Below are positions 1 through 64,000 of a stretch of DNA of 64,000 nt, piece after piece. Each line of letters starts with the position of its first letter. Position 1 is the first letter of the stretch. Under the pieces are notes generated by a model. The model saw nothing but the letters and a program-made list of their open reading frames with translations, did no database searches and was not told the origin of the DNA. The position numbers and the translations under genes are program-made. The DNA lies in NCBI RefSeq assembly GCF_000516515.1, contig NZ_KI911784.1:620001-684000 (forward strand). Reading direction: 5' to 3'. The DNA comes from Chloroflexus sp. Y-396-1 (GTDB lineage Bacteria > Chloroflexota > Chloroflexia > Chloroflexales > Chloroflexaceae).

Positions 1-659
1 AGCAATGTTGGGATGCGCAGCTCACCGAGACGTGCCCGCAAGCCGGTCAGGCTCAGATCGGTTGCCGCGTACCGCCGACTAAGGCTGGTGAGCGCGCGGC
101 GGTTCGCGGTACCGCTAATAGCAGCGCGTCCGCGTTCGATCAGTTCGGCCGTCAGGTACGGTTCAGGGTTGTGGAAGGCCGCAGCGAGAAAAGCTCGCAC
201 AATTGCCGGATGAGCCGAAAGCCAGAGGATCGCTTCACCTACTATCGGCCAGCCGCCTATAATCGTGAGTGGTGATGGTTCAACAAAGCCGTCAGTTGCC
301 ACGAGCGCCAGTCGGCTTACCCGTTGCGGATGACGTAGTGCCGTGGCAAGCGCATATTTACCGCCCATTGAATGGGCAACAAAGACAGCCTGCTCGATAC
401 CGAGTGTGTTGAGTAGTGCAGCGTAGAGATCGCTTTGCAGATCAAGTCCATACGGTGCATTGACCGGCTTTTCCGAATGACCAAAGCCGAGTGCATCAAC
501 TGCCAGGGCTCGATAGCCCTGGCTGGCCAGCCAGTCTACTGTTGGCGCCCAATCATCACACGAACCGGCAAAACCGTGCAAAAACACCACTGCCGGCCCA
601 TATCCGGCTTCGATCCAGTGCAGTTGATAGCCCTTAACGCGCAACCATCGTGAGCGCAT
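1..659 (-). CDS. alpha/beta hydrolase, C-terminus beyond window
   Basis: The minus strand is open from an ATG at 659 to the window edge (219 codons, no stop), so the gene is partial at its C-terminus. A GAGGAA Shine-Dalgarno lies just upstream of the ATG. The product has the alpha/beta hydrolase layout: an oxyanion-hole HGF at residues 28-30, a strand then DALGFGHSEKP around 55-65, and a nucleophile elbow AHSMGG with Ser97. The catalytic Asp and His would lie outside the window. No signal peptide is seen, so it is probably cytoplasmic. The substrate cannot be told; it could be an esterase, lactonase or C-C hydrolase. It is transcribed divergently from the SBP56 gene. Confidence 0.85.
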   Translation of the reverse strand, partial: MRSRWLRVKGYQLHWIEAGYGPAVVFLHGFAGSCDDWAPTVDWLASQGYRALAVDALGFGHSEKPVNAPYGLDLQSDLYAALLNTLGIEQAVFVAHSMGGKYALATALRHPQRVSRLALVATDGFVEPSPLTIIGGWPIVGEAILWLSAHPAIVRAFLAAAFHNPEPYLTAELIERGRAAISGTANRRALTSLSRRYAATDLSLTGLRARLGELRIPTL

Positions 660-812
660 ACTATGTTCCTCATCAAGCCAGGTAGCAGTTGTTAGCATTC
701 TCTACGGCGACATCATATCACAGGAAGCAATGGGAGCTAGAAAACAGCCTTCAGCATTCTGCTACAAGGGAGCTGCTATATCGCTGCGATCTTTCTCTCA
801 TTCCCGGTATGC

Positions 813-841
813 TTGACTCTCAATGCAGGGCGTAGTATAGT
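813..841 (+). promoter_or_regulatory. sigma-70-type promoter for the SBP56 gene
   Basis: TTGACT (813-818) and TATAGT (836-841) are separated by exactly 17 bp. This would start transcription about 93 nt upstream of the SBP56 start codon. Called from sequence match only. Confidence 0.6.
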
Positions 842-941
842 TCGGATAACAATAGCCTAATACATCATCCCTCTTCTCAAACCATCAACGGCACCATAGA
901 CTAATGCCCGTATGACAGCGTAGTCTACACAGGAGGTTGCA

Positions 942-2333
942 ATGGTCACCTGGCGCCCAGACCCAACATTCTATCCCTCACCACGAATGGCGGTGAAAGC
1001 CCCCGCCGAGAAGCTCGCTTATGTAGTACGTCTCAACCCGAAATCAAATGGTCAGGCTGATGCGATGTGTGTGGTTGATGTCGATCCACAGTCGAGCACC
1101 TTCGGCAAAGTTGTCGGTGTGACTGAGATGCCATATACGGGCGGCGAATTGCATCACTTTGGTTGGAATGCGTGCAGTTCAATGTTGTGCCCGAACGCCC
1201 CCCATCCGCATGTCGAGCGACGCTATCTGGTTGTCCCCGACATTCGGAGTTCGCACATTACCATTCTCGATACGAAACCCGATCCGACACAACCGAAGGT
1301 AGTGAAGGTCATTGAACCGACGGAGCTGTCAGAACGAACAGGGTATTCACGACCACACACCGTTCATTGTGGCCCCGACGGCATCTACATCTCGGCCCTG
1401 GGATCTCCAGAGGGCGAGGGTCCTGGTGGCATTTTCATTCTCGATCACGATAATCTGGAAGTGCTTGGACGGTGGGAGATTGATCGCGGCGATCAATATC
1501 TGCACTACGATTTCTGGTGGCATTTAGGGTACGATACCCTTATCAGTAGCGAATGGGGAACCCCACGGATGGTTGAGAGCGGCGTACTCGGCGATGAACT
1601 CCTGGCTGGGAAGTATGGTCATCGTCTCCACATCTGGGACCTCTACCGCCGTCGCCACCTCCAGACCCTCGATCTCGGCGCCGAACATCAGATGGCGCTC
1701 GAATTACGACCAGCGCATGATCCGACAAAGGCTTACGGCTTTATGAATAGTGTCGTGAGCCTTAAAGACCTCTCGGCATCGATCTGGTTGTGGTACCGCG
1801 ATAATGGTTCCTGGCATCTGAAAAAAGTCATCGACATCCCCGCCGAACCGGCAAGCGAAGAGCAACTACCCGATATTCTGAAACCATTTAAAGCAGTGCC
1901 ACCCCTGGTAACCGATATTAACCTGAGTGTTGATGACCGTTTCCTGTACGTCTCTTGCTGGGGAACAGGGGAGTTGCATCAGTATGATGTATCAGACCCG
2001 TTTAACCCGCGGCTAACCGGTACTGTGCAGATCGGCGGTATCGTCCGCCGGGCTAGCCATCCAGCAGTTAGCGAACCACTTAACGGTGGGCCACAGATGG
2101 TCGAGGTGAGCCGCGATGGAAAGCGGGTCTACTTTACCAATTCGCTATACCGAGCCTGGGACGAGCAATTTTATCCTGACGGTATTCGGGGTTGGATGGT
2201 AAAAGTAGACGTGAATCCTGAAGGTGGTATGCAGTTCGATCCCAATTTCTTCGTTGACTTCGGTGAGCAGCGCGTGCATCAGATTCGTTTGCAAGGTGGT
2301 GATGCTTCAAGCGACTCGTACTGCTTTCCATGA
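942..2333 (+). CDS. selenium-binding protein 56 / methanethiol oxidase family
   Basis: This 463-residue protein matches the SBP56 (SELENBP1) family in length and character. It has a WRPDPTFYPSPR start, a GELHHFGWNACSS segment carrying the conserved cysteines (about residues 68-79), VVPDIRSSHI and a histidine-rich beta-propeller body ending in HQIRLQGGD. Human SELENBP1 and bacterial MtoX of this family oxidise methanethiol to formaldehyde, H2S and H2O2, and the bacterial enzyme needs copper. No signal peptide is visible, so a cytoplasmic location is likely. AGGAGG precedes the ATG. A TTG-started membrane protein follows after 30 bp, probably co-transcribed. Methanethiol oxidase activity is inferred from the family and is not shown by this sequence. 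Confidence 0.88.
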   Translation: MVTWRPDPTFYPSPRMAVKAPAEKLAYVVRLNPKSNGQADAMCVVDVDPQSSTFGKVVGVTEMPYTGGELHHFGWNACSSMLCPNAPHPHVERRYLVVPDIRSSHITILDTKPDPTQPKVVKVIEPTELSERTGYSRPHTVHCGPDGIYISALGSPEGEGPGGIFILDHDNLEVLGRWEIDRGDQYLHYDFWWHLGYDTLISSEWGTPRMVESGVLGDELLAGKYGHRLHIWDLYRRRHLQTLDLGAEHQMALELRPAHDPTKAYGFMNSVVSLKDLSASIWLWYRDNGSWHLKKVIDIPAEPASEEQLPDILKPFKAVPPLVTDINLSVDDRFLYVSCWGTGELHQYDVSDPFNPRLTGTVQIGGIVRRASHPAVSEPLNGGPQMVEVSRDGKRVYFTNSLYRAWDEQFYPDGIRGWMVKVDVNPEGGMQFDPNFFVDFGEQRVHQIRLQGGDASSDSYCFP

Positions 2334-2363
2334 TTCGCCTGACGAACTACGAGGAGGCAGTCG

Positions 2364-3041
2364 TTGGATCAGGCAACTACACTAATCTGGGTATCACTGT
2401 TCGGCCTTGGCCTCTTCCATGGCATAAATCCGGCTATGGGCTGGTTGTTCGCTGTTGGGTTAGGGTTGCAAGAGCAACGTGCCAGCGCTGTTATCTCTGC
2501 ATTTGGCCCAATTGCGCTCGGACATGCAGCGGCAATTGCGCTGGCCGCCTTTGTTGTAGCCCTGCTTGGTCAGACGCTCCCTTCTGACATCTTACTGATC
2601 CTTTCTGGCGTGATATTACTGCTCTTTAGCGGATGGCGCTTACTGGTTCGTTTTCGACATCCACGAACACGCTTCCGCGCCAGCGCATGGGAACTCACAT
2701 CGTGGTCATTCCTCATGGCAACTGCTCATGGCGCCGGTCTTATGGTGGCACCATTCTTGGCTGCAATGACTCCAACAGGAGCAATGGAACATTCCGGTCA
2801 TGTACATCACCACAGTCCGGCGCTTACCGACTCATTCGGAACAGCACTCCTGGCCGTTGGTGTCCATACGGCTGGTATGTTTCTCGCAATGGCAGTCGCT
2901 GCCCTGGTCGTATATTGGATCGTCGGTCTTGAGGTATTGCGTCGCGCCTGGGTTAATACTGATGTGATCTGGATTACTGTGCTTATGTTAACCGGTATGA
3001 TCGCCCTGGTATGGGGTGTATGGGATGTAATGCGCGTGTAG
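2364..3041 (+). CDS. His-rich polytopic membrane protein linked to SBP56
   Basis: This 225-residue protein has about six hydrophobic segments. Histidines fall in or next to membrane segments (LFHGINPAMG near residue 19, GHAAA, ATAHGAGL) and in a periplasm-like loop with an HSGHVHHH run. The start is TTG at 2364, chosen because GAGGAGG at 2350-2356 is correctly spaced and no ATG lies nearby. The intramembrane His pattern recalls nickel/cobalt/copper permeases of the NicO/HupE type, but I do not recognise the exact family. It sits 30 bp behind SBP56, so it may supply or remove the metal of that enzyme; that is inference. Confidence 0.75.
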   Translation: MDQATTLIWVSLFGLGLFHGINPAMGWLFAVGLGLQEQRASAVISAFGPIALGHAAAIALAAFVVALLGQTLPSDILLILSGVILLLFSGWRLLVRFRHPRTRFRASAWELTSWSFLMATAHGAGLMVAPFLAAMTPTGAMEHSGHVHHHSPALTDSFGTALLAVGVHTAGMFLAMAVAALVVYWIVGLEVLRRAWVNTDVIWITVLMLTGMIALVWGVWDVMRV

Positions 3042-3049
3042 GCTGGGGT

Positions 3050-3074
3050 TTGTCTGAACATTCCCTTCAGACAA
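3050..3074 (+). terminator. hairpin after the SBP56 operon
   Basis: A perfect 9-bp stem (TTGTCTGAA / TTCAGACAA) with a 7-nt loop begins 9 bp after the membrane-protein stop codon. There is no T-tract, so it could be a 3'-end stabiliser rather than an intrinsic terminator. Confidence 0.4.
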
Positions 3075-3152
3075 CTGCAACCTATCGGTTGGCGCATCAG
3101 CACCTGATCATTCTCAAGGCCCCCGTGAGCAGTGGGTTCACGCCTGCTTTAA

Positions 3153-3463
3153 GAGCTTGATCAAAAACCCAGATTTCTCATCGGGCAACTACCGTACCTG
3201 TGCGACCATTGCGTGAGGGATTGCCAATATTCTGTCGCTCTCGCACCCCATGTTCCCCCTTCCTCTCCCCACGTGGGAGAGGAAGGGGGCAAGGGGGCAA
3301 GGTGAGGAACGCCAGGCGTACTCCGTAGTACAGGCCCTGAAACCGTTAAAACCCTTTTCCATCGCGTAGCGGAGGCGCATGCGTTGCCCGCCACCATTTT
3401 CCTGAACATTATGGCGATGTCATAGTCGAGACTCATCAATAGCCCAGGTTTTTGATCATCCTC
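3153..3463. mobile_element. MITE-like element, copy 1
   Basis: A ~311-bp non-coding unit whose ends form an imperfect 20-bp inverted repeat with a shared core TGATCAAAAACC: left end 3153-3172, right end 3443-3463 on the other strand. A second diverged copy lies at 47836-48150 in the same orientation, with the same ends and internal landmarks: an ACCCAGATTTCTCAT stretch, a CCCCCTTCCTCTCCCC palindrome, and a CCCTTTTCCATCGC block. ORFs inside it run through the palindromes and look accidental. Size, terminal inverted repeats and lack of a transposase suggest a miniature inverted-repeat element mobilised in trans. No convincing target-site duplication is visible. Confidence 0.6.
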
Positions 3464-3744
3464 ATAAGAACGCGCCAGAGTAGGCGGTCTGCCAATCTTC
3501 CTTACACTTGCCCTTCCGCACCTCAGGTAGCAGCATAAAGGGGCTGGGGGGAAGGTAAGGGGGAAAACACACGCTGCGGACAGGTATGGAACTCCCCCTG
3601 CTCTCTTTTCTCTTCCTCACCTTACCACTGCCGGGTAGGGTGAAGACGGAGAGCAGTCTTACCCTGCTCACCGACTCTGACATTCCGTGTATACTAATTC
3701 CAAGTGATAATAAGAGAGTTCGCTTGAACGAGTAAGATAGTCTT
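3464..3744. other. gene-free stretch
   Basis: This region is C-rich or G-rich in patches with short complementary runs (TCCCCCTGCTCTCTTTTCTC against GGGGGAAGGTAAGGGGG). A 97-codon minus-strand reading frame covers it but has no recognisable protein character, so I see no gene here. Confidence 0.4.
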
Positions 3745-4200
3745 ATGAACAACAACTTCTTCTCTTTTCAATACCACGCTCTGAAGCCGCTTGAGCAGTG
3801 GGGTATTGGTAGCGTGATTGGTGGTGCGGTGCTTGCTTTGCTTCCTGGCTTCTGGCGTCATTTTGGGTTGCAGGCTATCGGTTGGGGAGCTGTTGACTGG
3901 CTGTTAGCCAAAGCTGGTCGCCGGCAAGCCCTGCTCAAGGCTGAAGACTTGGTTATTGGTGACATTGATGAGGCACAGGCCCATGCTGCGGCTGAACGCT
4001 TACGCAATCTCCTGTTGATCAATGCTGGTCTTGATCTGCTCTATATCGGGAGTGGATTATGGTTGTTGCGACAGGCTGGCGACCGCGCCGACCGGCGCGG
4101 GATGGGCGCCGGTATTCTCGTGCAGGGTCTTTTTCTTTTACTCTTTGATAGTATCCTCGCTGCTGAAATCAATCGGCGTTGGATTGCACCATCTTTATGA
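3745..4200 (+). CDS. small integral membrane protein, unknown function
   Basis: This 151-residue protein has hydrophobic segments near residues 23-48, 92-108 and 120-138. A charged stretch (KAEDLVIGDIDEAQAHAAAERLR) lies between the first and second. It resembles small membrane proteins of the DUF6992 kind, but that match is from memory. Its stop codon overlaps the ATG of the downstream methyltransferase (ATGA), so the two are translationally coupled. It opens a four-gene run ending in a glycosyltransferase. No function can be assigned. Confidence 0.7.
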   Translation: MNNNFFSFQYHALKPLEQWGIGSVIGGAVLALLPGFWRHFGLQAIGWGAVDWLLAKAGRRQALLKAEDLVIGDIDEAQAHAAAERLRNLLLINAGLDLLYIGSGLWLLRQAGDRADRRGMGAGILVQGLFLLLFDSILAAEINRRWIAPSL

Positions 4201-5264
4201 TTAACCAACGAATTTTTTCGCTATTGCAATGTCCTACCTGTCGGGTACGACCTCTCATTCTTGAAGCGCAAGGGGTGCGTTGTCCACGTTGTCAGATCCT
4301 TTATCCGTTCTGCGATGGGTATATCGACCTGATGCCACGCGGTACCGAATTTGATTACGTCTCGAAGTACGTCAGTGACGAAGAGCAACTTGCTGCTGAG
4401 CTAGACTATCGTGAACTGGCGCCGCCATTACTGGCTGCCGGTGTTCGCGACCGCACGCTCCGGCGGCTGATGCGCTGGCGGACAAGCGATGTTGTGCTCG
4501 ATAACGGATGTGGCACAGCAAAACATGCGGTCTGGAACGCGAAATATGTCGGGTTGATGGTCGGGTCTGATCCGGCAACCCTCTTTGCTGATGAGGCAGT
4601 ACGTACCGTTACACTTACGAAAGCTGATTCGCGTCTGCTCCCCTTCGCCGACGGTAGTTTTGATAAGGTATTCGCAATTGACATCCTCGAACACTTTCCA
4701 TTGCCGGTGATCGATGCGTATCTGGCCGAGACGGCTAGAGTATTACGACCTGGCGGGCGGATGATGGCCTTTTCCAATACCCGCGAACGTTCACCAATCC
4801 AGCCACTGATTGACATCAGCCGTCATATTGGCCGTCTGTTCGTTAAAGCCGGCGTCTACGATTTCGAGCGCGAGAAACTCCGCAAGTCAGATCATATTAA
4901 AGCCCTGGAAACGTGGGAAGATGTGCTGGCTGCATTTGAACGTGCCGGTTTACGCCCGGTGAAGGTCATTTTCTGGAACAGCCTCTTCACCACCTTTGTT
5001 GAGCATGTGTTGATGAAGTTGGGTGAGGCCATCATTGGGCGCACCCGTAGTCGTACAGCGACAAATGCGACGCCAGGCAACGTCAGTGCCGGTGCAGCGC
5101 GTGAAATTCGGGCCCGCCAGCGGATGCGCAACCGATTACGCAAGAAGGGAGCGGTCTATTATGCGCTACTGGCCGTGACTCTGTTGATGGAACTTGATCT
5201 CTGGCTATTTGGCTGGATGCGTTGTGGTAGTTATTTCATTCTCGTTGAAAAACCGCGCTCATGA
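4197..5264 (+). CDS. class I SAM methyltransferase with N-terminal zinc knuckle
   Basis: The start is placed at the ATG at 4197 that overlaps the upstream stop, not at an in-frame upstream codon. The 355-residue product begins with a Trm112-like zinc knuckle: CPTC at residues 12-15 and CPRC at 29-32. A Rossmann methyltransferase follows, with motif I LDNGCGT (101-107), a SAM-acidic loop and a DILEHFP motif (about 158-164). The tail ends in a hydrophobic segment (YYALLAVTLLMELDLWLFGW) that may anchor it to the membrane. The next gene starts inside its stop codon. The substrate is unknown; proteins of this layout often modify lipids, glycans or small molecules. Confidence 0.8.
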   Translation: MINQRIFSLLQCPTCRVRPLILEAQGVRCPRCQILYPFCDGYIDLMPRGTEFDYVSKYVSDEEQLAAELDYRELAPPLLAAGVRDRTLRRLMRWRTSDVVLDNGCGTAKHAVWNAKYVGLMVGSDPATLFADEAVRTVTLTKADSRLLPFADGSFDKVFAIDILEHFPLPVIDAYLAETARVLRPGGRMMAFSNTRERSPIQPLIDISRHIGRLFVKAGVYDFEREKLRKSDHIKALETWEDVLAAFERAGLRPVKVIFWNSLFTTFVEHVLMKLGEAIIGRTRSRTATNATPGNVSAGAAREIRARQRMRNRLRKKGAVYYALLAVTLLMELDLWLFGWMRCGSYFILVEKPRS

Positions 5265-6436
5265 TAGAGTATCGTGCACTAACATCAGCCGAATTCGAGC
5301 AGTTTTGGGCACTCGACAGGTATGCGTTTGCCCGCCAGTACCACCGTGGCCGCTACACGCCGGAAGTGATTGCGCAACTGCGTGGGTTATTTGTCCATGG
5401 TGAGCTGGTTGCGCAGTTGCAGATCATGCCGTTTCAGATGCAGGCCGGTAATGGTGCGCTGTCGGTAGGAGCGATTGGCAGCGTGGCGACCTGGCCGCAG
5501 CATCGACGGCGTGGCTACGCTGAACAGTTGCTTCGGGCTGCCTGCACCGAGTTGCGTGAACAAGGGGCCGTCCTAGCGCTCCTTTACCCGTTCCGTCACG
5601 AGTTTTACCATCGTTTGGGGTGGGCGTTGGCCGGTGAACGGCGCCTGGTGCAACCGACACCCGGCCAACTGCGTGCCTTTCAGGCAGTAGCCGGTACGTA
5701 TGTTGCTGCCGGACCAGCACAGATTGAGGAACTTGATACGATCTATCGCGGTGCACTTCGCGGGCGGTATGGCCCACTGGTGCGTGATCAGAGCTGGTGG
5801 CGGGAAGATGTGTTGCATACCTGGGGTGGAGAACCATATTATGCCTTCATTTGGCGTGATGACCAGGGTCGTGGACGCTCCTACTTAATCTACCGTCTCG
5901 ACCGCCACGAAACCGGTGACCGCATTGTTTGCCGCGACATTGTTGCCCTTGATCCAACGGCGCGGGCGCAACTCTTTGTGTTTCTTGCCCGTCACGCCGG
6001 CCAGATCGTTGCCGCCGAGATCCCAACACCAGTTGATGCGCCACTGAACGCACTATTGCCAGCACCGGTACCGACGACGGTCGTACCGCTCTTTATGCAG
6101 CGTGTGCTTGATGTTGCGCAACTGTTGACCGAATATCCGTTCACTGCTACAACGATTGGTCATTTGACGATCCAGATCGCTGACGAGTGGCTGCCCGATA
6201 ACGCCGGGCGCTACCGAATCGAATGGCAGCAAGGGAAAGCGACTGTAACCCGACTCGGACCCGGTGAAGCTGATCTCGCCTGCACGAGCGCAACCCTCAG
6301 TCAACTGCTCAGCCGCTATCTGCGGCCACGTACTGCGGTTGCTTTTGGCCTGCTGGCAGCTCCACAACGTCAGGCGCTGCTGCTCCTCGAAACAGCACTC
6401 GATGGCTTGCCGCCATTCTGTGCTGATTATTGGTGA
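5261..6436 (+). CDS. Eis-like GNAT N-acetyltransferase
   Basis: This 391-residue protein begins with a GNAT fold. The acetyl-CoA loop is at SVATWPQHRRRGYAEQLL (about residues 74-91), followed by LLYPFRHEFYHRLGW, which is typical of Eis/enhanced-intracellular-survival acetyltransferases. The middle is a second GNAT-like domain. The C-terminus (from about residue 290) resembles the SCP2-like sterol-carrier domain of that family. Eis proteins acetylate amines such as aminoglycosides or peptide lysines. The real substrate here is unknown. Translation is coupled to the upstream methyltransferase by an ATGA overlap. Confidence 0.8.
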   Translation: MIEYRALTSAEFEQFWALDRYAFARQYHRGRYTPEVIAQLRGLFVHGELVAQLQIMPFQMQAGNGALSVGAIGSVATWPQHRRRGYAEQLLRAACTELREQGAVLALLYPFRHEFYHRLGWALAGERRLVQPTPGQLRAFQAVAGTYVAAGPAQIEELDTIYRGALRGRYGPLVRDQSWWREDVLHTWGGEPYYAFIWRDDQGRGRSYLIYRLDRHETGDRIVCRDIVALDPTARAQLFVFLARHAGQIVAAEIPTPVDAPLNALLPAPVPTTVVPLFMQRVLDVAQLLTEYPFTATTIGHLTIQIADEWLPDNAGRYRIEWQQGKATVTRLGPGEADLACTSATLSQLLSRYLRPRTAVAFGLLAAPQRQALLLLETALDGLPPFCADYW

Positions 6437-6543
6437 ACTGATGATACGACAATCGTCGCGCACTGTATTCCTCGCGTTCTCGTAAAGCAGAGAGTGCCTT
6501 GTCATAGAGCCAGTTATTGTTGTGACCAGAATTGCTTACTGAT

Positions 6544-7581
6544 ATGTTACGACCACTCTACATCTCGCCCTTGGGTCGTGGTGGAGTTGATTTTGGGATT
6601 CAGAACATCACCCGTGCGACTCGCCGTGCCGGACTGCATCCTGAACTGGTTCGTCTTCCTGAACTGTACAACTTTCTCCCAATGCTTATTCCCCGTGCTC
6701 TGCCAGCAGATGTAGTACGACGTTTTGACATCGTGCAGGGCCGCTCACGAGTGGCTTTTAGCCTGCGTGGCTATGGCCGACCGGTCGTGACAACAGTGCA
6801 TCACCTTACGACCGATCCCGACCTGCAACCGTACAGTTCATTCGCCCAACGGCTCTTCTACCGGTTGATCGAGTCGCGCTACGATGGCCTCTCGATTGCG
6901 TACGCCGATGCCGTGGTTTGCGTTAGTCGCTTTACCCAACGAATGGTCGAAGCGACCTACGGTCGTCGCGATACGGTGCTCATTTACGATGGAATTGACA
7001 CTGATGTCTTTGTACCGCCACCGGGTATGCAGCGTCGTGATGACGGTTTACCGCCGAGTGAGGCACGGATTCGGCTGTTGTTTGTCGGCAATCGAACTCG
7101 CCGCAAAGGGTTTGATCTTCTGCCGCGCATTATGGATTTACTTCCCACCGACTATGTGTTGTATTACACCGGTGGTTTTCAAGGGCGTGATACCGGACCA
7201 CCTCATCCCCGCATGATCCCGATCGGTTCGCCGGATCGCGATAGACTGGTAGCGGCTTACCAGAGTTGCGACATCCTCCTCTTCCCTTCCCGTCTGGAGG
7301 GGTTTGGGATTGCGCCCGCCGAGGCACTGGCCTGTGGTCGCCCAGTTGTTACCACTAATGTATCAGCATTGCCCGAAGTCGTTGATGATGGCGAGAACGG
7401 ATTTCTCGTTGCCCGCGATGATGTTGCTGGTTATGCCGAGAAGGTGCGTATCCTTGGTGAAGATGCCGAGTTACGGCGTCGTTTCGGAGAGCACGGTCGG
7501 GCCAAAGTCGTTACCCATTTCGGGTACGGGCCGCTAGGAGAGGGATTTCGACGCCTGTACGAACAGTTGTGCGGCAAGTAG
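6544..7581 (+). CDS. GT4-family glycosyltransferase
   Basis: About 345 residues, with the two-Rossmann (GT-B) layout of GT4 enzymes. The N-terminal domain carries SPLGRGGVDFGIQNI and VVCVSRFTQRMVEATYG. The C-terminal domain opens with IRLLFVGNRTRRKGFDLLP, then LLFPSRLEGFGIAPAEALACGRPVVTTN, where EGFGIAPAE is the E-x7-E nucleotide-sugar motif. The start is ambiguous: TTG at 6532 or ATG at 6544, neither with a strong Shine-Dalgarno; ATG is chosen. It lies 107 bp after the GNAT gene. A role in cell-surface glycan or glycolipid synthesis is probable but inferred. Confidence 0.85.
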   Translation: MLRPLYISPLGRGGVDFGIQNITRATRRAGLHPELVRLPELYNFLPMLIPRALPADVVRRFDIVQGRSRVAFSLRGYGRPVVTTVHHLTTDPDLQPYSSFAQRLFYRLIESRYDGLSIAYADAVVCVSRFTQRMVEATYGRRDTVLIYDGIDTDVFVPPPGMQRRDDGLPPSEARIRLLFVGNRTRRKGFDLLPRIMDLLPTDYVLYYTGGFQGRDTGPPHPRMIPIGSPDRDRLVAAYQSCDILLFPSRLEGFGIAPAEALACGRPVVTTNVSALPEVVDDGENGFLVARDDVAGYAEKVRILGEDAELRRRFGEHGRAKVVTHFGYGPLGEGFRRLYEQLCGK

Positions 7582-7629
7582 TGAGATTCATACAAATGTA
7601 CTGCGCTATCTATGAGAATGACGGTGATA

Positions 7630-7658
7630 AGGGGCGACCTGGCGATGAGGTCACCCCT
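7630..7658. terminator. bidirectional hairpin between GT4 gene and lgt
   Basis: AGGGGCGACCT pairs with AGGTCACCCCT (10 of 11 positions) around a 7-nt loop, midway between two convergent genes. There is no long T-run on either side. Confidence 0.5.
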
Positions 7659-7686
7659 AGGTGTTGGGATAGACCGAACCACGGTG

Positions 7687-8607
7687 CTACGGGTGTAACT
7701 TGGTTGTTGAAGGAGACGACTCGACGTGATTCTCGAGATTCTGCCCGGCGAAGGGGTGGCGGTGATTCAAATAGATCAGAACTGCGCAGAGCACGATCAA
7801 CGTGATGCTGACCAATTGTGCAACCCGAATACTCCCTTCGCACTCACCACCGATGCCGCTCGCACATAAGCTATCGACCCGTAAGCCTTCGATCCAGAAC
7901 CGTCCGCTTGAATAGATAATTCCGTACAAAAACAGCAGATCACCCGGCTTGAGGCGACGCTGTTCAGGCGACGCCAGACGTCCAAAGCGACGATCGAGCC
8001 ATAACAGGACACCGACGCCGAGCAGATTCCAGATCGACTCGTAGAGAAAAGTCGGGTGAAAAAGCGTGGTGATCGGATACGTTGTTAAATCGTTGTACGG
8101 CGGAAGGCGGTATTCTGGATCGATGCGTAGCCCGAATGGCAAATCGGTTGGCCGGCCATACGCTTCCTGGTTAAAGAAATTACCCCAGCGACCAATGCTC
8201 TGCGCCAGCAAGAAACCAGGGACACAGACATCGAGCCAATCCCAATACGGCAATTTGGCATATCGCGTATAGATAACCGTCGAGAGAAGCGCACCGATAA
8301 TCGCGCCGTGAATCGCGATCCCGCCAGTTGTCAGATTCAACGCGCTCCATGGATTCGGCGCAAACCGTTCCCATTCAAACGCAACATAGTAGATACGAGC
8401 GCCGACAATCCCAAGAATGAGCCCCAACATCAACTGATTCCAAACGTGATCGGGATGGTAACCACGGGCAACCGCTCGTCGTGAAGCGAGTAGTGCCGCA
8501 ATCAGCGCACCTGTCATGATAATAGCGCCATACCAACGAATAACTATTGGTAACCCGAACAAGGTAAAACTGATCAAGAACGGGTCGTCGGGTGGATAGA
8601 GCACCAT
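7687..8607 (-). CDS. lgt: prolipoprotein diacylglyceryl transferase
   Basis: Lgt moves diacylglycerol from phosphatidylglycerol to the lipobox cysteine of prolipoproteins at the membrane. The 306-residue product has seven hydrophobic segments, the essential HG in GGIAIHGAIIG, and the Lgt signature with Arg and Asn in SIGRWGNFFNQEAYGRPT. The C-terminal part carries the expected GDLLFLYGIIYSSGRFWIEGLR. The GGAG of the ribosome-binding site lies inside a 24-bp sequence that is repeated 74 bp upstream. Client lipoproteins in this window include the SH3 protein at 11842 and the TAXI binding protein at 38762. Confidence 0.95.
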   Translation of the reverse strand: MVLYPPDDPFLISFTLFGLPIVIRWYGAIIMTGALIAALLASRRAVARGYHPDHVWNQLMLGLILGIVGARIYYVAFEWERFAPNPWSALNLTTGGIAIHGAIIGALLSTVIYTRYAKLPYWDWLDVCVPGFLLAQSIGRWGNFFNQEAYGRPTDLPFGLRIDPEYRLPPYNDLTTYPITTLFHPTFLYESIWNLLGVGVLLWLDRRFGRLASPEQRRLKPGDLLFLYGIIYSSGRFWIEGLRVDSLCASGIGGECEGSIRVAQLVSITLIVLCAVLIYLNHRHPFAGQNLENHVESSPSTTKLHP

Positions 8608-8613
8608 ACTTTC

Positions 8614-8711
8614 TCCAAATCAATGATCTAGTGCATCGCAGATGACGCGAACACTATACGGTAGGCGAGGTGCAAGAATTGTAAGTTTCCAAATCAATAA
8701 TCTAGTGCATC
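8614..8711. repeat. duplicated lgt leader segment
   Basis: TCCAAATCAATGATCTAGTG.. at 8614-8637 recurs at 8688-8711 with one base changed (ATGATC to ATAATC). The copy next to lgt includes its Shine-Dalgarno GGAG. Weaker similarity continues past the repeat (GACG, AACA), suggesting a ~74-bp tandem duplication that has since diverged. Confidence 0.65.
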
Positions 8712-8738
8712 ATAACCGACGTCAACATATGGCGACGC

Positions 8739-9503
8739 TCACAATGAAGCGGCATAGCGCACTGCATTGCGAAAAATCTGCAAACCGTCACCTTCATGCC
8801 GGGTCGGTTCACGTGTCCAGCGCGGATGTTGGTGAGGCAGTACAGCATTTTCGGGGTGCGGCATCAAACCCAGCACATTGCCCTGCGCATTGCACAGACC
8901 GGCAATTGCGTGTGGGGAACCATTCGGATTGGCCGGATACCCATCACCGAGGTACCGCAAGGCAACTAGGCCGTTGCTCTCTAGCTCGATCAGAGTGGCT
9001 TCGTCGCGCACGGCGATCCGTCCCTCACCGTGAGCTACCGGCACCTCAAGGGGGTGTTCTATCCCACGGGTAAAGAGGCAGCGACTGTTTGCCACTGCTT
9101 CAAGCTGAACCCACCGACATTCAAACTGATGAGATTCGTTCGTTGTTAGCGTGACCCGTGGGGGTTGGCGAAGGGGGCCGGGAAGTAATCCTGCTTTCAC
9201 CAGCACCTGAAAACCATTACAGATGCCAATGACCGGACGACCATCAGCCACAAATCGTTCCAGTTCCTCTCCCAAGCGATGAATTAAATCAACCGCCAGC
9301 AACCGTCCGGCTCCCAAATGATCGCCATACGAGAAACCACCAGGAATAACCAACATCGCATAGTCGGTCAGCCGGATCGAACCTTCGATCAAGCGATTAA
9401 CGTGAATCCGTTCAGGATGTGCACCGGCCAGCTCACAGGCCAGCGCAGCATCGGCATCCCGATTGATACCAGGAGCACGTAAGATAAGTACCTTCAGTTC
9501 CAC
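8739..9503 (-). CDS. purQ: phosphoribosylformylglycinamidine synthase, glutaminase subunit
   Basis: PurQ releases ammonia from glutamine for FGAM synthesis, the fourth step of de novo purine biosynthesis, together with PurL and PurS. The class I glutamine amidotransferase triad is visible: Cys95 in GICNGFQ, and His216 and Glu218 in MPHPENA. GGFSYGDHLGAGRL (55-68) is PurQ-specific. At 254 residues it is longer than the usual ~225-residue PurQ and has a longer insertion before the HPE motif. Its ATG overlaps the last 10 bp of the kinase gene. purL and purS are not in this window. Confidence 0.93.
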   Translation of the reverse strand: MELKVLILRAPGINRDADAALACELAGAHPERIHVNRLIEGSIRLTDYAMLVIPGGFSYGDHLGAGRLLAVDLIHRLGEELERFVADGRPVIGICNGFQVLVKAGLLPGPLRQPPRVTLTTNESHQFECRWVQLEAVANSRCLFTRGIEHPLEVPVAHGEGRIAVRDEATLIELESNGLVALRYLGDGYPANPNGSPHAIAGLCNAQGNVLGLMPHPENAVLPHQHPRWTREPTRHEGDGLQIFRNAVRYAASL

Positions 9504-10879
9504 TGAAACTCCATCTCCACCTCACCGATCTTAATTTGATCACCGGATTGCAGACGCCATGGGACATTCGGTGGAATCTTTTTCCCATTAATCTGCGTCC
9601 CGTTGGTGCTTTTCTGATCGGTGAGCATATAGTGATCGCCACGTCGTTCGATAATCGCATGGAGGCGCGAGGAAAACCCGCGATCATGCTCGGCCAGATC
9701 AATTTCAGGAAAATGGGTTCGCCGCGGATCGCGTCGTCCGATCCGTATCGGCGAACGATCAAGGACAACCTCCCATGTCCGATAGGGCGAGCGCACAATC
9801 AGCCGTGCAGGGGGCTTCTGAAGGGTCGCTGCTACTGGTGTGCTGGTGGGCAACGCTGTGCCACAGCCAGCACAAAACCGTGCTTGCTGTTTGTTCAAAC
9901 GACCGCATTGTTCACAAACAATACCACTTTCAGCAGCCAGTGTCGGCGACGGATGGGCAGCTTGAGGCGTCTGAGATAGTGATGACGGCGCAGATGGCTG
10001 AGATGGTGGTAAGGGTGCCATCCGGAGCGTCGGATCGACATACGCTGTCTTCAAGCGTTTGTGCAATGCTTGCTCCAATTCCAGACAACTGGCAAAACGC
10101 TTTTCGCGCTCCAGGTCCATTGCCCGGATAATAATCGCTTCGGTCTCTGGGGTAACCGAACGATTGATGCGCGTAATATCACCGCGACGTGGTGGCTGTA
10201 ACGGTACCGGTGGTACTGCTGTCAGCAGATGGAACATTGTTGCACCGAGCGCGTAAATATCCGAACGCGCATCAGTTTGACCGCGACCATACTGCTCAGG
10301 TGGTGCATAGCCAGCCGATCCCATCGCGATGGTATCTTTTGTTTTCCCAATTTTATGTCTGCGCGCCACACCGAAATCAATAAGTTTCAGAACGCCATCT
10401 GGCGTTACAATAACGTTCGATGGCTTCATGTCGCGATAAATGATCGGTGGCTGGCGGGTATGCAAATAGTGCAACACCCGACAAAGTTGAATGCCGTAGC
10501 CGATCACCTGCTGTTCGAGCATTGGTGCGTTGGCGTCACGGATCATGGCTTCGAGCGTCTTACCGGGCACGAATTCCATGATCATCGTGGGACGACCTTC
10601 ATAGACGAAGAGATCGATGACAACCGGCAAATTGGGAAAGGAGAGTGAGCGCAGAAGTTCTGCCTCTTGCAGAAAGAGTTGACGAGCTTCGGCCAGCTCT
10701 TCCGTATTCGTTTCATCGAGCGGGCGCATCTCTTTCAAGGCCCAGATACTGCCGTCACTCACTCGGCGAACACGGTAAACGGCCCCCATGCCACCACGAC
10801 CGATGAGGTTGAGTACCGTATACGCATCGGTGGTTCCCTGGATGGTCAGATTGTCTGGCAGCCGGTCGAGCATAAGCAT
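9494..10879 (-). CDS. Ser/Thr protein kinase with zinc ribbon and FHA domain
   Basis: This 461-residue protein has three modules. The Hanks-type kinase (about 20-280) shows a GRGGMGAVY glycine loop, Lys49 in WALKEM, a YRDMKPSN catalytic loop (Asp150; Tyr replaces the usual His of HRD), DFG at 168-170 and GYAPPEQYG. A four-Cys zinc ribbon (CEQCGRLN..FCAGCG) lies near 317-338. The FHA domain (about 370-450) has RIGRRDP, SSRLHAII and STNGTQING. No transmembrane segment is present, so it is soluble. A TATAAT is present at 10913-10918, but the -35 is poor. FHA domains bind phosphothreonine, so self-assembly or substrate docking is likely. Confidence 0.92.
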   Translation of the reverse strand: MLMLDRLPDNLTIQGTTDAYTVLNLIGRGGMGAVYRVRRVSDGSIWALKEMRPLDETNTEELAEARQLFLQEAELLRSLSFPNLPVVIDLFVYEGRPTMIMEFVPGKTLEAMIRDANAPMLEQQVIGYGIQLCRVLHYLHTRQPPIIYRDMKPSNVIVTPDGVLKLIDFGVARRHKIGKTKDTIAMGSAGYAPPEQYGRGQTDARSDIYALGATMFHLLTAVPPVPLQPPRRGDITRINRSVTPETEAIIIRAMDLEREKRFASCLELEQALHKRLKTAYVDPTLRMAPLPPSQPSAPSSLSQTPQAAHPSPTLAAESGIVCEQCGRLNKQQARFCAGCGTALPTSTPVAATLQKPPARLIVRSPYRTWEVVLDRSPIRIGRRDPRRTHFPEIDLAEHDRGFSSRLHAIIERRGDHYMLTDQKSTNGTQINGKKIPPNVPWRLQSGDQIKIGEVEMEFQWN

Positions 10880-11297
10880 GGCATTTTGCTGCTAATACTG
10901 ATACCAGGGCAATTATACTACACTGCACAAGAGCGATGTGTATCTGAACGATGAGGATTCAACGTTCTTTCCCTGCCTGATAGGAGGGGGTGAAGAGGCG
11001 TGAGAAGTGATCGGTAGAGGCAGATTCCACCCCTATGCCCACCTGCGAGCGGGGCCGACGGCCCACGTTGGGCAGGAATGCTGGACGGCGGACAGGTTGG
11101 GAACTTACCCCGACATACGCGCACACACATCATCGGCACGCGACCAGCAGCCTGGCCGGAGACCACCTCGGTTCAGGAAACAGTGCGCCTTTGCCCACGC
11201 TGCGGACATTCCCCTCACTCCTCACGCCTCTCCCCTTTACTCACCTCCGCTAGGTCGGGCGAGTACGTAGAAAAGCCCAAAAGCGATGCTCTTCGCC
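10880..11297. repeat. gene-free stretch with an inverted repeat pair
   Basis: The segment GGGGGTGAAGAGGCGTGAGA near 10985-11010 is mirrored on the other strand near 11208-11240 (GGGAGAGGCGTGAGGAGTG). The two arms enclose about 200 bp that include a GCGGGGCCGACGGCCC palindrome. Reading frames running through it have no protein character. It looks like a diverged intergenic repeat rather than a gene. Confidence 0.45.
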
Positions 11298-11326
11298 TTG
11301 ACGAACCACTCATTGACTGCTATAAT
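11298..11326 (+). promoter_or_regulatory. promoter of the tRNA-Leu/tRNA-Pro unit
   Basis: TTGACG (11298-11303) and TATAAT (11321-11326) are spaced 17 bp apart, placing the transcript start about 6 nt before the mature tRNA-Leu 5' end. A second TTGACT sits only 2 bp from the -10 and cannot serve as its -35. Confidence 0.8.
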
Positions 11327-11338
11327 CTGCTCGGTTAC

Positions 11339-11426
11339 GCCGAAGTGGCGGAATGGCAGACGCGACGGTCTCAAAAACCGTTGGGGATCAACCCCCGTGT
11401 GGGTTCAAGTCCCACCTTCGGCACCA
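11339..11426 (+). tRNA. tRNA-Leu (CAA)
   Basis: An 88-nt class II tRNA with acceptor arms GCCGAAG/CTTCGGC, an anticodon loop CTCAAAA reading CAA, a long variable arm (TTGGGG..CCCC) and a TTCAAGT T-loop. The 3' CCA is encoded. Codon read: UUG. Confidence 0.95.
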
Positions 11427-11439
11427 CAAAAAATTACAG

Positions 11440-11516
11440 CGGGGCGTGGCTCAGCCTGGTAGAGCGCCGCGTTCGGGTCGCGGAGGTCGGTGGTTCAAAT
11501 CCACTCGCCCCGACCA
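11440..11516 (+). tRNA. tRNA-Pro (CGG)
   Basis: A 77-nt tRNA with acceptor arms CGGGGCG/CGCCCCG, an anticodon stem CCGCG/CGCGG around TTCGGGT (anticodon CGG), and TTCAAAT in the T-loop. The 3' CCA is encoded. It follows tRNA-Leu by 13 bp and is probably co-transcribed. Confidence 0.95.
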
Positions 11517-11521
11517 AACTG

Positions 11522-11555
11522 AAAGAGCGTCTGTGCATTTACACAGACGCTCTTT
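11522..11555 (+). terminator. intrinsic terminator of the tRNA unit
   Basis: A perfect 14-bp stem (AAAGAGCGTCTGTG with its complement) and a 6-nt loop begin 6 bp after tRNA-Pro. The stem ends in CTTT and is followed by GTTAT, so the U-run is short. Confidence 0.85.
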
Positions 11556-11640
11556 GTTATCGTCAAAACCTGTTTGAGCGCAGGTATGGCGATCTGTTGA
11601 TGATGATCCTCTCCAATCGTGACACCCACCGCACCGGTCG

Positions 11641-11661
11641 GGGCAGATTCCCAATCTGCCC
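11641..11661. repeat. intergenic hairpin repeat
   Basis: GGGCAGATT pairs perfectly with AATCTGCCC around CCC. A relative (GTCGG..TTCCCAAT..CCGAC) occurs at 48213-48231. The rest of 11556-11841 holds no recognisable gene. Confidence 0.5.
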
Positions 11662-11841
11662 GCATCAGTTTACCGACGGTACCTGAAATCAGGTTGCCTC
11701 GAAACAAAGAATGGGCTTCATCACGTTTGCTCGGAATACCAACTACGCATCAGAATCCCATTCGTATTGATGGTATGCATGCATGTCAAAGTTGAACCTG
11801 CTATGATACAGATACGATAAAGACTGATAGTGAGTAAGCCT

Positions 11842-12288
11842 ATGAAGCCACGAATACTATTTCTGCTCAGTTGCTGGTTGTGGTTGGGATGTTTACTCAT
11901 ACTTGCGGGTTGTATCGATCTGGCCGCCGCTCTCCCACCCACACCTAGCCCATTTCCTACTATTCCTCGTTTGCCTACTGTCACACCCATCACCCCCGAA
12001 CCGGTTCGTACATCGGTGATCATTGTGCTAGGGCCATCAGCAACCCCTCCTCCGACGGTTAACCCATTACGCGGTCGGGTTCGGGTGGAAGCGAATGTAC
12101 GCCGTGGGCCGGGAACATCGTTTCAGGTCATTACTGTGTTGCCGGCGAATACGGAAGTGGTACTGGAAGGGCAACGTGCCAACTGGTATATGGTGCGCCT
12201 CAGCGATGGTCAGAGTGGTTGGATGTCGGCAACTGTGCTTGAGGTGGCTCCTGATGTGGCAGCACTCGTGCCGGTAGTTGCACCGTAA
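11842..12288 (+). CDS. SH3-domain lipoprotein
   Basis: About 148 residues from the ATG at 11842; a GTG at 11830 is an alternative start. A lipoprotein signal ends in the lipobox LILAGC at about residues 20-25. A Pro/Thr-rich linker follows (PPTPSPFPTIPRLPTVTP). The C-terminus is a bacterial SH3 (SH3b) domain with VRVEANVRRGPGTSFQVITVLPANTEV and GWMSATVLE. SH3b domains usually bind peptidoglycan or cell-wall peptides. The protein is therefore probably an outer-leaflet lipoprotein facing the wall. The partner is unknown. It stands alone between the tRNA unit and a long gene-free stretch. Confidence 0.82.
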   Translation: MKPRILFLLSCWLWLGCLLILAGCIDLAAALPPTPSPFPTIPRLPTVTPITPEPVRTSVIIVLGPSATPPPTVNPLRGRVRVEANVRRGPGTSFQVITVLPANTEVVLEGQRANWYMVRLSDGQSGWMSATVLEVAPDVAALVPVVAP

Positions 12289-12330
12289 GGGTGTCACTAT
12301 GTGACGCAGAACGCAACTTAAGAGCGGCGC

Positions 12331-12678
12331 AGCGGCTGCACCCGTACATCGGCATGCATCGATCAGGGTGCAGCAACGCTACGCCTGTACATCCATTGAT
12401 GGGTTTCATCCGTTGGAACGTGAGACGATGATTCTGTCACCTAGGTGCGCGGGCCTCCGGCCCGTATGGGGCGCACCTCGCCTAGTATCATCTTTCATCG
12501 CTCAGCGCCAATCCGAATCATCCATCATCACTTCGTGACCGATGCACTTTGGTGATGGATGCCTGCCAATGGTCACAGAGCGCCTATCCGACCTATTCGG
12601 TCGAGGTGCAGCAGCGCTGCGCCTGTGCATTGGCAGGCATCAGTCAGGTCAGGACGTAGCACCGCTGCGCCCGTACAT
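12331..12678. repeat. cluster of degenerate ~25-45-bp repeats
   Basis: Four related units share a GTGCAGCAGCGCTGCGCCTG-TACAT pattern: 12331-12367, 12368-12392, 12606-12648 and 12656-12678. Two of them continue into GGCATGCATCGATCAGG or GGCAGGCATCAGTCAGG. A fifth copy is at 57627-57650. Between them, 12443-12478 forms a nested palindrome: AGGTGCGC/GCGCACCT enclosing GGGCC/GGCCC. No protein-coding character is seen. Confidence 0.6.
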
Positions 12679-12689
12679 TAGAATACTTC

Positions 12690-12990
12690 TGGGGAAAAGG
12701 TGTCATCTCGACCGGGTTCCGCTCCCAAAAGACTCCCCCATCTGCTCCTGCGAGGAGAGTGGACGGGACCGGAGGAAGGTGAGCGAACCTAGCCGCGCAG
12801 GGATCGCGGGACTACTCGAATGGCCGATTTGTAAACCGTAAGCTCTTGCAGAGGTGAAGAGCAACAACTGCCCTGAGATCATGGGCCTCTGACTGCGTTT
12901 GGTATGCCTTCTAGCGAAGGGAACTTCGGGAGACAGAACCTACTCCTACCATCGCGTCGAGGAGCATGATCGGTGCGCCAACATGGTTTG
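12690..12990 (+). ncRNA. candidate structured RNA or intron remnant
   Basis: This stretch contains many local helices in close succession. They include CTCCT/AGGAG near 12745 and CCGCG/CGCGG near 12793-12809. GCTCTT/AAGAGC is near 12842-12861. CGAAG closed by a GGAA tetraloop (GNRA type) is at 12914-12927, and CTCCT/AGGAG at about 12942-12963. Phrases such as GAGGAAGGTGAGCGAACC recall group II intron domain I, but I see no domain V, no intron-encoded protein and no clear boundaries. It does not match tmRNA, RNase P or SRP RNA as I know them. The strand is assumed. From 12991 to 13313 I see nothing recognisable. Confidence 0.25.
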
Positions 12991-13313
12991 CACAGGCAGA
13001 ATTGCTATCAGGTAAGCGGATGTTTTTCAGACCTACGCCAGGTGAGAAACTTGTAAAATGACAGTAATCGGCTCGTTCTCTGTTTCGCATTAATCATCCG
13101 CGATTGGCATTCGGTCTGATGTGGACAAACGAGGATAAGGTTCTCTCAGCACTTCGGTGATTGTCAAGCGCGAGAAGCATCCTGCACAGCACGAAGCTCG
13201 CTGCTAAAGTCGTAGCTTCGTAAACAAAATGACAAAGCTGCTGGCGATCAGTGATACCATACTATATGAAACCTAAACATGCCACCTAATGGCGCCAGCA
13301 AAGGACAACTCCT

Positions 13314-14510
13314 ATGCAGCTCTTCAGTACATTATCTCGAACACGCGAAACTTTTACTATTCCAACGGATCGACCGGTAACTCTCTATGTTTGTGGTGTA
13401 ACCCCCTATGATACGACACACATGGGGCACGCCCGAACGTTCATCGTCTTTGATGTATTGGTACGCTATTTGCAGTGGCAAGGGGCAACGGTACGCTACT
13501 GCCAGAATGTGACAGATGTCGATGATCCGCTTTTCGAGCGTGCCCGGCGTGACGGTGTGCGTTGGGATGAACTCGCCGAACGTCAGATCGCGCAGTTACG
13601 TGCCGATTGTGCCGGTCTGAACATCTTGCCGCCAACCTTCTTTCCACGAGTAAGCGAAGAAGTAGGGGCCATGATTCCGATCATTGAGCGCTTGATCGAA
13701 CTCGGTCATGCCTACGTAGTTGATGGTAACGTCTATTTCAGTATTCAAACCGATCCCGATTTTGGCCGTATGGCTCGGATGGGGTACGACGAACTTCTGG
13801 CAATTGCCAATCAACGCGGTAACAACCCTGCTGATCCCAACAAGCGTGACCCGCTCGATTTTGTGCTCTGGCAGCGTGGTAATCCCGACGAGCCGAAGTG
13901 GGAGAGTCCATGGGGACCAGGTCGACCAGGTTGGCATATTGAGTGTAGTGCAATGTCGCAACGTTACCTCGGCGATCAGATTGACATTCACGGTGGTGGT
14001 GCCGATCTCATCTTTCCACACCACTCGTGCGAGATTGCCCAAAGCGAATCGGCTACCGGTAAACGTCCGTTCGCCCGCTTCTGGATGCACGTCGGTCTGG
14101 TCTGGCTCGATGGCGAGAAGATGAGTAAATCGCTCGGCAATCTGGTCTTTGTCCGTGACGTACTACAGATCCATCACCCGGATGCCATTCGCTGGTATTT
14201 ACTCAGTGAACATTACCGCGAGGAGTTTGATTATCGTCGCGAGGCTGTCGCACGCTACGAGCAATATGCCGCCGATGTCCGTAACGCTTTGAGTCTACCG
14301 AGTGGTACACACAGTCCACTCGATCTCAGCCGTGGATGCAATGACGTGATTGCCGAGATGAACAACGATCTGAATACGCCAGCCGTGCTGGCAACCCTGC
14401 ATGCGATGGCAGGTTTGATCATTGACGCCGCTCAGGAGGGACGCGATGTAAGTGCAGCGCAGGCCACGGTACGCGACCTGGCTCTGATGTTGGGGTTCAC
14501 GTTGCGTTGA
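13314..14510 (+). CDS. cysS: short cysteinyl-tRNA synthetase (CysS/MshC-like)
   Basis: This class Ia synthetase of 398 residues has the HIGH-type motif THMGHA (about 35-40), NVTDVDDPL, the zinc/Cys-binding WHIECSA and HHSCE, and the KMSKS motif GEKMSKSLGN. A DALR-like helical segment follows, but the protein ends about 60 residues before a typical CysS, so the C-terminal anticodon-binding part is missing. Several phrases (CGVTPYDTTHMGHA, GGGADLIFPHH, SLGNLVFV) are closer to MshC, which ligates cysteine to glucosaminyl-inositol, than to E. coli CysS. It may charge tRNA-Cys or form a Cys ligase of other use. AGGA precedes the ATG. Confidence 0.75.
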   Translation: MQLFSTLSRTRETFTIPTDRPVTLYVCGVTPYDTTHMGHARTFIVFDVLVRYLQWQGATVRYCQNVTDVDDPLFERARRDGVRWDELAERQIAQLRADCAGLNILPPTFFPRVSEEVGAMIPIIERLIELGHAYVVDGNVYFSIQTDPDFGRMARMGYDELLAIANQRGNNPADPNKRDPLDFVLWQRGNPDEPKWESPWGPGRPGWHIECSAMSQRYLGDQIDIHGGGADLIFPHHSCEIAQSESATGKRPFARFWMHVGLVWLDGEKMSKSLGNLVFVRDVLQIHHPDAIRWYLLSEHYREEFDYRREAVARYEQYAADVRNALSLPSGTHSPLDLSRGCNDVIAEMNNDLNTPAVLATLHAMAGLIIDAAQEGRDVSAAQATVRDLALMLGFTLR

Positions 14511-14577
14511 GGGTATGGTTGCACGGGCAAGGCGCATCCCCGTCTGAGCGTGGAAACACCGCGCAGTGCACAGTATT

Positions 14578-14612
14578 CCCCCGTTCTCTCCCACCAGAGG
14601 AGAGAACGGGGG
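14578..14612. terminator. bidirectional hairpin between cysS and ftsZ
   Basis: A perfect 13-bp stem (CCCCCGTTCTCTC and its complement) with a 9-nt loop lies between two convergent genes. The same sequence flavour recurs near 3260, 33880, 47945 and 63040, so it belongs to a dispersed palindrome family that may double as a terminator. Confidence 0.65.
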
Positions 14613-14660
14613 CGAGGGGAAGGTGAGGGAGAACGCACTGATACTCGTCTGACCGGTACG

Positions 14661-15851
14661 TTAACGCTGACGATTCCGATCGCGCCCTCGTAAGAAGGGC
14701 GGAATATCGAGATCATCATTGCTAATCGTCGGACGTACCGGCTGCACTGGCGGTGTCTGTGCTGGTGTTGTTGGTGTCGGCTGGCGCGGCCGTTGTGTGG
14801 CCTGACCGCCGATCTGGCCGGTGGCCTGACCGGTGCTTGTTGCTGCTGTCGGATACGACCGGGTGCGTTGAACGTTCGAGGTACGATTGACATCAAAGCC
14901 GGTCGCGATGAGTGTGATCTTAATCTCACCGGGAGGGAAGTTTGGATCAATCACCGCGCCGATAATGATATTGGCATCAGGATCAACTTGCTTAGCGACG
15001 ATGTCTGCCGCTTCGTAAACTTCCATAATGCCTAAATCCTCACCACCGGTGATATTGAAGAGCACTCCCTTCGCGCCATCGATACTTACTTCGAGCAAGG
15101 GACTGGCAATCGCCTGATTCACTGCATCGATTGCGCGGGTATCACCTTTGCCGTAGCCAACCGCCATCAACGCTGAACCTTGCTGCGCCATAATGGTCTT
15201 CACATCGGCAAAGTCAACGTTGATCAAGCCACGCTGCGTAATTAGGTCTGAGATACCCTGAATACCTTGCCGCAACACATCATCGGCCATCTGAAATGCC
15301 TGTTGGAAAGTCGTGTTCTTGCTGGCCGTTTGCAACAGACGGTCATTAGGAATAACGATCAGGGTATCAACCACCGGACGCAACTGTTCGATACCCGCCT
15401 CAGCGACCTTGCGACGGTGATTTCCCTCAAAGGTGAAGGGACGCGTGACAACGCCAACAGTCAATGCGCCAAGGTCATGGGCAATTCCGGCGATAATGGG
15501 CGAGGCGCCGGTACCGGTACCCCCACCCATACCGGCAGCCACAAACACCATATCCGCGCCCTTCAACTGCTCGTAAATGTCTTCTTGATTCTCTTCAGCA
15601 GCTTTCTGACCAATAACCGGATTCCCGCCACTGCCGAGGCCGCGTGTGAGCTTATCACCGATCCGAATCCGCACCGGGGCCAATGAGTGCATCAGGGCTT
15701 GCACATCTGTATTAACCGTAATGAATTCAACCCCCTGGACACCGGCGGCAATCATGCGGTCTACTGCATTGCTGCCACCGCCGCCGACACCGATCACCTT
15801 GATCTGAGCGAAGTCTTCTAGCGAGAAGCTATTGCTGCTACGATCAACCAT
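14661..15851 (-). CDS. ftsZ: cell division protein FtsZ
   Basis: FtsZ is the tubulin-like GTPase that builds the division ring. The 396-residue protein shows [10 protein letters not shown] (21-30), the GTP-binding signature GMGGGTGTG (107-115), and the T7 loop [11 protein letters not shown] with the catalytic Asp. A Pro/Thr/Gln-rich linker (about 325-375) leads to the C-terminal peptide [13 protein letters not shown], which should bind FtsA. AGGAGG precedes the ATG. It is the last gene of the division and cell-wall cluster, 25 bp after ftsA. Confidence 0.98.
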
Positions 15852-15876
15852 AGACGAACCTCCTTAACATTGGGAA

Positions 15877-17124
15877 TTATGGTAGTAATTCGCGCAACCA
15901 GCGGCGGAAGCGCTCGTAAAGTGAAGTCGTATCATCAGATGAGGATGTCTCAGGTGGCCGCCCACCGTAGCGTATGCCCCATCGTAAAAGCCCCACAGCA
16001 GTCGCGTAAGCCGGTGAATCGAGTGAATCAGTTAAGCCCCCTAATCCGCCCGGAATCCCGATCCGTACCGGCAACCCTAAATCATCCCGTAGTAGCTCAT
16101 CGAAGCGCTGAAGTTGAGCACCACCACCGGTTAAGACGATTCCGGCTGGTAGCATACCGTCGTAGCCACTCCGTCGGGCTTCGGCCACGATCAGCTCGAT
16201 TAACTCCTCAGCCCGGGCCTGTAATACCTGTTTCAGTAAATGGGCACTAATCTGCTGCTTTTCACCGACCGTCAATGTTTCGGCGTCGATCAGATCGCTC
16301 TCATCACCCGGCGCGGGTGGATTACCGGCTATTGCACTGCCATAGCGAAGTTTCAGATATTCGGCAGTATTCGGCGGGGTGTGTAAAACGTAAACAATGT
16401 CGTTGGTAAAATGCTGACCGCCAACTGGAATCACACCGGTATGCCACACGCCGCCCTGCGCAAAAATGGCGAGATCGGTGGTCGCTCCGCCAATATCGAT
16501 GAGCATCACCCCCCGCTCTTTATCGTCGTCGCTCAGTACAGCCTCGGCTGCCGCGAGCGGTTGCAAAACCAGATCGTCAATCTGGACACCGGCCCGTTCA
16601 ACGCTGCGGATCAGATTCTGAATCGCCATCGCCTCGCCGGTGATAATGTGCGTCTCCACTTCAAGCCGCAGACCGCTCATCCCTATCGGGTCGCGAATCC
16701 CATCGTTGCCGTCAATCACATACGTGCGTGGAATAACGTGGATGATCTCACGTTGCGTTGGGAGGGCTACCAACTGCGCCGCTTCGATGGCCCGTGCAAC
16801 ATCCTGCCGGGTAATTCCATCGGGATTCTGCACAGCGGCCACACCCCGACTATTGAGCGACGAAATATGACGGCCCGCCACACCGACAAAGGCCTGGTTG
16901 ATGCGACAACCACTGGCGCGCTCGGCTTTTTCCAGACTCGCTTCAATTGCTGTCGCTGCATCATCAATATTCACAACCACACCTTTGTCGATCCCACGGC
17001 TGGGCACCATCCCAACACCGAGAATATTCAGCCGTCGTCCATCACCAACCTGGCCGACGATGGTACAGATTTTACTCGAGCCAACATCTATTCCAACAAT
17101 GGTGCGTGCCATGGTGCGTGCCAT
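15877..17124 (-). CDS. ftsA: cell division protein FtsA
   Basis: FtsA is the actin-like ATPase that tethers FtsZ to the membrane. The start is placed at the ATG at 17124 because GAGG lies six bases upstream and the product then begins MARTMARTIVGIDVGSSKI, the phosphate-1 motif. Upstream codons in frame would add a tail with no family counterpart. The 415-residue protein includes the SHS2/1C subdomain, the phosphate-2 motif VMLIDIGGATTDLAIF and the adenosine motif GIVLTGGGAQL. The extreme C-terminus (LYERFRRWLRELLP) is an amphipathic membrane-targeting helix. It sits between ftsQ and ftsZ. Confidence 0.97.
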   Translation of the reverse strand: MARTMARTIVGIDVGSSKICTIVGQVGDGRRLNILGVGMVPSRGIDKGVVVNIDDAATAIEASLEKAERASGCRINQAFVGVAGRHISSLNSRGVAAVQNPDGITRQDVARAIEAAQLVALPTQREIIHVIPRTYVIDGNDGIRDPIGMSGLRLEVETHIITGEAMAIQNLIRSVERAGVQIDDLVLQPLAAAEAVLSDDDKERGVMLIDIGGATTDLAIFAQGGVWHTGVIPVGGQHFTNDIVYVLHTPPNTAEYLKLRYGSAIAGNPPAPGDESDLIDAETLTVGEKQQISAHLLKQVLQARAEELIELIVAEARRSGYDGMLPAGIVLTGGGAQLQRFDELLRDDLGLPVRIGIPGGLGGLTDSLDSPAYATAVGLLRWGIRYGGRPPETSSSDDTTSLYERFRRWLRELLP

Positions 17125-17158
17125 ATTATCCTCACTACCTGTCACCAATGGGTACCGT

Positions 17159-17977
17159 TCACGGACGACCATCGGTGCGATTTTGATAAAATGGGTTAAC
17201 CGGCCGTAAATCAAGATAGGTAAATGCCGTGCCATCGGTAAGTAGATAGACAAGAATTGTCAATTTACGTTTCAGATGTTCACTACGACCAAACACAATC
17301 ATCTGATCCTGGGCAGTACGCACAAATACTCCTAATCCGAAATCCCAGCCAATTTGGGCTGGCTGTAATCCGATGTCATGCGGCAACACCCATGCCAATT
17401 CGCGGGCAAGCATAATGGCATCACTATCGAGCCGCATGTTCGGTTCAACGGGGAGGTTTGATGTATCAACAATTACTAGTGCATCGGCGGGTGGCGGTGT
17501 TGTGGCCGGTTCAATGACATATCCTTGCCGATCTACCAGATAATCAATCCCATTACTACGCCAGTAGATTGCCGGTTGTCGTTCAACGATAACGATACGT
17601 GCGCGATCAGGTAAACTCAGCGTCAGACGGGCATGTTCGACAAATGGACTACGTAACAATGGTGCGATAGCTTGCTCTTCATCGATCAACCAGATCGGCA
17701 ACCCTCTGAGCGGAACTGCGGCGACAATTCGCTCCGGGCTGAGCAATTCGGCCCCTACCACTTCAACCGTCTGCACTCTAAACCGATTGCTAAACAACAC
17801 GTAAAAGAGCAGACTACAACTAATCACAAACAAAACGCCACTCACAATCCGGCCACTCCGTAAGCCATCGTATAGACGCCAGCGCCAGCCGGGAACAACC
17901 GGGGCCGTGCTCTGCTGACTCAACCGGCGACGACGGGCAGCGAGTCGTTTACGGGTATTTGGCGGATTGTATTCCAT
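17159..17977 (-). CDS. ftsQ: cell division protein FtsQ/DivIB
   Basis: FtsQ is a bitopic division protein that links FtsL with the rest of the divisome. Taking the ATG at 17977 gives 272 residues: an Arg-rich cytoplasmic head, one membrane helix (about 44-62), a POTRA domain (RVQTVEVVGAELLSPERIVAA onwards) and the FtsQ beta-domain with VVERQPAIYW and DRQGYVIE. The open frame upstream of this ATG overlaps ddl and lacks family character. It lies between ddl and ftsA, as in many bacteria. Confidence 0.93.
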   Translation of the reverse strand: MEYNPPNTRKRLAARRRRLSQQSTAPVVPGWRWRLYDGLRSGRIVSGVLFVISCSLLFYVLFSNRFRVQTVEVVGAELLSPERIVAAVPLRGLPIWLIDEEQAIAPLLRSPFVEHARLTLSLPDRARIVIVERQPAIYWRSNGIDYLVDRQGYVIEPATTPPPADALVIVDTSNLPVEPNMRLDSDAIMLARELAWVLPHDIGLQPAQIGWDFGLGVFVRTAQDQMIVFGRSEHLKRKLTILVYLLTDGTAFTYLDLRPVNPFYQNRTDGRP

Positions 17978-18005
17978 ATGTTCACCCTGTGATTGTCGAA
18001 CACTA

Positions 18006-19082
18006 TCAGCTAGACCTGCCAGGCCGTTCAAGGGCCAGCTCAACCAGTCGATCAAGTAACTGCGGATACGGCAAGCCACTGGCGGCCCACATTTTGGCAT
18101 ACATACTGATCGGCGTAAACCCCGGCATCGTATTAACCTCATTCAACCAGAGGGTTCCCTGCTCGCGGTCGAGGAGAAAATCGACCCGCGCCAGGCCGGC
18201 GCCGTCAATCGCTTGAAATGCACGAATGGCCAACGCCTGCACCTCGGCAATCTGGGCCTGACTGAGTTCAGCCGGAACAATCGTTTGCGAGCCGCCATCA
18301 ATGTACTTGGCGTGATAGTCGTACCATTCACCGGCAGGAATAATTTCACCGGGAATGCTGGCTGCAACCTGTTCGTTGCCCAACACCGAAATCTCAATTT
18401 CGCGGGCAGCAATGCCTTGCTCGACAATAATCCGCCGATCATAACGAGCAGCTTCTTGCAGACCGGCAATTAGCTCGGCACGATGACGAACTTTACTTAC
18501 CCCTACACTACTCCCCAGATTGGCCGGTTTGACAAACATCGGGAAATGCAGCACCGCTTCTATCCGTTCGCAGAGGGCGACTATATCGGTAAGTTCACTG
18601 CGGCGTATGAGCAGCCACGGTAGTACCGGTAAACCAGCAGCGGCAAACGCGGCCTTCATCAAGCCCTTGTCCATCCCTACGGCACTGGCAGCTACCCCAC
18701 ATCCTACGTAAGGCCGACCAGCTAGTTCCAACAGACCCTGGATTGTACCATCCTCGCCATACGGCCCATGCAAGACGGGAAAGACGACATCACACGTTGG
18801 CAATTCCCAGCCTGGCATACCGACCCGACCCACTTCACGTACAGGCCCCGCCGCAACTTGAGCCGCACTGGTTGGCAAACGGGCAGGATCAGCCTCGGCC
18901 ATCAGCTTAGCCAACGCTCCCGGCCCATGCCACCAACGTCCATCTTTGCCAATACCAATCGCTTCAATGCGATAGCGATATGGATCGAGGTTGCTCATCA
19001 CCGCATGCGCCGATACCAGGGACACCTCATGTTCGCCACTCTGTCCGCCGAATATGACGGCTATCGTGATCGGCTTGATCAT
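18006..19082 (-). CDS. ddl: D-alanine--D-alanine ligase
   Basis: Ddl joins two D-alanines for the pentapeptide stem. The start is set at the ATG at 19082, with GGGGAGG seven bases upstream, giving 358 residues that begin MIKPITIAVIFGGQSGEHEVSLVSA. The ATP-grasp core is clear: FPVLHGPYGEDGTIQG, PMFVKPANLGSSVGVSK, and the Mg-binding ARVDFLLD..LNEVNTMPGFTPISMY. The Tyr/Lys-type Ser-Tyr-Leu loop region reads EWYDYHAKYIDG. It lies between murB and ftsQ in the cluster. Confidence 0.96.
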   Translation of the reverse strand: MIKPITIAVIFGGQSGEHEVSLVSAHAVMSNLDPYRYRIEAIGIGKDGRWWHGPGALAKLMAEADPARLPTSAAQVAAGPVREVGRVGMPGWELPTCDVVFPVLHGPYGEDGTIQGLLELAGRPYVGCGVAASAVGMDKGLMKAAFAAAGLPVLPWLLIRRSELTDIVALCERIEAVLHFPMFVKPANLGSSVGVSKVRHRAELIAGLQEAARYDRRIIVEQGIAAREIEISVLGNEQVAASIPGEIIPAGEWYDYHAKYIDGGSQTIVPAELSQAQIAEVQALAIRAFQAIDGAGLARVDFLLDREQGTLWLNEVNTMPGFTPISMYAKMWAASGLPYPQLLDRLVELALERPGRSS

Positions 19083-19210
19083 TCGCCGCCTCCCCTGTGA
19101 TGAATAACGATCGATAAGATGATCGTTATCTGAAAAAACGAGATGATTCAAAAAATTTTACTAATGATTTCGTTCATGAAGATCATTTTTCGGCTTTCCA
19201 TCACCATCTT

Positions 19211-20104
19211 TTAAATGATCCGCACTTCAAGCTGAAGCGTAATGCCAAATCGCTCGGCAACAGTTGTACGGGCCAAATCGATCAGTGCCAGAATATCAGC
19301 CGCCCGCGCCTGACCGTGATTCACGATATAATTTGCATGGATCGGACTAATCTCGGCGTCACCAATACGAGCACCCTTCAGACCAACTGCCTCGATCAGA
19401 CGCCCGGCAAAATCGCCTGGTGGATTTTTGAAGACACTTCCACACGAACTTCCCGCCGGTGTTTTCTGTTTGCGTTCCGCGGCGATGGCCGCCATACGTG
19501 CGGTGAGTACCGTCGGATCGGCCCGTTGCAGACGAAACCGACCGGCAAGCACAAGTGGCGGCAGCGGCGTATGCTGCATCTGTTTCAGAATGCTCTCGCG
19601 ATAGGTATACGCCAGATCGTTGGACGACCATTCTACCCGTTCGCAGCCATTCATCAACAACTCGGCTGCAATCAACTGACCGGCAACATTGCCGCCGTAG
19701 CATCCGGCATTACCGACAATCGCACCGCCTACCGTTCCGGGCAGACCCTCTGCCCATTCCAGTCCCGCCCATCCCATTGCTGCGAGCCGACGGGCAGTAC
19801 CGGCCATTGGCGCACCTGCCTCGATCCACAGTTCGGCACTCTCACCCTGATCGTGCAGTTCCCAGCGCTGCCCACGGTAAACAGCAATCACGCCGGCAAA
19901 TCCTTCATCCCGCACCAACAGATTGGTGCCGCGCCCGATCCAGATCAGCGGAAGCTGCTGATCGGTGGCCCAGGTTGCCAGCGCTATCGCCTCGGCGGGA
20001 GTTGCTGGTTCAGCGTAATAACGCGCCAAACCGCCAACTCGCCACGAGGTATGGCGTGCCATTGGCTCATCGGTGCGCAATGGTATCGATAACAGAGCGG
20101 GCAC
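19211..20104 (-). CDS. murB: UDP-N-acetylenolpyruvoylglucosamine reductase
   Basis: MurB reduces UDP-GlcNAc-enolpyruvate to UDP-MurNAc using FAD and NADPH. The start is a GTG at 20104, right after the murC stop (TAAG-GTG) and six bases after AGGAGGTG; an in-frame ATG further upstream lacks such a site. The 297-residue protein has the FAD site [11 protein letters not shown] and [25 protein letters not shown], and the catalytic-Ser loop [12 protein letters not shown]. The final proton-donor region is [11 protein letters not shown]. The Tyr-containing loop of the longer type I enzymes seems absent, suggesting type II. Confidence 0.95.
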
Positions 20105-20105
20105 C

Positions 20106-21530
20106 TTACACCTCCTGTTGCGCGGCGCGTTGTTGCGCGATAAACAACGTCGATACCTGATCACTATCCCCAGCGCCCAGCGTCAAGATCACATCGCCCG
20201 GTTGTGCCAGCGAATGCAGAACCAGAGCCGCATCTGCCGGTTTTCCGGCATAGCGCGCCGTTACCCCGTGCGCAACCAGATGTTCAACCAGCGCCATCGC
20301 CATGGCAACCGGATCACCCTGTTCACGAGCCGGGTAGACATCACCAACCAACACCATTGCCGCTGCCTGACACGCTGCCGGCCATTGCGCCCAAAGGCTG
20401 CGCGTGCGACTAAACGTATGGGGTTGTAAATAGACAATCAGGCGGCGGTCAGGGTAACGCTGCCGGGCTGCAGCAAGCGTAGCCTGTACTTCGGTTGGAT
20501 GATGGGCATAATCGTCGATCAGCGTTATCCCGGCAATCTCACCCCGCCACTCAAAACGCCGATGACTGCCGCGATAGCTAGCCAGTGCTGTTGCTGCTGC
20601 GCTGAGATCCGCCCCCCACAACGCTGTTGCGGCCAGGGCTGCCGTTGCATTGCGTACATTATGGTCACCGGGAATTGCCAGGCGCACGGTTGTGGCGAAC
20701 CGCCGACCAAAAGTGCGTCGGTCGTAATACCAGAGATCAAACTGTTGACCCTCCGGCGTTACCCGCACCCCACTTGCTGTCCAGTCGAGTGGGGCCAGCC
20801 GACAGGACACCGGATCGGTTGCGACACGCTCATCGATTCCGTACAGACGGGCTTCGCTGTTCTCGGCCAACGCACGTGTACCGGGATCATCGGCGCAGAG
20901 AATGAGGCGGCGCGGATCGCGTACCTGTTTGGCAAAGGCTGCGAAGGCAGCGGAATACTCTGCCGCAGTTGGGTAAATATCGGGATGATCCCACTCAACA
21001 TTGGTAATAATCGCCATTGCTGGTGTCAATGCAAGAAAAACGCGATCATATTCATCAGCCTCGATCACCAGCGGCGCCGTTGGATCACCCCATTGCGCAC
21101 TACCTCCTAACGCTGGAACTTCCGCACCGACTAGAAAACCGCACTCAACCCCGGCTCCACGCAGGGCCAGCGCGGTAAGCGCACTGGTTGTCGTTTTGCC
21201 ATGGGTACCGGCAACTGCGATCACCGGTCGCTGGGCAGACCACATGCGCCACAGATCGACCCGGCTCAAGCGTGGAATAGACAGCGCTACTGCGGCATCA
21301 AGTTCAGGATGGGCGCCACGGATAGCAGCAGTTGCCAGCACATAATCTGCTCCCCGCACATACGACGGATCGTGGCCCTGCCAAACCTGCGCTCCGCGTT
21401 CTTGGAGCGCTGCGGTGGCCCGATTAGCGGTGAGGTCCGAACCGCTCACCGTATGGCCCTGATCTAGCAACAGGTGCGCAATTGCACTCATACCGGCGCC
21501 GGCAATCCCAATGATGTGATAATGACTCAC
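20106..21530 (-). CDS. murC: UDP-N-acetylmuramate--L-alanine ligase
   Basis: MurC adds the first amino acid to UDP-MurNAc. The 474-residue product has the N-terminal UDP-binding [14 protein letters not shown], the ATP loop [10 protein letters not shown], the Mur-ligase [10 protein letters not shown] and [11 protein letters not shown], and [10 protein letters not shown] in the C-terminal domain. Its ATG overlaps the stop of the upstream CvpA-like gene (ATGA) and its stop carries the murB ribosome-binding site, so translation of three genes is coupled. Confidence 0.97.
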
Positions 21531-22171
21531 GGCTTCCAGACCTTCGGAAAGTTAAATAGAATAAGCAACCCTAAAATCATAAAGAAAATAGCGATCAACG
21601 ACGGTAAGAGAATGCTGACATCGGGTAATGTATTGAGAAAGAGCGCAACCGGCCCTTCAAAGATGCCGCCGCCATTCACAAACTCGCGCCAAAACACCAC
21701 CGCGGCGTTGGTCCACAGCAGAACAATGAAAGCCCCCACGAATAACCCCAACGGACGCGCCAAACGCTCTTTTGGTGGCCCCTTCCAGGCGGCCTTACTA
21801 TCAAAAAACTTTCCCAACAGGATCAATGCGATAAACGCCATGATCCGAAAGAAGAGCGGTACCTGAAACCCCGGTGTGATAAGCGGATCAAGCGGTGCTA
21901 CCAGCGTCGGATCATTGCCGATCAAGAATGCAATAAAGCGAGGGGCATTGATCCATAGCCGATTGATAACATCTACCAGGAACGTGCCACCCTGGACGCA
22001 AACGATATACGCGATGATCGTCCAGAGCGCGAGAGTGAGTAGATTTCGCAGACCCTGTTGGTAGCCGACATAGCCACCTAATGCCATCAGAATAAACAAT
22101 AGCGTAAAACCGTTCAAATTAACCGTAATGCCCGTCTGCGCTAAAGGGATGACCATCCACTGATCCATCAT
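21527..22171 (-). CDS. CvpA-like membrane protein in the cell-wall cluster
   Basis: This 214-residue protein has about five hydrophobic segments (near 23-40, 45-65, 105-122, 135-158 and 183-203) and short loops. It resembles CvpA/colicin V production-type membrane proteins in size and layout, but no diagnostic motif fixes the family. It overlaps murG at its start and murC at its end by ATGA junctions, so it is fully embedded in the operon. Position suggests a role in precursor handling or in organising the membrane-bound steps. That is inference. Confidence 0.7.
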
Positions 22172-23367
22172 GTTGAACTCCTCATGGCAAGCTCCATTAG
22201 CGCCGCGGCCAGCGTTTGCGCCGCTTCCGGTCGAGCCAGCGCACGGCTACGTACCGCCATCTGCCTCCTCATCTCGTGATCGATTAATAATTGTCGCACT
22301 GCCTGCGCCAACGGCCCGGCCTCCGGCGCCCCATCACCTAACATCGCATCATCAGCTACCTTCAGGGCTGCGCCCCGTTGAACCAAATAATCAGCATTTT
22401 CATCCTGATGCACATACGGGTACGGTACCAGCACTGCCGGCAGGCCAACTGCCGGTAACTCAGCCAGGGTTGAGGCGCCACTACGACACACTGCCACATC
22501 GGCAGCCGCAAGTGCAGCGCTCATACTACGGGCTTGCCCACTCTCAAGGTAGGGGAAGAGCAGGTAACGAGCACGTAACATCGGATCGAGACGTGCTGCC
22601 GTTTCTTCTAACCATCCCTGATCGCCTTCCCGCCCACACACATGAATAATGGTGCAGAGCGGCAATAATATTGGCAGCAGTGTGGCGATAGCCCGATTGA
22701 TACTACGCGCCCCTCGACTACCACCATAGACCAGCAGGACAGTCTGATCGGATGGGATACCGAATGCAGCCCGGGCCGCTTCACGATTGGTTGTCAATAA
22801 TTCAGACCGCACCGGATAACCAGATACCAGTGCCCGGCGATCACCCTCGTGTAACCCCAACCGTGATAACGAATCGCTGACATTAACCGCCGTCAAATCG
22901 GCGATCCGACTCAACACGCGCACAGCCAATCCGGGCACAACATCCGGTAAATAAATCATCGTTGGTACACGCTGCAACTTAGCAGCCACGAAGAGCGGCA
23001 CGCACACATAACCACCAGTACCCAAGATCGCTGCTGGCCGCTCTCGTGACAGCAGTTGCCCGGCCACAATCACCCCCCGTACCAGCGTGATGAGTGCACG
23101 CATCGCTCCTAGCGGCCCGCGACCACGCACGGCGGCGGCTGGTAAAGCGCGAAACGGAAGTTGGCTTTCACGCGCTACAATCCGCTCCTCCATTCCGCCG
23201 ACGCTCCCCACATACACCACCTGCGCTTGATCAGCGAGCACGTGGGCGACTGCCAGCGCCGGATAGACGTGACCGCCAGTGCCGCCACCCGAAAGAATGA
23301 GACGGAGCCTGGCCGATACGGGAGGTGGAGACTGCACTTGAGTTATCGGTTGATGACTGATCGACAT
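22168..23367 (-). CDS. murG: lipid II synthase MurG
   Basis: MurG transfers GlcNAc from UDP-GlcNAc to lipid I at the inner face of the membrane. The 399-residue GT28 enzyme has the N-terminal GGGTGGHVYPALAVA loop, YLPDVVPGL, the second-domain GGSRGARSINRA, and the donor-binding CRSGASTLAELPAVGLPAVLVPYPY with DQNxxA-like DENADYLV. The first possible ATG lies 137 bp inside the end of ftsW and has no good Shine-Dalgarno. No later start would leave the nucleotide loop intact, so the overlap seems real. Confidence 0.95.
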   Translation of the reverse strand: MSISHQPITQVQSPPPVSARLRLILSGGGTGGHVYPALAVAHVLADQAQVVYVGSVGGMEERIVARESQLPFRALPAAAVRGRGPLGAMRALITLVRGVIVAGQLLSRERPAAILGTGGYVCVPLFVAAKLQRVPTMIYLPDVVPGLAVRVLSRIADLTAVNVSDSLSRLGLHEGDRRALVSGYPVRSELLTTNREAARAAFGIPSDQTVLLVYGGSRGARSINRAIATLLPILLPLCTIIHVCGREGDQGWLEETAARLDPMLRARYLLFPYLESGQARSMSAALAAADVAVCRSGASTLAELPAVGLPAVLVPYPYVHQDENADYLVQRGAALKVADDAMLGDGAPEAGPLAQAVRQLLIDHEMRRQMAVRSRALARPEAAQTLAAALMELAMRSST

Positions 23368-24505
23368 GGCGAGAGATGTTCAACAATAAACCGGTGGCCA
23401 TCAGACAACTGATTAACGACGAGTTACCGTATGACAGAAATGGCAAGGTCAAACCGGTAAACGGAATGAGCGCCACCGTTACTCCGATATTGACAAACGC
23501 TTGAAACACAATCCACGACGTAATACCAACAGCTACTAATGCAGCAAACGGTGAAGGAGCACGCGCAGCGATGCGATATCCACGCACTGCGATGATCAGA
23601 AACGCGACGAGCACAGCTAGCGTTCCAAGTAATCCCCATTCTTCACCGATAATTGCGTAAATTGTATCAGTATGAGGCTGTGGAAGCCAGAGGTGCTTTT
23701 GTCGACTCATTCCGATCCCCTGACCGAAGATTCCACCACTTCCCAATGCGTAAAGTGAATGAATGATCTGATACCCTTCGGCGCCTGCCCGTGACCACGG
23801 ATCGAGAAAGGCTTGCCAGCGTCCACTGCGGAACGTTACTATCAGGGCGAAGAAAGCAACAGTTGCCAGTAGAGCCGCACCAGTGACGTGCCACAGATTA
23901 GCGCCGGCCGCAAAGAAGATCGCTCCGCCAATGAGTAAGATAATAATCGTTGTACCCAAATCGGGTTGCAACATGATCAGGCCGCAAATGAAACCAAGGA
24001 TCACAGCAAATGGCGCCAACCCATAGGCTACATTACCTAATCGCTGACTTCGCTGCGAGAGCCAATGGGCGAAGTAGATGATGATCGCCAGTTTCACAAA
24101 CTCTGCCGGTTGGATACTGAAAATACCGAGCCATCCTTCACCGAAGCGGATCCATGAGCGCGATCCATTCACTTCGGTGATACTGGCCGGTAGTAACAAG
24201 ACACTGACGAGAAGAATGATTGCAATCGCCATCAACTGGATCGAATAGCGCTGCCAGATACGGTAATCGATCTGCTGCATCAACCACAGTGCTCCCAAAC
24301 CGATAAGCGACCCTACTGCCTGACGCAACACATAGTAGAATGGATTACCGTAAAAGACCGCTGCATCAACAAAACTGGCGCTGTAGACCATTACCAGCCC
24401 AAAAGCGGTTAAGCCGATGACCGTCACCAACAATACGCGATCAGGCGGATGAGTTGTGCGGTCGAAGAGTGATACCGTGGAACGCGACTCATCACGCTTA
24501 AGCAT
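23231..24505 (-). CDS. ftsW: lipid II polymerase FtsW
   Basis: FtsW is a SEDS-family peptidoglycan glycosyltransferase of the septum. The 424-residue protein has about ten membrane segments, the SEDS signatures QPAEFVKLAIIIYFAHWL and LQPDLGTTIIILLIGG, the catalytic-Asp region after it, and the C-terminal LPFLSYGNSSLISCLMATGLLLNISRH. The last ~45 residues are a Ser/Arg-rich tail encoded where the frame overlaps murG. RodA is the close alternative; position next to murG and murD favours FtsW. Confidence 0.93.
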   Translation of the reverse strand: MLKRDESRSTVSLFDRTTHPPDRVLLVTVIGLTAFGLVMVYSASFVDAAVFYGNPFYYVLRQAVGSLIGLGALWLMQQIDYRIWQRYSIQLMAIAIILLVSVLLLPASITEVNGSRSWIRFGEGWLGIFSIQPAEFVKLAIIIYFAHWLSQRSQRLGNVAYGLAPFAVILGFICGLIMLQPDLGTTIIILLIGGAIFFAAGANLWHVTGAALLATVAFFALIVTFRSGRWQAFLDPWSRAGAEGYQIIHSLYALGSGGIFGQGIGMSRQKHLWLPQPHTDTIYAIIGEEWGLLGTLAVLVAFLIIAVRGYRIAARAPSPFAALVAVGITSWIVFQAFVNIGVTVALIPFTGLTLPFLSYGNSSLISCLMATGLLLNISRHVDQSSTDNSSAVSTSRIGQAPSHSFGWRHWRSRLSGAGSRPRAR

Positions 24506-24553
24506 ACATCCCTTCTTTCACCATCAGTAGACGCCAACATGCTAGATAATCAG

Positions 24554-25369
24554 TTAAGCTGGTGTTATCAGGCGCACCAATACAATCATTACCAACGCAA
24601 TCGCCAGCATCCACAGCCAGCTCTGGGCAGGAAAATGCCGTATCAGAATCGGTGGAAAAAAGCGCAAATCAATGGTAAGTCGGGGGGACAGCGCAATTCC
24701 GATTATCAACCCGCTGAGCAAACCACCCAAATGCCCCCAATTGTCGATAACTCCCTGAGCGGCAAAACCAATAAGTAGATTGATAAAAGCAATCGCCGCG
24801 ATACTACGCACCTGATTCCGACCAAACTCGCCCAATGCCTGCCGATTGAGATAGTAGAAGATACCGAGGCCGCCGATCAATCCAAAAATAGCCCCACTTG
24901 CGCCAACAGCCGGCGCCGGTGAGAGCGCGTATGAAGCGATACTCCCTCCCAGCCCACTCAGCAGGTAGAGCGCCAAAAAACGGGCGTGGCCATAAAAGCG
25001 TTCCGTCTCTGGGCCTAAAACCGAGAGTGCATAACCGTTGAAGAAAACATGGATGAGATTTGCGTGCAGAAAGACGGCAGTGAGCAGACGCCACATTTCA
25101 CCATTGGCAATCCGCTCGTTGACCTTTGCACCCAACACCATAAGCACCGGAAAGTCTGGTTGGAAGAGTGATCCACTCAACACACAACTCAAGACGTAAA
25201 TAACCCCAATTGCCCACAACAGACTCTGTGTAACAAAAGGACGTGGTGGCGATGGCCGTGGTGGCGGTGATGGTGGTTCATCCGGCAAGTCAGGGCGCCG
25301 GCCAAATTCACGTTCAGCCCGACGCAAAAACTCTTCAATCTCATTGGATTCATCAGGAGGACGAGTCAT
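24554..25369 (-). CDS. rhomboid-family intramembrane serine protease
   Basis: The start is the ATG at 25369, with GGAG seven bases upstream; it overlaps the end of murD by 17 bp. The 271-residue protein has a cytoplasmic Pro-rich head (about 1-45) followed by six or more membrane segments. The rhomboid catalytic dyad is intact: Ser158 in GASGAIFG and His213 in NWGHLGG. The oxyanion His/Asn are in HANLIHVFFNG (about 102-112). Rhomboids cut membrane proteins within or near transmembrane helices. Its place between murD and ftsW suggests a divisome or cell-wall substrate, which is inference. Confidence 0.9.
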   Translation of the reverse strand: MTRPPDESNEIEEFLRRAEREFGRRPDLPDEPPSPPPRPSPPRPFVTQSLLWAIGVIYVLSCVLSGSLFQPDFPVLMVLGAKVNERIANGEMWRLLTAVFLHANLIHVFFNGYALSVLGPETERFYGHARFLALYLLSGLGGSIASYALSPAPAVGASGAIFGLIGGLGIFYYLNRQALGEFGRNQVRSIAAIAFINLLIGFAAQGVIDNWGHLGGLLSGLIIGIALSPRLTIDLRFFPPILIRHFPAQSWLWMLAIALVMIVLVRLITPA

Positions 25370-26768
25370 ACATTTGCTCCCCGGCACGCACGGCAGCCAA
25401 TTGACGCACAATCTGACGAAATGCTTCACCGCGATGAAATTCATTCCGAAACATGCCAAAACTGGCACATCCGGGCGAGAGCAAAACCGCACTACCGGGT
25501 TGTGCAAACGACCGGGCCACGGCTACCGCAGTGGACAGATCGGTAAAGGGGCCGGCGAGTGGCAAATCTGGCCTTCGGGCGCGTAATAACGCTTGTAATG
25601 TCGGTGTTGCACTGCCATCGAGCAACACTACCGCTGCTGCACCGCTGATAATTGTATCGGCCAGCGCGGCCAAATCGAGTTCTTTATCTGCACCACCAGC
25701 AATCAAGACAATTGGCCCGTCCACCGTTGCTAACGCTGCCGCCGTTGCAGTCGGATTGGTCGCGGTTGTATCGTTGATGTACCGCACTTCATCAATTGTA
25801 GCAATCAGTTCCAAACGATGTTCAACTCCCGTCATCTCGTGCAGTGCTGTCGCGATCGCTGCCGGTTCGATCCCAAACCGATACGCCAGTGCCGCTGCTG
25901 CCAGCGCATTGGCGAGATTGTGGACACCAGGCAGCCGTAGATCAGATCGATGAAAGAGGATCACATCGTGGTAGCGCGCATAGCCAGCGGCGTCAACCGT
26001 AGCATCGGCTGTCGGGTCGGTGAGGCTGAAACTGACCACCCCTCGACGGCCATAACCCCAGGCTTGCGCCTGCTCTGGTGGCAAGACCGCAATACCATCT
26101 TCTCCCTGGTGCGCCATGATCTGACGTTTGGCATTTGCATACGCTGCCAACGAACCGTGCCAGTTGAGATGATCAATGCCCAGATTGGTAAGTAGTGCAT
26201 ACGGTGGGCTTAGACCGGCTTCACCCAGGCGTGCTAATTGAAAACTGCTTAATTCCAGAACAACCGGGGTTTGCGGCCTGATCTGCTCGATCGCTTCTAG
26301 TGCTGAGACACGGAGATTACCGGCCACAACGGTATCGGGGTAACGTTGCCGGATCATAGCTGCCAGCAACAGCGTGGTAGTCGTCTTACCCTTCGTTCCG
26401 GTCACTCCCAGGATCGGAGCGGGGCAGGCGCGAAAGAAGAGGGTCATTTCCGTTTCAATCTTTACCCCACACGAACGCGCCAATGCCAGCCAGGGCGAAT
26501 CAGGGCGAACTGCCGGATTCACGACCAACATATCAGCCGCACGAATATCTTCGGCGCGATGTTCGCCGAGCGTATAGCTAACGGATACCCCTAGCTCGCC
26601 GGCAAACGCATTGAGACGGGCTATCGGATCGGCCAATGCCTCTGGTGAGGCAAGGTCGGTGACAATGATCTCGGCGCCCTGACGCAACAACCAGCGCGCC
26701 ACCCCCAGGCCACCACCATGAACGCCCAATCCCATCACAACTACCCGCTTTCCAGCCAACCTCTCCAT
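25353..26768 (-). CDS. murD: UDP-N-acetylmuramoylalanine--D-glutamate ligase
   Basis: MurD adds D-glutamate to UDP-MurNAc-L-Ala. The 471-residue ligase has the UDP-binding VVMGLGVHGGGLGVARWL, the ATP loop GVTGTKGKTTTTLLLA (about 117-132), LELSSFQLARL, NLGIDHLNWHGS and the C-terminal NDTTATNPTATAAAL with HRLELIATIDEVRYI. Its ATG overlaps the mraY stop, and its end overlaps the rhomboid gene. Confidence 0.96.
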   Translation of the reverse strand: MERLAGKRVVVMGLGVHGGGLGVARWLLRQGAEIIVTDLASPEALADPIARLNAFAGELGVSVSYTLGEHRAEDIRAADMLVVNPAVRPDSPWLALARSCGVKIETEMTLFFRACPAPILGVTGTKGKTTTTLLLAAMIRQRYPDTVVAGNLRVSALEAIEQIRPQTPVVLELSSFQLARLGEAGLSPPYALLTNLGIDHLNWHGSLAAYANAKRQIMAHQGEDGIAVLPPEQAQAWGYGRRGVVSFSLTDPTADATVDAAGYARYHDVILFHRSDLRLPGVHNLANALAAAALAYRFGIEPAAIATALHEMTGVEHRLELIATIDEVRYINDTTATNPTATAAALATVDGPIVLIAGGADKELDLAALADTIISGAAAVVLLDGSATPTLQALLRARRPDLPLAGPFTDLSTAVAVARSFAQPGSAVLLSPGCASFGMFRNEFHRGEAFRQIVRQLAAVRAGEQMYDSSS

Positions 26769-27871
26769 TACCGACTCCCATCACCCTCAATAACTGTTAT
26801 CGTCGGTAAGTCAACTTGTGCTCCCGTCTGCGGCGACCCAAAAATCAGTGCCAGTGAAATGCCAACCATTGCCGCCACCGTACCGATCAACACAAAGCGC
26901 TGTGTCACCTGCGGCTGGCTCCAGCCGAGTAGCTCAAAATGGTGATGTAAGGGAGCCATCTTAAAGATACGGCGCCCCTCGCCGTAGCGCCACTTCGTCC
27001 ATTTGAAATAAGCAGTCTGGATCATCGTCGAGAGTGCTTCGATTACGAACACAACACCGATAACCGGTAAGAGCAGCCATTGCTGCGACTGCAACGCAAC
27101 CACGGCCAGAGTTGCTCCTAAAGACAGGGCGCCGAGATCACCCATAAAGACCTGGGCTGGATAAGCGTTGTACCAGAGAAAGGCTGCACACGCTCCCACG
27201 ACGGTAAAGCAAAACGCCATCAGATTTGTCAGACGTGGCTCGGCTAGAAAGGTAATGACCCCATACGCTCCGAAGGAAAGCGTCAAATTCCAGCCGGCCA
27301 GGCTATCGAGACCATCGGTGATGTTCACAGCATTCGAGATGAAGACAATGATCAACACTGCAATTGGAATAAACCAGAGACCAATATTCACTTCACCGAC
27401 GAACGGTATCTGTACTAACCCCTCGTGTTCGAGACCGTAGGGTTGGGGTAGATAGAGCGCCAGACTGGCAACAAACGCCACCGCCATCATGATCCAAAAT
27501 TTAAATCGTACCGTAAAACCGTGGGTTTTTGAACGTGAACCGGTTAAGGAAAGCCAGTCATCGATAGCCCCTAGGACAGCGAAACTGACCATCACACCTA
27601 GGGGGAGCAGCATTGACCAGCGATCAACGAGATTGAAAAGTACCGTTAATATCAACACGGTACTCACAATCATAATCCCACCCATCGTTGGGGTGCCTAC
27701 TTTCACCAAGTGGCTTTGCGGGCCATCAGGACGAATGCGCTTTCCCAAGTTATGCCTGCGCGCAAAACGTACCCACCATCCACCGATAATTAAGGTCAGA
27801 ACAAACGCTGCGGCAGCCAGCAACAACGCACGCGCCATGTCCTGAACCAGTACTGAACGAAGGACGCTCAC
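26768..27871 (-). CDS. mraY: phospho-MurNAc-pentapeptide translocase
   Basis: MraY makes lipid I from UDP-MurNAc-pentapeptide and undecaprenyl phosphate. The start is a GTG at 27871 with AGGAGA just upstream. The 367-residue protein has ten hydrophobic segments and the family motifs GTPTMGGIMI, the Mg/substrate aspartates in GAIDDWL, NAVNITDGLDSLAG, and FMGDLGALSLGA. The active-site HHHFE appears as APLHHHFELLGW. It lies between murF and murD. Confidence 0.96.
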   Translation of the reverse strand: MSVLRSVLVQDMARALLLAAAAFVLTLIIGGWWVRFARRHNLGKRIRPDGPQSHLVKVGTPTMGGIMIVSTVLILTVLFNLVDRWSMLLPLGVMVSFAVLGAIDDWLSLTGSRSKTHGFTVRFKFWIMMAVAFVASLALYLPQPYGLEHEGLVQIPFVGEVNIGLWFIPIAVLIIVFISNAVNITDGLDSLAGWNLTLSFGAYGVITFLAEPRLTNLMAFCFTVVGACAAFLWYNAYPAQVFMGDLGALSLGATLAVVALQSQQWLLLPVIGVVFVIEALSTMIQTAYFKWTKWRYGEGRRIFKMAPLHHHFELLGWSQPQVTQRFVLIGTVAAMVGISLALIFGSPQTGAQVDLPTITVIEGDGSR

Positions 27872-27902
27872 ACAATTTCTCCTGTCGTTTGGTTGATTAC
27901 AG

Positions 27903-29375
27903 CTACGATTCTGTGCGCGTCAACGCAACGACGATGGTCTCCATCTGCACGCCGCGCGACCCCTTGACCAGTAGACAATCACCGGCTTGAATGAGTTGAT
28001 TCAACAACCTGATAGCTGCTTCGTTATCAGGACATATCTTTACCTGCTCCGCAGGCATTCCGGCTCGACGTGCAGCATCGGCCACTATTTGCGCCTGGCG
28101 ACCGACGGCAATGAGAAGATCGGCAGTCGTTGCAGCGGCGGCGCCGACCTGCTGATGACCTTCCTCACTGGCTGCCCCGAGTTCAAGCATCTCACCCAGA
28201 ACCGCAATGCGCCGTCCCTCAGTTTCGGCCAATACCTGAAGAGCGGCAATGGTCGAGAGGGGTGCAGCATTGTAGGTGTCATCGATGATCGTCACTCCGT
28301 GTCGGCCACGAACTACGCGCAAACGCAACTGTTCGCCAGGTTCGCGCAATCCAGCCGCAATCGCTTCCCAATCCAGACCGAGCACCAACGCAGTGGCGAT
28401 TGCAGCCAGTACAGTGTATGCATGATGACGCCCGATCAACGGTGTTCGGAGCCAATGCTGTTGCCCATTGTACTCAACCGCTAGCCCAATCCCGTGGAGA
28501 CCGTAGCTTTCCACCTTCAGCAAACGTACATCAGCTTGATCGGCATAACCATATGTCAGCACCCTGGCTGCGGTACGGGTCGCCATTGCCTTCACCCGCG
28601 GATCGTCAGCGTTGAGAATACACCAACCATCGGCAGGTAACGACTCGGGCAACTCTGCTTTGGCGTTGGCAATTGCCTCAATGCTGCCCAACCGTTCCAG
28701 GTGTGAAGGTCCCACGTTCGTGACTATTCCAATCTGAGGACGGGCGAGACTCGCCAGAAAGCGAATCTCACCCGCTGCCCACATCCCCATCTCGAGCACT
28801 GCCACTTGATGGTCGGCAGTCAGCCCAAGTAAAGTTGCCGGTAACGTCACCTCACTATTGAAACTGCGTTGACTTTTTAAGGTGCGGAAGCGCTGGCTAA
28901 GCACAGCCGCGACGACCTCTTTCGTTGAGGTCTTGCCCACGCTTCCGGTGATCCCGATCACCGTCGGCGTGAACATCCGTCGATGGTAGACGGCCACCCG
29001 CTGTAATGCAAAGAGTGGATCGTCTACGGCGATGAGGAGGCAAGCATCGGGCGGCACTGTCGCCAGAATAGCAGCCTGTGTTGGTTCGACCAATTGCCAT
29101 GGCCTGGCCACAGCACTCAGATCGGGAGCCAGCGCTGCCAGCTTTACCGGCGAGACTAGGGCCGCAGCCGCACCTCGCGCCACCACATCGGGTAAGAAAC
29201 GATGTCCATCGGTACGTTCGCCGGTCAATGCGACGAAGAGCGATCCCGGCGTAACCTCGCGCGAATCGGTTACGACCAGCCCAATCATACGATTGGCCCA
29301 AGGTGGCGGTAGCGTTATTACTTGTCGTGTCGTGCGAGGTTGCACCCCATACAATAGATTGTCGAGACTGATCAC
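27903..29375 (-). CDS. murF: UDP-MurNAc-tripeptide--D-Ala-D-Ala ligase
   Basis: MurF attaches D-Ala-D-Ala to complete the pentapeptide. The start is a GTG at 29375 behind GGGGAGGGC. The 490-residue protein shows SREVTPGSLFVAL, ATP loop GITGSVGKTSTKEVVAAVL (about 139-157), LEMGMWAAGEI, NVGPSHLERLGS and IDDTYNAAPLSTIAAL. It follows ftsI directly, where murE is found in many bacteria. A TATAAT at 29423-29428 could mark an internal promoter, but no matching -35 is seen. Confidence 0.96.
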   Translation of the reverse strand: MISLDNLLYGVQPRTTRQVITLPPPWANRMIGLVVTDSREVTPGSLFVALTGERTDGHRFLPDVVARGAAAALVSPVKLAALAPDLSAVARPWQLVEPTQAAILATVPPDACLLIAVDDPLFALQRVAVYHRRMFTPTVIGITGSVGKTSTKEVVAAVLSQRFRTLKSQRSFNSEVTLPATLLGLTADHQVAVLEMGMWAAGEIRFLASLARPQIGIVTNVGPSHLERLGSIEAIANAKAELPESLPADGWCILNADDPRVKAMATRTAARVLTYGYADQADVRLLKVESYGLHGIGLAVEYNGQQHWLRTPLIGRHHAYTVLAAIATALVLGLDWEAIAAGLREPGEQLRLRVVRGRHGVTIIDDTYNAAPLSTIAALQVLAETEGRRIAVLGEMLELGAASEEGHQQVGAAAATTADLLIAVGRQAQIVADAARRAGMPAEQVKICPDNEAAIRLLNQLIQAGDCLLVKGSRGVQMETIVVALTRTES

Positions 29376-29517
29376 CCTGCCCTCCCCAAGCCGTTGCCTG
29401 AACTAGACAGCTTGTGAGGGCCATTATAGCATCTCCCTTTCGCCCATCCCTTCTCTCACCTGGCAGCATTATCTGATAATAAGCTGAAAGTGCGTTGATA
29501 AACACACTCCTCCTCAT

Positions 29518-31332
29518 TTACGGTTGCCCCGGACTAACCAGACTACGATCCGGTGGGATATGCGCGTAACGTAGCAACTGATCGACAAGGTTGTAATACA
29601 CCGGTATTGCGGTCAGCACACCAAGTGTATCCTTCTTAGGGCGATCAATCTTCACCAGCACGACAAACCGAGGCTCATCGACCGGTGCAATCCCCAATAC
29701 AGAACCGATGGTGTACGATGGATCGTACCCGCCACCGGGTAAAGGAATTGATGCAGTACCGGTTTTGGCACCTACACGATAGCCGGGAACAAGCCACTGG
29801 TCACGCCAGCTCCCGGTACGTGGTCCCCAAATTACCGGGGCATAATGATTAGCCGCATCAACCATCATCTCACGTACAGCCTGGGCAATCGATGCCTCGA
29901 TTGGTTTACCCACCACCTGAGGCTCGGTTCGTACACACTCCTTGCCGCGACACACCTGCTGAACAACATAAGGTCGCATCATGACCCCATCGTTGGCAAT
30001 CGCTGCTGCGGCTTGTACCAACTGTAAAGGTGTTACTGAAATTCCCTGACCATAGGCGTTAATTAAAAATGTGAGCGGATTATAGCCAGAACTGCCATAA
30101 AAATTGACAATACCACTCTCTTCACCGGCCAGATCAACCCCCGTTGGTTGCCCAAAACCGAAGCGAGTCAGGGTACGATAATATGACTCTGGCCCAACCA
30201 GCTCATTAAATTGCAATGCCGCCACATTGCTCGAATAGTAGAGCATCCCGGCCAAGGTTAGTGGGCCGCGTGGTGTAGCATCGAAATTACGTAATGGTTG
30301 TCCATACCGAACCAGCCAGCCTGTATCATCAACCGTTGTTGTTGTCGTCACCACCCCAGAACTGAGTGCAGCCGCAGCGGTGATAATCTTGAACGTACTA
30401 CCCGGTTCGTACACGGTACCAATCGCCGGATTACGCCCATAGACCTCGGGCGGATACTCTTGCCAGCGATTCGGATCGAAGAACGGCCAACTCGTCATCG
30501 CCAGGATCGCGCCGGTGAGCGGATCGAGGACGATGATCGTACCGCCGTCGGCTTGCTGCTCTTGCACTGCCTGCTGTAACTCTCGTTCGGCTATCTGCTG
30601 AATAAACGGATCGATAGTGAGCTGCAAATTCGCACCATCTTGGGGTGGAAGTACTCGTGCGAGGCTGGTTGCCATCGGATTACGAGCCGGGTCGAATTCA
30701 CCTTCGATCCGCCCCTCTGTACCACGTAGAGCGGTATCGTAATAGGCCTCGATCCCACTCACTCCTTCACCGTTCAAATTCAGTGCACCGACTACCTGTG
30801 CAGCAGTGAACCCTTGCGGATAAAAGCGCATCGGCTCGTACACCAGCCGGAGACCAGGCAGCTTAAGCTCAGCAACTTGTGCTGCCACGTCAGGATCGAG
30901 CCAACGGGTCAGACGCACCCACTGCCGATCAGAACGCAACGCCGACAAAATCTGCTCTGCTGGCACGTTGGTCAGTTTGGCAATTAACAACGCAATCTCG
31001 GCTTTGCGCTCTGCCGGTACCTGCGACGGTACGGCAAATAGACTCTGCCGTTCAACATCCATCGCCAGCACCGTGCCGCTAGCATCGGTAATCTGACCAC
31101 GACGTGGTGCTAGCAGCGTTGGCGTCTCGATCTCTAGCCGTGCTTTACGCGCCAGGTCCTGGCTGCGTACTACTTGCAGATCAACCAGGCGAATCCCAAT
31201 AATCGTTGAGATCAAGACACAACTTAATAAGAGCACCTGCAAACGCCAGCGTGGTAGTCCCCGTAGCAAAGGGACCGCTGCGGTAGTCTTGGCTGAGGCA
31301 GGAATGGTTGTCCGGCGCGTTGTACTGGCCAT
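29518..31332 (-). CDS. ftsI: division transpeptidase, class B penicillin-binding protein
   Basis: FtsI (PBP3) cross-links septal peptidoglycan. The 604-residue protein has a cytoplasmic head, one membrane helix (about 33-50), and a PBP-dimerisation domain (LAPRRGQITDASGTVLA onwards). The transpeptidase domain carries S312-TFK, SSN at 366-368 and KTGTAS near 525. No PASTA repeats are present. It is preceded by ftsL and followed by murF after a 142-bp gap. Confidence 0.95.
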   Translation of the reverse strand: MASTTRRTTIPASAKTTAAVPLLRGLPRWRLQVLLLSCVLISTIIGIRLVDLQVVRSQDLARKARLEIETPTLLAPRRGQITDASGTVLAMDVERQSLFAVPSQVPAERKAEIALLIAKLTNVPAEQILSALRSDRQWVRLTRWLDPDVAAQVAELKLPGLRLVYEPMRFYPQGFTAAQVVGALNLNGEGVSGIEAYYDTALRGTEGRIEGEFDPARNPMATSLARVLPPQDGANLQLTIDPFIQQIAERELQQAVQEQQADGGTIIVLDPLTGAILAMTSWPFFDPNRWQEYPPEVYGRNPAIGTVYEPGSTFKIITAAAALSSGVVTTTTTVDDTGWLVRYGQPLRNFDATPRGPLTLAGMLYYSSNVAALQFNELVGPESYYRTLTRFGFGQPTGVDLAGEESGIVNFYGSSGYNPLTFLINAYGQGISVTPLQLVQAAAAIANDGVMMRPYVVQQVCRGKECVRTEPQVVGKPIEASIAQAVREMMVDAANHYAPVIWGPRTGSWRDQWLVPGYRVGAKTGTASIPLPGGGYDPSYTIGSVLGIAPVDEPRFVVLVKIDRPKKDTLGVLTAIPVYYNLVDQLLRYAHIPPDRSLVSPGQP

Positions 31333-31338
31333 TGGCGA

Positions 31339-31707
31339 TTACTCGTCAAGCTCAGGAAGATTCGGGATACGGATATAGCGAATCTGTTCAGGAGTTGGCG
31401 GACGGAACCCCATGTCTGTGGCCCGCTTCATTCGTGATTCAACCGACTGCACACGTGCAATCTGCTCTTGCAGACGCGAATATTCACGATTAAGCTGCAC
31501 CTGTTGCTGGCGCAACGCAACCAGCTCGTAATTCATACGGGTTACCAGACCGCTCTGAACCAGGGTCACCAGGCTGAGCAGACAAACAATCAGCGTCAAC
31601 AGGAGCAAATAACGTGCGCCATCAAGACGCAGGTAGCGCGAGAAATCGATCTGTCGCCACCGCACCCGACCAACAATTGCCGGAATCTGTTCAATTCTAA
31701 CTGCCAT
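31339..31707 (-). CDS. ftsL: FtsL-like septum protein
   Basis: Taking the ATG at 31707 (GGGGAG upstream) gives 122 residues: a basic cytoplasmic part, one membrane helix (YLLLLTLIVCLLSLVTLV, about residues 34-51), and a heptad-rich coiled coil (MNYELVALRQQQVQLNREY..). This layout and its place between rsmH and ftsI identify FtsL. Sequence conservation in this family is low, so the call rests on topology and position. The earlier in-frame ATG lies inside rsmH. Confidence 0.85.
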   Translation of the reverse strand: MAVRIEQIPAIVGRVRWRQIDFSRYLRLDGARYLLLLTLIVCLLSLVTLVQSGLVTRMNYELVALRQQQVQLNREYSRLQEQIARVQSVESRMKRATDMGFRPPTPEQIRYIRIPNLPELDE

Positions 31708-31732
31708 ACCGTCGTCTCCCCTGGCAATACCC

Positions 31733-32641
31733 CTATGCTGCGATGCGGGCGGCAACCCGCAGTTTCGCGCTGCGCGCTCGCGGGTTACGCGCAACCTCTG
31801 TTGCAGAAGGCACCACCGGTTTCTTCGTCAAGATCGTCAATCGTGGTGCGGCACCGGTTGCCTCTGCACGTAAAAACTGCTTCACAATGCGATCTTCCAG
31901 CGAATGAAAACTGATCACAGCTAGCCGACCACCAGAAGCAAGCAACTCTAAGGCCTGTGGAAGCGCTTGCTTCAGCCGATCCAGTTCCTGATTCACCGCA
32001 ATCCGCAGGGCCTGGAAGGTTCGGGTGGCCGGATGAATCCGACCGTGACGACCACCAACCGCTCGCACAACGACCTCGGCCAGCTCAGCAGTACGCCGGA
32101 ACGGTTGCGTTCGACGCTGTTCAACAATCGCCCGGGCAATGCGACGTGCAGCGTGCTCTTCACCATACTGAAAAATGATGTCGGCTAGCTCACGCTCGCT
32201 TAACCGATTTACCAGATCGGCAGCCGTTGGCCCTTGCGTTGGATCAAGGCGCATATCGAGCGGGCCATCAGCCGCAAACGAAAAACCGCGTTCCGGTGTA
32301 TCGAGTTGGTACGACGATACCCCTAGATCGAACAGAATGCCATCGAAGGCGGTAAAACCGGCGGACGTTGCGATAGTGACGAGATCGGCAAAAGAGCCAT
32401 GACACAATACCGCCTGTTCGTGTAATCCGGCAGTCGTTAAGCGATCAGTCGTTGCCGCCAGCGCAGCCGGATCGGTGTCGATCCCTAGTAATCTGCCACC
32501 GGGCTGAGCCGCCTGCAAAATCGCCAGTGCATGCCCACCACCACCAACCGTTGCATCAAGATAGCAACCACCAGGACGGGGAGCCAGTGCCGCTATAACC
32601 TCAGCCATGAGGACCGGTGTGTGCTGGAAGGTCATCACCAT
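31733..32641 (-). CDS. rsmH: 16S rRNA (cytosine-1402-N4)-methyltransferase
   Basis: RsmH (MraW) methylates C1402 of 16S rRNA. About 302 residues. It begins [15 protein letters not shown], then has the SAM motif [46 protein letters not shown] and [14 protein letters not shown]. The ATG at 32641 overlaps the mraZ stop (TGATG); another ATG at 32635 is possible but is less well spaced from GGGGA. It is the second gene of the cluster. Confidence 0.96.
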
Positions 32642-33072
32642 CAAATCCCCAACTTCCGCATTTGTTCATCAAAGTGTGGCCCTTGTGTTTCGAGGCGCTG
32701 CTGCACTTCACGCCAGCGATCGGGCGCCCACACCTCGATGAACGCATCAAGTCCAACCAACAATGCCTGATCGGTCAACCCACCGGCTTCGCGCAGGTTC
32801 TGGGGTAACAAAATTCGCCCTTGGCGATCCATCTCTTGTTCTGAAGCACTGGCAAAGAGCAGCCGACGCAACATACGAGCATCTTCATCAACCAGTGATA
32901 GAGCACTTACCCGTCGGGTAAGGTCACTCCAGTAAGGCAATGGAAAAATCAGCAAGCAGCGGTCAAAGCCACGGGTCAAAACCATCCCACCGGCAAGTTC
33001 GGCGCGAAAACGGGCAGGGATCGCCACTCGTCCCTTCTCATCGATAGCATGCTCGTATGACCCTAGAAACAC
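32641..33072 (-). CDS. mraZ: transcriptional regulator MraZ
   Basis: MraZ is an AbrB-fold regulator that binds repeats ahead of its own operon. The 143-residue protein has two SpoVT/AbrB-like halves with the MraZ DXXXR motifs: [17 protein letters not shown] (residues 7-23) and [17 protein letters not shown] (about 78-94). It leads the division and cell-wall cluster. A matching operator sits between the promoter and its ATG, so self-regulation is very likely. Confidence 0.96.
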
Positions 33073-33106
33073 CGCTGCTGTCCTTCACGGTTTCGGAGAG
33101 GTAGTT

Positions 33107-33141
33107 CCCCATTTTTCCCCACTTTTCCCCACCTCCCGCCA
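33107..33141 (-). promoter_or_regulatory. MraZ operator (10-bp-period TGGGG boxes)
   Basis: Read on the minus strand, three perfect TGGGG boxes occur at exact 10-bp spacing (33107-33111, 33117-33121, 33127-33131), with a degenerate TGGCG at 33137-33141. Known MraZ sites are direct TGGG-type repeats with a 10-bp period in the 5' UTR of mraZ, so the match is close. They lie between the -10 box and the mraZ start. Confidence 0.85.
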
Positions 33142-33142
33142 C

Positions 33143-33171
33143 ATTATAGCCTACTCCCCCCACTGTTTCAA
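33143..33171 (-). promoter_or_regulatory. promoter of the division and cell-wall cluster
   Basis: On the minus strand, TTGAAA (33166-33171) and TATAAT (33143-33148) are separated by 17 bp. The transcript would have a ~65-nt leader holding the MraZ boxes. Confidence 0.85.
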
Positions 33172-33282
33172 GCCAGTAAAGCATCTACAAACATAACAAT
33201 TTGATGTCTTTCCGAGCAGTATTAGAGATCGAGTAGAATATCTGAGCGAATAATGAGCAAACATGATAGGAAGTGAGGATGT

Positions 33283-33777
33283 ATGAGTGAATCAGGTAGT
33301 GAATTGAGTCATCTTGACGCCTCTGGGAACGCGCACATGGTTGATGTCAGTGCCAAGGCCATTACCACTCGTGAAGCGATTGCCCGTGGTCGGGTCGTGA
33401 TGCAGGCAACAACTCTCAATTTAATCCTCGGTGGTGGTATTCCCAAGGGTGATGTACTGGCAGTCGCACGGGTGGCAGGGATCATGGCCGCCAAACGAAC
33501 TGCCGACCTTATTCCGCTGTGTCATCTCCTCAACCTGAGTCATGCCAGTATCTCCTTTACTCCCGATCCGGCAGGTACTGCCCTGGAGATCGAGGCAACG
33601 GTACGTTGCCAGGGCCAGACCGGTGTCGAGATGGAAGCTCTGACAGCAGTAAGCGTTGCAGCACTCACCATCTATGACATGTGCAAATCGGTAGACAAAA
33701 CGATGCATATCGACCAGATCCGTTTGATCGCCAAACGTGGCGGACGGAGTGGCGACTGGCAGCGGGAAGAAGGGTAA
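33283..33777 (+). CDS. moaC: cyclic pyranopterin monophosphate synthase MoaC
   Basis: MoaC converts 3',8-cH2GTP to cyclic pyranopterin monophosphate in molybdenum-cofactor synthesis. The 164-residue product has [18 protein letters not shown] near the N-terminus. It also has [51 protein letters not shown] and the closing [12 protein letters not shown] with catalytic Lys. Length is typical. GTGAGGATGT precedes the ATG. It is transcribed away from mraZ. XdhC and CoxE-like genes nearby also serve molybdenum enzymes. Confidence 0.96.
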
Positions 33778-34250
33778 ACGGATCACAGGTCTTTTCAACG
33801 TTCTTTCTCTACTTGGCAGCGGTGGTGATTCGGAAATAAGAGCGGGAGGTTGAGACGGTTTCTCCCCTCTTAAGCTGCCCCTTCTGCCCCCATGTGAGAG
33901 CGGAAGAGGGTTAGGGGAATGAGGGGGTGAGGCGCGTTTTGCAGTACGAACATAGTGGTAAAGAGCAACGCTCGCCGATCATGCTCGTCAGCGCATTGTG
34001 GAGAAGGGTTCTACCCCCCCACCCCCACCCCCCGCAAGCGGGGGGCTAGGGGGTGATAATGTACTGCACCCTGCACGATGCGGGCCGGAGACCCGCGCTC
34101 CCAGGCAACGGCTCTTCTCAATAGGTTTGATCCACACCCTGCACGAAGCGGGCCGTCGGCCTAAGCTTCCGGGCAATAGCTCGTTAGCGCATTGTGGAGG
34201 AGGGTTCTACATCCCCACCTAGGCAAGCGGGGCAAGAGGGGAGTGATAGG
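33778..34250. repeat. gene-free repeat patch
   Basis: Three repeat types are mixed here. GCGCATTGTGGAGAAGGGTTCTAC at 33990-34013 recurs at 34187-34210 with one change, and a relative lies near 48202. CACCCTGCACGA(T/A)GCGGGCC recurs 68 bp apart (34067 and 34135), with a further relative at 50399-50436. A CCCCCC..GCGGGGGG palindrome lies at 34011-34052. Overlapping reading frames are low-complexity and not convincing as genes. Confidence 0.55.
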
Positions 34251-34261
34251 TTAGATGACTC

Positions 34262-34290
34262 TTGACACTGAACAAATGTTCTGATACAAT
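34262..34290 (+). promoter_or_regulatory. consensus promoter with embedded LexA (SOS) box
   Basis: TTGACA (34262-34267) and TACAAT (34285-34290) are exactly 17 bp apart. The spacer holds GAACAAATGTTC (34270-34281), a perfect GAAC-N4-GTTC palindrome of the Gram-positive-type SOS box. LexA bound there would block the promoter. Confidence 0.75.
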
Positions 34291-34330
34291 ACAGCATAGG
34301 AGTCATCACTTAATAAACTGGAGCGTGCCA

Positions 34331-34630
34331 ATGCTGAGCTGGAGAATGCTACAAACCTGGCCGCGTCACCCTTCATCGCTCCCGCAACGCCATCCACCCC
34401 GCAGCGATCGGATCGTCCTGCTCGAACTGCGGTTCAGTTTTTTGCCAACCGCTTTTCGGTATCAGAATATCGTTCATCGTATCACGCGCATCATTCAGAT
34501 TCGCGATATTTGTCGCCGTGATAGACAATGGCGTTATTATCGAGTGCACTGTGCTGATGGTGCGAAGCGCACGCTGATCCACGATTTACGGGCAGGTATC
34601 TGGTATCTCCGGCGTGAGAGATTTTGGTAG
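34331..34630 (+). CDS. small DUF6504-like protein under SOS promoter
   Basis: The start is the ATG at 34331 with CTGGAG upstream; earlier in-frame codons fall inside the promoter. The 99-residue protein has a basic N-terminal half. Its C-terminal half (FRYQNIVHRITRIIQIRD..WRYYRVHCADGAKRTLIHDLRAGIWYLRRERFW) reads like the DUF6504 fold. In actinobacteria, DUF6504 genes sit beside imuB/dnaE2 mutasome genes; that link is from memory. With the LexA box, a DNA-damage role is a reasonable inference. A second small gene follows after 73 bp. Confidence 0.6.
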   Translation: MLSWRMLQTWPRHPSSLPQRHPPRSDRIVLLELRFSFLPTAFRYQNIVHRITRIIQIRDICRRDRQWRYYRVHCADGAKRTLIHDLRAGIWYLRRERFW

Positions 34631-34703
34631 AACAAGGCTCAATAAACAGTACCGTTTCCTAGAAACAGTCATCTTCAGGAAATAGATAAGGAGACAATTA
34701 CAA

Positions 34704-35003
34704 ATGGCGACCAAATCACGTTCTCAGCATCCATCTGTACTACCCAACGCCATCCCATCAATCTCAGGAGACGAAACAGTCGTGCGTCGTCAACCACCCT
34801 TTCTGATTTGGTACGACGACAATCCCAAGGTGCCGATCAATCGTAAGATCGCGGCGGCTATTGAAGCCTACAAAGCCCGTTTTCCTGGTGTCCAACCCAC
34901 ACTCGTGCTGGTTAACGAGGCTGAACTCACAACTGTTGAAGGAGTGACTGTGCGTGCAATGCCAACAGTCAGTCGCAATACGTATTGGGTAGGGCAGAAA
35001 TAG
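34704..35003 (+). CDS. small conserved-looking protein, second gene of SOS unit
   Basis: This 99-residue protein has a strong AAGGAGA site before its ATG. The N-terminus is disordered and polar. The C-terminal half (PFLIWYDDNPKVPINRKIAAAIEAYKARFPGVQPTLVLVNEAE..VRAMP) looks like a compact alpha/beta domain and ends RNTYWVGQK. I do not recognise a named family. It probably shares the SOS promoter at 34262, as no other promoter or terminator lies between the genes. Confidence 0.65.
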   Translation: MATKSRSQHPSVLPNAIPSISGDETVVRRQPPFLIWYDDNPKVPINRKIAAAIEAYKARFPGVQPTLVLVNEAELTTVEGVTVRAMPTVSRNTYWVGQK

Positions 35004-35067
35004 CGTTCTTAGAGGAATGATCAAAAAGCCCGATCACGTTCATACGGTGTCTGCGATACGATTGTGT

Positions 35068-35094
35068 AAGGGGCGATGCCAGGTATCGCCCCTT
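35068..35094. terminator. bidirectional hairpin
   Basis: A perfect 10-bp stem (AAGGGGCGAT / ATCGCCCCTT) with a 7-nt loop lies between convergent genes. Its sequence resembles the hairpin at 7630-7658. Confidence 0.6.
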
Positions 35095-35134
35095 CATTAA
35101 TGATTTCGGACTGGCTCTTGACATCCCTACCCTT

Positions 35135-35401
35135 TCATCGTGATGCTTGTGCATCAAGGTAGGCAAGTCCTTCCTTCGCGTAGGGATTGTCAGGATCGAG
35201 TGCCAATACATTTTCGAGCGCCACGCGCTGGTCTTCGGGATCATCTACTGCACCACTCAGCCAGAGCCAGGCTTCAGGAATCTGTTCGTTTAATTCAACT
35301 AGCTCAAGTAGTAATGCTCTTGCTCGCTCTTTATCGCCACGCACCAATGCCTGAGCACCTTCGTAGAGTAACTCAGCCTGACGACGATCAAGTAGCGCCA
35401 T
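35135..35401 (-). CDS. small TPR-like protein
   Basis: 88 residues from the ATG at 35401, with AAGGAG nine bases upstream. It is all-helical in character: RRQAELLYEGAQALVRGDKERARALLLELVELNEQIPEAWLWLSGAVDD, followed by ALENVLALDPDNPYAKEGLAYL. This reads as about two tetratricopeptide repeats. It starts 5 bp after the XdhC gene and is probably co-transcribed with it. TPR proteins mediate protein contacts; the partner is unknown. Confidence 0.75.
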   Translation of the reverse strand: MALLDRRQAELLYEGAQALVRGDKERARALLLELVELNEQIPEAWLWLSGAVDDPEDQRVALENVLALDPDNPYAKEGLAYLDAQASR

Positions 35402-35405
35402 CTGC

Positions 35406-36152
35406 TCAAGCTCCTTTCTGAATCTGAACGTTTGCATTCGGCCCGCGGCGAGCGACCTGCACCACCTCGGCCAGGATGCTTAGGGCAATTTCTTCAGGCG
35501 TCTTTGCTCCAATCGGCAGACCAATTGGGCCGTGAATTCGAGCCAGTTCTTCCGCAGTAAAACCTTCGGCAGCCAACCGTTCAAGCCGACGGGCGTGGGT
35601 CTTCGGACTGCCCAATGCACCAATGTAGCGTGCTGGTGAACGCAATGCCACCCGCAACGCCGGATCGTCGAGCTTGGGATCATGGGTGAGCACAGCGACA
35701 CTACTGCGCGCATCAAGTCTACCGGCCAGCGCCTCATCGGGCCAAGCCAGGATCAACTCGTCAACGTGGGCAAAACGCTCTTCAGTCGCAAACGCTTCCC
35801 GTGCATCGATAACCACTGTGCGAAATCCGACGATCTTTGCCAACGCGGCCAGAGCGATACTAATATGAACGCCACCTACCATGTACAACGTCGGTGGCGG
35901 AACGAAACTCTCAACGAAAATATTTACCTCTGGCGATAGAGAAACGATCTGCGTTTCACCTGCTGTCAAAAGCGGCAAGGCTACCTTTACCGCCTGCGCC
36001 GTCAACTCTGCATCGCCTAAATCTCCGACCGTTTGCCCATCAGGCCTGATCGCCATCTTGGCGCCGATCAACTCACCCGATAGAACAGTTATCGTAGCCA
36101 GCGGTTGGCCACTCCGCACTGCATCGCGCACCAACTCATAGATCGTGCTCAT
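35406..36152 (-). CDS. XdhC, Rossmann (C-terminal) half
   Basis: About 248 residues from the ATG at 36152, which follows AGGAAATGTGT. The C-terminal half is the XdhC Rossmann domain: YMVGGVHISIALAALAKIVGFRTVVIDAREAFA, then AVLTHDPKLDDPALRVALRSPARYIGALGSPKTHARRLERL and IHGPIGLPIGAKTPEEIALSILAEVV. The N-terminal ~100 residues form a domain seen in split XdhC proteins. XdhC/CoxI proteins insert sulfurated molybdenum cofactor into xanthine-dehydrogenase and CO-dehydrogenase-like enzymes. It follows the N-terminal half after 25 bp. No target enzyme is in the window. Confidence 0.85.
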   Translation of the reverse strand: MSTIYELVRDAVRSGQPLATITVLSGELIGAKMAIRPDGQTVGDLGDAELTAQAVKVALPLLTAGETQIVSLSPEVNIFVESFVPPPTLYMVGGVHISIALAALAKIVGFRTVVIDAREAFATEERFAHVDELILAWPDEALAGRLDARSSVAVLTHDPKLDDPALRVALRSPARYIGALGSPKTHARRLERLAAEGFTAEELARIHGPIGLPIGAKTPEEIALSILAEVVQVARRGPNANVQIQKGA

Positions 36153-36177
36153 ACACATTTCCTATTGTGGCCTTCAT

Positions 36178-36489
36178 TTAACGCAACGGTTCGACCAGGA
36201 CATCAATAGTACCACCGCACGCCAGCCCCACTTCCCATGCCGTCTCATCGGCAACCCCAAAATGGAGTAACCGGGTCTGACCCGTCGCGATAGCTTCCTG
36301 GCAAGCCTCAAAGACCGCCCCTTCAATACATCCACCGCTCACCGAGCCAATCATTGCGCCGCTCGACGAGACTGCCATCTTAGCTCCAACCTGACGTGGC
36401 GACGACCCCATCGTTCGTACTACCGTCGCAATCGCCACCTGTTCACCGCGAGCTAACCAGCGGTCTATCGCATCGAGAATATCGTGCAT
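36178..36489 (-). CDS. XdhC, N-terminal half
   Basis: This 103-residue protein equals the XdhC/CoxI N-terminal domain: VAIATVVRTMGSSPRQVGAKMAVSSSGAMIGSVSGGCIEGAVFEACQEAI and GLACGGTIDVLVEPL. The two conserved cysteines that bind the cofactor in XdhC (GGCIEG and ACGG) are present. In many bacteria this domain is fused to the Rossmann half; here they are separate genes, each with its own start. The TRAP permease gene lies just upstream. Confidence 0.88.
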   Translation of the reverse strand: MHDILDAIDRWLARGEQVAIATVVRTMGSSPRQVGAKMAVSSSGAMIGSVSGGCIEGAVFEACQEAIATGQTRLLHFGVADETAWEVGLACGGTIDVLVEPLR

Positions 36490-36514
36490 TGTCTTACCAC
36501 TCCTTCACTCTATC

Positions 36515-38404
36515 TCAATCGGCTACGCCTGACTGCACCGTAGGCTGACGCTGGCGACGTACATCGTACCACTGCCACAACCAGACCCCGCCCACAATAG
36601 CGACTCCGATAATATCCGTTAGCATACTGGGCCAGAAACAGAGAAATGTCCCGAACGCAGCGACAATCCATTCCCACCACGTGGTTTTACGTACCAGGTA
36701 AAACATCGAAACTGTCGAGAAGGCGATGGTACCGAGCGTTGCTGAGAACCACGACATTGCCACTTTGCTCCACTCGACATCAACCAGAGGCTGACCACTC
36801 GTTCCGATCATGAGGATCTCTGGTGTAAAGGCAAAGAGCAGTGGCATTACATAGAGTAATTTCGCAAATTTGAACGATGTCCATCCGGTTTTCCAGGGAT
36901 CGGCGCCAGCGATCGCTGCGCCGGCATACGCAGCCACACATACTGGCGGAGTAATGTTGCTATCCTGGCTAAACCAGTAGACGATCATGTGAGCGGCCAG
37001 AATTGCTACACCCAGATCGCTTAAGGCGGGGACTGCAATCACGGCAGTAATTAGGTACGCCGCCGTTACCGGCACGCCCATACCTAGAATCAACGAGGCA
37101 ATCCCGATGAGTAGCACAGCTACCAACAAGTTGCCACCACTCAGGCTCACAATGATATGGGCAAACCGCTGCCCGACACCAGTAGCGTAAATTGTGCCAA
37201 CAATCATGCCAATGACCCCTACCGTAGCGCCAATGACCAGGGTATCACACACACCTTTCTGAATTGCCTCATTAATGGTCTTCATCACCCGCACTGTGCT
37301 GCGCAGAAAAGCGTGAACGATTGTCCCGCCCTGTGCTGCCGGATTTTTGAAATCGGCCTGATTTTCGGGTAAGAGATACATCAATGGGATACAAGAGAGG
37401 ATCGACCAGAAGGCCGCATATCCCGGCGAAAAGCCACGGGCCAGCATAAAGATCACAACAAACAGCGGTAACGAAAGGTACCATTCGTTACGGATGATCT
37501 CCCAGGCAGTGTGTTCAGTTTTAATCCCCTTGAGACCAAACTTCTTGGCCTCAAAATGCACCATTGTTAAAACGGAAAGGAAATACAGAATTGCTGGGAC
37601 AACCGAAATCGCGACAATCACCGAATAGGGAGTATTGGTCAACTCCGACATCAAGAATGCGCCGGCCCCCATCACCGGAGGCATGAATGCACCGCCAATC
37701 GAAGCCGACGGTTCGATTGCCCCTGCCACGTGCGGACGAAAGCCGGCCCGCTTCATCATTGGAATCGTGAAGGTACCAGTGCTAACAGTATTGGCGATCG
37801 CACTGCCGGAGATCGAACCAAACAACGCCGATGACAGCACAGCCACCTTGGCCGGGCCACCGGTACTCTTACCGGCTAATGCCAACGGCAGATCAATAAA
37901 AAAGCGACTAGCGCCAGCCTTGTTGAGAAACGCACCGAAAAAGATAAACAGAATAACGTAGCTCACCAGCACGTTGGCCATTACCCCGAACACGCCTTCC
38001 TGATCAAGAAAGAGCACAGTGGCGACCCGCTGCCATGGTTGACCACGGTGTGCAAAGGTTTCAAGGACTGGAATGTCGTATAGCACGAAACCAAATCGCA
38101 GATAGAGAATAAAAAAGAGGCCGATCAGCGTCATCGACCAGCCTAGAACCCGCCGGGCAATCTCCAGCGAGATGATCAGACCAATCACACTAATGGTGAA
38201 ATCTGTAGGGTTATAGGCGCCTGCTCGCCGTTGCAGAGACGGGTAATTGAGAATAAAGTAACCCACCACAATGACCGTGATAATAATTAAGGCAAGATCG
38301 AGAATCGTAGGTCCACCTCGCGGTAAGATAATGACCCGCAACGGTGGCGGTAATCGTTCGGCCAGACTGGTCAGCCAGGGCTGGTAATGGACTCTTCTTG
38401 CCAA
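36515..38404 (-). CDS. TRAP transporter fused permease (TAXI type), main part
   Basis: The 629-residue open frame holds most of a DctQ-DctM fusion permease. It starts partway through the small-subunit-like part (ILDLALIIITVIVVGYFIL) and continues into the 12-helix DctM-like domain. That domain has GGPAKVAVLSSALFGSISGSAIANTVSTGTFTIPMMKRAGFRP and GMGVPVTAAYLITAVIAVPAL, plus a C-terminal ~80-residue hydrophobic extension. The frame opens only at a TTG with no ribosome-binding site. The missing first ~90 residues are encoded in another frame upstream (ATG at 38672). The whole gene would be about 720 codons, normal for this family. Confidence 0.85.
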   Translation of the reverse strand: MARRVHYQPWLTSLAERLPPPLRVIILPRGGPTILDLALIIITVIVVGYFILNYPSLQRRAGAYNPTDFTISVIGLIISLEIARRVLGWSMTLIGLFFILYLRFGFVLYDIPVLETFAHRGQPWQRVATVLFLDQEGVFGVMANVLVSYVILFIFFGAFLNKAGASRFFIDLPLALAGKSTGGPAKVAVLSSALFGSISGSAIANTVSTGTFTIPMMKRAGFRPHVAGAIEPSASIGGAFMPPVMGAGAFLMSELTNTPYSVIVAISVVPAILYFLSVLTMVHFEAKKFGLKGIKTEHTAWEIIRNEWYLSLPLFVVIFMLARGFSPGYAAFWSILSCIPLMYLLPENQADFKNPAAQGGTIVHAFLRSTVRVMKTINEAIQKGVCDTLVIGATVGVIGMIVGTIYATGVGQRFAHIIVSLSGGNLLVAVLLIGIASLILGMGVPVTAAYLITAVIAVPALSDLGVAILAAHMIVYWFSQDSNITPPVCVAAYAGAAIAGADPWKTGWTSFKFAKLLYVMPLLFAFTPEILMIGTSGQPLVDVEWSKVAMSWFSATLGTIAFSTVSMFYLVRKTTWWEWIVAAFGTFLCFWPSMLTDIIGVAIVGGVWLWQWYDVRRQRQPTVQSGVAD

Positions 38405-38672
38405 CTGCCGGATAGAGCAGCAACACCAGGATATAGGTCAACATCACATAGATACCACGCTGCCACTGCACCGGTGCCGGCAGCGTTCCAGCAGTGTAAA
38501 TATAAAAACCGGCCATGCCGACTGCAATGAGAGCAACAATTGTGCCCCAAAAGCGTCCTAGGGTTCGGGTCGGTTTCTCTTCTTGCTCAAGGTACTTGCG
38601 CACCTTCTCCTGATCGATCTCGTCGCTGGTTAGCGTGATACCAGTGTTGTTCGATGGTTTCAGATCAGCCAT
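38211..38672 (-). pseudogene. N-terminal part of the TRAP permease, out of frame
   Basis: From the ATG at 38672 (GAGGGG upstream) the frame encodes MADLKPSNN.. to VMLTYILVLLLYPAVGKK, the expected start of a TAXI-type fused permease with its first two membrane helices. Near 38395-38404 the family-like sequence jumps by +1 to the frame of the main part (ARRVHYQPWL..). Beyond that point this frame has no family character. Either a true frameshift, a sequencing error, or recoding within GGCAAGAAGAG would explain it. Confidence 0.7.
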
Positions 38673-38694
38673 AAACCCCTCTTCACCAGATGTT

Positions 38695-38723
38695 ACTAGA
38701 GGAAGCACAGTGCCTCCTCTAGT
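38695..38723 (-). terminator. hairpin between TAXI binding protein and permease genes
   Basis: ACTAGAGGAAGCA pairs with TGCCTCCTCTAGT with one mismatch, around a 3-nt loop. There is no T-run. Such hairpins between a binding-protein gene and its permease often act as partial terminators or mRNA stabilisers, raising binding-protein output. Confidence 0.6.
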
Positions 38724-38761
38724 ACCGACTCAGCTACCCCGTTGCCACCTGACACGGACGA

Positions 38762-39802
38762 CTACTTTAGATTATCAGGAATCTGCACACCCTGTTCAGT
38801 CCAGAATTTAACTGCACCGGGATGCAACTTATTGGCAATACCGGTGATGCCAACCGCGAGGCCCATCTCTTTGGCTGAAGGATGCGCTTCGCGCAGTCGA
38901 TCCAGACCACCTTCAAGGTACACCGCCTTTAGTGCCTGATACACAATGTCTGCTGGCACATCAGCATTGGCAACCCAGAGTGCGGTATCCTGGAAACTCA
39001 TCACATCGTTCGGCACACCATCATAAGCGCCACCGGTCAGCACCCGCTGCGAATAGAATGGGTACTGCTGGAAGAAGCCAGCTTCCACACCGGGGGTATA
39101 GATATCGATCAGCTTAATCTTCGTCGCTGCAGCGGCTTCTCGTACCGAAGCGTTCGGGAAGCCAGCCAACACCCAGAAACCATCAAGTTGACCGTCTGCC
39201 ATTGCGGCGGCTGCCTGCGAATAACCGAGGTACTCAACCTTGATCTTATCGAAGAGATCTAGCGCTTTGAAGTAACGCTCGGCACTGAGAGCCGCACCTG
39301 AGCCAGCATTGCCCAGCGCGATCCGCTTCCCAACCAGATCGGCAACTGAGTTAATGCCACTCGCTTCACTCACCACCAGATGTGCCACTCCACCGTAGAG
39401 GGGTGCAACCGGCATCACCTTATCGTACACTGTTGGATCGTCGGGTAACTGCCCCAATGCGCCCAACGCTACGTCGCCTGAATAGACAATCCCAAACTGC
39501 CGGTCACCGGCATTGACCGAGCGCAGATTCTCGGCCGAACCACCAGTACCCTCAGCCGTAATGTCGACGCCGGGCACTTTCTCTTTGATAATCAAGGAAA
39601 GGACATCAGCATATACCTGGAACACACCACCAACCGGTCCACCACCAAATGCGTAACGGAGAGTCTGTGCAGGGGCGGGGGCAGGAGCCGATTGACCGTC
39701 CGCAGGGGCTGCTGTCGGAGCAGTTGTTGGCGTCGTGGAGCCACAGGCACTGACTAGCAGCAATGCTACTACCAGGAATAGCACACCGATTCGCGAAACC
39801 AC
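38762..39802 (-). CDS. TAXI-family TRAP solute-binding lipoprotein
   Basis: The start is a GTG at 39802 behind GGAGG. The 346-residue protein has a lipoprotein signal with lipobox LVSAC (about 16-20) and a Pro/Ala/Thr linker. The TAXI binding domain follows: YAFGGGPVGGVFQVYADVLSLIIKE, VDITAEGTGGSAENLRSVN, DLVGKRIALGNAGSGAALSAERYFKAL and DGQLDGFWVLAGFPNASVREAA. It delivers a ligand to the fused permease downstream. The ligand is unknown; TAXI systems take up glutamate or other carboxylates. A TATAAT lies about 45 bp upstream at 39850-39855 with a weak -35. Confidence 0.92.
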   Translation of the reverse strand: MVSRIGVLFLVVALLLVSACGSTTPTTAPTAAPADGQSAPAPAPAQTLRYAFGGGPVGGVFQVYADVLSLIIKEKVPGVDITAEGTGGSAENLRSVNAGDRQFGIVYSGDVALGALGQLPDDPTVYDKVMPVAPLYGGVAHLVVSEASGINSVADLVGKRIALGNAGSGAALSAERYFKALDLFDKIKVEYLGYSQAAAAMADGQLDGFWVLAGFPNASVREAAAATKIKLIDIYTPGVEAGFFQQYPFYSQRVLTGGAYDGVPNDVMSFQDTALWVANADVPADIVYQALKAVYLEGGLDRLREAHPSAKEMGLAVGITGIANKLHPGAVKFWTEQGVQIPDNLK

Positions 39803-39912
39803 TTTGTTTCCTCCTTTACTTGTGGCAACCGAGTAAGCTGATTAGAATAGATTATACTTGATTTAGCTTGTGCTGAGAAGAAACTTTATCAACGAAACGA
39901 GGTGCCAGCTTG

Positions 39913-40791
39913 ATGATTCTTAACCGTTGTGTTCCATTTCAGCGTGATGTTAACGGTATCACGATTGCCGGTGCGATTGGCGGTAGTGGGCCACCGTTGT
40001 TGTTGCTCCACGGCTATCCACAGACGCATGCTATGTGGCACGCTATTGCACCGAAGCTGACCGAGCAATTTACTGTTATTGCCGCCGATTTGCGTGGCTA
40101 CGGTGACAGCGCGAAACCGGCGGACGATCCTGACCATGCTCCTTACAGCAAGCGGGCAATGGCTGCTGATATGGTTGGCTTGATGGCTCAGCTTGGCTTT
40201 ACTCGCTTCTTTGTTGTTGGCCATGATCGTGGCGCCCGCGTGACCCACCGGATGTGCCTTGATTATCCAGATCAGGTGATACGAGCAGCGGTGCTTGATA
40301 TTGTGCCAACCCATTATATGTACCTGACAGCCGACCGCGAATTTGCGACGGCGTATTATCATTGGTTCTTTTTGATTCAACCAGCGCCGTTGCCGGAAAC
40401 GCTGATTGGCGCCGACCCCGAATTCTGGTTGCGTAGCAAGCTGGCCCACTGGGGAAGAACTCCGAGCGCTTTTACTGAAGAGGCGGTTGCCGAGTACCTA
40501 CGTTGTTTCCGCAATCCGGCGACTATTGCTGCCAGTTGTGCAGATTATCGCGCCGCAGCAACCATTGATCTGGAACACGACGAGGCTGATGTGCGCGCCG
40601 GACGTAAGGTAGACTGCCCGCTCCTGGTATTATGGGGAGCACAGGGGTTTGTTGGTAGAAAGTACAACGTGTTAGAGGTATGGCGGCAGTATGCGTCAAA
40701 TGTGCAAGGCCATAGTGTCCCCGGTGGTCACTTTTTACCGGAAGAAGCGCCTGCCGAAACTCTGGCCGCATTGCAGGCATTCTTAAGCTGA
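39913..40791 (+). CDS. alpha/beta hydrolase, haloacetate-dehalogenase-like
   Basis: About 292 residues; the ATG at 39913 is used, with a TTG at 39910 as the alternative. The fluoroacetate-dehalogenase active-site set is visible. The nucleophile Asp105 and carboxylate-binding Arg106 and Arg109 are in GHDRGARVTHR. The halide pocket is His150-Trp151 in YYHWFF, Trp180 in AHWGR and Tyr212 in CADYRAA. The base His is in GGHFLPEEAP. These align at a near-constant offset with the residues known from RPA1163 (D110, R111, R114, H155, W156, W185, Y219; the Tyr is off by about two), from memory. Epoxide hydrolase is the alternative. Confidence 0.82.
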   Translation: MILNRCVPFQRDVNGITIAGAIGGSGPPLLLLHGYPQTHAMWHAIAPKLTEQFTVIAADLRGYGDSAKPADDPDHAPYSKRAMAADMVGLMAQLGFTRFFVVGHDRGARVTHRMCLDYPDQVIRAAVLDIVPTHYMYLTADREFATAYYHWFFLIQPAPLPETLIGADPEFWLRSKLAHWGRTPSAFTEEAVAEYLRCFRNPATIAASCADYRAAATIDLEHDEADVRAGRKVDCPLLVLWGAQGFVGRKYNVLEVWRQYASNVQGHSVPGGHFLPEEAPAETLAALQAFLS

Positions 40792-40799
40792 CCTGGCTC

Positions 40800-41534
40800 T
40801 CAGGGCGTCGGCGATGCCAGAATATCGAGAATCCGGTTGACCAGCGCCGTATCAACCTCGTCAAGGCCATGTGTCAAGCGCTGGCGACGCCGTTCGCCAT
40901 TCCAGATACGATGCACTGCCTTACGAATGTGCCATCCCTTCCGTTCGAGATCGTGGAGGGTCTGTTCGACGTCAGGCCGTTCGTGTTCATTACCACGGGC
41001 TATTGCGGCAATTGCCTGTAACAGTGGCTCGAACTGCTGAACGGCCTGCGCCGTTGTCTCTTCGCTGTCTGCCAGGCTGATGAGACCAATTGCCGTCAGA
41101 CGATCAATAACAGTCTGCTGTTCGGCGGGTGGCAAGGCGTTAATTGCGAATTGCAGCGCTGCACCATCTTGTCGTTCAATCGCTGATCGTACTGTCGGTG
41201 GTAAACTGGCTAACAATTCCGGTGTCAGATCGGCAGCAATATCTTCAGCCGCGGCTCGATGCCGTTCGGCGAAATCGGTGAGGCCCAGATCGGCAAAAAT
41301 CTCGGCAGCCCGCGCCAGATAGGGACGTGCCAGATCGGGGCGGCCCATCCGCCGTAATGCCCACCCATAATTCCCGGTCTGCGCAGCAGCACTGTAATAC
41401 TCCCCGGCAGCCCAATAGAGCTTGACCGCCCGATTGAGCAGATCGGTCGCCTGGGGTAAATCGGTTGCAATCAGTGCTTTACCGCACGCAATCAACGCAT
41501 CAGCTTCAGCCTTCAATTGAGCAGGATCGGTCAT
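40800..41534 (-). CDS. helical TPR-type protein coupled to the VWA gene
   Basis: This 244-residue soluble protein has an N-terminal half with TPR-like helices: AEADALIACGKALIATDLPQATDLLNRAVKLYWAAGEYYSAAAQTGNYGWALRRMGRPDLARPYLARAAEIFADLG. The C-terminal half (LEPLLQAIAAIARGN.. DVEQTLHDLERKGWHIRKAVHRIWNGERR) is helical without a recognised family. Its ATG overlaps the stop of the upstream VWA gene. It ends 8 bp from the convergent hydrolase. It may be the partner of the VWA protein; that is inference. Confidence 0.75.
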   Translation of the reverse strand: MTDPAQLKAEADALIACGKALIATDLPQATDLLNRAVKLYWAAGEYYSAAAQTGNYGWALRRMGRPDLARPYLARAAEIFADLGLTDFAERHRAAAEDIAADLTPELLASLPPTVRSAIERQDGAALQFAINALPPAEQQTVIDRLTAIGLISLADSEETTAQAVQQFEPLLQAIAAIARGNEHERPDVEQTLHDLERKGWHIRKAVHRIWNGERRRQRLTHGLDEVDTALVNRILDILASPTP

Positions 41535-42727
41535 TGTTTGCCTCGAGTGATTGTCATACGCTGGCGCCGGGGCGGGCGTTGTGGGCCGAGTGAAGCCAGC
41601 TTCGCGCCGAGTTGTTCCAGACTTACTAGATTATGTACCGGTAGAAAATCATCAACAAATGGGAGGGCTGCTTGCATCCCAACCGTCAACGGTTCATAGC
41701 CGGGTGTGCCCAGCAGCGGGTTCAACCAGATCAGGCGGTGACACGAACGCTGCAAGCGATCCATTTCGCGGGCCAGCAATTCTGGATCGCCGCGATCCCA
41801 ACCATCGCTAATCAGCAATACAACCGGACCCCGCCCAAGCACCCGTCGCCCCCAGCGAAAGTTAAACTCTTTAATTGCCTCGCCGATGCGAGTACCACCA
41901 CTCCAGTCAACGACATGCTTACTCACGGCATCGATGGCGTCGTCAATATCTTTGTGTCGCAACTGACGGGTAATGCGGGTCAGACGGGTACCAAAGACAA
42001 ATGTTTCGACATCACCCAGACCGGCTGAGATGGCGTGGGCAAACTGGAGCAAAATCCGTGAGTAACGCTCCATGCTACCGGAAATATCGCAAATCAGCAC
42101 TAATGGTCGCGGTTCGGTGCGGATGTCGCGCCACGACAACTCTAGCGGTTCACCGCCGAAGCGCCAACTTTGCCGCAGGGTGCGGCGCATGTCGAGCAGC
42201 CGACCGGCACGATCTGGCCGTCGCCGTCGGGTACGACGAGGTTGAATGCGCCACTCCATGCGACGAATCAATTCTTTACACGCCTGTACCTCTTCCCAGG
42301 TAAACTGAGCGAAGTCTTTGGTTCGTAGCGCCTCATCACGGCTGAAGGTCAATTGGATATCGAACTCTTCCCGTTCCTGACCCTCAGCCGCATCGGCATC
42401 GTCCGCTGTAGGCTGTCGGCGTGGTAATCGTAACTGGCGACGCGGGATTTTGACCTGCGGGAGCAGCATCTGCATCATCTCGCGCTCGAGATCGATGCCG
42501 AGCGCCTTCTTCCAAAAAAACTCAAAGGCAACATCAAATAGCGGCAGGTCTTCCCGACGCAACACCAGGATACAGCGCATTGTAGCACGCAAATCTTCCC
42601 GCTGTAGCAGACCAACGTGCTCAATAGCCTCGATCAGCTCGACAATTTGACCAGGACTGACCGCAATTCCCATTTCACGCAGGAGGTAACCAAAACTAAC
42701 GATATGTGTCAGCAAGTTGCTACTCAT
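41531..42727 (-). CDS. CoxE-like VWA-domain protein
   Basis: This 398-residue protein matches the CoxE family. The N-terminal part begins LTHIVSFGYLLREMGIAVSPGQIVELIEAIEHV, followed by a charged Arg-rich middle (RRTRRRRPDRAG). A C-terminal von Willebrand A domain follows with the MIDAS motif DISGSM (about 219-224), a Thr in SGGTRIGEAI and ISDGWDRGD. CoxE works with the MoxR ATPase CoxD to mature the active site of molybdenum CO dehydrogenases. No MoxR ATPase is next to it. The TPR gene follows by ATGA overlap. XdhC and MoaC nearby support a molybdo-enzyme context. Confidence 0.85.
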   Translation of the reverse strand: MSSNLLTHIVSFGYLLREMGIAVSPGQIVELIEAIEHVGLLQREDLRATMRCILVLRREDLPLFDVAFEFFWKKALGIDLEREMMQMLLPQVKIPRRQLRLPRRQPTADDADAAEGQEREEFDIQLTFSRDEALRTKDFAQFTWEEVQACKELIRRMEWRIQPRRTRRRRPDRAGRLLDMRRTLRQSWRFGGEPLELSWRDIRTEPRPLVLICDISGSMERYSRILLQFAHAISAGLGDVETFVFGTRLTRITRQLRHKDIDDAIDAVSKHVVDWSGGTRIGEAIKEFNFRWGRRVLGRGPVVLLISDGWDRGDPELLAREMDRLQRSCHRLIWLNPLLGTPGYEPLTVGMQAALPFVDDFLPVHNLVSLEQLGAKLASLGPQRPPRRQRMTITRGKQ

Positions 42728-43116
42728 AGGAGTTTCTTGTCTTGCAGCGGGCTATCAGCTCACCATAATTGTCGCGCCGTCGCATTAATATCTTTTATCC
42801 TACCATAAATATGATGTGCCATCCATGGCGAACTCAGCGTGTATATGACAAATGCAAGGCTGGTAGTCTTCCTTCCTCATTTTCCTCCTGTTCCTTACCT
42901 TCCTACAGTGATCAGAAGGAGTAAGCGTCCAATCTTCCCATTCATTGGCAAGGTGGGTGCTACACCCGATGTGTCGGTAGCGGGCAACCGGATATTCTTA
43001 TTACCGGGCAAGTGAAAGCAATCCTCGTGTAGAATTTTTAAGATATTATCTCAGATTAGGAACAACTATTTTACCCATCCGTAAACGTTCTCTCGTACAG
43101 CGTAGCCCACATTAGA
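42728..43116. other. gene-free stretch
   Basis: About 390 bp between the VWA gene start and the end of the DMT transporter gene. It holds a C/T-rich patch near 42865-42905 and no convincing reading frame, hairpin terminator or repeat from the families seen elsewhere in the window. Confidence 0.4.
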
Positions 43117-43995
43117 TTAGCCTCGATACTGCTCTGCCTGTAGATTAACCATAATCCCGGCCAGGATGAAGAGTGATCCTAGCGCCAACGACCAGGTAAC
43201 TTCTTCACCGTACACAAACGCGCCGATCAGTGCAATCAACGGCAGACGCAAGAAGTCGAGTGGCACCACAACCGTTGCATCGGCCAACCGCAACGCTCGT
43301 GCCATACAGTAGTGTGCAGTAAGCGCCGATACCCCCACGGCAATAACCCAGGGCCAACTAGCCGGTGAGGGAATTGTCCATGATCCCATTGCCGGAATCA
43401 AACCGAGTGGTAACTGGATGAGCGTCACATAAAACAGAATTGCCAGTGGTGACTCGGTACCAACCAGTTTCTTGGTCAGTGTGTGAGCAGTTGCATAGCC
43501 GAACGCGGCTAATAGCACGGCCATTGCTGCCGGATGGACAATGCTGACTCCTGGGCGCAATATGATCAGCGTACCGATGATCCCCAATATTACTGCAAGT
43601 AACCGTACCCGCGTTAAATGTTCACCCAACAACACAACCGCCAGCAATGCCGTCCATAACGGCACAGTAAACTCTATCGCAAAGACTTCAGCCAACGAGA
43701 TGAAGCCCAGACCGTAGAACCAGCCAAACTGTCCACCAAAATGGGCAACATTCCTTACCAGATGGAGTGGTAACCGCTGTGTACGGAGTTGGGCTGTACC
43801 GCCGTAACGAAGCACTACCAGTAACACTAATGGGAGCCCGATCAGGCTACGAAAGAAGAGAATTTGAAAGGTGGACAATTCGGCAGCCAGCTCACGCCCG
43901 CCCACTGCCATCGTACTGAATGAGACAAGTGCGCCAGCCATCCAGAACGCTGCGCGCCAGGTAGAATTGAGACGCTGAAGAAATACCGTATGCAT
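43117..43995 (-). CDS. DMT-superfamily (EamA) transporter
   Basis: About 292 residues from the ATG at 43995; a TTG at 44010 would add five. It has ten hydrophobic segments in two EamA repeats: the first with VSFSTMAVGGRELAAELSTFQILFFRS, and the second from about residue 150. Motifs typical of the family include FYGLGFISLAEVFAIEFTVPLWTALLAVVLLGEHL and DATVVVPLDFLRLPLIALIGAFVYGEE. EamA proteins export or exchange small metabolites such as amino acids or nucleosides. The substrate is unknown. It lies downstream of the BTAD gene on the same strand. Confidence 0.88.
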   Translation of the reverse strand: MHTVFLQRLNSTWRAAFWMAGALVSFSTMAVGGRELAAELSTFQILFFRSLIGLPLVLLVVLRYGGTAQLRTQRLPLHLVRNVAHFGGQFGWFYGLGFISLAEVFAIEFTVPLWTALLAVVLLGEHLTRVRLLAVILGIIGTLIILRPGVSIVHPAAMAVLLAAFGYATAHTLTKKLVGTESPLAILFYVTLIQLPLGLIPAMGSWTIPSPASWPWVIAVGVSALTAHYCMARALRLADATVVVPLDFLRLPLIALIGAFVYGEEVTWSLALGSLFILAGIMVNLQAEQYRG

Positions 43996-44058
43996 GTGTC
44001 TTCTGCACAATCATTAATGAAATAGGTGATAGCCGGAGGCTCACCGCTGGAAAGAATA

Positions 44059-45087
44059 CTACCCGATCGCCTCACCATTCTCCATCTTAGGTGTTTCGGT
44101 TAGCTCGCGGTAAAGCTGCACGACCGCATCATCCCGTCTACGTCGCGGATTGATCCCGGTGGCCGAGAGATAGCGCTGGTAGGCCCGCTGCATCTCTGTC
44201 GGCAATCCGAGACGTTGCCCGGCGCGCAAAAGCCAGCTTACGACTGCGGCTGCCCTCGGCTCATGCGCCAGGACGCGCTGACAATACTGTAAGCACTGCT
44301 GATCGTCACCACGGGCAAACGCCTCTGCTGCTAACCGTTCCCCGGCAATGACCACTTCACTGAGCAACTGTGCACCACGTTCAGTCGCCCAATCCTGCGC
44401 TCCGACCACACCTTCCATGTACGGCCCATCGTACAGTTCGAGCACGTACTGGTACAACGAAAGCGCAACGTGGATACCCTGCTCGTGAGCCGTTCTGGTT
44501 GCCAGATCGAACGTTCGCTCCAGGATGTCGGCATCGCTCTGGTAGAGATCGGGATTCAGCGCACAACGTTGCCGGTCGGTGTAGAGGAGATTCGTTGCTA
44601 ATTCCTCTCCGCAAAGCTGTTGCAGAAGTTGACGCAACGCGGTGAGGGTACGGGCAAAACTGCTCGAGCTGGCTGTACCTCCCCAAATCGCCTCGGCGAT
44701 CTCGCTCCGTGTTGCTCCCTCGGCGCCACAATGCACCAGGTAGGCAAAGATACCTTGCACCTTTCTGCCACCGGCCCGACCACCCTCGCTCTGCCCCCAT
44801 TCGTCTGCCTTGATCTGCCGACTGTCGATAAAGACCTGAAAGTCGCCCAGGCAACGCACGTAAACGCCGCGAAACGGACGAAGTTCAACCGATAGACCAC
44901 TAATTTCACCGATTGTGATCAACGCTGTCCGCGCCTGTTCGGCTAGTGCAGGATCATCGAGCAAGCGCCGCAGATAGGTCAATGCACGTTTACCGTAATG
45001 GGTAAGCAGAATTGTCGTCGCATGTTGACGTACCGCTGGATCGCTGTGATTTAGCAAGGGCAAGTAGAGAATGACCGGATGAGACAT
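44059..45087 (-). CDS. HEAT/winged-helix/BTAD regulator-like protein
   Basis: This 342-residue protein has an N-terminal HEAT-like helical pair (residues 8-62). A winged-helix domain like that of SARP regulators follows (VYVRCLGDFQVFIDSR..KVQGIFAYLVHCGAEGATRSEIAEAIWG.. ARTLTALRQLLQ). The C-terminal bacterial transcriptional activator (BTAD) TPR domain (about 185-325) has ALSLYQYVLELYDGPYMEGV and EAFARGDDQQCLQYCQRVLAHEPRA. SARP/BTAD proteins activate transcription, often near their own gene. The start lies 5 bp after the stop of the pseudo-helicase gene, so the two form an operon. Confidence 0.82.
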   Translation of the reverse strand: MSHPVILYLPLLNHSDPAVRQHATTILLTHYGKRALTYLRRLLDDPALAEQARTALITIGEISGLSVELRPFRGVYVRCLGDFQVFIDSRQIKADEWGQSEGGRAGGRKVQGIFAYLVHCGAEGATRSEIAEAIWGGTASSSSFARTLTALRQLLQQLCGEELATNLLYTDRQRCALNPDLYQSDADILERTFDLATRTAHEQGIHVALSLYQYVLELYDGPYMEGVVGAQDWATERGAQLLSEVVIAGERLAAEAFARGDDQQCLQYCQRVLAHEPRAAAVVSWLLRAGQRLGLPTEMQRAYQRYLSATGINPRRRRDDAVVQLYRELTETPKMENGEAIG

Positions 45088-45092
45088 ATTCT

Positions 45093-47696
45093 TTACTCAC
45101 TTACTTCTTCATTATCCAACGCTAACCGACGAACGACATTAATCGAGGGATCAATCTGGAGTTCGCCATGCTCATCAAACTCAACCAACAGGATTTCACG
45201 ACCTTCACTCATCATACTCGCCCGCACCCGACCGGCGCCGTAGGGGAGGCAGATGATGCGATCACCCGGCTGAAAGCGAGATTCTCCAGTTGCTACCTGG
45301 GGTGGCCGTGTCAGACGGTCTGGCGATGACGCCGGAGTATGCGCCCGCCGCTGCCGGAGACGGGCCAGAATTGCTTCGGGGTCAGGAAGAGGTTCTGGTG
45401 ATGGGGTAGAGGATGGTGGCTCTGGTGGGGCTGGGGATCCCTGACGCTCAGGTGGAAGTTGACGACTATTTCGCCTGGTAGAGCGATAATAGCGGTCGGG
45501 CTGAAGTTCCAATGGTTGCTTGTTCGATGGTGGCTGTTCAGACGGTGGTTCGGGCGGGGTAGATGTTTGCGCTGGTGGAGTTGGTATCGGCGCTGATGGC
45601 TCAACCGCACGCACAGTCGTCTCAGGTCGTGGTCTACTGGTCGAAGATACCACCGGCATCGCTACTGCGACATCAGTTTCACCTCCCAGGACAGCCAGTA
45701 ACCAATCCATATCGGTACGTGCCAAGACTTCAAATAATGGATCACTGCGCTGATCAAGTGCTACATCGTAAGCCAGAGGTAAGATTGCTTCGATCTGATC
45801 GTACAACCATTCAGCCAGCCCATTTCCATTCGGTTGGGAATCAATGAAATAAAGACGCTGCGTTTCCGGATCGTAAGCAGGTACACAATCCTCCAACCGC
45901 GCCAGCGTCGTTAATGCGATGGCCGCTGCACAAGACCAGCCAATCTGTTGACCGACAACCTGGAGCGGACGAGAGAGATGCACCCACACTGCCGGACTGC
46001 GCCACTGCTGCGTTAGTGGCGCCGGTAGCGTGCGCTCTTGCGCCGGACTACGCCCGATCTGTTCACGGTAGGCATAGGTCTGCTCTTCAACCAAAACTCG
46101 CCCCCAGCTCAGTTTCAGCCCACGTCCGGCGCCGGTGCGCCGCAATTCACGTTGCGCCCACTCTTCAAGAATCTGCACCTGACAGCGACGGAGGGGAAGA
46201 CTGCGCCTCCCATCTTGACCGGTCAACTGCAGGGTTCCCTGCTCCTCATCGAGACTTATCACTTGCAACCCACCACGTAATGGTGGCAAAGCTGCCATTG
46301 GGTGTGCCCAACGATTGGCAAGTGATGGATCGACCGTTCCGTACTGCTGACCCTGAGCATCGAGCAACTTGAGCGGCTCCATCCCGGCTGCGTACAATTC
46401 GAGCGGAATGTACGGATCGCTCTGCGTAGTGGGTAACCAGACGGGTGGCGTATCAGGCAGACGACAAAGGGAACCTTGGGCGGTGAGCCGGTCTACGATT
46501 GGTTCGAGTTGCCACTGCCGAATTTCATCTTCGCGTAGCGGTTGTTCGCTGGCTGCACATACCAGATGTAGCGCGACAACAAACGGATTGATCGTTACTG
46601 TCGGCCAGACCGGTGGCCGTAAGAGCGGCCAGGTTGTCAGATCGGTCACCGCCAGCCGCTGCAGAGCTGGTTCCGCCATCCCACGCCCCAGCAGTAAAAT
46701 CACCAGAGCGGCGCCGCTATTCAGTGCTGCCTGCAAGGTTGCAGCTCCTACATCAGCGCCGGTTACAATCTGAACATGCGCCGGTAATGGTTGGACCCCC
46801 ACACTGATCCGCTCCTGCAAGAACATCGGGCGCAGGATACCGACTTCAAATGGCGTTGTTAGCAGATGAACGCTGGCGCCAGCATTGAGGAACGCTTCGG
46901 TCAACGTTGCAAGGTCGCGTTGGCGCTCGCCACTGCTCTGCCAGAGTGCTAGCGTCGTCGGTGAACGTGGCAAATCCTCGGCTGCGCTCAGCCGCCATTC
47001 ACGGCCACTGAGCAACCGAAGGGCAGTTTCTGCACCTGCAACCGGTACCAGACTTCCACCCAACAATAGGGGGTGAGGGGTAAGTCGGGCAGCTCGTAAG
47101 AGGGTCATCATCAGATGACCGGCTGCGATCCCATGGTACACATGGAGATCAGCGACTGCGATCAAGTGTAATTGCTGCCAGAAGAAGCGCCAGGCGCGGT
47201 CGTGAAAGCGTAGCAGATGGCTATGCAATTCGGGCAGCGTAGTAATGACCAGCCGTGCGGTCGGTGCCAGCCGCCGTCGGTCGCCACCGGTTGCAGCAAT
47301 GGTTATCACCGGACGACAATGTTCAACCATTGCCATCGCTTCGCGTTCGTGGAGAAGTGCCTGAGCAGGATCGGAGACAACGAGTAATGCAGTAGCCGAC
47401 GGTTCATTGCGTAAGAAATCGAGCATCAGGAGATGCAAACTGGCGCGACTCAGCATCCCACTTCCTGTAATCGCAAACGGCGCTCTCCGGCGCAGTGCAG
47501 CCAGAGCAATTGATTGGGCCTGGAAGAAAGAAGTACCGATAACGCGCACCCATGCTTCCTGTAATGCCTGATCTACCGCCAGATGGCTGATGCGCACACC
47601 AACACTAGCCGGAAATGCCTGCAAGGCGATAAGCGGCGACGGCGAGCGGCCAGTATGCGAAGCCAGTTTGCGCAGAATGTCGATCAGGTCATTCAT
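45093..47696 (-). CDS. MrfA/YprA-like pseudo-helicase with Tudor-like tail
   Basis: 867 residues from the ATG at 47696, which lies 7 nt after a -10 box (possible leaderless mRNA). The order of parts matches MrfA/YprA-type SF2 helicases, but the catalytic motifs are lost. Motif I reads TGSGMLS instead of TGSGKS (about 77-83). Motif II reads VADLH instead of IDEAH (181-185). The SAT motif is absent. The MZB/DUF1998-like half (HPMAALPPLRGG.. near 457, IDSQPNGNGLAEWLY near 620) lacks the four zinc cysteines. A Pro/Ser-rich linker (about 680-790) leads to a PcrA-tail-like domain, RFQPGDRIICLPYGAGRV. It pairs with the BTAD gene. Confidence 0.65.
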   Translation of the reverse strand: MNDLIDILRKLASHTGRSPSPLIALQAFPASVGVRISHLAVDQALQEAWVRVIGTSFFQAQSIALAALRRRAPFAITGSGMLSRASLHLLMLDFLRNEPSATALLVVSDPAQALLHEREAMAMVEHCRPVITIAATGGDRRRLAPTARLVITTLPELHSHLLRFHDRAWRFFWQQLHLIAVADLHVYHGIAAGHLMMTLLRAARLTPHPLLLGGSLVPVAGAETALRLLSGREWRLSAAEDLPRSPTTLALWQSSGERQRDLATLTEAFLNAGASVHLLTTPFEVGILRPMFLQERISVGVQPLPAHVQIVTGADVGAATLQAALNSGAALVILLLGRGMAEPALQRLAVTDLTTWPLLRPPVWPTVTINPFVVALHLVCAASEQPLREDEIRQWQLEPIVDRLTAQGSLCRLPDTPPVWLPTTQSDPYIPLELYAAGMEPLKLLDAQGQQYGTVDPSLANRWAHPMAALPPLRGGLQVISLDEEQGTLQLTGQDGRRSLPLRRCQVQILEEWAQRELRRTGAGRGLKLSWGRVLVEEQTYAYREQIGRSPAQERTLPAPLTQQWRSPAVWVHLSRPLQVVGQQIGWSCAAAIALTTLARLEDCVPAYDPETQRLYFIDSQPNGNGLAEWLYDQIEAILPLAYDVALDQRSDPLFEVLARTDMDWLLAVLGGETDVAVAMPVVSSTSRPRPETTVRAVEPSAPIPTPPAQTSTPPEPPSEQPPSNKQPLELQPDRYYRSTRRNSRQLPPERQGSPAPPEPPSSTPSPEPLPDPEAILARLRQRRAHTPASSPDRLTRPPQVATGESRFQPGDRIICLPYGAGRVRASMMSEGREILLVEFDEHGELQIDPSINVVRRLALDNEEVSE

Positions 47697-47703
47697 AGCT
47701 ATG

Positions 47704-47732
47704 ATCATAACACGAGCGTGCGAATACGTGAA
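47704..47732 (-). promoter_or_regulatory. promoter of the pseudo-helicase/BTAD operon
   Basis: On the minus strand, TTCACG (47727-47732) and TATGAT (47704-47709) are 17 bp apart. The expected transcript start coincides with the A of the ATG at 47696. Confidence 0.5.
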
Positions 47733-47835
47733 TGTGTGCGTATTCCATTGCAGGGTTTTTCAAGATTTTCATCTTCAGCAGAGAGGAGTGAAACGAGCGC
47801 AGCAGTGTGCGTAGAAGCGCAGCTTTCTGTTCTAA

Positions 47836-48150
47836 GAGCCTGATCAACGACCCAGATTTCTCATTGGGCACGCACCATACCCATGCGCCCATTGCGTGAG
47901 GGGTTGCCTACATTCTCTTTCGCGCCAGCCCCACGTTCCCCCTTCCTCTCCCCCGTGGGGAAGAAGAAGGGGGCCAGAGGGAAGGTGAGAGCCGCCAGGC
48001 GTGCACCATAGCACCGGCGCTGAACCCATCGAAACCCTTTTCCATCGCCTAGCGGAGACGCAGATGTTGCCTGCCAGCGTTCCCCTCACCATTCTGGAGA
48101 GGAGATGCCTGACCGAGCCTTATCAAAAGCCCAGGTTTTTGACCATGCTC
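47836..48150. mobile_element. MITE-like element, copy 2
   Basis: A ~315-bp unit, diverged but alignable over its whole length with 3153-3463. The left end GAGCCTGATCAACGACCCAG and the right end (GAGCATGGTCAAAAACC on the minus strand) form an imperfect inverted repeat. The internal palindrome and the CCCTTTTCCATCGC block are kept. A 82-codon frame inside runs through it in the same phase as in copy 1, but its sequence follows the palindrome and is unlikely to be a protein. Confidence 0.6.
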
Positions 48151-48264
48151 TCAGTGGTCTGCGGCCAGGCCCCTCGTTCATGCGCCGATGATAGCCATTA
48201 TCGCATTGTAGAGTCGGGTTCCCAATCCGACCCAAATGGCGCCTGCACGCTTGCGCAACACTGA
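48151..48264. repeat. intergenic repeat remnant
   Basis: A GCATTGTAGAGTCGGGTTCCCAATCCGACCC-type segment at 48203-48233 resembles the GCGCATTGTGGAG repeats at 33990 and 34187 and the hairpin at 11641. No gene is seen. Confidence 0.45.
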
Positions 48265-50235
48265 TTAGCTCGTCAGCCATTGCCACCACAAGCGGGTAAA
48301 TATCCCGCTGAGTTCACGCATACGCTGCCAGCGGAGCTGCACTTTTCGCCAAGGCGACGCAATCTGGTCTTCGAGCTGATCGAGGTGCAGGGCCAGAATG
48401 GTACGAAATAAACGATGCCCGACCGATACATCTGGCGGCACGTGATTGACTGCCCATTCCAGCAGCGCCGCATGCACTGCCCGAGCTGTGGCCAGCGCTT
48501 GCGATTGGCGTTCACGCGATGCACGACGGGCCTGCATCACAGCTACCTCCTGGCGGGCGGCAAAGAAGCGCAACAGCAATACACTAGCCGTCCATTCAGC
48601 CATGTCGGCGCTGAGCGTTGACCGGTCATAAACCACAGCATGCTGCGTATCGGCAAGCGGGTTTTCACCGTTGGTCAGCAGATCAAGCGCGGTATGCAGG
48701 ATTTCCAGCCGCTGCTCGCAGTACGGTGAAGGTGCGTTATAGCCGTCGAGCACATCACGTGGTGGATGGGTCACCGGATCGCGGCGGCGACCGTGCTGTT
48801 GGCGCTGTAGCTCGGCTGGGGTAATGTCGAGCGCCTGCTGCCAGGCTTGTTCGAGCGTCGCGTAAGCTCTGTCAAGAGGGGCCAGCGCACCAGCGGCACG
48901 AACGCTCACATATCGGCTGCGTAATGCTGCCGGATCGTTCTGCGGATTCCAGGCGAGAGAGGCGAAGCTGTGTGGGTTTGGTCCTGGCGTCAGCCAGGGA
49001 CGGTCGCCGGTAAGTAAGGTATAGACACCAGCAAATCCCCACTTAGCGTATGCACGAAGATCGGCAGCAATGGTATTTCCCAAAGGTGGCAGCGCCGATT
49101 TGAACAGAATGCCATCGAGATAGTATTCAAATGCGCTGATTCCTGCCGGAAACGCCTCACGAATGGCTGCAATGCATGCAGCTAGCGGTTGATTAATCGG
49201 GTGTTCAGGATCACCGATACCACTGGCATACGAGCGCATACGTGGTGCAACAAGCGCTTCAACATTGGCGGCTGGTGTGATCTGTTGCGGTGGGAACAGC
49301 GTATCGTGGTAGGCAAGAAAACTGATACGGGCTGAAGAGTTGACGGTTGCTAGCTCTTCAGCCATTCCATTGACTAGTAGTAATAGTTGATCGGCAGGGC
49401 TTAATGTTGCGCAGCGATCACAGGAGCACCAGCCACCATGGAGTCGATCAACTGGCCAGACGTGGTATACGGCAGCATTTGGTTCGGCGTTGAAGAAACT
49501 GCGTGCCCATTTACGTACTATCGCCTGGGTCGTTGGGTTCGTTGGACACGGATTACCATCGGCTACTCGTCGTTGACCGTTAAACCGGAACACGTCCGGT
49601 TGGTCTCGCAGACGTTGGGTGGCGAGAGCATCGGTCAGGTGATGACCACCGATTTCAAGTTGTAATCCGCGTTCCTTAAGCAACGGCCAGAGCTGGCTCC
49701 GTCGCTGCTGCCAAAAGCGTAGCCGACAGGCGCCTAGGGGCATTCCGCTGTCGCCAATCGTGTGAATGAATATCGTGTTGAGACGCGCCCGTGCTGCCCA
49801 CTCAATCCATGCTTCAGCCTGGGATAAGAATATGTCGTGGCCGATAACAAGACCACGACGAGTAAATGCCGGCTGTTCGGCAACGGTTGCTTCAGGCAAC
49901 GGGATATGTGCGTAATGTGGAAACTGTTCGTTCTCGACACCAGGTCCAACCCAACACCAGCCCAATGCCTCTAACAAGCTGTAAACTGCATACAGCAAGC
50001 CAGTTGGCCCTTCGCCGATCAGAATCAAACCGTGCTCGTCGGCCATACGTACAAAGCCATCACCTGCCGCGCCATGGCGGAGACTGATGCGCTGTGTATG
50101 GGCCTGTCCGACGATTGGTAAGGTAGGCCCACCCATCCGCTGTATTGCCTGACGTAATTCTTGGGCGGCGAACTGAGCAGTTAGATGTTCGCTGTGTAGC
50201 TCGATGACCCAGTTTGCCGAAAGGATATGCTTCAT
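48265..50235 (-). CDS. DUF4838-type (alpha-glucuronidase-like) protein
   Basis: This 656-residue protein begins with a GH20b/alpha-glucuronidase-type N-terminal domain (TAQFAAQELRQAIQRMGG..LILIGEGPTGLLYAVYSLLEALGWCWVGPG). A TIM-barrel-like region of the DUF4838 kind follows, with FTRRGLVIGHDIFLSQAEAWIEWAARARLNTIFIH, CSCDRCATL and FEYYLDGILFKSALPPL. The last ~180 residues are helical. There is no signal peptide, so it seems cytoplasmic, unusual for a secreted glycosidase. The glycan substrate is unknown. It stands upstream of alpha-glucan phosphorylase but on the opposite strand. Confidence 0.7.
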   Translation of the reverse strand: MKHILSANWVIELHSEHLTAQFAAQELRQAIQRMGGPTLPIVGQAHTQRISLRHGAAGDGFVRMADEHGLILIGEGPTGLLYAVYSLLEALGWCWVGPGVENEQFPHYAHIPLPEATVAEQPAFTRRGLVIGHDIFLSQAEAWIEWAARARLNTIFIHTIGDSGMPLGACRLRFWQQRRSQLWPLLKERGLQLEIGGHHLTDALATQRLRDQPDVFRFNGQRRVADGNPCPTNPTTQAIVRKWARSFFNAEPNAAVYHVWPVDRLHGGWCSCDRCATLSPADQLLLLVNGMAEELATVNSSARISFLAYHDTLFPPQQITPAANVEALVAPRMRSYASGIGDPEHPINQPLAACIAAIREAFPAGISAFEYYLDGILFKSALPPLGNTIAADLRAYAKWGFAGVYTLLTGDRPWLTPGPNPHSFASLAWNPQNDPAALRSRYVSVRAAGALAPLDRAYATLEQAWQQALDITPAELQRQQHGRRRDPVTHPPRDVLDGYNAPSPYCEQRLEILHTALDLLTNGENPLADTQHAVVYDRSTLSADMAEWTASVLLLRFFAARQEVAVMQARRASRERQSQALATARAVHAALLEWAVNHVPPDVSVGHRLFRTILALHLDQLEDQIASPWRKVQLRWQRMRELSGIFTRLWWQWLTS

Positions 50236-50527
50236 GAATGATTTACTCGTGGTTTGATCACCAGATCATACCAATCGTTCGCTTTTGCCGTTGCCATTAT
50301 ACTATTGCAGCCGCTTCAGGAGAGAGGGCGTGAGCCGTAGAAATGGGTTCTCAACCGTCCCAATAGCTTGTTGGTAAGACGGTCGTTCGTTTCATCCTTG
50401 CACGGCAGGGTGCGGGCCAGAAGCCCGCGTTTCCAGTCTAACGTAGGGGCAGGGATCGCCGTAAGCACTTGTGTCGTGTTCATTAGCGCATCCGACACGA
50501 CCGCAACCTACAGAATTAGTTGCATAG
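50236..50527. repeat. intergenic region with GCGGGC palindrome repeat
   Basis: TGCACGGCAGGGTGCGGGCC..AGCCCGCG at 50399-50428 is related to the repeat units at 34067 and 34135. The remainder of the divergent spacer shows no gene. Confidence 0.45.
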
Positions 50528-50556
50528 TAGACAAATTCGCAGTAAACGGCTACAAT
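50528..50556 (+). promoter_or_regulatory. candidate promoter of the alpha-glucan phosphorylase gene
   Basis: TAGACA (50528-50533) and TACAAT (50551-50556) have a 17-bp spacer, giving a leader of about 120 nt before the ATG at 50685. Confidence 0.5.
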
Positions 50557-50684
50557 GCACTCAGCCACCATTTTCTGCTGCGCAGTATGCGAAGAAACTG
50601 AAGAAAATGGCGGTGATCGAGGAGTTCCTGGTATCATGCCGGTACAGCCGGCGATTGTCTACCGTTATATCAGGTGAGGAAGTC

Positions 50685-52835
50685 ATGCTGCGGTTTGAAC
50701 ACGAGATTCTGTTCACGCCATGTCCAGAACGAATTGCCCGTCTGCGCGAACTTGCGTACAACCTCTGGTGGACGTGGCACCCCGAGGCGCAAGACCTCTA
50801 CCGTTCGATTGATCCAGAGCTGTGGGAATTGGTTTACCACAATCCGGTCGAGTTTTTGCGTGATGTTCGGCAACGAAAGCTCGAAGCAGCCGCCAATGAT
50901 CCGGCGTATCTGAAGCGCTACGATGCGGTGCTCAAGAGCTTTGACAGCTACATGAGCGCGAAAAAGACCTGGTTTAGTAAAAACTACCCCGACGCCAAAG
51001 ATACGCTGATTGCCTATTTTAGCGCCGAGTTTGGTCTCCACGAAAGCCTGCCCATCTATTCGGGTGGTCTCGGCATCCTGTCGGGCGATCACATCAAAGA
51101 GGCCAGTGATATGGGCATTCCACTGGTCGGTGTCGGTTTCATCTATCCACAGGGCTACTTCCGCCAGCGTCTGGATCAGAGTGGCTGGCAATTTGCCGAA
51201 TATAACAAACTTAATTTTGCCGATGTACCGGCGCTTCCGGCCCTTGATCCAGAGGGGCGCGAGGTTGTTGTCGAGGTTGAATTGCCCGGACGCACGATCT
51301 ACGCGAAAGTGTATAAGTTTCAGGTTGGACGTAACCAGTTATTGTTGATGGACACTGACATCCATCCCAACAGCCCGCAGGATCGCGAGCTTTCGGCCCG
51401 GCTTTACGGTGGCGACCAGGAAATGCGCATTTCACAGGAATTGGTGTTGGGAGTAGGTGGTGTACGGGCGTTACGTCGGCTTGGGTATAAACCGACCGTA
51501 TGGCACATGAATGAAGGACATTCGGCATTTCTGGTGCTTGAATTGTGCCGTGAATTGGTAGCACAGGGCTATAGTTTTGAAGAGGCGATGGAGCAGGTAA
51601 AAGCGCATTGTGTGTTTACCACCCATACGCCGGTTCCTGCCGGTAATGATGCCTTCCCCTTACCGATGATCGAGAAATTTTTCTGGAGCTTCTGGCCGCA
51701 ATTGAACCTGACGCGCGATGAGTTCATGAATCTGGCTCTGCAAGAGCAGCATTGGGGGCCAACCTTTGCCATGACTGCGCTGGCGTTGCGGTTTTCGGCC
51801 TTCCATAACGGCGTGAGCAAACTCCACGGCCACGTTGCACGCGGCATGTGGCAATGGCTCTACCCTGGTCGTACCCAAGACGAGGTACCTATCACTTCCA
51901 TTACCAATGGCGTTCACACGGCAACCTGGCTGGCGCCAGAAATACGGACCCTTTACAATTCGTACCTTGGGAAGAATTGGGAGGAAAATCTCGATGACCC
52001 GCAACTCTGGCGCAAAGTCTACCAGATTCCCGATGAGACGCTCTGGAATACCCGCCAAAAACTTAAACGCGATCTGATCGCGTTCAGTCGGCAACGGCTC
52101 CAACAGCATTATATGCGTTTAGGAATTCCGGCGCCGGTCTGGCCGGTGCTCGAAGAGAACATCCTCACGATCGGCTTTGCCCGACGTTTTGCTACCTACA
52201 AGCGGGCCACGTTGCTGTTTAAAGATGTTGAGCGTCTGAAGTACATTCTGAACCGGCCCGGTAAGCCGATCCAGATTATCTTTGCCGGTAAAGCGCATCC
52301 CAAAGATGATCCGGGTAAACAGTTCATTCAAGAGGTCTACCGTATGGCAATGCAGCCGGGTCTAGCCGGACGCATCGTGTTTCTCGAAGAGTACGATATT
52401 GCGGTCGGACGGGCGCTGGTGCAAGGGGTGGATGTCTGGCTCAACACGCCCCGCCGTCCGTATGAAGCCAGTGGTACCAGTGGTATGAAAGCCAGTCTCA
52501 ACGGTGTTCCGAACTGTTCGGTGCTCGATGGCTGGTGGCCAGAGGCCTACAACGGGCGAAATGGCTGGGCGGTTGGCGAAGAGCGTGAGTATGCCAATCA
52601 GGAAGAACAAGATTGGAATGATGCGCTGTCGCTCTACCATCTGCTCGAACACGAGATTGCGCCACGCTTTTACGATAATCGTGACGCCAACGGTGTGCCG
52701 GTCGAGTGGGTGCAGATTTGTAAAGAGGCAATTGCAACCGTTGCTCCTATGTTTAGCACGCGCCGGATGCTGGCCGACTATATGCGCGAAATGTATATGC
52801 CGGTCGCCGTGCAAGGCGCGATTCCGCAGTTGTAA
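50685..52835 (+). CDS. glgP: alpha-glucan (glycogen/maltodextrin) phosphorylase
   Basis: GlgP releases glucose-1-phosphate from alpha-1,4-glucans using pyridoxal phosphate. The start is the ATG at 50685, behind GAGGAAGTC; the open frame upstream lacks family sequence. The 716-residue protein is the short bacterial/archaeal GT35 type. It has a DUF3417-like N-terminus (RIARLRELAYNLWWTWHPEAQDLYRSID), YFSAEFGLHESLPIYSGGLGILSGDHIKEASDMG, and WHMNEGHSAFLVLELCREL. The C-terminal PLP/phosphate region is YEASGTSGMKASLNGVPNCSVLDGWW. It gives access to stored glycogen. Confidence 0.95.
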   Translation: MLRFEHEILFTPCPERIARLRELAYNLWWTWHPEAQDLYRSIDPELWELVYHNPVEFLRDVRQRKLEAAANDPAYLKRYDAVLKSFDSYMSAKKTWFSKNYPDAKDTLIAYFSAEFGLHESLPIYSGGLGILSGDHIKEASDMGIPLVGVGFIYPQGYFRQRLDQSGWQFAEYNKLNFADVPALPALDPEGREVVVEVELPGRTIYAKVYKFQVGRNQLLLMDTDIHPNSPQDRELSARLYGGDQEMRISQELVLGVGGVRALRRLGYKPTVWHMNEGHSAFLVLELCRELVAQGYSFEEAMEQVKAHCVFTTHTPVPAGNDAFPLPMIEKFFWSFWPQLNLTRDEFMNLALQEQHWGPTFAMTALALRFSAFHNGVSKLHGHVARGMWQWLYPGRTQDEVPITSITNGVHTATWLAPEIRTLYNSYLGKNWEENLDDPQLWRKVYQIPDETLWNTRQKLKRDLIAFSRQRLQQHYMRLGIPAPVWPVLEENILTIGFARRFATYKRATLLFKDVERLKYILNRPGKPIQIIFAGKAHPKDDPGKQFIQEVYRMAMQPGLAGRIVFLEEYDIAVGRALVQGVDVWLNTPRRPYEASGTSGMKASLNGVPNCSVLDGWWPEAYNGRNGWAVGEEREYANQEEQDWNDALSLYHLLEHEIAPRFYDNRDANGVPVEWVQICKEAIATVAPMFSTRRMLADYMREMYMPVAVQGAIPQL

Positions 52836-52890
52836 ATAGGTTATTGAGCTGACGCGCCGGTGTCGCTATTGTCGGTTCGAGGTGGATGCT

Positions 52891-53697
52891 ATGCAAGAGG
52901 TTGATCAACTCAGATCGCCGATAGTCAGGCACCTTCGCGTCAGTCCGCTCGATGTTTATCAACGACTAGTTGATCATTTTGGTCTCCTCTACGGCCCTGC
53001 GGCGCGCCAGCCGTGGTGGCCGATTATTAGTTCTAACCCTCAGCTCGAAATTATTATCGGGGCAGTATTGGTACAACAGACCCGCTGGGAGACGGTTGAA
53101 GATGCGCTGGCGCATCTGTACGAGGCCGGGTTGATTGAGTTAGCGGCTCTGGCCCAGGCCGCGCCTGAATTGGTCGCGACCTTGATCTTTCCATGTGCGT
53201 TCTATCGTCAGAAAGCCAGTGGTCTGGTTGCGCTTGCCAATGCGATCCGGGAACGTTATGGTGACGTGGCAACGATGCTTCGACTGCCAACAGCTACTCT
53301 GCGCGCCGAGTTGCTGACCTTGCCGCGCATTGGGCAAGAGACGGCAGATGTGATTATGCTTTATGCCGGTCAGCATCCCCTGTTTGTTATCGATGCGTAC
53401 ACCCGTCGTATCTTTGGCCGCCTCATGCCAGATCAATTTCCCTGGGAACGGGCTAGTTATCAGCGCGTTCAACATGTTCTTATGTCATGGTTGCCTATCG
53501 ACGCACAATTGTTTGCCGACTTCCATGCTCAACTCAATGAGTTGGCTGTACGTTACTGTTTGAGCCGGCCACGGTGTGATGGACCACCGGCGCGGCGGGT
53601 CTATTCGCGGCAACCGGGCCGGAATAGCTTCCTCGATCGCCACGATGGCTGCCCCCTGCGCCCGGTGTGTGGCTGGTATCAGCAGCATCGGCAATGA
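52891..53697 (+). CDS. endonuclease III-related HhH-GPD protein with split Fe-S motif
   Basis: 268 residues from the ATG at 52891 (GAGG upstream). The HhH-GPD core is clear: LEIIIGAVLVQQTRWETVEDALAHL, HhH hairpin LPRIGQETADVIMLYAG (144-160) and Asp168 in VIDAYTRR. The Lys of bifunctional endonuclease III is replaced by Glu150, as in the COG2231/MagIII group, so a monofunctional base-excision glycosylase is likely. The four Fe-S cysteines are Cys223, Cys229, Cys254 and Cys260. A 22-residue insertion (230-251), encoded by exactly 66 bp flanked by GATGG repeats, separates the second and third. Confidence 0.85.
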   Translation: MQEVDQLRSPIVRHLRVSPLDVYQRLVDHFGLLYGPAARQPWWPIISSNPQLEIIIGAVLVQQTRWETVEDALAHLYEAGLIELAALAQAAPELVATLIFPCAFYRQKASGLVALANAIRERYGDVATMLRLPTATLRAELLTLPRIGQETADVIMLYAGQHPLFVIDAYTRRIFGRLMPDQFPWERASYQRVQHVLMSWLPIDAQLFADFHAQLNELAVRYCLSRPRCDGPPARRVYSRQPGRNSFLDRHDGCPLRPVCGWYQQHRQ

Positions 53698-54082
53698 GGG
53701 TAGAAGCGGACTAGTTTATGAACGTTATACAAGATGTTTGCTATTGTCTGATGGTGTAGATGTGCGTTCTCTCTGAACCTGTGGAAGGCATCGGTTGATC
53801 GAGTTCGTCACGCATTTCAGGTTGTCGCAGATCTCTCAAGCGTGCCCGATCAGCGCTGGCTCTTGTATCACAATCATAGCAGAAAAAATACGAAAGAGAT
53901 ATTTCGCAGGCTTCAGTGGCTTACCGATAGGTGATGGTGATGACCTCTAATAACCTACGTCGAGTTGATTATGGCACTATGAGCGGCTGAAGAACCTTCC
54001 TCCTGATTGACGTGAAGCGCTATCGATCATTAGCAATACCTGTGTTTAATCATGTTTCATTGCTAATCTCGATATTGCGAAT
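53698..54082. other. gene-free stretch
   Basis: About 385 bp before chrA. No convincing coding frame, repeat or hairpin is seen. A TTGACG near 54010 lacks a good -10 at the usual distance. Confidence 0.4.
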
Positions 54083-55261
54083 ATGTTTTCATCACTTTCC
54101 CCACTGTACATCTTTTTGGTCTTTTTACGCCTAGGATTAACGTCATTTGGTGGACCAGTCGCTCATCTGGGCTATTTTCGCGCTGAGCTGGTTGAACGAC
54201 GACGCTGGATTGATGAAGCAACGTATGCCGACCTGATTGCGCTCTGTCAGTTTCTACCGGGTCCGGCCAGCAGTCAGGTAGGGATTGCCATTGGAACGAT
54301 ACGGGCTGGTCTGTTCGGTGGTTTGGCAGCCTGGCTCGGTTTTACTTTACCGTCAGCATTGCTCATGATTGGGTTCGCTTACGGAGTAACGTTGCTCGGC
54401 GATCCGGCCAGTGGCTGGTTGCGTGGTCTGAAAGTAGTTGTCGTCGCAGTAGTAGCACAGGCAGTCTGGCAGATGGCGCAACGGCTGTGTCCGGATCGGT
54501 TGCGAGCAAGCATGGCGATTGTTGCCGCTGTGATTATGGTAATCTGGTCAGATGCGCGCGTTCAATTGATAGTGATAACGCTTAGTGGACTTATCGGTTG
54601 GCGTTTTCTAAAACTCAACGGGATTGGTAGCTCCATCATTAAATCACCAGTAACACCGCGTACTGGCCTGATCTTTGGCGTGCTCTTTACCGGTTTACTG
54701 GTCGGGGCGTTGCTGGTTCCTGCACTTAATGTTCATCCGACGCTTACGCTGTTAGCCGGCATGGTGCGTACTGGCTCACTCGTATTCGGAGGTGGGCACG
54801 TCGTTTTGCCGCTGCTTGAACCGGTAGTAGTAGAGTCTGGTTTGCTAAACGCCGAAACCTTCATCGCCGGTTATGGTGCTGCACAGGCTGTGCCAGGGCC
54901 ATTACTGAGTTTTAGCGCGTATATTGGGACGGTTGTGGCTGCACCGCCTGGTGGGTGGCTCGGTGGAGTGTTAACGCTCATTGCAATCTTTCTCCCCTCT
55001 TTTCTGCTGGTCTGGATGGCGTTACCGTTTTGGGCCGCATTACGTGCTCGATCAGATGCTCAGGCCGCGCTGGCCGGTATCAATGCCGCTGTGGTTGGGA
55101 TTTTGCTGGCGGCACTATACCAACCGGTGATAACCAGTGCGATTCGTGATCCGGTTGATGTTGCCCTTGCTTTAGCTGCATTTGCCGCCCTACACCTCTG
55201 GTATATCCCACCGTGGTTGGTTGTCTTCGCCTGTGCGCTTATCGGCGCAATCAGGGGTTGA
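54083..55261 (+). CDS. chrA: chromate transporter ChrA family
   Basis: This 392-residue protein is the fused two-domain (long-chain) CHR type. The first repeat has RLGLTSFGGPVAHLGYFRAELVERRRWIDEATYADLIALCQFLPGPASSQVGIAIG. The second, from about residue 220, has MVRTGSLVFGGGHVVLPLLEPVVVESGLLNAETFIAGYGAAQAVPGPLLSFSAYIG. Each half carries about six hydrophobic segments. ChrA exports chromate driven by the proton motive force; some members may carry other anions. No clear Shine-Dalgarno precedes the ATG. No chrB regulator is adjacent. Confidence 0.93.
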   Translation: MFSSLSPLYIFLVFLRLGLTSFGGPVAHLGYFRAELVERRRWIDEATYADLIALCQFLPGPASSQVGIAIGTIRAGLFGGLAAWLGFTLPSALLMIGFAYGVTLLGDPASGWLRGLKVVVVAVVAQAVWQMAQRLCPDRLRASMAIVAAVIMVIWSDARVQLIVITLSGLIGWRFLKLNGIGSSIIKSPVTPRTGLIFGVLFTGLLVGALLVPALNVHPTLTLLAGMVRTGSLVFGGGHVVLPLLEPVVVESGLLNAETFIAGYGAAQAVPGPLLSFSAYIGTVVAAPPGGWLGGVLTLIAIFLPSFLLVWMALPFWAALRARSDAQAALAGINAAVVGILLAALYQPVITSAIRDPVDVALALAAFAALHLWYIPPWLVVFACALIGAIRG

Positions 55262-55294
55262 GGAGTCTCCTGACATCAGACGGTGGTGGTATGG

Positions 55295-56146
55295 TCAATC
55301 TACCCAACGCATAATCTCGGCGACAGCAGTCTGATCGACCGGTTTCTGTAGCCGTTGAATGGCAGTCCGTAGCCGTTCGATCTGTTCGGCAGAGGGAACG
55401 GTGCTGCGCTGGTTGAGCCAGCGATTCAGTGCTTCTACGTATAGCATTGTCAGATCGGTTGGCCCGCTTGCCAGCGGAATCAATTCGGCAAGTGTCGTTT
55501 GCAGACGATTGCGCGCCGCCGACCAATCAATGACGTCGGGCATTGTCTGGAGCGCATCGAGCAGACGTAGGGCCTGATTGCATATCGTCTCGCGCGCTGA
55601 TGGCGAGGTCGGAGGTTGTTGTGGTAAAGCTGTTGGCGGAGGTGGTGATAGCTCCTCGTTAGAAGGTGTTCCACCGTAGAGAACGGATTGTATCCGCTCG
55701 AAGCCAGCTTTTAGCAACTGCTCCATTTCACGACTGTAGTGTAGCCAGGCGCCGATCTGCATCCCGGCGGGGTCGGGAATATCACGATTGCGTCCGGCTA
55801 GTTCACCGAGTGAAAAGACTGTCGCCTGTGGATACCGACCACGTAGAACACGAGCGATGCCGCTGTCTACCGCAATCAGCACGTTTGCAGAAGTGGCTAA
55901 GTCATCGGTCAGTGAACGGGCAAGGTGATCATCCAGCGATAATCCCAATACAGCCAGCGCATCACGAGCTGTCGGTTGCAGCGGTTCATTGTCGTGACCA
56001 ACCACGCCAGCCGAAGCGATCTGCCACGTTTGACCGTGCTCCTGAGCTAGGCGACGGAGCAGGGCAACGGCGATTGGCGCCCGCCCAGTATCAGCAGCGC
56101 CTACGATCAAGACAACCGGTACCGGAGAAGGATTCTGTTGCTGCAT
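55295..56146 (-). CDS. low-molecular-weight phosphatase fold, catalytic Cys lost
   Basis: The N-terminal ~150 of 283 residues follow the LMW-PTP/arsenate-reductase fold: VVLIVGAADTGRAPIAVALLRRL, then IASAGV, ARDALAVLGLSLDDHLARSLTDD, and the DP loop DIPDPAG (about 115-121). The P-loop, normally V-C-x-G-N-x-C-R-S-P, reads VGAADTGRAP, so the nucleophile Cys is Gly16 while Arg22 remains. The protein cannot use the usual phosphocysteine mechanism. A Pro-rich linker (about 163-183) leads to a helical C-terminal domain of unknown family. It may bind phospho-ligands without cleaving them; that is inference. Confidence 0.78.
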   Translation of the reverse strand: MQQQNPSPVPVVLIVGAADTGRAPIAVALLRRLAQEHGQTWQIASAGVVGHDNEPLQPTARDALAVLGLSLDDHLARSLTDDLATSANVLIAVDSGIARVLRGRYPQATVFSLGELAGRNRDIPDPAGMQIGAWLHYSREMEQLLKAGFERIQSVLYGGTPSNEELSPPPPTALPQQPPTSPSARETICNQALRLLDALQTMPDVIDWSAARNRLQTTLAELIPLASGPTDLTMLYVEALNRWLNQRSTVPSAEQIERLRTAIQRLQKPVDQTAVAEIMRWVD

Positions 56147-56427
56147 ACGTGTTCTGTCGCGATTGATTCACCCGCACACTACGCGCATTCTACCATAAAG
56201 CAGCGCATTCGCATTTGACCGATTGCGTGAGTTGTGGTATTGTGCTGCCGTTCCTGTATCGATGACGATGAAGGAACTTTACATTCGTACACCACGCTGT
56301 GTACGAGAATGCTCTCCGCAACAGGACCAGGATCGTCCTGTTTCTCGTCGCACCACCCTGCGACGATGTGATTCCGCGTTGAATGGCGTATGTCTATGAC
56401 CAGGACAACGCCCGGAGGAACAATTGC

Positions 56428-57564
56428 ATGTTGATGCATTCGACGTGTCGGCGCTGCGCTCTCTTTGTGCTGGGCTGGCTGATCGCCGGAATGCTTTCGC
56501 TTCTTGTGCAACCGACTCCCGTTCTTGCCGTGCCCTCGCTCGTTTTACCTACTCCACCCGGCGAACCCTGGCGTATCATCCAAGGCTATGCATGTGGCAC
56601 CCACAATGGTTGGGATCGCTACTCGCTTGATCTAGCTCAGGTAAATGGGCCAACATATAACGCGCCGATTCGCGCTGCGGCTGCCGGTACACTCTGGCAT
56701 TGGGAGTCACGTAGTGGAACGATTATTCTGGCCCACGGGAACAACTTCTTCACGATGTATACCCATCTCAGTCGTCCGGTAACGACCGAGCGTGGGTTTG
56801 CTTTTGCGGTTGGTGATCTGGTGGGGTATGCCGGTGATCGAGGTTCACCTGGTATTCCTCATTTGCACTTCACAGCGTTTACAGCAGCCGCTAACGGTTG
56901 GAGTCAACGGCAATCGGTACCGCTGCGGTTTGCCGAAGGCTACGATTTACCAGAGATAGGCGGTTGCAATCAGCATGGTGGCAAAATATTAACCGCGATG
57001 GCCTTGCAAGACCCGTCAATCACCTTTACCAGTGAAGGACAACCAGGTGGGTGGTACAACGTTGATCATCAGATTGACTTCAGCGTGGCCTGGGGCGGCG
57101 GCGGGTTGAGCCAGGCCTGGAATGCTGAACCACCTGCCGATGCGCCGATGTTCCCCGGTGCATTTGATGGCTATGCACGATTGGCCGATATGGGTGAGGG
57201 ATGGCATACGCTCTACGTGCGAGCGTGGGGACCTGATGGCCGCCAGACGCTGGCAAGCTATGGGCCAGTTGGATACGATATTTCACCACCAACGCTCGAT
57301 ACAGCTCCGGTAGAGCTACGACTTACCCGTTTACAGCCGACCAGTGTGACATGGCCAGCAGCGAGTGATGACTTGTCCGGGGTGGCCGGTTATCGCGTCT
57401 ATCTTGGGCCAGACCCGGCGGGCGAGAGTGAGTGGTTTGTTACGGAACCAGTATTGACGCCGCCACCGTTAACGCCTGGCGTGTACGTGCTGCGTGTGAA
57501 ACCGCTTGATAATGCAGGTAATATCGGGACGTGGCAAACCGTTGCGACGGTGATCGTTGAGTAA
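56428..57564 (+). CDS. secreted M23-family metallopeptidase
   Basis: The start is the ATG at 56428 behind GGAGG. The 378-residue protein has a signal peptide (about 1-35, ending VLAVPS). An M23/LytM-like domain follows, with GTHNGWDRYSLDL holding the first zinc His and Asp, GTIILAHGNNFFTMYTHL, and the HLHF second zinc motif. The C-terminus is a beta-sandwich of Fn3-like type with DDLSGVAGYRVYLGPDP and LRVKPLDNAGNIGTW. M23 enzymes cut peptidoglycan cross-links or interpeptide bridges. A YkuD L,D-transpeptidase is encoded convergently next to it. Confidence 0.88.
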   Translation: MLMHSTCRRCALFVLGWLIAGMLSLLVQPTPVLAVPSLVLPTPPGEPWRIIQGYACGTHNGWDRYSLDLAQVNGPTYNAPIRAAAAGTLWHWESRSGTIILAHGNNFFTMYTHLSRPVTTERGFAFAVGDLVGYAGDRGSPGIPHLHFTAFTAAANGWSQRQSVPLRFAEGYDLPEIGGCNQHGGKILTAMALQDPSITFTSEGQPGGWYNVDHQIDFSVAWGGGGLSQAWNAEPPADAPMFPGAFDGYARLADMGEGWHTLYVRAWGPDGRQTLASYGPVGYDISPPTLDTAPVELRLTRLQPTSVTWPAASDDLSGVAGYRVYLGPDPAGESEWFVTEPVLTPPPLTPGVYVLRVKPLDNAGNIGTWQTVATVIVE

Positions 57565-57626
57565 TTATACGCTAGCCCCACCTCCACTTGTGGGATATAG
57601 TAGTGATCGTTCCATACGATACGGGG

Positions 57627-57650
57627 GTACAGCGCGCTGCGCCCCTACAT
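57627..57650. repeat. single copy of the GCGCTGCGCC repeat
   Basis: GTACAGCGCGCTGCGCCCC.. ending TACAT matches the core of the repeats at 12331-12678. It lies in the ~200-bp gap between convergent M23 and YkuD genes, where no other feature is seen. Confidence 0.45.
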
Positions 57651-57770
57651 GGCGTATACGTCATCACAACGACCAGGACTGGTGTGTTCCGGTCACCGTG
57701 CTCGTCACCGCATCGGTTCGGTAGACGGATTTCAAACCTTCCTTCGCTGGCAGATCACCGGGTTACCACG

Positions 57771-58913
57771 TTACCGCCGTACAGTCACCGGAGTGCCGAC
57801 CGGCGCCCAATCGTAGAGCCAGGCGGCTGCTTTAAGCGGTAAGTTGATGCAACCGTGGCTCCGGCGTATACCGGTACCGAATTGATTGTGCCAGTATGTT
57901 CCGTGCAAGGCTACGCCGCCGACAATATACATCGCGTGGGGAACACGCGGCACGACCCAGCATTCACCGCCGGCGCAGCCACGCATGGTCTGTTCGCGCA
58001 CCTTGGCGTAAATGCTGAAATACCCTGTCGGTGTGTTAAACCCATCGCGTCCGGTGGAGACGGGGGCGTCGAAGATGATCCGGTCACCTTCAAGGGCATA
58101 AAGCCACTGGTCACTGAGATCGATAATGATCTGCTTACCGGTATGGCTGGTCGGTGGTGGTTTGGGGGTCGCAGGCTTGCTCACCGGTGTGGAGGTCGGC
58201 ACAGCGGCAGGTGGTACTGTAGCCGACGGCGACGGAGCGGCAGGGAGTGTGATTTGCGGTTGACCGTTGGCATCGACCGGAATCGCATTGTTTGCCGGAA
58301 CTGGTCGCAGATCGATGCCACGCAAGCGGGCCAGATCGCGACCCAGATCACCGATCTGAATTGAATGGGTTGCATTTGTTGCACGTGGATCGATTTCCAA
58401 CCTGGCACGTTCAAAATATTGAACGAGTCGCAGCGTGCCGCCAACATATTCCCACCGTGGTTCGCTGATCGGTAAGCCAAAAACATCAACGGCACCATAC
58501 ATCTCCCAGAACGTAAGAAATGGCGCACCGAGGGTATAGCCGGTTTCGGCAAACCAGCGCCGATCAGGTGACTCGCGTGCAGTCTTGGTGGGTGGCGGAA
58601 ACGATTTCCCCAGTGCAGCAACATACTCAGCGCCGACCCGCCCGCGTAAAATGGCATTGTTATAGGCAGGATGAAGTTCAAGGCGCCCGCGCTCAAAATA
58701 CTGAACAATCAGATCACCATCACGAAAAGGTGCGCTGATGGGTTGACCAAGAGTCAATGCTCCTTCACTTGACCTCCAGGCGGTCAGAAAACCATACGTG
58801 TCGTCAAGGCGCTGACCGGTCGCAACGAAATAGAGCGCATTGCTCTGGGCATGCAATGGCATCGCTGCTAACGCCAGCATCATGCCTATTACCCATCCAA
58901 GGAATCGCATCAT
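57771..58913 (-). CDS. YkuD-family L,D-transpeptidase
   Basis: This 380-residue protein has a signal peptide (1-22, ending LHAQS). Two repeats of a ~75-residue module follow, each built around L-G-x-P-I-S and VQYFER(G/A)RLE (about 30-105 and 110-195). A Pro/Thr-rich linker (about 220-250) leads to the YkuD domain with KQIIIDLSDQWLYAL, GYFSIYAKV and the active-site HGTYWHNQFGTGIRRSHGCINL containing the Cys. L,D-transpeptidases make 3-3 cross-links or attach proteins to the wall. The start has GGAGCAAAGCG upstream. Confidence 0.92.
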   Translation of the reverse strand: MMRFLGWVIGMMLALAAMPLHAQSNALYFVATGQRLDDTYGFLTAWRSSEGALTLGQPISAPFRDGDLIVQYFERGRLELHPAYNNAILRGRVGAEYVAALGKSFPPPTKTARESPDRRWFAETGYTLGAPFLTFWEMYGAVDVFGLPISEPRWEYVGGTLRLVQYFERARLEIDPRATNATHSIQIGDLGRDLARLRGIDLRPVPANNAIPVDANGQPQITLPAAPSPSATVPPAAVPTSTPVSKPATPKPPPTSHTGKQIIIDLSDQWLYALEGDRIIFDAPVSTGRDGFNTPTGYFSIYAKVREQTMRGCAGGECWVVPRVPHAMYIVGGVALHGTYWHNQFGTGIRRSHGCINLPLKAAAWLYDWAPVGTPVTVRR

Positions 58914-58988
58914 CGCTTTGCTCCATTTAAGACGCGAATCTTGCTTTCATTATACTGCTCACCAATCCTAAATTTAGATTAAAAAAGA

Positions 58989-59016
58989 GCACCCCTCCAT
59001 CACGATGGAGGGGTGC
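58989..59016 (-). terminator. intrinsic terminator of clpC
   Basis: A perfect 12-bp GC-rich stem (GCACCCCTCCAT and its complement) with a CACG/CGTG tetraloop is followed on the minus strand by CTCTTTTTT. It lies 24 bp after the clpC stop. Confidence 0.92.
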
Positions 59017-59039
59017 TTCCAATGCACGAATGTCAAATG

Positions 59040-61541
59040 TTATACTAGGGCCGGACTTTCTTCAACCTTTTCCTGATCGATCTCACGTTGCGAGCGTAAG
59101 CGTAACTGATCCTCAAACGTATCGACGATCACGGTATCACCGTCACGGAACTGACCAGAGAGCAAACCTTCAGCCAGTGGATCTTCGATCAGATTCGTAA
59201 TAACTCGTCGCAAAGGTCGAGCGCCAAAGGCCGGATCATAGCCACGGCGGGCGAGAAACTCGAGCGCATCGGGCTGTACCACCAACTTGATCTGATGCTC
59301 ATCGAGCTGAGCCTGTACGCGCTTGAGCATCAACTGAGTAATCGACTGAATCTCCTCCGTTGTAAGCGGATGGAAGATAATAGTGGCGTCGATCCGGTTA
59401 AGAAACTCTGGCCGGAAGAGCATCCTGAGCGACTCCTCCACTTTACGCCGCATATCGTTCTGATCGATTTCGGCAGCATTACTGCCAAACCCGATCCGTG
59501 ATGCACGTCGGATGTGCTCCGTCCCGACGTTGCTGGTCATAATGATAATCGTGTTGCGGAAGTCCACTCGTCGCCCTTTGCCGTCAGTCAGGTGACCATC
59601 TTCAAGCACCTGGAGCAGCAGATTAAAGGCATCGGGATGGGCCTTCTCGATCTCATCGAACAGTACTACGCTATACGGCTTCCGGCGTACTGCATCGGTC
59701 AATTGCCCACCTTCACCATAGCCAATATAGCCGGGCGGCGAACCAACCAACCGCGAGGTGGTATGGCGCTCCTGGAACTCCGACATATCGATCTTTATCA
59801 GCGCCTCTTCGGTACCGAACATAAACTCAGCTAGTGCCTTCGCCAGCTCAGTCTTACCAACACCGGTGGGACCGAGGAAGATGAAGCTCCCAATCGGGCG
59901 CTTCGGATCCTTCAAACCGGCGCGAGCACGGCGTACCGCTTTCGAGATAGTCACAATAGCCTCGTGCTGACCGACAATGCGGCTGTGGAGGAATTCCTCC
60001 ATGTGCATCAGGCGCTGCGTCTCATTACCGGTCAGGCGGGTCACCGGCACACCGGTCCACATCCCAACAACCTCAGCGATGTCCTCTTCGGTAACGTATG
60101 GCCGCTCGTAACGTTCATTGCTGCGGGTGCCTAATTCGGCTTCGATCTCCTGAATGCGCATAAGCATCCGCTCTTCGCGCTCTTTCAGGTCGTTAGCCAG
60201 TTCAAACTGCTGATCCTCAAGCGCTGCTTCACGTTCTTTCCGTAGCGCTTCCAGGCCGCGCAGGGCATCGCGCAGCCGCGGCGGGGTAGCCGAGCGATAC
60301 ATCCGAACCCGCGAAGCCGCCTCGTCAATCAAGTCAATCGCCTTATCGGGCAGTTGCCGGTCTGGAACATAGCGTGCCGACAACACGGCCGCCGCCCGAA
60401 TTGCCTCATCGCTGATCTGTAACTGATGGAAGTCTTCGTAGCGCGACTTGATACCGCGCAATATCTGAATCGTATCTTCAATCGATGGTTCTTCGACCAT
60501 CACCGGCTGGAAGCGGCGTTCCAGAGCAGCATCACGCTCGATATACTTGCGATACTCATCGAGCGTTGTTGCACCGATCGTCTGCAACTCACCACGTGAC
60601 AAGGCCGGCTTGAGAATATTAGCTGCATCAAGCGTACCCTCTGCGCCACCGGCGCCAATAATCGTGTGGAACTCATCGATGAAGAGGATGCAGCGCGACT
60701 CCTTAATCTCGTCGATCACCCGCTTCAGACGTTCTTCAAACTGACCACGATACTTGGTACCGGCAACCAGTGCACCCATATCGAGCGTCACCACGCGCTT
60801 GCCCTTGATACTGTCGGGCACATCACCCTGCACAATGCGCTGCGCCAGTCCCTCAACAATTGCCGTCTTACCCACACCAGGTTCGCCAATCAGCGCCGGG
60901 TTATTCTTGGTGCGGCGCGAGAGAATCTGGATGACGCGCTCGATTTCATGTTGGCGACCGATGATCGGATCAAGGCGACCCTGCTCGGCCATTTCAGTCA
61001 AGTCGGTACCAAGCGCATCAAGATACGGTGTCTTCGATTGACGCTGGGTTGTGGTTGTGCCAGGCGCTGTCCGTGTTTCGCCGGTTGTACCGGTCGTACC
61101 ATGACGGAGTACGCGCATCACTTGGTTCCGCACCTGTTCAAGTGATACGCCCAGAATGTCGAGGACGCCGGTTGCCACGCCTTCACCATTGCGCACCAGA
61201 CCAAGCAGCAGATGCTCGGTGCCGATATAGTGGTGGTTGAGGCGATTTGCCTCTTCGATAGCGTATTTAATCACCTTTTGCGCACGGGCGGTCAATTCTT
61301 GGTCGGTGACCATGGTGCTTTCGCCAGAACCGACGATAAACTCAACCGCACTGCGTGCTTGCGGGAGCTTCACCCCTAGCTCGTCGAGCACGCGAGCTGC
61401 GATACCTTCGCTCTCGCGAATCAGACCGAGCAGAATATGCTCGGTACCAATATATGGATGATTGAATGCACGTGCCTCTTCGGCTGCCAGTTGCAACACT
61501 TGCTTGGCACGTTTGGTGAATTTGCTGTACAGGTCAGACAT
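59040..61541 (-). CDS. clpC: ATP-dependent Clp protease ATPase subunit ClpC
   Basis: ClpC is a Hsp100 unfoldase that feeds ClpP. The ATG at 61541 (GGAG upstream) is preferred over GTG 61553, giving 833 residues. Two Clp-N repeats (1-150) are followed by AAA1 with [13 protein letters not shown] and [17 protein letters not shown]-type middle domain ([24 protein letters not shown], about 425-455) leads to AAA2 with [14 protein letters not shown] and [10 protein letters not shown] and a D2-small domain ending [18 protein letters not shown]. Known ClpC cofactor genes (ctsR, mcsA, mcsB) are not adjacent. It follows the S1-protein gene. Confidence 0.96.
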
Positions 61542-61633
61542 ACGATTCTCCACTCGTTCAATTGGAGGAAACGGCTACATATTGCTCAACAAACCGGGGA
61601 TAGTAACCATAGTTATAGTTATTGCGATACTCC

Positions 61634-61665
61634 TGACCATCCACGAGCGCCATCGTGGTTGGTCA
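61634..61665 (-). promoter_or_regulatory. hairpin between the S1-protein gene and clpC
   Basis: A 13-bp stem with one mismatch (TGACCATCCACGA / TCGTGGTTGGTCA) and a 6-nt loop lies 11 bp after the S1-gene stop. No U-run follows, so it may be an attenuator, processing site or clpC leader structure. Confidence 0.5.
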
Positions 61666-61675
61666 GCCACCACCA

Positions 61676-62875
61676 CTAGTCAGCCTCCTCCGCTTGCTCA
61701 CTACTCTCGGTCGGCTCGTGGTGGAGACGGAGACTCAAGCCGATGCGTTTACGGGCTGGATCAATCCGAATAATTCGCGCCTGCACCACTTGACCTTCAC
61801 TTAATACCTCGCGCGGATGCTGAATCCGCTCGTCGCCAATTTCTGAAATATGGATCAACCCCTCTACCCCATCTTCAATACGGGCAAAGGCACCGAACGA
61901 TGCCAGTTGGGTAATCGTTCCTTCAACAATCTGGCCTAACTGGTACCGTTCAGCTACTTTCGTCCACGGTTCGCTCTGGGTGCGTTTAATCGAAAGTGCG
62001 ATCCGTTTGCGTTCGTGATCGATGCTAAGGATCGAGACTTTTACCTTATCACCGACCTTCAAGATATCGCTGGGATGTTTGACCCGCGACCACGAAATTT
62101 CCGATAGATGGACTAACCCATCAGCACCACCGATATCGACGAAGACGCCGAAGTCGCAAATAGATGAGACGACCCCTTCACGGATGTCACCCTCGCGTAG
62201 GGAATTAAGTAACTCATCCTTCTTGCTCTCACGTGTTTCGGCCAGTGCCTGCCGCTCAGAAAGGATGAGACGGTTCCGATTGCGATTAATCTCAATCACT
62301 TTCAGCGGCAGTTCCACGTTCACCAGCCTCGCCATCTCAGATTGCTTTTGTGCCTCTGAGCTACGGCTAATACTCGACACCTGTGATGCCGGAACAAAGC
62401 CACGTACACCGTCGAGATCGACAAGCAAACCACCCTTGTTATAGTTTTTAACGCGAGCGTAGATAATCTCACCCCGTTCGTAGCGCTCTTGCAATACACG
62501 CCAGCTCTTTTCTTGACGAGCTTTATCAATCGAGAGAATAGCTCGTCCCTCTTTATCTTCTGACTGTACCACAAATACCAAAATGGGATCACCCACCTTA
62601 AGGGCCGCTCGTTCCTCCTCACTGAGGGTTTGCATTTCGCGGCTTGGGATTACCCCTTCGGCCTTAGCGCCAATATCGACCAGGATTTCATCGCGATCAA
62701 TGCGCATGATTCGCCCATCAACCGTGTCGCCGTGTTTAAGATTACGATAGGCGTGCGTTGGATCACGCATGATGACTTCCATCAGCGCCTGATCGCCACG
62801 GTCGAGCAGGTCGTTCAGATCGGGTTTGTGTATGGATTTGTTTTCGTTTTGGTTAACATGATTAAGCTCTTCCAT
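61676..62875 (-). CDS. S1 RNA-binding repeat protein (ribosomal protein S1-like)
   Basis: This 399-residue protein has four S1 repeats: about 48-115 (GDTVDGRIMRIDRDEILVDIGAKAEGVIP), 133-200 (YARVKNYNKGGLLVDLDGVRGFVPASQV), 217-285 (REGVVSSICDFGVFVDIGGADGLVHLSEISW) and 302-370 (VEGTITQLASFGAFARIEDGVEGLIHISEIGD). E. coli S1 has six; four-repeat forms are common outside Proteobacteria. It probably acts in mRNA binding or translation initiation. The acidic tails at both ends are usual. A consensus promoter lies upstream. Confidence 0.9.
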   Translation of the reverse strand: MEELNHVNQNENKSIHKPDLNDLLDRGDQALMEVIMRDPTHAYRNLKHGDTVDGRIMRIDRDEILVDIGAKAEGVIPSREMQTLSEEERAALKVGDPILVFVVQSEDKEGRAILSIDKARQEKSWRVLQERYERGEIIYARVKNYNKGGLLVDLDGVRGFVPASQVSSISRSSEAQKQSEMARLVNVELPLKVIEINRNRNRLILSERQALAETRESKKDELLNSLREGDIREGVVSSICDFGVFVDIGGADGLVHLSEISWSRVKHPSDILKVGDKVKVSILSIDHERKRIALSIKRTQSEPWTKVAERYQLGQIVEGTITQLASFGAFARIEDGVEGLIHISEIGDERIQHPREVLSEGQVVQARIIRIDPARKRIGLSLRLHHEPTESSEQAEEAD

Positions 62876-62943
62876 GAGAAATCCCTGCGCAGAAGCAGCA
62901 GCGCGCTATTCGACGGGGCTTGGTCGGAGCGATTCGTAAAGAT

Positions 62944-62972
62944 ATTATACGTCGGGCTGATGTAAAACGCAA
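62944..62972 (-). promoter_or_regulatory. promoter of the S1-protein gene
   Basis: On the minus strand, TTGCGT (62967-62972) and TATAAT (62944-62949) have a 17-bp spacer and lie about 70 bp before the ATG. Confidence 0.65.
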
Positions 62973-62994
62973 GGTTTCAGGATACTGTGTTGGA

Positions 62995-63135
62995 AGTTTT
63001 CAGAGGTTTCGAGGACGGCTGGTACCCTCACCTTCCCCCAGCCCCCTTCCTCTCCCACAAGGGGCGCGGAAGGGGGAGGTGGTTCATCTCTTTCTGCCCA
63101 GCTTGCCCGCAAGGGGTGAGGAAGAGGGGAGTTTG
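62995..63135. repeat. CCCCCTTCC-type palindromic repeat patch
   Basis: CCCCCTTCCTCTCCC and its complement GGAAGGGGGAGG fold together around 63040-63085. The same palindrome flavour occurs inside both MITE-like copies and near 14578 and 33880. No gene is seen between the S1 promoter and tnpB. Confidence 0.5.
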
Positions 63136-63155
63136 CAGTGGAGAGAGTCGTTCCT

Positions 63156-63168
63156 GGTTTACCAAACC
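63156..63168 (-). repeat. small palindrome at the 3' end of tnpB
   Basis: GGTTT and AAACC flank a 3-nt loop, four bases beyond the tnpB stop. IS200/IS605 elements carry a subterminal hairpin at the right end, and the TnpB guide RNA is made from this part, so this is a candidate right-end structure. Confidence 0.4.
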
Positions 63169-63171
63169 TGC

Positions 63172-64000
63172 CTAAATCGCAAGTCTGGCTGGCTGCCTTT
63201 CTTCAGCCGAATTTTCACAGTTCATCCAGGATTGCCCCGTTTGGGGTCTTACATCCTGTCCCTGTGCGTTTAAAGTCTCCGTGAACCCACTCCGGCGACT
63301 AATCATTTTGAACGCTGCCGCTTCAATGTTACGAGCAGCGTTCAAGTCCCTATTAGCGGTATACCCGCACTCGCAGACAAACATACGATCGCCCAGCGTT
63401 AGATCATCTTTGACAGCGCCACAGTTTGAACATAGACGGCTGGAAGGAAAGAACCGATCAATAGCAACTACCTGTCCGCCATACCATTCGGTTTTGTAAG
63501 TTAGTTGCCGTCGAATCTCCCCAAAACCAGCATCCGCGATAGACAAGGCCAGGCGATGGTTTCTCAACATCCCCCTCACGTTTAGGTCTTCCATACCTAC
63601 GACTTGATAGGTTTGAGCAATCCTTGTGGTCATCTTATGCTGATAGTCCAGCCGACGATTGGCCACGCGCCGATGCAATTTTGCCAACTTCCATTTGGTG
63701 CGTTGCCAACGACCACCACCCTGTTGACGACGAGACAACTCACGATTGAGCCTCTTGACCTTACGTAACTCAGACTGCAACAGTTTTTGGTTTTCAAACT
63801 GCGTGCCATCCGAGAGTATCGCCAAGGTCTTGACACCCAAATCCACTCCAACTGATTCCCGTGGATGTTCGTGTTTTGGCTTCTCAACCTCAACATTGAT
63901 AGTAGCGTACCAGTGATCTATATCCTCAGAGATTGTAACTGACACAATTTTGCCATCGAACCTCAGAGTTTCGGCCATATTGATTGGCGTGTCTAGTCGT
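63172..64000 (-). CDS. tnpB: TnpB-family RNA-guided nuclease, N-terminus beyond window
   Basis: The frame is open from the stop at 63172 to the window edge; an ATG at 63978 is internal, since the codons upstream continue the family sequence (RLDTPIN). The visible 276 codons hold the RuvC-like nuclease. The first Asp is in VGVDLGVKTLA and the Glu is in VGMEDLNVRGM. The zinc-finger pairs are CSNC and CEC, and the last Asp is in NRDLNAARN. All look intact. The C-terminal tail (GFTETLNAQGQDVRP..) is common in IS605-group TnpB. No TnpA is visible, so it may be an IS1341-type solo element or have TnpA outside. Confidence 0.92.
   Translation of the reverse strand, partial: RLDTPINMAETLRFDGKIVSVTISEDIDHWYATINVEVEKPKHEHPRESVGVDLGVKTLAILSDGTQFENQKLLQSELRKVKRLNRELSRRQQGGGRWQRTKWKLAKLHRRVANRRLDYQHKMTTRIAQTYQVVGMEDLNVRGMLRNHRLALSIADAGFGEIRRQLTYKTEWYGGQVVAIDRFFPSSRLCSNCGAVKDDLTLGDRMFVCECGYTANRDLNAARNIEAAAFKMISRRSGFTETLNAQGQDVRPQTGQSWMNCENSAEERQPARLAI

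What the first reader, a model, noticed from the sequence alone, without database searches (positions are those of the whole stretch)
44059..47732. Catalytically dead MrfA-like helicase in an operon with a HEAT/winged-helix/BTAD protein
Seen: an 867-residue protein keeps the domain order of MrfA/YprA SF2 helicases, including the HPMAALPPLRGG and IDSQPNGNGLAEW landmarks of the DUF1998/MZB half. It has lost the P-loop Lys (TGSGMLS), the DEAH box (VADLH) and all four MZB cysteines, and has gained a PcrA-tail-like Tudor domain. A HEAT-wHTH-BTAD protein starts 5 bp after it, and the leader suggests a leaderless mRNA. Inference: a DNA- or RNA-polymerase-binding scaffold coupled to transcription control, possibly a new repair or regulatory system.
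Basis: partly seen in the sequence, partly recalled or inferred. Interest (0 to 1): 0.72.

Follow-up and report, generated by a model that had tools for sequence, protein, structure and literature searches.

The report
Dead repair helicase with docking tail
Chloroflexus and its relatives carry a protein built like the DNA-repair helicase MrfA that has lost the parts needed to use ATP but kept likely DNA-gripping parts and has a docking tail like that of another repair helicase, which suggests an old motor turned into a tether.

Summary
Window 45093-47696 (minus) encodes an 867-residue protein with the MrfA/YprA helicase fold (AlphaFold pLDDT 82.6; best PDB match MrfA, Z 30.2 over 612 residues). 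Walker A lysine, DEAH box and zinc cysteines are gone, as in the whole family: 0 of 52 rows covering motif I have GK[STA], 0 of 54 a DExH box, 0 of 56 the cysteine cluster, against 9/9, 10/10 and 9/10 canonical controls. The family is one clade, under purifying selection (dN/dS 0.09-0.17), in 76 of 82 genomes of the order and 56 of 56 good ones. A disordered linker leads to a tail domain whose nearest folds are PcrA/UvrD Tudor domains. Conservation is highest in the tail and winged helix, lowest in RecA2. The HEAT-BTAD gene follows 5 bp downstream, but I saw this linkage only in the genus. Best reading, inferred: an ATP-independent DNA-binding tether for UvrB or RNA polymerase. New variant of a known kind (pseudohelicase).

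The parts
45093..47696 (-). dead MrfA-like protein, 867 aa (first in-frame ATG at 47708 would give 871 aa)
46977..47570 (-). RecA1-like domain (residues 43-240), nucleotide-binding motifs lost
   Evidence: model, alignment; domain limits approximate
47448..47468 (-). motif I position: TGSGMLS where canonical relatives have TASGKT/S
47142..47153 (-). motif II position: ADLH where canonical relatives have DExH
46602..46976 (-). shortened RecA2-like domain (residues 241-365), least conserved folded part of the family
46422..46601 (-). winged-helix domain (residues 366-425)
   Evidence: Pfam WHD_HRQ1 E 0.0024, below cut-off
45972..46421 (-). beta-rich middle region (residues 426-575)
   Evidence: model
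45681..45971 (-). MZB/DUF1998-like domain (residues 576-672) without the zinc cysteines; PNGNG loop kept
   Evidence: Pfam MZB E 0.013, below cut-off
45387..45680 (-). Pro-rich linker predicted disordered (residues 673-770)
   Evidence: pLDDT under 50
45342..45380 (-). conserved basic helix (residues 773-785) before the tail domain
45123..45275 (-). PcrA/UvrD-like Tudor domain (residues 808-858), best conserved domain of the family
44059..45087 (-). HEAT + BTAD protein, 342 aa, 5 bp downstream; adjacency seen in the genus only
47704..47732 (-). promoter-like site TTCACG-17-TATGAT; would give a near-leaderless mRNA; not kept in relatives

Best explanation
It is an order-wide, apparently single-copy descendant of an MrfA/YprA SF2 DNA-repair helicase that lost ATP binding and hydrolysis, probably before the families of the order split, and now works as an ATP-independent DNA-binding tether. 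SHOWN by computation: MrfA fold; loss of motif I, the DExH box and the zinc cysteines across the family; one clade; purifying selection; a long disordered linker; a C-terminal PcrA/UvrD-like Tudor domain that is the best-conserved part. INFERRED: the body still holds DNA (motif Ib, winged-helix and MZB-loop residues kept) without translocating, while the Tudor domain on its flexible leash docks on a partner, as it does in PcrA/UvrD. In this organism the partner is most likely UvrB (it carries the exact PcrA-docking motif) or an RNA-polymerase site other than the known one. The result would be recruitment or retention of excision-repair or transcription machinery at particular DNA structures. 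In Chloroflexus it is probably co-expressed with a BTAD regulator.
For: Motif counts 0/52, 0/54 and 0/56 against 9/9, 10/10 and 9/10 in canonical controls. MrfA 6znp is the only significant PDB profile hit (5.5e-45) and the best fold match (Z 30.2, 612 residues, rmsd 6.8, 16% identity). 53 dead rows and 10 canonical rows are separated by a branch with SH-aLRT 100. dN/dS 0.09-0.17. Present in 76 of 82 genomes of the order, 56 of 56 good ones. Conservation in the dead family: Tudor 2.66, basic helix 2.51, winged helix 2.44, MZB 2.34, against RecA1 2.20 and RecA2 2.04; in canonical relatives RecA2 2.99, RecA1 2.95 and MZB 2.91 lead over winged helix 2.63. Residues at 95% or more that canonical enzymes share include L157, H158, L162, W169, R201, R204, N370, A381, A382, E384, G624 and G626. 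Tudor: the first six Foldseek matches are PcrA/UvrD Tudor domains, followed by Mfd, a YabR-MutS2 model, CdnL, another UvrD and CarD; VIA Z 8.0 to 5dma. The tail profile also hits a second ORF in 7 of 8 genomes at E 9e-5 to 0.002; in the four genomes checked (G000, G002, G003, G026) it is the genome's PcrA/UvrD. Own UvrB has LDPLTGEIL, an exact match to the published helicase interaction motif (PMC8318588, passages read).
Against: No partner or DNA binding was tested. Own RpoB has no match to the helicase interaction motif. PcrA's RNAP-binding residues are not all kept: the His of UvrD that I take for PcrA H681 lines up with an invariant Cys (alignment), and K712 appears to be replaced by Leu/Val (my own alignment, partly from recall). 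In G025 the tail profile found no second ORF. The tail model alone has pTM 0.51, and VIA rows of histone-reader Tudor domains follow at Z 7.0. The window tail's only Pfam row is CarD_TRCF_RID (E 0.12), not the PcrA Tudor model. No conserved gene neighbourhood points to repair or transcription. Kept residues in the winged helix and MZB loop may be structural only.
Confidence: 0.42

Rival explanations
1. It is an inactive helicase subunit of a larger helicase/nuclease machine (as inactive helicase modules of some recombination complexes are, recalled), where it guides or separates DNA strands for an active partner.
For: Likely DNA-binding elements kept, ATPase lost. Purifying selection.
Against: No helicase or nuclease was recognised as a conserved neighbour in the 32 loci compared (most neighbours were clustered, not annotated). 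It does not depend on canonical MrfA: full-length canonical matches are absent from the eight Chloroflexus genomes and the six genomes of genus g20, which have the dead one.
Confidence: 0.2
2. It is an RNA-binding or RNA-polymerase-associated transcription factor (CarD/CdnL-like action) and has left DNA repair altogether.
For: The tail also resembles Mfd, CdnL and CarD RNAP-interaction domains. In Chloroflexus it sits with a BTAD regulator.
Against: BTAD linkage seen in the genus only. Known docking motif not found in RpoB. The closest tail relatives by fold are PcrA/UvrD, which also bind UvrB.
Confidence: 0.2
3. It forms a two-gene regulatory pair with the HEAT/BTAD protein, and that pair is the functional unit.
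For: Same strand, 5 bp apart; the BTAD gene lies directly behind the dead helicase or its tail fragment in 7 of 8 Chloroflexus genomes, and in the eighth (G002) fragments of both are on different contigs. BTAD gene under purifying selection (dN/dS about 0.07).
Against: Outside the genus the dead helicase has other neighbours in the loci compared, and BTAD relatives lie elsewhere, e.g. beside a GAF protein in G097.
Confidence: 0.08
4. It is a cryptic ATPase that binds nucleotide in a non-standard way.
For: The fold and a glycine-rich stretch remain at motif I in Chloroflexus.
Against: The former motif positions vary across the family: top residue 0.26-0.56 at the six positions of TASGKT and 0.40-0.74 at the four of DEAH, against 0.92-1.0 at most of them in canonical rows.
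Confidence: 0.04

Closest known systems
MrfA/YprA (DUF1998) SF2 helicase, B. subtilis, PDB 6znp
   Same: Domain order and fold, residues 1-671 aligned to 6-747; motif Ib LH, winged-helix NxxxxxxHLxCAA, MZB PGG/NxG loop (alignment)
   Different: No Walker A Lys, no DEAH, no zinc cysteines, shortened RecA2; long linker and Tudor tail added
PcrA/UvrD C-terminal Tudor domain (5dma, 7egs, 9dqs)
   Same: Fold (Z 8.0, 52 residues, rmsd 1.9), position at the extreme C-terminus after a disordered linker, profile similarity to the genomes' own PcrA tails
   Different: Carried by an SF2 instead of an SF1 body; invariant Cys in place of a His; PcrA K712 apparently not kept; window tail has no PF21196 row
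Mfd RID and CarD/CdnL
   Same: Tudor-like RNAP-interaction fold, weak profile hits
   Different: Weaker fold match than PcrA/UvrD; no translocase activity expected here
Known bacterial pseudohelicases, e.g. Deinococcus radiodurans PriA (PMC4504706, search listing with start of abstract only)
   Same: Helicase fold used without helicase activity
   Different: Different helicase family; no Tudor tail known to me; here the loss spans an order
YprA-family defence helicases (DISARM, Dpd, Druantia, ARMADA; PMC12458937, passages read)
   Same: Same helicase family
   Different: They belong to multigene defence loci, and in ARMADA the helicase's Walker motifs are needed (passage); here no PADLOC hit better than E 0.9

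Membership tests
MrfA/YprA SF2 helicases | MrfA domain order and fold (RecA1-RecA2-WHD-MZB) | tested here: met
MrfA/YprA SF2 helicases | Walker A GKT/S and DExH box | tested here: not met
   0 of 52 and 0 of 54 rows that cover them; controls 9 of 9 and 10 of 10
MrfA/YprA SF2 helicases | four-cysteine zinc site of MZB | tested here: not met
   0 of 56 rows (some are fragments); controls 9 of 10
MrfA/YprA SF2 helicases | motif VI QxxGRxGR | tested here: inconclusive
   a loose pattern occurs somewhere in 6 of 56 dead rows and in 10 of 10 controls; its position was not checked
MrfA/YprA SF2 helicases | ATP-dependent 3'-5' helicase activity | not testable with these tools
   needs biochemistry
PcrA/UvrD Tudor domain | Tudor fold nearest to PcrA/UvrD | tested here: met
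   Z 8.0 is near the level of common arrangements, but PcrA/UvrD rows lead both lists
PcrA/UvrD Tudor domain | match to Pfam PF21196 | tested here: not met
   no row for the window's tail at E up to 10; 1 of 18 tails has one, E 0.0083, bits not shown
PcrA/UvrD Tudor domain | binding to RNAP or UvrB | not testable with these tools
   partner motif found in own UvrB, not in RpoB
BTAD regulators (partner gene) | BTAD domain | tested here: met
   PF03704 29.4 bits, cut-off 22.1
Known anti-phage defence systems | PADLOC model match | tested here: not met
   best E 0.9

The most novel reading that the evidence does not exclude
An order-specific, ATP-independent coupling factor: a repair helicase turned into a passive DNA clamp that, through a PcrA-like Tudor tail, links excision repair (UvrB) or transcription to DNA throughout the Chloroflexales, beside or in place of motor-driven coupling factors such as Mfd and PcrA.
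Probability: 0.25. Interest if true: 0.72.

Novelty: new variant of a known kind. Interest (0 to 1): 0.52.

Why it matters
It is a clear natural case of a motor enzyme apparently turned scaffold, fixed over a bacterial order, with its docking domain recognisable and a concrete candidate partner. It gives a testable way to learn what the MrfA body does apart from unwinding, and it shows a PcrA/UvrD-like docking tail carried by a different helicase superfamily. The window protein matches no Pfam or NCBIfam model above cut-off, so annotation by those libraries would miss it.

Tried and rejected
Idea that the BTAD gene is the conserved partner: rejected outside the genus. Idea of a defence island: no PADLOC or PHROGs support. 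Idea of a decaying pseudogene: rejected by dN/dS and order-wide presence. Idea of a partner of canonical MrfA: rejected because the dead protein occurs without it. Three phylum hits outside the order looked like possible family members (G188, G256, G196) but show DExH boxes and zinc cysteines, and a GKT/S box (in G256 on a separate ORF). Leaderless promoter: possible in the window, not kept in relatives. A cluster of ORFs, of which only the L054 copy was checked (alpha/beta hydrolase), lies divergently upstream in several Chloroflexaceae loci; I judged it unspecific. Literature: searches found no description of an inactive YprA/MrfA family in Chloroflexota; the library holds open papers only, and of the hits I read passages, not whole papers. 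The MrfA structure paper was not held, so MrfA's DNA contacts could not be checked residue by residue. The limit to one order rests on 400 genomes drawn from the phylum and one pattern scan of genome contigs (77 stretches matched the pattern, 31 confirmed; titles that name a group below phylum name members of this order, several name only Chloroflexota, Chloroflexi or bacterium).
Full report
What is there. The minus strand of the window carries two ORFs in tandem: 45093-47708 (871 aa from the first ATG, 867 aa from the ATG at 47696) and 44059-45087 (342 aa), 5 bp apart. The later start is favoured because several relatives begin MxDLID at that point. The first protein has only weak Pfam hits, to the HRQ1 winged helix (E 0.0024) and MZB (E 0.013), both below cut-off, and a partial match to the DEAH-helicase model TIGR03817 (E 9.5e-23, 80 bits against a cut-off of 874).

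Fold. A model from 29 sequences has mean pLDDT 82.6 and pTM 0.75; residues 673-770 are predicted disordered. Foldseek and VIA put MrfA (6znp, 6znq, 6zns) first, with Z 30.2 over 612 residues, rmsd 6.8 and 16% identity for 6znp; the next protein, Lhr, has Z 23.0. The high rmsd means that the domains are not placed exactly as in the crystal. In a profile search of all PDB sequences MrfA/YprA is the only significant hit (E 5.5e-45); between its two matched stretches the profile has about 50 positions (247-298) where MrfA has about 100 residues (252-352), in line with a shortened second motor domain.

Loss of the motor. In one search, 34 relatives were aligned with five normal paralogues. One search widened this to 56 non-redundant dead rows (some are fragments): 52 cover motif I and none has GK[STA]; 54 cover motif II and none has a DExH-type box; none of 56 has the CxC...CxxC cluster. 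Of the 12 low-scoring rows two are tail fragments; the other 10 are canonical relatives, of which 9 of 9 covering motif I have GKT/S, 10 of 10 have the DExH box and 9 of 10 have the zinc cysteines. A loose motif VI pattern occurs somewhere in 6 of 56 dead rows, which I treat as inconclusive.

Age and constraint. The profile finds the family in 76 of 82 genomes of the order and in 56 of 56 genomes at least 90% complete and at most 5% contaminated. Two of the six misses (G016, G023) have a tail fragment. In the phylum sample of 400 genomes, scores over 700 bits occur only inside the order; the best match elsewhere has 150 bits, and the three such hits that I inspected are ordinary helicases. On a tree of 63 rows the 53 dead rows and 10 canonical rows are separated with SH-aLRT 100; inside the dead clade the rows group largely by taxonomic family, except L030, which has a very long branch, and several forks are weak. 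Pairwise dN/dS in Chloroflexus is 0.09-0.17 (pairs with the window have near-saturated synonymous sites, the three close pairs give 0.09-0.13). Full-length canonical MrfA is patchy in the order and was not found in the eight Chloroflexus genomes or the six g20 genomes.

Where selection acts now. Mean relative entropy per column in the dead family is highest in the tail domain (2.66), then the basic helix before it (2.51), the winged helix (2.44) and MZB (2.34); RecA1 has 2.20, the middle region 2.18, the N-terminal extension 2.14 and RecA2 2.04. In the canonical rows RecA2 (2.99), RecA1 (2.95) and MZB (2.91) lead over the winged helix (2.63) and the middle region (2.56) (only 10 canonical rows, so compare the order of domains, not the values). 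Residues kept at 95% or more in the dead family and shared by canonical enzymes lie at motif Ib (L157, H158, L162, W169), R201, R204, the winged helix (N370, A381, A382, E384) and the MZB loop (G624, G626).

The tail. Alignment of 18 tails shows 16 invariant columns. A separate model (46 of 109 residues at pLDDT 90 or more, pTM 0.51) has as its first six Foldseek matches PcrA/UvrD Tudor domains, then Mfd, a YabR-MutS2 model, CdnL, another UvrD and CarD; only the first reaches E under 0.001. VIA gives 5dma Z 8.0, 7egs 7.8, 9dqs 7.6 and 7egt 7.2, with histone-reader Tudor domains from 7.0 down, so a Tudor-like fold is well predicted and PcrA/UvrD kinship likely but not proved. Sequence adds to this: in 8 genomes searched with the tail profile, 7 have a further hit at E 9e-5 to 0.002 in an ORF of 747-889 aa, and G025 has none. 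In G000 that ORF overlaps a PF21196 match over cut-off; in G002, G003 and G026 it is 48-78% identical to that PcrA; G001, G004 and G005 were not checked. In PcrA this tail binds RNA polymerase and UvrB through a TGE loop (PMC8318588 and PMC5397179, passages read). By the published pattern the window genome's UvrB has the motif (LDPLTGEIL) and its RpoB does not.

The partner gene. The 342-aa protein has BTAD (29.4 bits, cut-off 22.1) and HEAT_2 below cut-off. It lies directly behind the dead helicase or its tail fragment in 7 of 8 Chloroflexus genomes; in the eighth, fragments of both are on different contigs. Outside the genus no BTAD relative was found beside the dead helicase in the loci compared; five genomes of genus g6 have a relative on another contig, which in G097 lies beside a GAF protein. 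Contig breaks could hide a linkage in some drafts; in the one-contig genome G030 the two genes are about 2.4 Mb apart.

Conclusion. The unit that matters is not the operon but the order-wide dead MrfA with its PcrA-like tail. The most likely role is an ATP-independent DNA-binding tether for UvrB or RNA polymerase; that step is inference, while the identity of the protein itself is near certain.

Noticed in passing
L002 1229-1722; L027 4348-4637: The linker of relatives is stretched by tandem repeats (15 to 243 bp units); several draft assemblies break inside or next to it (e.g. G001, G004, G013, G021).
   Followed up: partly
L026 4814-5896 and L028 5668-7269: In two genomes of family f2 the Tudor tail lies in a separate ORF from the body: a frameshift, a split gene or an assembly error.
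   Followed up: no
G261:C1:171601-173283 and 198048-198599: Body and tail of the dead helicase lie about 25 kb apart on one contig, in the wrong order for one gene: rearrangement or misassembly.
   Followed up: no
window 48265-50235: Upstream gene on the same strand is a DUF4838 protein with a weak GH67 N-terminal hit, separated by about 560 bp.
   Followed up: no
L092 5050-5206: A canonical MrfA-like helicase of another Chloroflexota lineage also ends in a small SH3/Tudor-looking sequence (by eye), so tail gain may be older than motor loss.
   Followed up: no
L030 3885-6503 (G027): The small-genome lineage g21 has a very divergent copy (branch 2.25) without the motor motifs.
   Followed up: partly
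window 47900-48000: Intergenic stretch with a C-rich, G-rich pattern that by eye resembles a dispersed genomic repeat; not searched.
   Followed up: no
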